Below are positions 1-21,257 of a stretch of DNA of 21,257 nt, piece by piece. The translations under genes and the position numbers were made by a program. The stretch lies in the IMG/VR virus record IMGVR_UViG_3300013094_000332, positions 1-21,257 of that record; one strand, 5' to 3'. The notes under the pieces are model-generated. The model did no database searches and was not told the DNA's origin. It saw only the letters and a program-made list of their open reading frames with translations. Positions within the stretch are counted from its first letter, which is position 1. Every line of letters begins with the position of its first letter. This DNA comes from a virus.

Positions 1-133
1 AGCCACGCTTGTCTGCATTTTTGGGACGGCCTGCTTTCTTCTCAATTTCTTCGTGGCTGTATGCTGGTGTGTCTTTGAGGATCTTGCCCGACTTTTCTTT
101 TACTGCAGGTTCAGTTACTTTGAGTTTGCTCAT
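1..133 (-). CDS. Hypothetical protein, N-terminal part only
   Basis: The first 44 codons of a gene that runs off the left edge. The ATG overlaps the stop of the upstream gene as ATGA, so it continues the same leftward operon. The visible part is hydrophilic and lysine-rich and contains a GRPKNADKR stretch near residue 36, which resembles the basic core of an AT-hook but is not enough to assign DNA binding. No family is recognised and the rest of the protein is outside the window. Confidence 0.6.
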   Translation of the reverse strand, partial: MSKLKVTEPAVKEKSGKILKDTPAYSHEEIEKKAGRPKNADKRG

Positions 134-375
134 TTTCCTATGATGTCCTTTAGTTGTGCTTCGATTTCGGTTTCTGTCCAGCCCTTTGCCTCACCGGCCA
201 TGATGCACCAAGTACGGGCTAGTCTGAGTGCTTGATTGCTACGTCGTTCTACTTGATTGAGTCGGTGCTCGATTGTTTCGTACAGGTCTTTTGTCATCTC
301 CCGTATGCTATCAATTGCATCGTCATCCTCAAAGCAGTACTTAACTAGGCTCGGAGGTATTGTCACTGGCTCCAT
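130..375 (-). CDS. Hypothetical helical protein (81 aa)
   Basis: Small, mostly alpha-helical, acidic protein of unknown function. It opens with MEPVTIPPSLVKYC and has a long helix-prone middle (DAIDSIREMTKDLYETIEHRLNQ). The first 35 bp overlap the end of the neighbouring gene on the same strand, and its stop overlaps the next start as ATGA, so translation is probably coupled. No catalytic motif is visible. The opposing + strand frame here is a shadow. Confidence 0.7.
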   Translation of the reverse strand: MEPVTIPPSLVKYCFEDDDAIDSIREMTKDLYETIEHRLNQVERRSNQALRLARTWCIMAGEAKGWTETEIEAQLKDIIGK

Positions 376-550
376 GTTGCATCCTTTCTACGTGCCATTT
401 GCACAAGTTTTTGTAATACGTGATGTTTGTTTCGTACTCTTTCAATTTCTCGTCATAGATACGCTTTTGTTCGGCGATGTCTTTGTCTTGTGGACGCATG
501 ACAAGGCCAATCAAAAAGCCGATGAAGAAGGCGAGGGCTATGTCGGTCAT
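341..550 (-). CDS. Small membrane-anchored coiled-coil protein (69 aa)
   Basis: An N-terminal hydrophobic segment (residues 3-19, IALAFFIGFLIGLVM) is followed by a charged helix (residues 20-60). This suggests an inner-membrane anchor with a short cytoplasmic or periplasmic coiled coil. The start shares one base with the upstream stop (TGATG). The topology loosely resembles an i-spanin, but the protein is much shorter than Rz and no o-spanin lipoprotein is nearby, so a lysis role is not claimed. Confidence 0.7.
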   Translation of the reverse strand: MTDIALAFFIGFLIGLVMRPQDKDIAEQKRIYDEKLKEYETNITYYKNLCKWHVERMQHGASDNTSEPS

Positions 551-909
551 CAGTTTGTCTCCACTTTCTCATCTACCCTTTTGGTACATGCTTTGCCACA
601 ACTTTCACTGTGACTAAACTCTGTCACAACTTTGTTGGTGTTATCGCACTTTGTAAAGTAACTGTTATAGCTACCATTTTTCCAAATGTATACAGTGCAA
701 TTATCTACTTTACTATAGACATGGGGTGTTCGCTCGGCAATGTCAGCTTGTCGTTGTGCTTCTAATTGTGCTGGCGTTAATGTGGTTTGGTATAAACAGT
801 AAACACCAACACTCAAGCCACCCAATATGGCAACTACAAATAATACCCAAAGCAACATTCCTACTGCTGTTAGTGTTCCGCTGATTAAATCTTTAATATC
901 TTGCCACAT
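550..909 (-). CDS. Membrane protein with extracytoplasmic Cys-rich domain (119 aa)
   Basis: One strong transmembrane segment at about residues 15-40 is followed by a soluble domain with Cys71, Cys88, Cys104 and Cys108. The pattern CTVYIWKNGS then YFTKC and later SCGKACTK resembles a common small phage family with a CxVYxF...HYFxxC...CGKxC signature (DUF4884-like, from memory). The paired cysteines could form disulfides if the domain faces the periplasm. The ATG directly follows the upstream stop (TAAATG). Function unknown; membrane location is inferred from hydrophobicity. Confidence 0.75.
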   Translation of the reverse strand: MWQDIKDLISGTLTAVGMLLWVLFVVAILGGLSVGVYCLYQTTLTPAQLEAQRQADIAERTPHVYSKVDNCTVYIWKNGSYNSYFTKCDNTNKVVTEFSHSESCGKACTKRVDEKVETN

Positions 910-1026
910 TTAGTTTCTCCAATATGTATCGTTAGGATTGGCCAGCATGCTGGCAATAAGGGCATCGGTTGTGGGGAACCACTGGATAACTTTGAGCCCG
1001 TCAGACTGGTAAATGGTGAAGCTCAT
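910..1026 (-). CDS. Small hypothetical protein (38 aa)
   Basis: A short gene between two well supported neighbours. ATG overlaps the upstream TGA as ATGA, and its TAA is followed at once by the next ATG. The product starts MSFTIYQSDG and ends NPNDTYWRN. No motif is recognised. The case rests on tight coupling at both ends and on the absence of another frame that fills this gap on the transcribed strand. Confidence 0.55.
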   Translation of the reverse strand: MSFTIYQSDGLKVIQWFPTTDALIASMLANPNDTYWRN

Positions 1027-1187
1027 TGCCAATCCCAGCCCAATAGTAGCTTGGTCATTTTCTTATGTAACCAGCATGGTTTATTTTTAACATAAATGTG
1101 CAATGTCTTGCCAATAACCCATGCACCTGCTTTGGGTGGATCGGGATGAAAAACATATCCGGCCGAAAGTTTCGCATTACTGATCAT
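1023..1187 (-). CDS. Conserved small phage protein (54 aa)
   Basis: Starts MISNAKLSAGYVFHPDP, with middle GAWVIGKTLHIYVKN and end LLLGWDWQ. This pattern (NAKxSAGYxF...WVIGxTLHxYVKNKPxWLHRKM) is familiar from small hypothetical proteins in many tailed phages, by recall and not by search. A purine-rich ribosome binding site (AGGAGAATAGG) lies just upstream. The stop overlaps the next start as ATGA. Lysine- and tryptophan-rich; function unknown. Confidence 0.7.
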   Translation of the reverse strand: MISNAKLSAGYVFHPDPPKAGAWVIGKTLHIYVKNKPCWLHKKMTKLLLGWDWQ

Positions 1188-1196
1188 CCTATTCTC

Positions 1197-1433
1197 CTAT
1201 TCCATGGGCGTGTTCGATGGCGCGGGCGAACCTAATCTTTCCCATTCTGCTTGAATCTGTTCTTCGGACAACGGTTTAGCAATTTTAATCACTGCGTCCA
1301 ACACATCCTCATTAACAGTGCAGGTCCATACGTGGTCTGTTTTATAGAACCGCATTACAAAATTGCCGACTGGGAACTCTTTAAACGTGGCACGTTGCGC
1401 GTCTTGCCGGTCTTGTGTGGTAAAGGTGGTCAT
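1197..1433 (-). CDS. Hypothetical protein (78 aa)
   Basis: The ATG at 1433 is preferred over upstream in-frame starts because GGAG lies about 8 nt before it and it starts just after the previous stop. The product begins MTTFTTQDRQDAQRATFKEF and has a small mixed alpha/beta middle (VGNFVMRFYKTDHVWTCTV). The end is a PLSEEQIQAEWERLG helix and a short disordered tail. No enzymatic motif. Part of the leftward operon; role unknown. Confidence 0.7.
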   Translation of the reverse strand: MTTFTTQDRQDAQRATFKEFPVGNFVMRFYKTDHVWTCTVNEDVLDAVIKIAKPLSEEQIQAEWERLGSPAPSNTPME

Positions 1434-1434
1434 G

Positions 1435-1794
1435 CTATCTCCTATACTTTGCATGTTTGCATTCTGGGTGGTGGTCAGTCCACACGCAGTGGCTGTCACA
1501 AAACTTATCTTCTTCCGTTAGTGTTGCTTCAATCTCCTGTGTTGACGCAGCTAGTTCCCACAACGCCCGCTCTTGTTGCATGCCTAGTTTGCGCCCAGCT
1601 TCGTGGCCTTGTTCAAATCCGCCAGCGTGGGCAATGCCCTCGTGATGGCTTTGGTTTTCAACCATGCGCTCAATACGGGCTTTCAACGCCTCAATTTCGG
1701 CTTGTTGCTGGCGTAGCATAGTTGCAGCTTGAGTTCCCCAATCATGTGGCTCATCGTATGTATTAAATACATCAGCTAGTTCATTTGCGTTCAT
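1435..1794 (-). CDS. Modular coiled-coil protein with C-terminal Cys/His cluster (119 aa)
   Basis: The N-terminus MNANELADVFN plus AATMLRQQQAEIEALKA (residues 24-39) matches a module that recurs in the two genes at 2033-2218 and 2215-2457. A helical middle follows, and the C-terminus has Cys99, Cys103, His108, His109, Cys112 and His114, which could bind a metal. Start overlaps the upstream stop as ATGA. The LADxxx...MLRQQxAEIExLKA pattern is familiar from repeated small phage genes of unknown function. It probably forms a coiled coil; the target is unknown. Confidence 0.75.
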   Translation of the reverse strand: MNANELADVFNTYDEPHDWGTQAATMLRQQQAEIEALKARIERMVENQSHHEGIAHAGGFEQGHEAGRKLGMQQERALWELAASTQEIEATLTEEDKFCDSHCVWTDHHPECKHAKYRR

Positions 1795-2036
1795 TTCTCT
1801 TGTGCCTTTCTTAGTATTGCTCTAATCATTGGGATAGCATTTTTTTCAGTCAATTCCCAGTAATCGCCCATGTCTAAACAAAGAGCATTTATGAAATCCC
1901 ATATTTCCTCATCTGTTAGTGTCTTTGCTGAATGTAAATAAAGCGGAATAAAATCATTGTAAAATGTTGGGCTTCCCATACCAGCAAATACTTGACCGCT
2001 TTCTTTGTGCATCCACGCTACTGGTTCATTGTTCAT
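1791..2036 (-). CDS. NEPVAWM-type small protein (81 aa)
   Basis: Begins MNNEPVAWMHKESGQV and contains FIPLYLHSAKTLTDEEI. This combination (EPVAWM near the start, PLY...TLTDEEI in the middle) occurs in many short phage hypothetical proteins, by recall. The last residues, LRKAQEK, are identical to the end of the protein encoded just upstream (2033-2218), and the two gene ends also share DNA, so the boundary has been duplicated. Starts and stops overlap neighbours as ATGA. Function unknown. Confidence 0.75.
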   Translation of the reverse strand: MNNEPVAWMHKESGQVFAGMGSPTFYNDFIPLYLHSAKTLTDEEIWDFINALCLDMGDYWELTEKNAIPMIRAILRKAQEK

Positions 2037-2218
2037 TTTTCTTGTGCCTTTCTTAATAATTCAACATCACCCATGATGTCTTTAAAAAATTGATTTTCAG
2101 CTTTTAACGCCTCTATTTCAGCTTGTTGCTTGCGATATTCGGTTTGGTAAAACTTCAAAGCATCTTTAGAATTACTAAAAGCTAAATCGCCGTCAATTAC
2201 ATAATCATCGCCGTTCAT
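2033..2218 (-). CDS. Modular coiled-coil small protein (61 aa)
   Basis: Begins MNGDDYVIDGDLAF and continues with the shared helical module YRKQQAEIEALKAEN (residues 29-43), then ends ELLRKAQEK. The helix matches that in the 1435-1794 gene and the tail matches that in the 1791-2036 gene, so it looks like a recombined paralogue. ATGA overlaps at both ends. Function unknown. Confidence 0.7.
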   Translation of the reverse strand: MNGDDYVIDGDLAFSNSKDALKFYQTEYRKQQAEIEALKAENQFFKDIMGDVELLRKAQEK

Positions 2219-2457
2219 TTCAATCTCCCATCGTGCGTTCTTAGGTCGGGGTTTAGTGCCTGCTTGCTGTCGTAGCTCAGTGACTCAATAACGTCAAGGT
2301 AACGGCGCTCCCATTGCTTGAGGTTGTTGATTTGCTCTGCTTGTTGGCGCAACATTTCTGCCGCATCGGATAATAGCTTCCAATCGCTGACGTGGTAGTT
2401 ATATTCCATGTCGCTAGATGCCGCATCTAACTCATCGGCTAGGTCATTTGCGTTCAT
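2215..2457 (-). CDS. Modular LAD/MLRQQ small protein (80 aa)
   Basis: Starts MNANDLADELDAASSD and has AAEMLRQQAEQINNLKQWERRY at residues 33-54. The start and the MLRQQ helix match the protein at 1435-1794. It is likely a short globular head followed by a coiled coil. Its ATG overlaps the stop of the 34-aa membrane protein gene upstream. Function unknown. Confidence 0.75.
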   Translation of the reverse strand: MNANDLADELDAASSDMEYNYHVSDWKLLSDAAEMLRQQAEQINNLKQWERRYLDVIESLSYDSKQALNPDLRTHDGRLK

Positions 2458-2558
2458 TTTTTAAGTGATCCCCATATCCATCCAAACGCGAAGATCAGTG
2501 CAAACAAGATGATCCATTGGATTGCTTCTAAAAGGTCAGTTGATAATGCTCCACACAT
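2454..2558 (-). CDS. 34-aa single-span membrane protein
   Basis: A tiny gene with a good ribosome binding site (AGGAGATAGAT before ATG). The product is a short polar N-terminus (MCGALSTDLLEAI), one hydrophobic span (IILFALIFAFGWIWG, about residues 16-30) and a Lys-Lys end. Its TGA overlaps the next ATG. The length suggests a single-span membrane peptide; whether it acts as a holin-like factor or a small inhibitor cannot be told from sequence. Confidence 0.6.
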   Translation of the reverse strand: MCGALSTDLLEAIQWIILFALIFAFGWIWGSLKK

Positions 2559-2560
2559 AT

Positions 2561-2857
2561 CTATCTCCTAAATTGGGGTGTTGGTTTACGTTGGCCGTAC
2601 ATCAGGCGGATCTTAAGCGCCTGAATGCTGCCAAATATTTTGTTGCGGTGGCCTTGGTGGGCTCGGCGGATCTTCTGCATTTTAGTGCGGTGTTTGCGAC
2701 CCACGATACCAGAGTGCCAATATCGCCAATTAAAGCTACGGGATCTTACCTTTAACTTATTGGGCGAGATTGTCCTGCGCCGACCCACACCCCCAAACAG
2801 GCGGGTGAAGTCGTTACGCATCACCGTTCGGCGAAACCTAAACTTATTGATTCTCAT
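2561..2857 (-). CDS. Arginine-rich basic protein (98 aa)
   Basis: The start at 2857 (MRINKFRFRRTVMRND) overlaps the end of the previous small gene, in keeping with the operon. An upstream in-frame ATG would overlap that gene much more. The protein is strikingly basic throughout, with clusters such as GRRRTISPNKLKVRSR and GRKHRTKMQKIRRAHQGHRN, so it probably binds nucleic acid, but no fold is recognised. An open + strand frame (2625-2945) covers the same DNA; strand and overlap favour the - frame. A non-coding explanation is possible. Confidence 0.5.
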   Translation of the reverse strand: MRINKFRFRRTVMRNDFTRLFGGVGRRRTISPNKLKVRSRSFNWRYWHSGIVGRKHRTKMQKIRRAHQGHRNKIFGSIQALKIRLMYGQRKPTPQFRR

Positions 2858-2996
2858 TCTCAACTGGCTTTCCGGCCAAGGCGAACTGTGCATACTGCCA
2901 CGCTGTATCGCGGACCTCAGCGGGGCTTGCGCCCCTTGCTACTAGGCCCATGACGGCCGCCGCGGCCATTGTGAATAGTTGCTCTTCGTGCGTCAT
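2844..2996 (-). CDS. Small hypothetical protein (50 aa)
   Basis: The ATG shares its A with the stop of the primase-helicase gene (TAATG), so translation is probably coupled. The product starts MTHEEQLFTMAAAAVMGLVA and then reads RGASPAEVRDTAWQYAQFAL, ending in a polar tail. It looks like a compact two-helix protein. The pattern with EEQLFTMAAAAVMGLVARG resembles small phage proteins encoded near replication genes, by recall. Function unknown. Confidence 0.65.
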   Translation of the reverse strand: MTHEEQLFTMAAAAVMGLVARGASPAEVRDTAWQYAQFALAGKPVENENQ

Positions 2997-5305
2997 TAAA
3001 ATATCTCTCCGTTGTCTAATTTCTCAATGCTGTCAATATACCTCTGAGCCTTCTCATTCAGACGTATGCCCTTATAAATGTGCTGCCTCTGCCCACCGAT
3101 GCGAGTCGAGTCCGATTCAACGTGGTGCTCTTGAATCGCGGCCAAGAATCTGCGCTTGAATGACAGCTCCGAGCCGGGTGTGATGCTCTTGTGCAGTGCC
3201 CAGCGCTTGTAGCATGCAAAGATGTCATCCTTGTTGACCGTGTAGGCTGGGTCAATCTCAAGCACGTCATCAATGAACGAGCCGATTGGGTTGCCCAACT
3301 CGCTCATCAAGTCTAAGTACTCTTTGCCCGACTTAGGCTGCACAAAGTTACCACCTCGCGCCAGACGTCTGCGCTGACCTTCGATCACCCAGTTAAAGAT
3401 GCCTGACAATTCTTTTCTCAAGCGTGATGACAGTGTGGTGTCTTCCTTGTTGTAAAAAGATTTTGACATCTTAAGCACTAACATGCGGCCGGTGAGCGCG
3501 TTACTGTTCTCGGTTAACTGGAGTACTTCGTTAGAATAAATAACAATCCTAGTAGGTAGGTAACCATTCCAAGACTCTTTGTTCTTACGGTTGACTGTGA
3601 CAGTATCTCCACCCACAATGCGCAGTAACTGGCTGACCACAGCAGAACGATTACGCTCAGGAGCACGGGCGTCGGTAAAGGAGGCAAGGAGCTTGCCAAG
3701 CCAAGGTTGTAGTCCAAAAGTATCACAGAGTTCCTCCAGTTGTGGTGCGACTGTATTGTGTTGGCCTAGTAGGTCAACGAGCACCTTGTTAATAGTTCCC
3801 TTACCGCTACGTCGCGGACCAATGATGTTTAAAAACTTCTGCTCTGAGGTGTCCCCTGAGAGAATATACCCAAAGTATTCCTGCAGCAGCTCCTTAGACT
3901 CATTGTCCTCGCCCCACACGTCATCTAAAAACTTCATCCACTCGGGGCAGTCTTTAGATGGGTCGTACTCGAACGGCAGCGAGTTGTACGTAAAGAATCC
4001 CAGCGAGTGCGGAAACAATACGAGCTGATCCATCTGAAACAGTCCGTTGACCATGCTGATTAACTTCTCAGCCGGCGGGTTGTTGGCCGAGTAACCGTCT
4101 AACCAAACTGGTGGCTTGGTGTTCGGGTCGTTGGCCAAGTGCACGATGGACTTAATCGCATCAATCGCGGCGTTCACTACCGATGGGTTGGCGTTGAACG
4201 GCACCAAGTTGCCCTTCTTGTCCTGCTTCTGACACTTGTCTAAAAACTTGTATAGCTGGGAGCGCACCGTGGCCTCTTCGATGTAGGTGTAGTGCGTGCC
4301 AGTGTACACAAAGAAGTCCTCCGCATAGTGCACCAGCTTATAGCCATTTTCCACCGTGTACATCGATGACAAAAACTTCCTTGCGTGGTCTAGCGGGTTG
4401 GATATGTCCAGCACTATCTCTCCAGCGGCCAAGGCCGCTTGCAGCTTTTTTTGGTTCACCTTAAATATCAGGGAGCGCAACGTGATGCCCTGACCCTTAA
4501 AGCTATTCCACTTCGTCGTGCAGGAGTTGATGCCGGTCACGGTGTACTTGTTGGACTGCGAGCTCCAACGCTCCCACGCCTCTAAGGCCTCGACGTCGCC
4601 ACTGAACTGGTGGTGCAGCGCCATGCCAATATTCTTCCAGTCATCATACCCACAGTTTGGGTCAAGCTCAGGCAAGAGCTCGGTCTCTACGCGCAGGATG
4701 TCCCAGCCCTCGACTGGTGGCGTGTAGTTTGCAAAGTCGTCGTCTGACTGGCGCATTGCGCGCGGTGGTACGTGCGCGGTGAGGTCCTGCGGGTCGCTAG
4801 GTACGTCGCCTGCAATCTTGTGGCCCGTCATCGTGAAGTACCGGCTCTTTGGGTACACCTCCAGCCCGATGGCGTGGTCAACGTGCGCAGAGTGTAATTC
4901 AGCGCGGGTGAATATCTTAATGCCCGTACCCGATGGGCTGACTTCCACGTAACCCTTCACGTTGTCCATGATGGACTGGGCCAGCTCGTTTAACTCACCA
5001 GTCTGAGTATCTCTACAGTCGTCAATATCAATACCAATGAGGTTATCATCCCCAGTAAAAACGAAGCCAATGCCGTCAAAATTACCATTCTCGTATGCCT
5101 TTTGTGCCGTAAAGAAGTCTGTCCAAGTTGCTGGGTTAGTAGAGGATGCAGACTTTCCAGTGTGCTGCACTGGGAGCTTGCTCCACTTTTGCGACTCACC
5201 ATCTCCGACCAAGGTGTACTTCCACAGGCAAAACCGTGGGATTCTCTTGAGGTCGTTGGGTATCGCATTAAAATCCACCTCTAATGCGTCTGGTTTTTGT
5301 AACAT
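2996..5305 (-). CDS. Primase-helicase (prim-pol domain plus superfamily 3 helicase)
   Basis: Replication protein of 769 aa. The N-terminal primase-polymerase-like domain shows GIDIDD at 91-96, SPSGTG at 123-128 and FTMTGH at 157-162, fitting the metal-binding acids and strand motifs of archaeo-eukaryotic primases. Residues 205-275 resemble a PriCT-2 linker domain (CGYDDWKNIGMALHHQ). A D5-like helicase N-domain follows at 310-400. The SF3 helicase has Walker A GPRRSGKGT (496-504), a Walker B-like segment near 538-546 and RIVIYSNE (586-593). It should prime and unwind phage DNA in the cytoplasm. An AAGGAG-type site lies 6-12 nt before ATG, and a CGTATTAGT box lies 23 nt upstream. It sits next to the putative origin. 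Confidence 0.93.
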   Translation of the reverse strand: MLQKPDALEVDFNAIPNDLKRIPRFCLWKYTLVGDGESQKWSKLPVQHTGKSASSTNPATWTDFFTAQKAYENGNFDGIGFVFTGDDNLIGIDIDDCRDTQTGELNELAQSIMDNVKGYVEVSPSGTGIKIFTRAELHSAHVDHAIGLEVYPKSRYFTMTGHKIAGDVPSDPQDLTAHVPPRAMRQSDDDFANYTPPVEGWDILRVETELLPELDPNCGYDDWKNIGMALHHQFSGDVEALEAWERWSSQSNKYTVTGINSCTTKWNSFKGQGITLRSLIFKVNQKKLQAALAAGEIVLDISNPLDHARKFLSSMYTVENGYKLVHYAEDFFVYTGTHYTYIEEATVRSQLYKFLDKCQKQDKKGNLVPFNANPSVVNAAIDAIKSIVHLANDPNTKPPVWLDGYSANNPPAEKLISMVNGLFQMDQLVLFPHSLGFFTYNSLPFEYDPSKDCPEWMKFLDDVWGEDNESKELLQEYFGYILSGDTSEQKFLNIIGPRRSGKGTINKVLVDLLGQHNTVAPQLEELCDTFGLQPWLGKLLASFTDARAPERNRSAVVSQLLRIVGGDTVTVNRKNKESWNGYLPTRIVIYSNEVLQLTENSNALTGRMLVLKMSKSFYNKEDTTLSSRLRKELSGIFNWVIEGQRRRLARGGNFVQPKSGKEYLDLMSELGNPIGSFIDDVLEIDPAYTVNKDDIFACYKRWALHKSITPGSELSFKRRFLAAIQEHHVESDSTRIGGQRQHIYKGIRLNEKAQRYIDSIEKLDNGEIF

Positions 5306-5328
5306 GATTCTCCTTTTTCCTTGCCCTT

Positions 5329-5337
5329 ACTAATACG
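5329..5337 (-). promoter_or_regulatory. CGTATTAGT promoter box (P1) for the primase operon
   Basis: The motif reads TTGCGTATTAGTAAG on the - strand, 23 nt before the primase-helicase ATG. It is one of six identical 9-mers in the window. Promoter function is inferred from position and repetition. Confidence 0.7.
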
Positions 5338-5355
5338 CAAATCGTTCGACCTGCG

Positions 5356-5370
5356 TTTCACATTATGAAA
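5356..5370. promoter_or_regulatory. Palindromic operator-like element upstream of P1
   Basis: TTTCA-CATTA-TGAAA, preceded by TGCG. It aligns with TGCATTTCACAATGTGATAA upstream of P2. The distance to the promoter box differs by 10 bp between the two sites (about one helical turn). A binding role is inferred. Confidence 0.4.
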
Positions 5371-5380
5371 TATTAAAAAA

Positions 5381-5495
5381 TGCTGCACTGCATCCTGGAT
5401 ATTTGCCACCCTTTGAAATGAAAGGGTGGCACGATAACTCTTTGATTTATAAGACTATTTGTATGCCGATCCACAGTATCCACCCTTCTTTTGAC
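5381..5495 (+). repeat. Direct repeat copy A (about 115 bp)
   Basis: The first 53 bases are identical to 11047-11099, and the rest is closely similar, ending in an identical GATCCACAGTATCCACCC stretch. Both copies lie in intergenic regions, in the same orientation. Confidence 0.9.
5405..5430. other. Perfect hairpin, conserved in both origin-like repeats
   Basis: GCCACCCTTT, loop GAAATG, AAAGGGTGGC: a 10-bp stem with a 6-nt loop. The same 26 bases occur at 11071-11096. No T-run follows on either strand, so it is not a typical intrinsic terminator. Confidence 0.7.
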
Positions 5496-5618
5496 TTTTC
5501 TTTAAATTTTTAAAAAATAAAAAATAAAATATTTGGGATAAAAGTGAAAACTTCTGTGGATACTGTGGATCGTACCCAAAATACCTTTAAGAATCAACAG
5601 GTTACCGTGCCACCCTTT
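5421..5618. repeat. Nested inverted repeat with one common centre
   Basis: Outer arms AAAGGGTGGCACGATAAC and GTTACCGTGCCACCCTTT pair with a single mismatch. Inner arms GATCCACAGTATCCAC and GTGGATACTGTGGATC pair perfectly. Both pairs are centred at about 5519.5, and the intervals between them also show partial complementarity, so the whole 198 bp looks like a diverged palindrome around an AT-rich core. Confidence 0.85.
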
Positions 5619-5664
5619 GGAATTGCAATCCTGTCAAATCCTGCCACTTTTTAAAATAGGGCCG

Positions 5665-5726
5665 TAGAGGCGTTTAAAATGAATGGGTAAGGGGGTAGCC
5701 TCACCTAGTCTTAAAAAACGCCTCTA
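5665..5726. terminator. Long-loop stem at the end of the sigma-factor operon
   Basis: Arms TAGAGGCGTTT and AAACGCCTCTA form an 11-bp stem around a loop of about 40 nt, just after the last gene of the leftward operon (stop at 5732). On the - strand the first arm runs into a short T-tract. Position suits a terminator or processing site, but the long loop is atypical. Confidence 0.4.
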
Positions 5727-5731
5727 TGGGG

Positions 5732-6004
5732 CTATAAACAGACCACTGTACCAATCGTCGTTGGAGTACACCTGACAATCTTGCCGTCTGGCATCGTGAC
5801 CACTTGGGCCAGTGCGCTGACGATGTGAAAGCCAAAGTACAGGATAAATAGGGCAATGGCAATCCAGCCGTACTTGTTCCATTTATGGTGCTGGCGCTCT
5901 TGCTCTAAAAATAAAAAGCGCTCAGGCTTGCCGTAGTCCATCTCAATTCCCTTACAGTTGCAAACACTGCGCCCTTGGTTACAATTTCCTGTGCATCCTC
6001 TCAT
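5732..6004 (-). CDS. Cys-rich single-span membrane protein (90 aa)
   Basis: The N-terminus carries Cys4, Cys8, Cys15 and Cys17 (MRGCTGNCNQGRSVCNCKG), which could bind a metal. One transmembrane segment lies at about residues 45-66. A short tail, VVTMPDGKIVRCTPTTIGT, has two more cysteines (79, 89). The MPDGKxVxC ending is seen in small phage membrane proteins, by recall. Start overlaps the upstream stop as ATGA. It is the last gene of its operon. Function unknown. Confidence 0.75.
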   Translation of the reverse strand: MRGCTGNCNQGRSVCNCKGIEMDYGKPERFLFLEQERQHHKWNKYGWIAIALFILYFGFHIVSALAQVVTMPDGKIVRCTPTTIGTVVCL

Positions 6005-6198
6005 GTCTTCACCTCGTAGTCTAATCGTTTAACCATTGTGGTCGCCCACTTTCTAAAGTTCTCGCGGTTCTCGCTGGTCTGCTCTTCCTGCGGGTTCCAC
6101 TCTGCCTGAATCTCAAAATCACCTTCTAAGTTATGGTACTCAATACGCAGCAGGTTGCCCTCCCTGTCGTATACGTCCGTTGGAATAATTTGCGTCAT
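6001..6198 (-). CDS. Hypothetical protein (65 aa)
   Basis: The ATG at 6198 is chosen because GGAGATAGT precedes it and it overlaps the upstream TGA as ATGA; an upstream in-frame start would add 12 residues inside the previous gene. The product begins MTQIIPTDVYDREGNLLRIE, a likely beta-rich start, and ends with the helix NFRKWATTMVKRLDYEVKT. No motif recognised. Confidence 0.7.
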   Translation of the reverse strand: MTQIIPTDVYDREGNLLRIEYHNLEGDFEIQAEWNPQEEQTSENRENFRKWATTMVKRLDYEVKT

Positions 6199-6521
6199 AC
6201 TATCTCCTTTACGTTGTGTGCCTTGTCTTTCCATGAGTCTGCGTCGCCGTAGTCACCGCGGATCATGCTCATGCGCTCCTCTTTCCTATATGCAGGCTCG
6301 ATGGCCCACCATGCTAGGCTTGCCTCCTTGTACTCTGCCCACGCCTCATTTTCTAAAAACATGGGGTGGTTCATTCCAGCCACGTCCACAGTGCAGAGCA
6401 CGTCACTGGTCGGTTGCCACGGCCCCTTGTTTAGCCTGCGATACTGCCCCAGCGATACGTTATTGCGCGCCTTAATAAAGCGCTTGTAAGCAATCTCTTG
6501 CTCTTTGGTTAAGTTAATCAT
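6195..6521 (-). CDS. Hypothetical protein (108 aa)
   Basis: Begins MINLTKEQEIAYKRFIKARN and is rich in aromatic residues (AWAEYKEASLAWWAIEPAYR at about 60-79). The first 8 bp overlap the end of the sigma factor gene, so the two are probably translated together. It could be a partner of the sigma factor, but only adjacency supports this. No family recognised. Confidence 0.7.
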   Translation of the reverse strand: MINLTKEQEIAYKRFIKARNNVSLGQYRRLNKGPWQPTSDVLCTVDVAGMNHPMFLENEAWAEYKEASLAWWAIEPAYRKEERMSMIRGDYGDADSWKDKAHNVKEIV

Positions 6522-7077
6522 CGTGCTCGTCCTCCATCTTATCTAATTGCAGTGCGTCTAATGACGTGGGTTCTTGTAACATGTAAAACTTTAGCTGGTT
6601 CACGCGCTTGGCCGTCTTGCCCAGCACCTTAGCGAGCTCTTGAACTGTTGGCGTTCGCCCAAGCGTTTGAGTGAGTGCACGCTCAGTGTACGTCATCTTG
6701 CGGATCTCTTCGCGCACCTTAATCGGTATGCGCACCAAGTTCTCCTCGTCGTCCTGCCCACGCTCCACGCCACGCAGAATAAACCGCTTGGCGTACGTTG
6801 CAAACTTGGCGCCGTTCTTTGGCACCCACTGGCGTGCAGCCTTGTAGAGCGCCTCGTTGCCCATGCCAATTAAGTCCTCCTGAGGCGTGCGTGAGTGGTT
6901 CCACGCGGTCAGCTTGCGCACCGTGTACACCACAAAGCGCAGGTTGTGCGTGACTAGCTTGTCCAGCGCAAGCTCATCGCCTTGCTGAATGCGACGGGCC
7001 AGCTCGTACTCTTGCTCGCTGTCTAGCACTGGTATGCCGTACAGGGACTGCAGGTAGTCAGTTAAAAAGTCATTCAT
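6514..7077 (-). CDS. Phage sigma-70-family factor without region 4
   Basis: A 187-aa RNA polymerase sigma factor. Region 1.2/2.1 starts near residue 11 (SLYGIPVLDSEQEYELARRI). Region 2 includes NLRFVVYTVRKL (45-56), EDLIGMGNEALYKAARQ (67-83) and FATYAKRFILRGVER (92-106). Region 3 covers VRIPIKVREEIRKM and GRTPTVQELAKVLGKT (115-155). The protein stops at EPTSLDAL plus an acidic tail, so region 4 (-35 reading) is absent, as in T4 gp55. Relative to E. coli sigma70 the -10 contacts W433, W434, Q437 and T440 appear as R98, F99, R102 and E105. The start at 7077 overlaps the upstream TGA as ATGA. It probably directs host RNA polymerase to CGTATTAGT promoters. Confidence 0.88.
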   Translation of the reverse strand: MNDFLTDYLQSLYGIPVLDSEQEYELARRIQQGDELALDKLVTHNLRFVVYTVRKLTAWNHSRTPQEDLIGMGNEALYKAARQWVPKNGAKFATYAKRFILRGVERGQDDEENLVRIPIKVREEIRKMTYTERALTQTLGRTPTVQELAKVLGKTAKRVNQLKFYMLQEPTSLDALQLDKMEDEHDD

Positions 7078-7295
7078 TGTTGCTCCATAAAAATAAGTGG
7101 GAAGACGATCAACGCCACGACTATGACTGCAATTAGTCTTGGGAAGATGCAGCACAACAATACCAAAAGCAAAAAGAAACCGATCGTGGCACCAGTGCCC
7201 ACTCTTCTCTGTAGCTTACCGGTGAATAAGTAACCCATCGATAGCAAAAATAATATTGTTGGGATGACCACAATCGGTACGAGGAAGTATCTCAA
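7074..7295 (-). CDS. Two-span membrane protein with TTG start (73 aa)
   Basis: Highly hydrophobic, with spans at about residues 3-24 and 38-68 around a basic loop (GKLQRRVGTG). The TTG start is supported by a strong AGGAGG 7 nt upstream and by overlap with the previous stop (TTGA). Its stop overlaps the sigma factor start. It could be a holin-like or other membrane effector, but position among early genes gives no clear role. Confidence 0.75.
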   Translation of the reverse strand: MRYFLVPIVVIPTILFLLSMGYLFTGKLQRRVGTGATIGFFLLLVLLCCIFPRLIAVIVVALIVFPLIFMEQQ

Positions 7296-7471
7296 AATGG
7301 TGCCTCCTGCAGCATTACTACTGCTACTTGGTACGGGTTTGCTTTAGGCTCGCGCGGTAGTGTCACCAAGCTCATGCCTGCAGTTAGGTAGGGAGTTGCC
7401 TCCAGCTTTGATACAAACTTCCTGCAGGCGCCCCCAAACTCGTCCATCAATACGTAACGATATTGGCTCAT
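7292..7471 (-). CDS. Hypothetical protein (59 aa)
   Basis: The ATG at 7471 overlaps the upstream TGA as ATGA and is preferred to a longer frame that would begin inside the previous gene. The product, MSQYRYVLMDEFGGACRKFV..., looks like a small beta-rich fold and ends VVMLQEAPF. No motif recognised. Confidence 0.65.
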   Translation of the reverse strand: MSQYRYVLMDEFGGACRKFVSKLEATPYLTAGMSLVTLPREPKANPYQVAVVMLQEAPF

Positions 7472-7668
7472 GGTATGAATGCCTCGCGCTTGAGCTGGTT
7501 GCCCAGCTTGTCTTGCAAGTACATCACCACGTCCCACTCGCCGTCATCGCGACCACGTGAGCGCTCCATGTTGGTCAGCTTGTCAGCGTACCAGTAAAGC
7601 GCACGCTTGATGGCCAAGAACTCCTCGGCGTCTAAGTTGAGCTCAAAGCGGTTAGTGTTGATTTTCAT
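7468..7668 (-). CDS. Hypothetical protein (66 aa)
   Basis: Begins MKINTNRFELNLDAEEFLAI and is helical and charged in the middle (KRALYWYADKLTNMERSRGR). ATGA overlaps with both neighbours show it is part of the operon. Function unknown. Confidence 0.7.
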   Translation of the reverse strand: MKINTNRFELNLDAEEFLAIKRALYWYADKLTNMERSRGRDDGEWDVVMYLQDKLGNQLKREAFIP

Positions 7669-7934
7669 GCTTGCACCTTGCGCACGACGACTGCGTCCAC
7701 TGGCTTGACCTGAGTCACTTGGGCCACGAAGTCAGCAGAGCCAAACTCCTTAACAAGGATTGGGCTGATAGTTGCGCGATCGTAGTGCTGCACCTCGGCC
7801 ATGAACTCTACACCTTCGTACTTGCCGACACCTCTAGCAATGAGTTCAGCCTTGAGCTTGCGAGCTGTAGCCTCGAGCTCTTTGATTTGTGTATCGATGA
7901 TACCTAACTGATCGATCATATTATCTGTAATCAT
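7665..7934 (-). CDS. Hypothetical coiled-coil protein (89 aa)
   Basis: An N-terminal helix (IDTQIKELEATARKLKAEL, residues 13-31) is followed by GVGKYEGVEFMAEVQHYDRATI, then a short C-terminal part (PVDAVVVRKV). The layout, a helix then Y.G..F.A.V...R..I, is seen in small phage proteins near recombination or replication genes, by recall only. An AAGGAG site lies 5-11 nt before ATG. Function not assigned. Confidence 0.75.
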   Translation of the reverse strand: MITDNMIDQLGIIDTQIKELEATARKLKAELIARGVGKYEGVEFMAEVQHYDRATISPILVKEFGSADFVAQVTQVKPVDAVVVRKVQA

Positions 7935-7945
7935 GGTGATGCTCC

Positions 7946-8248
7946 TTATTTTACGTGGATGAATTGAAAGTGGTCCTGCATGAATTTTGTATGCTGCGCT
8001 ACTGCCTCTTTGTACGCGCTGTTTAATTCTTTGGCAATGTCGTCACCGCCAATCTCTTTGATCCAGCCAGTGCCAAACCATTCTTTGTAGCGTGGGTGCC
8101 AGTTGATGTCGATGACGTTCTCGCCCCAGCTGATTTCAAACGCCTTGCACCCCTGCTTGAGGTACTCTGCAATCGTGCGCATGATGACGGCCTTGGACGG
8201 CTTGCGGTTCTCGTAGTTGATGTTAATCACTGGAAATAATTCGCTCAT
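7946..8248 (-). CDS. Hypothetical protein (100 aa)
   Basis: Begins MSELFPVININYENRKPSKA. A middle beta-like part (KAFEISWGENVIDINWHPRY) with WFGTGWIKEIGGDDIAKEL is followed by a C-terminal helix. A GAGGAG-type binding site precedes the ATG, inside the end of the tiny upstream frame. No known family recognised. Confidence 0.75.
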   Translation of the reverse strand: MSELFPVININYENRKPSKAVIMRTIAEYLKQGCKAFEISWGENVIDINWHPRYKEWFGTGWIKEIGGDDIAKELNSAYKEAVAQHTKFMQDHFQFIHVK

Positions 8249-8249
8249 G

Positions 8250-8321
8250 TTATTGCTCCTCGTTTAGTTTGATTCGGTCTTGTTCAAGGTGATTGTACCA
8301 CCAGTAGATTGTATCACGCAT
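8250..8321 (-). CDS. Possible 23-aa peptide gene
   Basis: A short frame whose ATG shares one base with the upstream stop (TAATG), and which ends 2 nt before the next ATG. The product begins MRDTIYWWYNHLEQDRIK. It fills the only gap here and follows the operon's overlap pattern, but it could be a leader or chance. Confidence 0.4.
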   Translation of the reverse strand: MRDTIYWWYNHLEQDRIKLNEEQ

Positions 8322-8521
8322 TACTTATATTCACAATCGTAGCTGTCTAGGTCCTCCATCCACCATGCCATGGCCGTGCAGATATCGCTCCACTCTTCAT
8401 CGTACTGGGGGTCTTGGCCCTCAGGTATGCAGTCCTCGCGATACGCCTCTAATGCTCTCCAAATGGCGCCAAATTGGCTGTTGCGGTCGTCTCTTGTTAC
8501 GGGTTTAAATTTAGTCATCAT
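8321..8521 (-). CDS. Acidic hypothetical protein (65-66 aa)
   Basis: Starts MMTKFKPVTRDDRNSQ; either of the two adjacent ATG codons (8521 or 8518) could be used. The end is very acidic and tryptophan-rich (DICTAMAWWMEDLDSYDCEYK). The start overlaps the end of the zinc-ribbon-like gene, so a longer reading of this frame is rejected. Function unknown. Confidence 0.7.
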   Translation of the reverse strand: MMTKFKPVTRDDRNSQFGAIWRALEAYREDCIPEGQDPQYDEEWSDICTAMAWWMEDLDSYDCEYK

Positions 8522-8675
8522 AGTCCTCGTCTTCAAATTCAAAGGTAATTGTGCGGTTGCACTGTGGGCACTTCTCGATGTAAAGCCAGCCGTTGGAGCT
8601 GATTGCCTCAGTCCTAGCCCCGTCATAGGGGCAGGTGAACTGAGCGTCGGGGTCTGCAACAAATATCTCTGTCAT
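8511..8675 (-). CDS. Small zinc-ribbon-like protein (54 aa)
   Basis: Begins MTEIFVADPDAQFTCPYDGA and contains KCPQCNR at 35-41, followed by an acidic tail. Cys15, Cys36 and Cys39 with a nearby Asp could hold a zinc ion, although a complete four-cysteine set is not present. Start overlaps the upstream TGA as ATGA. Such small ribbon proteins often bind nucleic acid or protein, but no specific role can be given. Confidence 0.6.
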   Translation of the reverse strand: MTEIFVADPDAQFTCPYDGARTEAISSNGWLYIEKCPQCNRTITFEFEDEDYDD

Positions 8676-8941
8676 TTTTTGCTTTCTCTTAGCACGCGCA
8701 GCTCCTCTTGGTACTGCTCCTTATTCTCCTCGTACTGGCGACGGGTCATGTACTCAATGCCCTCACCACTAAGCGTGAGCGGGTTAGGCCTAACCACGCC
8801 GATGATATCGTCGGGAGTCTCTACAGGCTTTTTGTACACAGGCTCCCATGGCACGTCAGGTGCAGTTGGTGGGTTGGACCAAGTGCGTGACACGTAGCGT
8901 GCCTCGTCGCGGGCCCTGCAGATTGCGTTAAGTGATCTCAT
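8672..8941 (-). CDS. Hypothetical protein (89 aa)
   Basis: Begins MRSLNAICRARDEARYVSRT, has a proline-rich middle (NPPTAPDVPWEPVYKKPVET) and ends in a charged helix (YMTRRQYEENKEQYQEELRV). ATGA overlaps at both ends. The proline-rich stretch suggests an extended linker. Function unknown. Confidence 0.65.
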   Translation of the reverse strand: MRSLNAICRARDEARYVSRTWSNPPTAPDVPWEPVYKKPVETPDDIIGVVRPNPLTLSGEGIEYMTRRQYEENKEQYQEELRVLRESKK

Positions 8942-9339
8942 TGTGTTACCTCCAGTTTGTATGGTTTGTCCCAGTCACCCACGTTCAGGTGATAGTAGTA
9001 CGCGGTGTCAAAGTAGTCAACCATCGCGTCTGATTTGTCATAATAGTCTGCACTCTTAAGCGCGTCAAGTACCTCGCCAATCACGCGCTGTGGGCGGTGT
9101 GTGAAGTGCTCCTGATACCAGTACGGGTTCACTTGGATGTGGTTGCGTACGTGCAGGTCAAAGTCCTTGCCAGTGGTCTGCTTGAAGTTCTCAACAAAGT
9201 CCACTGGGCCGCTGCGCAGGGTGCAGGTGATGCTCATGTGATCTTGCACGCGCAGGCTGTACTTGATGCCCAGTGGTTTGAGCACCTTGTCGAGGTTAGC
9301 CTTGATGATCTTCTTTTTGTCTTGGTTCATGTATGCCAT
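8938..9339 (-). CDS. Conserved phage protein (133 aa)
   Basis: Begins MAYMNQDKKKIIKANLDKVL and contains LGIKYSLRVQDHMSITCTLR, QVNPYWYQEHF and a C-terminal signature YFDTAYYYHLNVGDWDKPY. This set of motifs is familiar from a widespread family of phage and plasmid proteins of unknown function, by recall and not by search. It is likely a compact alpha/beta domain. It is the second longest gene in this operon, after the sigma factor. Confidence 0.8.
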   Translation of the reverse strand: MAYMNQDKKKIIKANLDKVLKPLGIKYSLRVQDHMSITCTLRSGPVDFVENFKQTTGKDFDLHVRNHIQVNPYWYQEHFTHRPQRVIGEVLDALKSADYYDKSDAMVDYFDTAYYYHLNVGDWDKPYKLEVTQ

Positions 9340-9521
9340 TATGCGTACTCCTGATTGTGTTCGTTGATAAATGCCTCAATGCGATCTGAGGCTGTGCGGT
9401 AGCCTGCGCCGTACTGGACGCGCAGGTCAAAGTCTTCGTATGGATTGTCGAACGGCTCGCTGTTCATGCCAGCGTGATAGCCCTCTGCGAAGGCCATCTT
9501 CTCTTGGTGTCTGTTGATCAT
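9339..9521 (-). CDS. RMF/CrpP-like small protein (60 aa)
   Basis: The pattern FAEGYHAGMNSEPFDNPYED, then RVQYGAGYRTASDRIEAFI, fits the general outline GYxAG...NPY...R..W..GYxxA of ribosome modulation factor-like and CrpP-like small proteins. This match is by eye and short, so the family call is tentative. If right, it could bind ribosomal or other RNA. ATGA overlaps the upstream gene. Confidence 0.6.
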   Translation of the reverse strand: MINRHQEKMAFAEGYHAGMNSEPFDNPYEDFDLRVQYGAGYRTASDRIEAFINEHNQEYA

Positions 9522-9697
9522 GTTAGCTCCTTGAATAGGTAATCAATTAAAACTGGCTCGAGGTCATAGTATACACCGCCTAGGAAATAGTAGTCACGCC
9601 CCTTGTGCCTGAACTCCGGGGCGTGCAGTGCGGTGGTACCGTCGCGTTGGGTGAATGCCAGCTTGTCACCCACTGCCTTGGTCTGCACGCGTGTCAT
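9518..9697 (-). CDS. Hypothetical protein (59 aa)
   Basis: The ATG at 9697 (MTRVQTKAVGDKLAF) lies after GAAGGG with good spacing. A GTG at 9715 would add six residues and overlap the upstream gene more; it cannot be excluded. Tyrosine-rich middle (KGRDYYFLGGVYYDLEP). No motif recognised. Confidence 0.6.
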   Translation of the reverse strand: MTRVQTKAVGDKLAFTQRDGTTALHAPEFRHKGRDYYFLGGVYYDLEPVLIDYLFKELT

Positions 9698-9699
9698 AG

Positions 9700-9915
9700 T
9701 TATTTGCCCTTCCACTTGTTCACGAACTTTTGGATCTTGATGTAGTTGGCCCGGGGCATCACGTAACCGACGTACTCATTCTCGCCCTCGTCCTCAAGGT
9801 CCAGCTCATGCTGGGCCCTGAAGACTAGGTGGTCGATCGTGCCGTCTAGGTCGTCGTCGTTAACGTGGCCCAGCCTGTCAAACTCGGCCAGCGCTTTGGC
9901 GTATTGCTTGTCCAT
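9700..9915 (-). CDS. Acidic hypothetical protein (71 aa)
   Basis: Starts MDKQYAKALAEFDRLGHVND. The centre is strongly acidic (DLEDEGENEY) and the C-terminus is basic (IKIQKFVNKWKGK). A clear AAGGAG lies 7-13 nt before ATG. Function unknown. Confidence 0.7.
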   Translation of the reverse strand: MDKQYAKALAEFDRLGHVNDDDLDGTIDHLVFRAQHELDLEDEGENEYVGYVMPRANYIKIQKFVNKWKGK

Positions 9916-9930
9916 GGTGTCGCTCCTTGG

Positions 9931-10197
9931 TTAGTCTACTAATGTGTATTTGCCGGCTTTAAAGTTGCCCTGGAATGTCCACTTGGTGCCCTTGCTGAAA
10001 TACCCCGGCACTTCACCGGTCAGGCATTCGCCCTCGGTGTACGCGCAGTCAGGTGCCTCAGGAAACTGGGTGCAAGTACGCCAGTCTGTTGTGAAGTGCG
10101 CACGGGATGGCAGTGCGTTGTATAGGATCTTGAACGTGCCACCGTGGGCCTGCACGATGTCGCCTGCCTTGAGTTCGTGAACGTATTTCTGTGTCAT
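9931..10197 (-). CDS. Hypothetical small beta-rich protein (88 aa)
   Basis: Begins MTQKYVHELKAGDIVQAHGG and has TFKILYNALP, then CLTGEVPGYFSKGTKWTFQG. The LKAGDIVxxHGGTFxI start resembles small SH3-like barrels found in phage proteins. Two cysteine-containing loops are present but no clear metal site. ATGA overlap with the first gene of the operon. Function unknown. Confidence 0.7.
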   Translation of the reverse strand: MTQKYVHELKAGDIVQAHGGTFKILYNALPSRAHFTTDWRTCTQFPEAPDCAYTEGECLTGEVPGYFSKGTKWTFQGNFKAGKYTLVD

Positions 10198-10391
10198 GGT
10201 GTTAACTCCTGTGTGTTGGTTAGTAATCCCTCGAGCTCACTGCATGGCAATGGGCTCTGAGTATTACTATCTTGTCCGTCATACGCCGTGTTGGATAACG
10301 GCACCAGTTCTGCTGGCTCCCCCTCATAGATCGCGGTTGGGTTTGCGTACTGCACTGAGTGGATTAGCCACTGCACTTCCGATGACTCCAT
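10194..10391 (-). CDS. First gene of the sigma-factor operon (65 aa, hypothetical)
   Basis: The ATG at 10391 is chosen (MESSEVQWLIHSVQYANPTA), because a longer frame from 10439 would begin upstream of the CGTATTAGT promoter box and read through it. The protein is acidic with a polar C-terminus and has no recognised motif. It lies 30 nt after the P2 box. Confidence 0.65.
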   Translation of the reverse strand: MESSEVQWLIHSVQYANPTAIYEGEPAELVPLSNTAYDGQDSNTQSPLPCSELEGLLTNTQELTP

Positions 10392-10421
10392 TATAGTCAC
10401 AGGCCAAACATAAAAACAACC

Positions 10422-10430
10422 ACTAATACG
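10422..10430 (-). promoter_or_regulatory. CGTATTAGT promoter box (P2) for the sigma-factor operon
   Basis: ATGCGTATTAGTGG on the - strand, 30 nt before the first start codon. It drives the operon that includes the sigma factor gene, so positive autoregulation is possible. Function inferred. Confidence 0.65.
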
Positions 10431-10438
10431 CATTTGCA

Positions 10439-10453
10439 TTTCACAATGTGATA
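10439..10453. promoter_or_regulatory. Operator-like palindrome upstream of P2
   Basis: TTTCACAATGTGATA, centred about 16 bp upstream of the P2 box. It resembles the element at 5356-5370 and the paired palindromes at 10872-10906. Confidence 0.4.
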
Positions 10454-10506
10454 AAGATTGAAGTGCTCACTAACAAGACCGCAAACCCCCGTGGTTACTG
10501 GAATAC

Positions 10507-10562
10507 TAGAGATCGCAGGGTAGGTGAGGGGTTAGTATCACCTGATAGCGATCGCGTCTCTA
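10507..10562. other. Nested stem-loop
   Basis: Outer arms TAGAGATCGC and GCGATC-GCG-TCTCTA pair with a 3-nt bulge. An inner stem AGGTGA/TCACCT (10522-10527 with 10538-10543) sits in the loop. It could be a transcript structure or an origin element. Confidence 0.4.
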
Positions 10563-10605
10563 TGGCCCGATTAGGGGCCTTGCTGGGGATCCGCTATCTG
10601 CCAAT

Positions 10606-10735
10606 AGCGCCACCTCACGTCCACCCACCCTCTCACGCTCTCGCGCACGCGTACCACACAGCCACACCACCACTCCACCACCGCGCCCAGCTCACCACGC
10701 CACCACCGCGCCCGGCCCTAGCACAGTGCCACACT
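10606..10735. other. Strand-asymmetric C-rich tract
   Basis: The + strand is C-rich and G-poor; for example 10621-10680 has 34 C and 6 G. It includes CCACCACCGCGCCC twice (10675-10688 and 10700-10713). The complementary strand would give a G-rich RNA if transcribed leftward. Confidence 0.6.
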
Positions 10736-10871
10736 GGCGTCAAGCCCCTAGCTAATACCCATGATGGCAGTGTGGTTATTAGGTGGGCCAGCACGCTGGG
10801 GCCCGCGCCCACTCTGTCCCCATTACTAGCAGGCAGGGTGACTGAGTGCCAGCGTGGGGCGCGAGGGGCTG

Positions 10872-10906
10872 TTCCACATTGTGGAATGGCATCTCACAAT
10901 GTGGAA
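10872..10906. promoter_or_regulatory. Tandem operator-like palindromes
   Basis: TTCCACATTGTGGAA (10872-10886, perfect 6-bp arms) and TCTCACAATGTGGAA (10892-10906, imperfect) with centres 20 bp apart. Both are followed by TGGC. Spacing of two helical turns suits cooperative binding by a dimeric regulator; no candidate regulator is in the window. Confidence 0.45.
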
Positions 10907-11046
10907 TGGCCCTCCTTTTCGGCGCAGGGTCCCCTTTTCCAATATGCCATGCCGCCTAATCAGGTACCACCCACCCCGGGGCGGCGGCCCCAGGTCAAAA
11001 CTCAAGTTTGTAAATTTTTTTTGTAAATTTTTGCTATATTTAAAAT

Positions 11047-11161
11047 TGCTGCACTGCATCCTGGATATTTGCCACCCTTTGAAATGAAAGGGTGGCACGG
11101 TAACTCGTTGATTTAAAAGACTATTTACCCTACGATCCACAGTATCCACCCTTCTTTTTAC
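11047..11161 (+). repeat. Direct repeat copy B (about 115 bp)
   Basis: Matches 5381-5495; identical over 11047-11099, with scattered differences after that. It includes the same hairpin (11071-11096) and GATCCACAGTATCCAC (11134-11149). Confidence 0.9.
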
Positions 11162-11190
11162 TTTTTTTATTTTTTTTAAAAAAGTAAAAA
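11155..11190. other. AT-rich hairpin
   Basis: TTTTTACTTTTTT and AAAAAAGTAAAAA form a 13-bp stem around a 10-nt AT loop. It lies inside the interval bounded by the inverted ATCCACAGTATCCA sites of copy B and may be an unwinding element or a bidirectional terminator. Confidence 0.45.
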
Positions 11191-11229
11191 AGATATAGAG
11201 GGTAATAGTCATTTAGACCCTGGATACTA

Positions 11230-11245
11230 TGGATACTGTGGATAA
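11230..11245. promoter_or_regulatory. DnaA-box cluster with one perfect site
   Basis: TGTGGATAA (11237-11245) is the exact complement of the DnaA box TTATCCACA. It is part of TGGATACTGTGGAT, the inverted partner of ATCCACAGTATCCA at 11135-11148. A similar unit, TGGATACTATGGATAC, precedes it. Confidence 0.5.
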
Positions 11246-11316
11246 TGATTACTTTTAGTTATATAAGAATCCTTTAATATAACTTTTTGTAATAAAGGCT
11301 GCTTTAATACAATTTG

Positions 11317-11325
11317 CGTATTAGT
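11317..11325 (+). promoter_or_regulatory. CGTATTAGT promoter box (P3)
   Basis: TTGCGTATTAGTAGGAGT directly before ATG 11332; exactly 6 nt separate the 9-mer from the start codon. If it is a -10-like element, transcription would begin at or next to the ATG. AAAGGC lies about 20 nt upstream. Confidence 0.7.
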
Positions 11326-11331
11326 AGGAGT

Positions 11332-11631
11332 ATGAACAAATACGTTTATCAAATCCAAGGCGCACTGGAAGACAACGGGCACAACCTGATTGGTTTGCGC
11401 GTACTGGTGTGCGATTTATACAATTTTGATTCGGTAGACGTTCCCATTGAAATTTTGGACAGAGAGACGGCTAAGTACTTAGCATTTCGTTTAAAGCTCA
11501 CTGAAGACGCTTTAGTAATCCAAAATTTACCAAATGGGGTAATCAACAAGATAAGGCTGCTATTAGGCAAATACCTAGATAAGTGGGTATTGAAAAACTT
11601 TTATGGCGAATTACAAGGACGTAAAACATAA
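11332..11631 (+). CDS. Hypothetical protein (99 aa)
   Basis: First gene of the rightward arm. ATG 11332 is used instead of an upstream TTG, which lies inside the promoter box. The product begins MNKYVYQIQGALEDNGHNLI and looks like a small alpha/beta protein with a beta start (LRVLVCDLYNFDSVDVPIEI) and a helical second half. No family recognised. The gene is bracketed by two almost identical promoter boxes (P3 and P4), as if it and its promoter were a movable unit. Base use is AT-rich compared with the head genes. Confidence 0.65.
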   Translation: MNKYVYQIQGALEDNGHNLIGLRVLVCDLYNFDSVDVPIEILDRETAKYLAFRLKLTEDALVIQNLPNGVINKIRLLLGKYLDKWVLKNFYGELQGRKT

Positions 11632-11637
11632 AAATTG

Positions 11638-11646
11638 CGTATTAGT
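11638..11646 (+). promoter_or_regulatory. CGTATTAGT promoter box (P4)
   Basis: TTGCGTATTAGTAAAAGT directly before ATG 11653, again with a 6-nt gap. Nearly identical to P3 across about 22 positions. AAGGACG lies 22 nt upstream of the box. Confidence 0.7.
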
Positions 11647-11652
11647 AAAAGT

Positions 11653-12162
11653 ATGAAAAGACTAAACGCAACTACAGGAAAACCATTTAATCGCGGAGAC
11701 AATCGCGAAGATGGTTTTTTCTTTTTGGGTTACCAAACCCGAAAAAATAAACAAGGGTTTTTTTATGAATCTTGGGCAAGTCCCCAGCTTTGGAAAAATC
11801 AAACAGTTGGTGAAAGAAACACGTTTGAGAAACACATAAGCAGGTCTTATGCGCATATTAAATCCAGATCAAAAAAAGAAAATATCCCGTTTACCGTTTC
11901 TTTAGATTATCTGAAATCAATTGCCACTGATACATGTCCAGCTTTAAAAATAAAACTGTCTTGGTCTCAACCAGGTAAAACAGATAATAGCCCATCATTA
12001 GATAAAATTATTCCTGAATTGGGGTATGTTGAGGGTAATGTTATGTGGCTTTCAAATAAAGCCAATAGAATGAAAAATAACGCCACAAAAGGTGAATTGA
12101 AAAAATTTGCAGAATGGATACTGAATGGCCATATTGGCAACACAAAAGGTGTTAACCCTTGA
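11653..12162 (+). CDS. HNH-like (homing-type) endonuclease (169 aa)
   Basis: A probable free-standing phage endonuclease. The N-terminus is basic (MKRLNATTGKPFNRGDNRED). The C-terminal half shows the conserved order CPALKIKL (a CPxLxxxL start), SLDKIIPELGYVEGNVMWLS (about 120-139) and NRMKNNATKGELKKFAEWI, close to the pattern SxDRIxPxxGYxxGNVxxxSxxANxxKxxAT of phage HNH-like nucleases. It would nick or cut DNA to spread itself. The ATG 11653 follows the P4 box; an upstream TTG is rejected. AT-rich relative to neighbours, which fits mobility. It overlaps the next frame by 38 bp. Confidence 0.8.
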   Translation: MKRLNATTGKPFNRGDNREDGFFFLGYQTRKNKQGFFYESWASPQLWKNQTVGERNTFEKHISRSYAHIKSRSKKENIPFTVSLDYLKSIATDTCPALKIKLSWSQPGKTDNSPSLDKIIPELGYVEGNVMWLSNKANRMKNNATKGELKKFAEWILNGHIGNTKGVNP

Positions 12163-13117
12163 CTATTGGAAAATAGCGCAGGATATCAGACCGGGTGACA
12201 TTGTATTTGACAGACTGGGCCGCAAGGTCCGGGTAAAGCTCGCCCAGCCCCTAGACAAACGCCCATGTTACCGGGTCACGTTCCTAGATGGAACCTCGGT
12301 CGCTGGAGATAAAGACCTCAAACTCCCTATTGAAACGCCAAAGTACCGCAAAAGAGTTTGGGAATACAAGGGCAAATTCCAATTTCGCAGGCCGCTATCC
12401 AACTATTCCCTTGGAACGCTATCTGAAATCGAACTGACCAACAAGCACGGCAGGCTTATGTACAGCGTGCCAACCGCCGGACCGTTAGAATTACCACATA
12501 GAGACCTGCCAGTACCGCCGTTTGTGTTTGGATTGTGGTTTTTCTCTAAAAGAAAAGACGGAACTTTAAAAATTCCGGCGCAACACTTTGATTTTATTGT
12601 AGAAAAATTAAAAGACTACGGCTATTTACCAACATCTTGGCGTGATCCCATCAAAAAACGTCAAGTGTACAGCACAAAGCCAACGGTTCTGTCCCATCTG
12701 GCACCCAATGTGCCGTATAAAATACCGAACAATTATCTTTTAGCTAGCCCAGAGCAACGTCTGGAGCTTCTTAGTGGTATTATGTATGCAAAACCAAATC
12801 AATATAACCAAAAGTTAGATAGGTTTCGATTTAGTTCCAAACATTTACCAACAGTCAAGCAAATTCAATACCTTGCCGAGACGCTAGGTTGCAAAACCGT
12901 ACTGGAAGGACGCAATCCATTATCAGGATATACGGTCTACATTAAAACAAAACTCAAATTGATGGAACATCAAACTTCTAAGCCGATCAAAGTGCGGCAA
13001 AATTGGAGAATGATTACTAAAATTGAAAAAATCATACCACAAGCGTGCGTTCACATCGAATTAGATGGCGACGATAGCACCATGTTGGTAGAAGAAGGAT
13101 TTATTGCATGCCTTTAA
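12125..13117 (+). CDS. Degenerate free-standing intein (Hint plus LAGLIDADG remnant), 330 aa
   Basis: Block order matches an intein with a homing endonuclease domain. The N-terminal Hint part is VLTLDYWKIAQDIRPGDIVF (9-28) and YRVTFLDGTSVAGDKDL (49-65). The endonuclease parts are PPFVFGLWFFSKRKDG (131-146) and RLELLSGIMYAKPN (212-225). The C-terminal Hint part is VHIELDGDDSTMLVEEGFIA (309-328). Key residues are missing: no Cys1 and no N-extein (a stop precedes the ATG), no TxxH in block B, no acidic residues at either LAGLIDADG site, and ACL-stop instead of His-Asn at the end. The last 10 bp overlap the terminase start. Splicing and cutting are probably lost. The start codon is uncertain (ATG 12125 or GTG 12149). 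Confidence 0.75.
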   Translation: MAILATQKVLTLDYWKIAQDIRPGDIVFDRLGRKVRVKLAQPLDKRPCYRVTFLDGTSVAGDKDLKLPIETPKYRKRVWEYKGKFQFRRPLSNYSLGTLSEIELTNKHGRLMYSVPTAGPLELPHRDLPVPPFVFGLWFFSKRKDGTLKIPAQHFDFIVEKLKDYGYLPTSWRDPIKKRQVYSTKPTVLSHLAPNVPYKIPNNYLLASPEQRLELLSGIMYAKPNQYNQKLDRFRFSSKHLPTVKQIQYLAETLGCKTVLEGRNPLSGYTVYIKTKLKLMEHQTSKPIKVRQNWRMITKIEKIIPQACVHIELDGDDSTMLVEEGFIACL

Positions 13118-14553
13118 CAAAAGAAGAGCAACTTGAAATAAAAAAGTTTGCCGCAGAACGCCCACACTGGCCCAAGCCCGAGCTTGATGCTGCTATCTGG
13201 CGCATCACTTGGGCTAAACAAGCATTGGCGCACCAAAGAGAACCCAAAGATGGAGAGTATGATACGTTTCTTATGCTTGCAGGCCGCGGCTCTGGTAAGA
13301 CGCATACTGCTAGCCATTGGATTGGCATTCGTGCCTGGCGTTACCCCGGCACTCGCTGGCTTGTCACCGCCCCAACCTCTAATGATATCCGTGCAACTTG
13401 CTTCGAAGGAGACTCCGGTCTTCTTAATATCATACCCAAGAGCCTTATACGAGATTACAACAAGTCCCTCTTTGAGATTACCCTCATCAACGGATCAATC
13501 ATTCAGGGGATTCCAGCCTCAGAGCCAGAACGTTACCGCGGTAAACAATATCACGGAGCTTGGTTTGACGAGCTCTGTGCATTCGACTATCTTGACGACG
13601 CATACGATGGCGTACAGTTCACCCTACGACTTAAAGATCCTAGAATACCCCGCGTCCAGCAGATCATCACCACCACCCCCAAGCCACGCGAGCTCATTGT
13701 CGACCTCGCCGAAGGTAAAGTCGGTGGCGACGTCTACATGGTCAACGCGTCCTCGTATGACAATCGGGAGAACCTCTCCGAGACATTTTTTAAACAGCTA
13801 GAAACGTATGATGGCACCGACATTGGTCGCCAAGAGATTTACGGTGAGATTCTGGACCCAGAGTCCGCTGGTATTATCAAACGTAAGCAGTTTAAAATGT
13901 GGCCGGCGGATAGGCCAACACCAGAGCTAGAATACGTCTTAGCTTCATACGACCCAGCCACCTCAGAAAAAACCCACAACGACCCCACCGCATGCACTGT
14001 GTGGGGAATCTTTGAGCAAGAAGACGGCGGCACTTGTGCAATCTTGCTTGATGCTTGGGATAACCATCTTTCTTACCCAGAATTACGCCGCAAAGTAGTA
14101 AATGATTTTAAAGAAGTCGTTTATGGTGCAGATAATGAGTTTGCTAAAGGTAAAAAAGCAGACCTCATCCTCATGGAAGACAAATCGGCGGGTATTAGCC
14201 TTATCCAAGAGCTCAGGGGCGCGGGAGTGCCTGTACAAGGATACAACCCCGGTAGGGCGGACAAAGTCCAACGATTGAACATTATAGCGCCCCTTGTAGC
14301 TAAAGGAAAAGTGTTTATTCCTGAAGATCTAGTAAAGCGCGGTGACTTTGCTGATTGGGCCAAACGTTTTCTGCGCCAAGTCTGTTCATTCCCAGAAATG
14401 GGCGGCCACGATGACTACGTGGATTCGCTATCACAGGCACTACGAATCCTTAGAGATGATGGGTGGTTGCAGTTAGATTACCTACCGGCCCGCGATTATG
14501 ACTATGCTGACGATGACTCCCGCAAACGTTTTGCTAACCCTTACGCCCAATAA
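13108..14553 (+). CDS. terL: Terminase large subunit
   Basis: DNA-packaging motor ATPase and nuclease, 481 aa. The N-terminal ATPase has Walker A AGRGSGKT (58-65) and Walker B WFDE (152-155). The C-terminal RNase H-like nuclease shows Asp282 in SYDPATSEK, Glu357/Asp358 in ILMEDKSAG and Asp435/Asp436/Asp439 in GGHDDYVDS. It docks on the portal and cuts and translocates genome DNA into the prohead. AAGGA lies about 8 nt before the ATG. The first bases overlap the decayed intein gene. A small-subunit gene is not seen nearby; it may be outside the window or not recognisable. Confidence 0.95.
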   Translation: MPLTKEEQLEIKKFAAERPHWPKPELDAAIWRITWAKQALAHQREPKDGEYDTFLMLAGRGSGKTHTASHWIGIRAWRYPGTRWLVTAPTSNDIRATCFEGDSGLLNIIPKSLIRDYNKSLFEITLINGSIIQGIPASEPERYRGKQYHGAWFDELCAFDYLDDAYDGVQFTLRLKDPRIPRVQQIITTTPKPRELIVDLAEGKVGGDVYMVNASSYDNRENLSETFFKQLETYDGTDIGRQEIYGEILDPESAGIIKRKQFKMWPADRPTPELEYVLASYDPATSEKTHNDPTACTVWGIFEQEDGGTCAILLDAWDNHLSYPELRRKVVNDFKEVVYGADNEFAKGKKADLILMEDKSAGISLIQELRGAGVPVQGYNPGRADKVQRLNIIAPLVAKGKVFIPEDLVKRGDFADWAKRFLRQVCSFPEMGGHDDYVDSLSQALRILRDDGWLQLDYLPARDYDYADDDSRKRFANPYAQ

Positions 14554-14558
14554 GGGCG
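14544..14558. other. Short hairpin at the terminase gene end
   Basis: CGCCC-AATAA-GGGCG, overlapping the terL stop codon. No T-run follows. The right arm overlaps the AGGGCGGAT element upstream of P5. Confidence 0.4.
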
Positions 14559-14583
14559 GATTAAGACCAAATAGCGTATTAGT
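14553..14583 (+). promoter_or_regulatory. CGTATTAGT promoter (P5) with AGGGCGGAT upstream element
   Basis: AGGGCGGAT (14553-14561), 13 nt, then CGTATTAGT (14575-14583), 49 nt before the portal ATG. The same two elements with the same 13-nt gap occur at P6. Function inferred. Confidence 0.65.
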
Positions 14584-14632
14584 TAAAATAAGGGCATATT
14601 TCCGGCCCACCAAATTCCAAATCAAATAATCT

Positions 14633-17539
14633 ATGGCACAACCATCATTACCTATCCAAGCTGGCGGCAATTTGCCCAGTCTCGACCGCGAGGACGAGAT
14701 TGCAGATGCAAAGCAGCAAGATGCTGAGATGGAAGAGTATGAAGACATACTTGGATTAGAACACGATGAAGTAGAGCAAGAGCTAATAGAACTGGACGAT
14801 GGTTCGGTTGTGGTTAACTACGTCGAAAAATCTAGCCCACTTAAAAACCCAGAGTTCTACGCAAACCTTGCAGAAGTGTTTGATGAGCAGACATTAAACT
14901 CATTAGCCATTGAATACCTCGACTATATCGATGTAGACAAAGAGGCTCGCAAGCAAAGAGACAAACAATATGAAGAAGGACTTCGTAGGACGGGCCTTGG
15001 TAAGGACGCTCCTGGTGGTGCTACTTTCGACGGTGCTTCTAAAGTTGTTCATCCCGTCATGGCCGAGGCTTGCGTTGACTTCGCAGCTTCCGCTGCCAAA
15101 GAGTTATTACCACCAGATGGCATCGTCAAATCCAACATCAAAGGCAACGACGATAAAACCAAAGAAGAAACAGCAGACCGAAAAGTCAACTTTCTTAACT
15201 GGCAATTAACACAACAAATTCCAGAGTTTCGCGATGAGATGGAGCAACTGTTTACACAGTTACCCCTTGGCGGATCTCAGTACCTTAAGTGGATGTACGA
15301 CGAAGAACAAGCTCGCCCAACATGCGAGTGGATTCCAATTGACAACATCATCCTACCTTACTCATCAACAAACTTCTACACCGCGCAACGTGTCACAGAG
15401 CAACAAGACATTACTGGCGACGAGTATTTAAAGCGTATTGATGCTGGCCTATATCGTGACCTAGATAATTTAGATTACACGTCCGATGCTCCGATTAACG
15501 ACATGACGCAATCGGAAAAAGCCAATAATAAAATTGAAGGTAAAGACTTACCTCAAAAGAATATTGATGAACTGCGTAGAATCTACGAAATCACTTGCTA
15601 TATGCGACTGGACGATGATCCAGAAACAGAAGGTAAACGTGCACCGTATATCCTCACCATCGATGAGACAACAAGCAAAGTATTAGCACTATACCGCAAC
15701 TGGGACGCAAATGATGAAAAACGCGAAAAATTGGACTGGATTGTTGAGTTCAAGTTCATCCCTTGGCGTGGCGCTTATGCTATTGGTCTCCCCCATCTTA
15801 TTGGCGGCCTCTCTGCTGCTCTCACTGGTGCTTTACGTGCTTTGCTTGACGCTGCTCATATCAACAACAGCCAGACGTTACTTAAACTCAAAACTGGAAG
15901 AGTGTCTGGACAATCTGATCGAATTGAACCAACTCAAGTAGTCGAAGTAGAAGCTGGTGCTGGCGTAACTGACATTCGTCAGGTTGCGATGCCAATGCCA
16001 TTTAACCCACCATCAAGCGTATTGTACGACTTGTTAGGTTGGTTAACTCAAGCAGCCAAAGGTGTTGTTACCACAGCTGAAGAGAAGATTGCTGACGCTA
16101 ACAGCCAGATGCCTGTTGGTACAACCCAAGCTCTGATCGAGCAGGGTGCTAAAGTGTTCTCTAGCATTCACTCTCGCTTACACCGCAGCCAAGAAAAATC
16201 ACTGGCTATCATCTCCCGTATCAATCATTGGTACTTGCAAGAGATGGACAACTTGTCTGGCGAAGAAATTGAGGTACGTGACTTTTCGTACAACTCAGAC
16301 GTTCGTCCAGTATCTGACCCCAACATTTTTTCTGAGACACAACGTCTTGCTCAGAATCAAGCCCTCCTACAAATGGCAGGCACCGCGCCTCCAGGAATGT
16401 TTGACATGCGTGCAGTTTATAAGCGCGTACTCAAGCAATTAAAAATTCCTGAGCTCGAAGAAGTACTGCCAAATCCACAAGGCGCCAACGAATCCAATCC
16501 GGCCTTAGAGAATGTCTCTATGACGATGGGACGACCCGCTGCCGCCTACCCCGACCAGGACCACATTGCACACCTTAAGATTCACTTAGAGTATGCAATG
16601 AACCCTGCGTACGGTGGTAACCCATTAATTGGCCCAGCATTCGCGCCGCATGCTTTAGAGCACATTAAGCAACACTTAACGCTGCACTATCTGCAATCGA
16701 TGCGTTCTTATGTTGCCAAAGCGTCTGGTGGTGAAGATGTACTCAAGCTACACCAAGAGTTGCCATTGGATCAAGAAGCACAACAAGCATTGGCACTTGC
16801 TTCCCAGTTGGTTGGCCAAGATGCGCAACAAACTATTGGACCATTCCTACAGCAAATTAATGGTTTGGCTCAAAAAGTTGCTCAAGCTCAGCAACAACAG
16901 CAGCAGACTATGCTCATGTCTGACCCAACAGCTGCGGCAATCGTTAAGACTCAGACTGCTGAGACTCAACGTAAGCTGCAAGAGGCTCAGGCTAAGATGC
17001 AGCTCGATACTCAATCTATGCAACAAGATTACCAAATCAAAATTGCAGAATTGCAGCAAAAAGTTCAAGAGTTGCAAGCTAAATACAGCACACAGACTAA
17101 CATTGATAACCAACGCAATGCCACAGATATTGCAATGGCTAACATCAATAACGCTGCAAAAGAGCGTGTTGCTATGATCACAACCGGCTCCCAAATGGAT
17201 CAATTACAGACCCAGTTAGAAGCCGAACAAGATCAATCCGCCTTGGAAGCAATCAACGCCGCCAATGCTGATATCCGCCAACACGGATTGGCAGTACAGC
17301 AACAAGCGTTTGAGCAACAAGCACAACAGGTTCAACAACAAATTGAGGCACAACAAGCCGCTCAACAGCATCAACAAGGTTTAGCACAGGCCCAACAGCA
17401 GCATGCAATGGAAATGCAGCAACAGGACCAGCAACACCAACAGGGTTTGGCACAAGCCCAGCAGATGCACGAACAGCAGATGGCCCAAATGCAAGAGCAA
17501 CAAGCTCAACAACCACAACAACCCACTGAAGGACAATAA
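14633..17539 (+). CDS. Portal protein with long Gln-rich C-terminal extension
   Basis: Forms the ring at the capsid vertex through which DNA enters and to which the tail attaches; binds terminase. The body (about residues 60-740) has portal-like segments: YIDVDKEARKQRDKQYEEGL, GGATFDGASKVVHPVMAEA, LPLGGSQYLKW and LLGWLTQAAKGVVTTAEEKI. Position after terL supports the call. At 968 aa it is long for a portal (P22 gp1 is 725 aa). Residues from about 740 to the end are glutamine-rich and predicted coiled coil, with a 22-residue near-repeat (QQHQQGLAQAQQ at 911 and about 932). It may form a long helical barrel inside the head. It could be a P22-type portal; the exact family was not checked. Confidence 0.85.
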   Translation: MAQPSLPIQAGGNLPSLDREDEIADAKQQDAEMEEYEDILGLEHDEVEQELIELDDGSVVVNYVEKSSPLKNPEFYANLAEVFDEQTLNSLAIEYLDYIDVDKEARKQRDKQYEEGLRRTGLGKDAPGGATFDGASKVVHPVMAEACVDFAASAAKELLPPDGIVKSNIKGNDDKTKEETADRKVNFLNWQLTQQIPEFRDEMEQLFTQLPLGGSQYLKWMYDEEQARPTCEWIPIDNIILPYSSTNFYTAQRVTEQQDITGDEYLKRIDAGLYRDLDNLDYTSDAPINDMTQSEKANNKIEGKDLPQKNIDELRRIYEITCYMRLDDDPETEGKRAPYILTIDETTSKVLALYRNWDANDEKREKLDWIVEFKFIPWRGAYAIGLPHLIGGLSAALTGALRALLDAAHINNSQTLLKLKTGRVSGQSDRIEPTQVVEVEAGAGVTDIRQVAMPMPFNPPSSVLYDLLGWLTQAAKGVVTTAEEKIADANSQMPVGTTQALIEQGAKVFSSIHSRLHRSQEKSLAIISRINHWYLQEMDNLSGEEIEVRDFSYNSDVRPVSDPNIFSETQRLAQNQALLQMAGTAPPGMFDMRAVYKRVLKQLKIPELEEVLPNPQGANESNPALENVSMTMGRPAAAYPDQDHIAHLKIHLEYAMNPAYGGNPLIGPAFAPHALEHIKQHLTLHYLQSMRSYVAKASGGEDVLKLHQELPLDQEAQQALALASQLVGQDAQQTIGPFLQQINGLAQKVAQAQQQQQQTMLMSDPTAAAIVKTQTAETQRKLQEAQAKMQLDTQSMQQDYQIKIAELQQKVQELQAKYSTQTNIDNQRNATDIAMANINNAAKERVAMITTGSQMDQLQTQLEAEQDQSALEAINAANADIRQHGLAVQQQAFEQQAQQVQQQIEAQQAAQQHQQGLAQAQQQHAMEMQQQDQQHQQGLAQAQQMHEQQMAQMQEQQAQQPQQPTEGQ
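17363..17480 (+). repeat. Tandem 66-bp repeat inside the portal gene
   Basis: Two in-frame units beginning at 17363 and 17429, each encoding QQHQQGLAQAQQ followed by a Met/Gln-rich spacer. Codons differ (for example AAGGTTTAGCA against AGGGTTTGGCA), so the copies are not recent. Confidence 0.6.
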
Positions 17540-17766
17540 TGGCAACTAAAAAACAAGACGGCGGCGAATTAGGCTTCCGTAAATCATACAAAATGACTGG
17601 TACTCCTGGCTACGCTGGTGGTCCTGGTGAAACAACTATCGACAAAGGCAACTCTGGCTCCAAGCGTGCTAACAATGCAGTTTTGAATCAAAACAAAATG
17701 GCTAAATCACCTAAAGTTGGTCCGGATAAAAACCTCAACGAAATCGGCGGCGGTAACTTTTATTAA
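17539..17766 (+). CDS. Small Gly/Lys-rich virion-region protein (75 aa)
   Basis: The ATG shares its A with the portal stop (TAATG) and AAGGA precedes it. The product begins MATKKQDGGELGFRKSYKMT, is rich in Gly, Lys and Asn, and looks disordered. It may be a small head or connector component because of its place, but no family is recognised. Confidence 0.7.
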   Translation: MATKKQDGGELGFRKSYKMTGTPGYAGGPGETTIDKGNSGSKRANNAVLNQNKMAKSPKVGPDKNLNEIGGGNFY

Positions 17767-17771
17767 TATTT

Positions 17772-17802
17772 AGGGCGGATTTATCCGCACCCACGTATTA
17801 GT
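17772..17802 (+). promoter_or_regulatory. CGTATTAGT promoter (P6) with AGGGCGGAT upstream element
   Basis: AGGGCGGAT (17772-17780), 13 nt, then CGTATTAGT (17794-17802), then 6 nt to ATG 17809. A GCGGA-TTTA-TCCGC hairpin (17775-17788) overlaps the upstream element. Confidence 0.7.
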
Positions 17803-17808
17803 AAGAAT

Positions 17809-18003
17809 ATGAAGGACTTTTTATCCGAAATTATCGGTCGCGTAAGGACTGAGATAAGTAATCATGCGGAAACCGTCACCGCGGGTTCAAACATCAATTC
17901 ATTTGATGATTATAAGCAGTACGTCGGCATTATTCAAGGCTTGAAAATAACCTTGGACATTATTGACGAAATTTTGACGGAAGACGAAGACGACGAATCG
18001 TAA
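17809..18003 (+). CDS. Acidic hypothetical protein (64 aa)
   Basis: Begins MKDFLSEIIGRVRTEISNHA 6 nt after the P6 box and is predicted mostly helical, ending in an acidic tail (EILTEDEDDES). No Shine-Dalgarno sequence is evident, so leaderless translation is possible. The layout, a helical core with acidic end and the motif DDYKQYVGIIQGLKI, is familiar from small phage proteins of the head region, by recall. Function unknown. Confidence 0.7.
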   Translation: MKDFLSEIIGRVRTEISNHAETVTAGSNINSFDDYKQYVGIIQGLKITLDIIDEILTEDEDDES

Positions 18004-18026
18004 GATTCAGAAAGGATTGCCGTAAG

Positions 18027-18464
18027 GTGATTGATTTTAAAGAACAGGACGAGCCGGATTTACGCTCAGAATTAGAGTGTTTTCCAGAAATTGACCCTGG
18101 TGTAGAAATTCTTGGTGACCGAGTATTGGTGCAACTGCGCCGTGAAAAGATAACCAGTAAAGGCGGTATCATCCTTGTTGATGAGACCAGGCAAACGTTA
18201 CGTTTTAACGAAACTGTAGCTAAAGTACGTGCTATTGGACCCTTGGCTTATAGAAGCCCAGATGATTTGACCCCTTGGGTCGAAGGCCCATGGTGCGCGG
18301 TTGGCGATTTAGTTCGCACAATCAAGTACGGTGGCGATCGTTTTGTAGTGCAGCCCGACGATGGCGGTGCTCCAGTGGTGTTTATTACACTGCAAGCCCG
18401 TGAAGTCATTTCAAAGATTAAAACCTTTGAGGCGGCACAAAAAATGCGGGCTTTCGTGGATTAA
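18027..18464 (+). CDS. GroES-like co-chaperonin (145 aa)
   Basis: Residues 30-37 (GDRVLVQL), 44-50 (SKGGIIL, the mobile-loop region), 65-71 (AKVRAIG) and 92-97 (VGDLVR) follow the order of GroES. Phage GroES-like proteins such as T4 gp31 work with host GroEL to fold the capsid protein, and this gene sits in the head cluster, so a capsid-folding role is likely. A GTG start is used, with AAAGGA about 10 nt upstream. It is longer than bacterial GroES (about 97 aa), with an extra N-terminal part of about 25 residues and an extended loop (RSPDDLTPWVEGPWC). No GroEL gene is present. Confidence 0.8.
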   Translation: MIDFKEQDEPDLRSELECFPEIDPGVEILGDRVLVQLRREKITSKGGIILVDETRQTLRFNETVAKVRAIGPLAYRSPDDLTPWVEGPWCAVGDLVRTIKYGGDRFVVQPDDGGAPVVFITLQAREVISKIKTFEAAQKMRAFVD

Positions 18465-18465
18465 C

Positions 18466-18834
18466 ATGGCACAAACGCTAGAACAAGTAAGAGAATATCG
18501 AAGAAAAACTCCGAGATTCAATTTATACAGCACTTTGAGACTTGCTAAAACACGAGCAGAAGTAACTATTGATGTTAACTATTTATTAAAACTATTTGAA
18601 GAACAAAAAGGATTGTGTGCTTTAAGTGGTGTAAAAATGACATGGGCTACAGGAAAAACTGAACCGACGTCAATTTCAATAGATAGAATTGATAACAGCA
18701 AAGGTTATATTCCCGATAACGTAAGGTTGGTTTGTGTGGTAATTAATGCTTTTAAAAGCACTCAAACAGATAGTGAACTTTATGAGTTTGCTAAAAATTT
18801 GGTTGAAAATATGGCTAAAAAATTACCAAATTAA
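18466..18834 (+). CDS. HNH-like endonuclease (122 aa)
   Basis: Starts at ATG 18466, one base after the GroES-like stop; a longer frame from 18361 would overlap that gene and is rejected. Contains CALSGVKMTW (about 51-60), SISIDRIDNSKGYIPDNVRL and VVINAFK, matching the CxLSGxxM...SIDRIDxxxGYxxDNVRLVC...N pattern of small phage HNH-like nucleases. Probably a selfish, homing-type gene placed between head genes. It is clearly AT-rich compared with its neighbours, which fits recent insertion. No promoter box of its own. Confidence 0.8.
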   Translation: MAQTLEQVREYRRKTPRFNLYSTLRLAKTRAEVTIDVNYLLKLFEEQKGLCALSGVKMTWATGKTEPTSISIDRIDNSKGYIPDNVRLVCVVINAFKSTQTDSELYEFAKNLVENMAKKLPN

Positions 18835-18863
18835 ACTTTTGTACAAAAGAAAGAAAGTAGAGA

Positions 18864-19844
18864 ATGGCAAAGAAAGATAAGGATCAGGACGATCACGTCC
18901 CGATGAAGGAATTAGACGACGGCACATTAGTGGCTAAAGTCGAGTTTCCAGAGGAAATTGAAGATCACGAAGATGGTGGTCACGTAGAAGCTGAAGATGA
19001 CCGCACTGATGAAGAGCGTGAAGACGATGAAGCTGCTGAAGAAGGTGAAAATGACGAAGAACGTGAGAAAATCCGTGAAGCTCGTCGTGAAGAGCGTAAA
19101 CTCAAGAAAGAGTTAAAGAAACAACGCGAAATTTCAGCAAAAAACAAGATTACAGCACTTGAGCGCCGTAACGCCGAGCTAGCAGAACGTTTAGCTAAGG
19201 TTGAAAGCACTGCAGTATCTTACCAATTCGCACAGATTGACAAGTCTATTGAAGACGAAGCAACCCGTGTAGAATACGCTAAGATGAAGATGTTGCAAGC
19301 AGCCCAAACTGGCGACGCAGCTGCTCAAGTCGAATATTTAGAACAGCTAACAGAAGCTAAACAGCGTCTGAAACAAGCTGAACATTACAAAAAACAACAA
19401 TTAGAGCAAGCTAAGGCACCAAAAGAAAACGTGCCTAATCAGATCAACACAGAAGTTCAAGCCAATGCAACACGTTGGTTAAAAAAGAACTCTTGGTATG
19501 ATCCACAAGCTCGAGATACAGATAGTAGAATTGCCAAAGTAATTGACCAAGAACTGGCTGCCGATGGTTGGGATCCCGCAGATCCTGAGTATTGGGATGA
19601 GCTAGATAGTCGTTTACAGTCTCGTTTACCACACAGATATACTTCAAAAGGAGGCTCTGTGAAACGAGCAAACGCATCAACATCCGGAAGAACCGCCAAC
19701 TCAACAAGCGCAAAACCCGGAACCATTACATTAAGCCGCGATCGTGTACAAGCGATCAAAGATGCTGGTGCATGGGACGATGTAGAAAAACGAAACAAAA
19801 TGATCCGCGCCTATGCGCAGTATGATCGTCAAAATAAAGGTTAA
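18864..19844 (+). CDS. Capsid scaffolding protein (326 aa)
   Basis: Assembly chaperone of the prohead, inferred from place and composition. The N-terminus is very acidic (about residues 30-70), followed by a long charged coiled coil (residues 65-185), a W-rich segment (ATRWLKKNSWYDPQARDTDS) and a C-terminal helix (DAGAWDDVEKRNKMIRAYAQ) that may bind the coat protein. The order portal, scaffold, decoration, capsid is typical. No protease domain is seen. Weak purine-rich site (AAGAAAGTAGAG) before ATG. Confidence 0.8.
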   Translation: MAKKDKDQDDHVPMKELDDGTLVAKVEFPEEIEDHEDGGHVEAEDDRTDEEREDDEAAEEGENDEEREKIREARREERKLKKELKKQREISAKNKITALERRNAELAERLAKVESTAVSYQFAQIDKSIEDEATRVEYAKMKMLQAAQTGDAAAQVEYLEQLTEAKQRLKQAEHYKKQQLEQAKAPKENVPNQINTEVQANATRWLKKNSWYDPQARDTDSRIAKVIDQELAADGWDPADPEYWDELDSRLQSRLPHRYTSKGGSVKRANASTSGRTANSTSAKPGTITLSRDRVQAIKDAGAWDDVEKRNKMIRAYAQYDRQNKG

Positions 19845-19849
19845 TTATC

Positions 19850-20404
19850 ATGGCAAACAACAGAATTAAACGTGACTTAGATGATCGCTTAGCCGATCGA
19901 GTCGCCGAAACAAAAGAACGGATCGCTTCTGAGGATCCAAATGAGTTAGCAAAAAAGGAACGTGTAGCTGCGTTCCGCGATAAGTGGCAAAACAGTGCAT
20001 TACCTGATTTGCCACACGGGATTATTCCCGGCTTCCATTTGTGCTGGTTATCCACCACAAATAATTATGACAGTATCGACAAACGTATGGCGTTGGGTTA
20101 TGAGCCAGTTAAAGCCTCAGAATTAGGAGTAGGCTTTGAAGGACTAGGCAAAATGAGCTCGGGCAAGTTTGAAGGCTGTGTTAGCTGTAATGAAATGGTT
20201 CTCTTCAAGTTACCAGAAGAAATCTATCAAGAAGTGATGAAAATGTTGCACCTTGAGGATCCCCTTGAGCACCAACGTAATATCACCGCGCAAGTTCGGA
20301 GCACTGCTCAAGAAGGCAAAGGTGGTCGTTCAATTCTTGAAGGTGGTATTTTGGAAATGGAAAAGGAAGCCGCCAAAGCAAACAGTAATGTTCGCTTTTC
20401 ATAA
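19850..20404 (+). CDS. Hypothetical head-region protein (184 aa)
   Basis: Lies between scaffold and decoration genes. It begins with a charged helix (MANNRIKRDLDDRLADRVAE) and has LPHGIIPGFHLCWLSTTNN, then GCVSCNEMVLFKLPEEIYQE, with a CVSC pair but no second pair for a metal site. The C-terminal part is helical. Similar genes at this position are known in marine and freshwater phages, by recall, without a function. It may aid head assembly. Confidence 0.75.
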   Translation: MANNRIKRDLDDRLADRVAETKERIASEDPNELAKKERVAAFRDKWQNSALPDLPHGIIPGFHLCWLSTTNNYDSIDKRMALGYEPVKASELGVGFEGLGKMSSGKFEGCVSCNEMVLFKLPEEIYQEVMKMLHLEDPLEHQRNITAQVRSTAQEGKGGRSILEGGILEMEKEAAKANSNVRFS

Positions 20405-20436
20405 CATTCTTCAAAAATAAAAACAAAGGAAAATAA

Positions 20437-21099
20437 ATGTCCGCAACATTTCAACCCTTTGGTCTGAAGCCTGTATATCATCCAAGCGGTCTCGACCGTG
20501 CGGTTCCATTCGTAGGCACAAACACCTACGTACCTGGTACGACATACACTGCTCCTTACAGCTTGAGTTCTGGCCAGTCTTTCTGGCAGTTCCAACCTGT
20601 AGCGATCACTTCTTCTGGCCAATTGACAATCGCCAACCAAACTGCTTCTAGCGGTAAAGTATACGGCGTTTTTGATGGCGTAGAGTACACCAACTCTGAC
20701 GGTCGTCGTTCTGTAGCTAAATACGCTGCTAAAACAACCCTTGATGCTTCTACAAACATCATTTTCTGGATTTTCACTGATCCAGCACTTGTATACGAAG
20801 CTCAAATCAACGGTTCTGCAACTTCTGCTGCTTTAGGCACAGAGTACAACTTTGACACCACTTCTGGTTCAACTGTAACTGATGGCTATGCTATCGGTAA
20901 CGGTGGTGCTGGTTTCTCTACTACAGCATTGCTCGCAACTGCTGTTGGTTCTGGTAACCAAGGTCAAGTACGCGTGGTTGGTCTCGGACGTGAAGTAGCA
21001 TACCCAGCTGGTAACACAAACCAGTGGGGCGATGCTTACACAATCGTTCAAGTCCAGATTTCTAATAACCAGTTCGCAGCCGCGTCTGTTTCAGTCTAA
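20437..21099 (+). CDS. Probable capsid decoration or head-stabilising protein (220 aa)
   Basis: Begins MSATFQPFGLKPVYHPSGLD and is rich in Gly, Ser, Thr and aromatic residues, with motifs GKVYGVFDGVEYTNSDGRR, IIFWIFTDPALVYEAQING and VVGLGREVAYPAGN. These fit a beta-rich protein that is often encoded just before the major capsid gene in tailed phages (by recall). AAAGGAAA lies before ATG. A capsid fibre or minor capsid role is the alternative. Confidence 0.65.
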   Translation: MSATFQPFGLKPVYHPSGLDRAVPFVGTNTYVPGTTYTAPYSLSSGQSFWQFQPVAITSSGQLTIANQTASSGKVYGVFDGVEYTNSDGRRSVAKYAAKTTLDASTNIIFWIFTDPALVYEAQINGSATSAALGTEYNFDTTSGSTVTDGYAIGNGGAGFSTTALLATAVGSGNQGQVRVVGLGREVAYPAGNTNQWGDAYTIVQVQISNNQFAAASVSV

Positions 21100-21116
21100 T
21101 ACGAAAGGAATAAGCA

Positions 21117-21257
21117 ATGGCAACCCCAATGCGTAGTACAGACTTTCGTGCGGTAGTCGAACCGATTATCAACGAAGTCTTTGATGGCGTTTATGAACAA
21201 CGCGACGACGAGTGGAAAGGATTTGTTGAACAGATCCAAGGTATTCCACGTAACTAC
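21117..21257 (+). CDS. Major capsid protein, N-terminal part only (inferred)
   Basis: Forty-seven codons, cut by the window edge. It begins MATPMRSTDFRAVVEPIINE and continues VFDGVYEQRDDEWKGFVEQI. GAAAGGAATAAGCA precedes the ATG. The call rests mainly on position after scaffold and decoration genes; the visible N-terminal helix fits a capsid N-arm but does not prove it. Confidence 0.6.
   Translation, partial: MATPMRSTDFRAVVEPIINEVFDGVYEQRDDEWKGFVEQIQGIPRNY

Follow-up and report, generated by a model that had tools for sequence, protein, structure and literature searches.

Satellite P4 encodes its own D5-type primase-helicase (alpha), and its short iterons form opposed sets at two sites that are several kb from each other; its ori and its crr both contain type-1 repeats, and two of the crr repeats are spaced by 9 bp (CTGTTCACA CTGTTCACC). 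The primase domain of alpha is of the zinc-ribbon/Toprim type, the protein ends in a Pox_D5 domain and crr adjoins the end of the alpha gene. In SaPIs, the iterons are recognized by the C-terminal domain of Rep (PMC7581432, PMC6092414) and the origins are located downstream of rep. As satellites, PICIs harbor an integrase and regulatory modules. In phage NrS-1, the polymerase carries an AEP/PrimPol domain that is also fused to a hexameric helicase, and two copies of an 8-nt recognition sequence were reported as possible origins of the genome (PMC7102993).

The DNA analyzed here (hereafter the window, i.e., the whole stretch of 21,257 bases) is a virus record from a freshwater phage, and all window counts given below are confined to that stretch. 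Like P4, this phage and its relatives encode a D5-type primase-helicase and carry opposed sets of short iterons at two sites several kb apart. Some relatives use the word CTTGTCACA, which is close to the two crr repeats, and weak matches to Pox_D5 (Pfam) were obtained for 32 of 47 members of the primase family, the protein of the window not being matched. Unlike alpha, the primase is AEP/PrimPol-like and includes PriCT_2; its AEP/PrimPol domain is matched by sequence to that of the NrS-1 primase-polymerase. The first copy of the element lies upstream of the primase gene, unlike crr and unlike the SaPI origins, and it is built of iteron arrays, unlike the possible origins of NrS-1. Seven long relatives were searched for an integrase, a trait of PICIs, and none was found, which suggests that these phages are lytic. 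Furthermore, unlike P4, the window phage itself encodes packaging and portal genes, and the relatives have their own polymerase. As the window carries its own terminase and portal genes, its identification as a PICI or as a P4-like satellite was rejected.

Two copies of an opposed-repeat element in the window

The initial annotation described two concentric inverted pairs beside the primase-helicase gene. The outer one, given as 18 bp with one mismatch, was recovered as such (5421-5438 / 5601-5618, 17 of 18 bases matching), and both pairs share the announced centre at 5519.5 when it is recomputed. The inner pair is indeed perfect, but its length is 17 bp and not 16 (5467-5483 / 5556-5572). The AT-rich core reported between the arms is likewise present, positions 5501-5534 being A/T only. 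Both pairs lie inside a single imperfect inverted repeat (arms 5421-5499 / 5540-5618, 79 nt each, separated by a 40-nt gap, 73% complementary), in which 58 of the 79 positions pair; when the surrounding 1.2 kb was shuffled 60 times with dinucleotides kept, no more than 41 positions paired.

Three traits were absent from that annotation. The inner arms of this element (element 1) are tandem 9-bp repeats, each of its outer arms runs into an IHF-consensus site, and the window harbors a second copy, as positions 5400-5525 match 11066-11191 at 87%. Element 2 spans about 11070-11262, between a leftward and a rightward gene block. The two least stable 40-bp stretches of the window are the cores of element 1 (lowest) and of element 2 (second). 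The features are as follows (coordinates, strand, description).

2996-5305, minus strand: primase-helicase gene, 769 aa, with AEP/PrimPol-like primase, PriCT_2, D5_N and DUF5906 helicase region; proposed initiator (Pfam, PDB sequence matches, PHROG DNA primases)
2999-3325, minus strand: predicted C-terminal winged-helix domain, residues 661-769; candidate iteron reader (AlphaFold model, RFX-type PDB matches, association with iteron divergence)
5404-5623: element 1, whole
5404-5431, no strand: short outer hairpin at the left end of element 1, TGCCACCCTTT-gaaatg-AAAGGGTGGCA
5435-5447, minus strand: IHF-consensus site AATCAAAGAGTTA, element 1 (consensus match; putative IHF binding)
5467-5484, plus strand: left iteron array of element 1, CGATCCACA GTATCCACC
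5501-5534, no strand: core of element 1, A/T only; it falls in the window's least stable 40-bp stretch and is the proposed site of unwinding
5555-5572, minus strand: right iteron array of element 1, CGATCCACA GTATCCACA (minus-strand reading)
5592-5604, plus strand: IHF-consensus site AATCAACAGGTTA, element 1 (consensus match; putative IHF binding)
5608-5623, plus strand: outer repeat at the right end of element 1, TGCCACCCTTTGGAAT
11070-11097, no strand: outer hairpin of element 2
11101-11113, minus strand: IHF-consensus site AATCAACGAGTTA, element 2 (consensus match; putative IHF binding)
11133-11150, plus strand: left iteron array of element 2, CGATCCACA GTATCCACC
11162-11183, no strand: core of element 2, A/T only; it falls in the 40-bp stretch that ranks second for low stability in the window
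11219-11245, minus strand: three-unit right iteron array of element 2, TTATCCACA GTATCCATA GTATCCAGG (minus-strand reading)

Several other features of the window deserve mention. An inverted repeat (GCGTTT...AAACGCC) located at 5656-5735, just upstream of element 1, could be a terminator or an RNA hairpin; a similar sequence is found in five of the other loci (L001-L004 and L007). Known RNA families and tRNAs were searched for and none was found. A recurrent TTGCGTATTAGT box precedes the start codons at 5305, 11314 and 11635 and one near 10425, with TTTCACAATGTGAAA-like palindromes nearby; these boxes and palindromes are probably phage promoter elements. The window also encodes a sigma-70-like factor (6514-7155). 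Finally, an ORF of 330 aa (12125-13117, plus strand) runs into the start of the terminase large subunit; it has terminase PHROG matches and looks intein-/Hint-like by eye.

Constant layout and variable iteron words among relatives

Scanning viral contigs with the primase yielded 80 loci at 61-100% identity, and no relative was found in bacterial and archaeal genomes with the patterns used. In most of the relatives, an AT core between opposed repeats is kept upstream of the primase gene and the letters of the repeats vary from phage to phage. The initial annotation had made its proposal depend on conservation of the arms in related phages: the arrangement is conserved and the letters are not. 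In the relatives, the element has an AT-rich core with an array of tandem 9-bp iterons on each side, the two arrays being in opposite orientations. The period of 9 bp was observed in 40 arrays from 29 loci, and every other period from 5 to 25 in at most five loci.

A detector that required an AT-rich core, opposed arms at a fixed spacing and a periodicity of 9 bp was run on 1.44 Mb, from which near-duplicate contigs had not been removed, and identified 75 elements. Sixty-one of them are located at most 450 bp upstream of the primase gene, three more within 3 kb and 11 at 5.4-11.8 kb upstream, and none of the 75 is found downstream. Among the 72 loci with enough upstream DNA, 64 have an element. 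The detector found nothing in 40 shuffled windows, nor in 50 kb from each of two phages with related terminases. It does not recover P4's own sites and is therefore tuned to the family of the window phage; within this family, it also missed elements that are apparent by eye at four loci (L013, L044, L045 and L065).

One iteron word and its phase were assigned by hand for each of 56 loci, among which 27 distinct words occur. Once put in phase, they have a loose common form, roughly S-T-W-G-Y-N-N-N-R, the word of the window being GTATCCACA. In the long relatives, the word of one element recurs, identical or closely related, in the other element of the same genome. When satellites with the same iterons were looked for, several contigs were seen to bear arrays but no primase in the stretch examined, for some of them because this stretch is short; one set of contigs comes from another phage group, which has a core of its own. 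A separate group of viral contigs (L154, L155, L160, L166, L168, L169, L171, L172 and L174) carries GTCACACTT arrays around a poly-T core and does not have this primase, and the D5_N domain was not found in the five records searched from this group.

The flanks of the arrays contain a recurrent motif, WATCAANNNNTTR, that was noticed for its recurrence and recognized only afterwards as the IHF consensus; we therefore take these sites to be putative IHF-binding sites. There are 48 of them in 6.8 kb of array flanks versus 120 in 973 kb elsewhere (57-fold enrichment), and flanks shuffled with their base composition kept contain a mean of 0.6. Among 106 element sides, 47 carry the consensus, 16 carry the motif AACTAAAAGT instead and neither was found on 43. 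The window has the consensus on both sides of element 1 and on one side of element 2. Consensus sites are thus found close beside the iterons, as expected for an IHF-assisted origin.

Two other motifs were observed near the arrays. The ATAACTAAAAGT motif adjoins arrays where the IHF consensus is often missing, as at 11249-11262 in the window, and 15 of its 18 occurrences in the loci used fall in element flanks. A Fur-box-like AATCATTMTCAT motif is present in the flanks of six elements from related loci, 29-37 bp outside the arrays; seven of its 10 occurrences in the loci used adjoin elements.

The primase-helicase as candidate reader of the iterons

PDB sequence matches of the N-terminal primase domain include 7ola, 6k9a and others, AEP-type primases among them. 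At the other end of the protein, the AlphaFold model of residues 620-769 adopts a winged-helix fold (mean pLDDT 77, pTM 0.56), the best PDB matches of which are RFX DNA-binding domains. A PDB sequence search with this C-terminal domain returned nothing, and no link with P4 alpha was obtained by hhalign with the C-terminal alignment.

The pairwise divergence of the iteron words was compared with that of successive regions of the primase, the rest of the protein being held constant. With the hand-assigned words, residues 661-769 gave a partial Mantel r of 0.30 (p=0.001) in permutation tests that do not fully remove relatedness. The partial r was 0.14 for residues 481-600 (p=0.026), 0.09 for residues 601-660 and between -0.14 and 0.01 before residue 480. 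When only 23 disjoint nearest pairs were considered, the C-terminal region gave r=0.46 (p=0.027), and |r| did not exceed 0.11 for all other regions. The strongest subwindows (731-740, 711-720 and 741-750) are located at the predicted recognition helix and wing. None of the five neighboring proteins with enough orthologues (p2844, p6001, p6195, the sigma factor and p7665) showed any association with the words. With two automated iteron distances, the C-terminal signal was weaker (r=0.19 and 0.12) and a signal was also obtained for residues 1-110 (0.11 and 0.15). Moreover, the primases of L040 and L041 are 99.7% identical and unchanged over residues 661-769, yet the commonest iteron of these two loci differs at two positions; the mixed words found within the arrays of their clade suggest some tolerance. 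Taken together, these comparisons of sequences favor, short of proof, the C-terminal domain as the reader of the iterons.

Replication model, competing readings and meaning for the family

In the window, opposed sets of short iterons flank an AT-rich region upstream, and not downstream, of the gene of a candidate initiator that combines a primase with D5/SF3-type helicase domains (PriCT_2, D5_N, DUF5906). Compared with the relatives and with the published origins of PICIs and SaPIs (PMC6092414, PMC7581432), the initial proposal of an origin or initiator-binding palindrome beside the primase-helicase gene finds good support, apart from the role that it gave to DnaA. We consider, with a probability of about 0.8, that element 1 is one of two copies of an iteron-type origin similar to those of P4 and SaPIs, which the PrimPol-helicase of the phage would melt and host IHF would bend.

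Starting from the computed features (layout, position, second copy, same or related word within a genome, word turnover, IHF-consensus enrichment and association of the C-terminal domain with the word), and by analogy with work on P4, SaPIs and PICIs for binding and all later steps, the following scheme can be proposed. The primase-helicase would bind the opposed arrays of 9-bp iterons through its C-terminal winged-helix domain, and host IHF would bend the DNA at the consensus sites just outside the arrays. Two helicase rings would then assemble face to face over the AT core, which would melt. The AEP/PrimPol domain of the same protein would prime both strands for the family-A DNA polymerase of the phage; such a polymerase is encoded by all seven long relatives.

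As a probable P4/SaPI-like origin serving a phage that encodes its own PrimPol-helicase, the element would be new as a variant, because it combines two copies, framing by IHF sites and iteron words that change from phage to phage in a family that is otherwise constant. The GC-skew check put forward in the initial annotation did not lend support, as the extremes of the long related genomes are located elsewhere than at the elements. The maximum of TA skew is within the copy of element 2 in four genomes; in a fifth, it is about 55 bp beyond this copy. This peak is confounded by the switch of gene direction at the same point.

As an alternative, the arrays might be operators by which a repressor or activator, possibly the primase itself, regulates the operon of the primase; at element 2, the genes under control would be the two blocks that diverge there. 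The AT core would then be a promoter region shaped by IHF. Element 1 indeed lies in the leader of the primase gene, element 2 lies between diverging gene blocks and promoter-like boxes recur near start codons. However, the arrays are strictly paired with the primase-helicase gene, their AT core falls in the least stable DNA of the window and their opposed arrangement resembles the origins of P4 and PICIs (PMC6092414). The words also vary with the C-terminal domain of the primase and not with any of the five neighbors tested. An operator role in place of an origin is thus improbable, but both roles can coexist at the same sites.

It is less probable still that the elements are packaging, partition or recombination sites, palindromic by coincidence. 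Two copies per genome and the possibility of palindromes in other phage cis-sites would fit such a function, but the elements keep their place relative to the primase gene, not relative to the terminase genes, the seven long relatives revealed no integrase and no data point to cutting or pairing at the site.

Least probable of all is a host origin mechanism in which DnaA would bind box-like sites in the arms: GTATCCACA does match eight of the nine bases of a DnaA box, as was pointed out for the inner arms (5555-5563), and element 2 has a perfect TTATCCACA, but this 8/9 match carries no weight because the window contains six boxes with at most one mismatch versus 5.3 expected. In relatives, the same layout is built from words such as GTTGCTAGG or CTTGTCACA, most of their words being unlike DnaA boxes, and no above-chance cluster of boxes conserved in the relatives was found. 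The resemblance to the DnaA box is a property of the iteron word of the clade to which the window belongs.

If the elements are P4/SaPI-like origins, metagenomic phages of this family gain a predicted origin that can be found by sequence alone. The specificity of origins of the P4/SaPI type has so far been known from a limited number of cultured elements. The family would provide a natural set of matched initiator/origin pairs that have the same layout and different 9-letter words; with 56 loci and 27 words for one protein family and one layout, it can be asked which winged-helix residues read which bases. It also raises the question of whether a change of word isolates phages from competitors or satellites. 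We tentatively suggest, as a possibility that we hold to be doubtful, that in this probably lytic freshwater phage family the layout and the initiator remain constant while the 9-bp word and the reading surface of the winged helix change together repeatedly, so that coinfecting relatives or satellites that copy the origin could not share the replication machinery. If this is true, the specificity between initiator and origin would be under selection and could be read from this family as a code.
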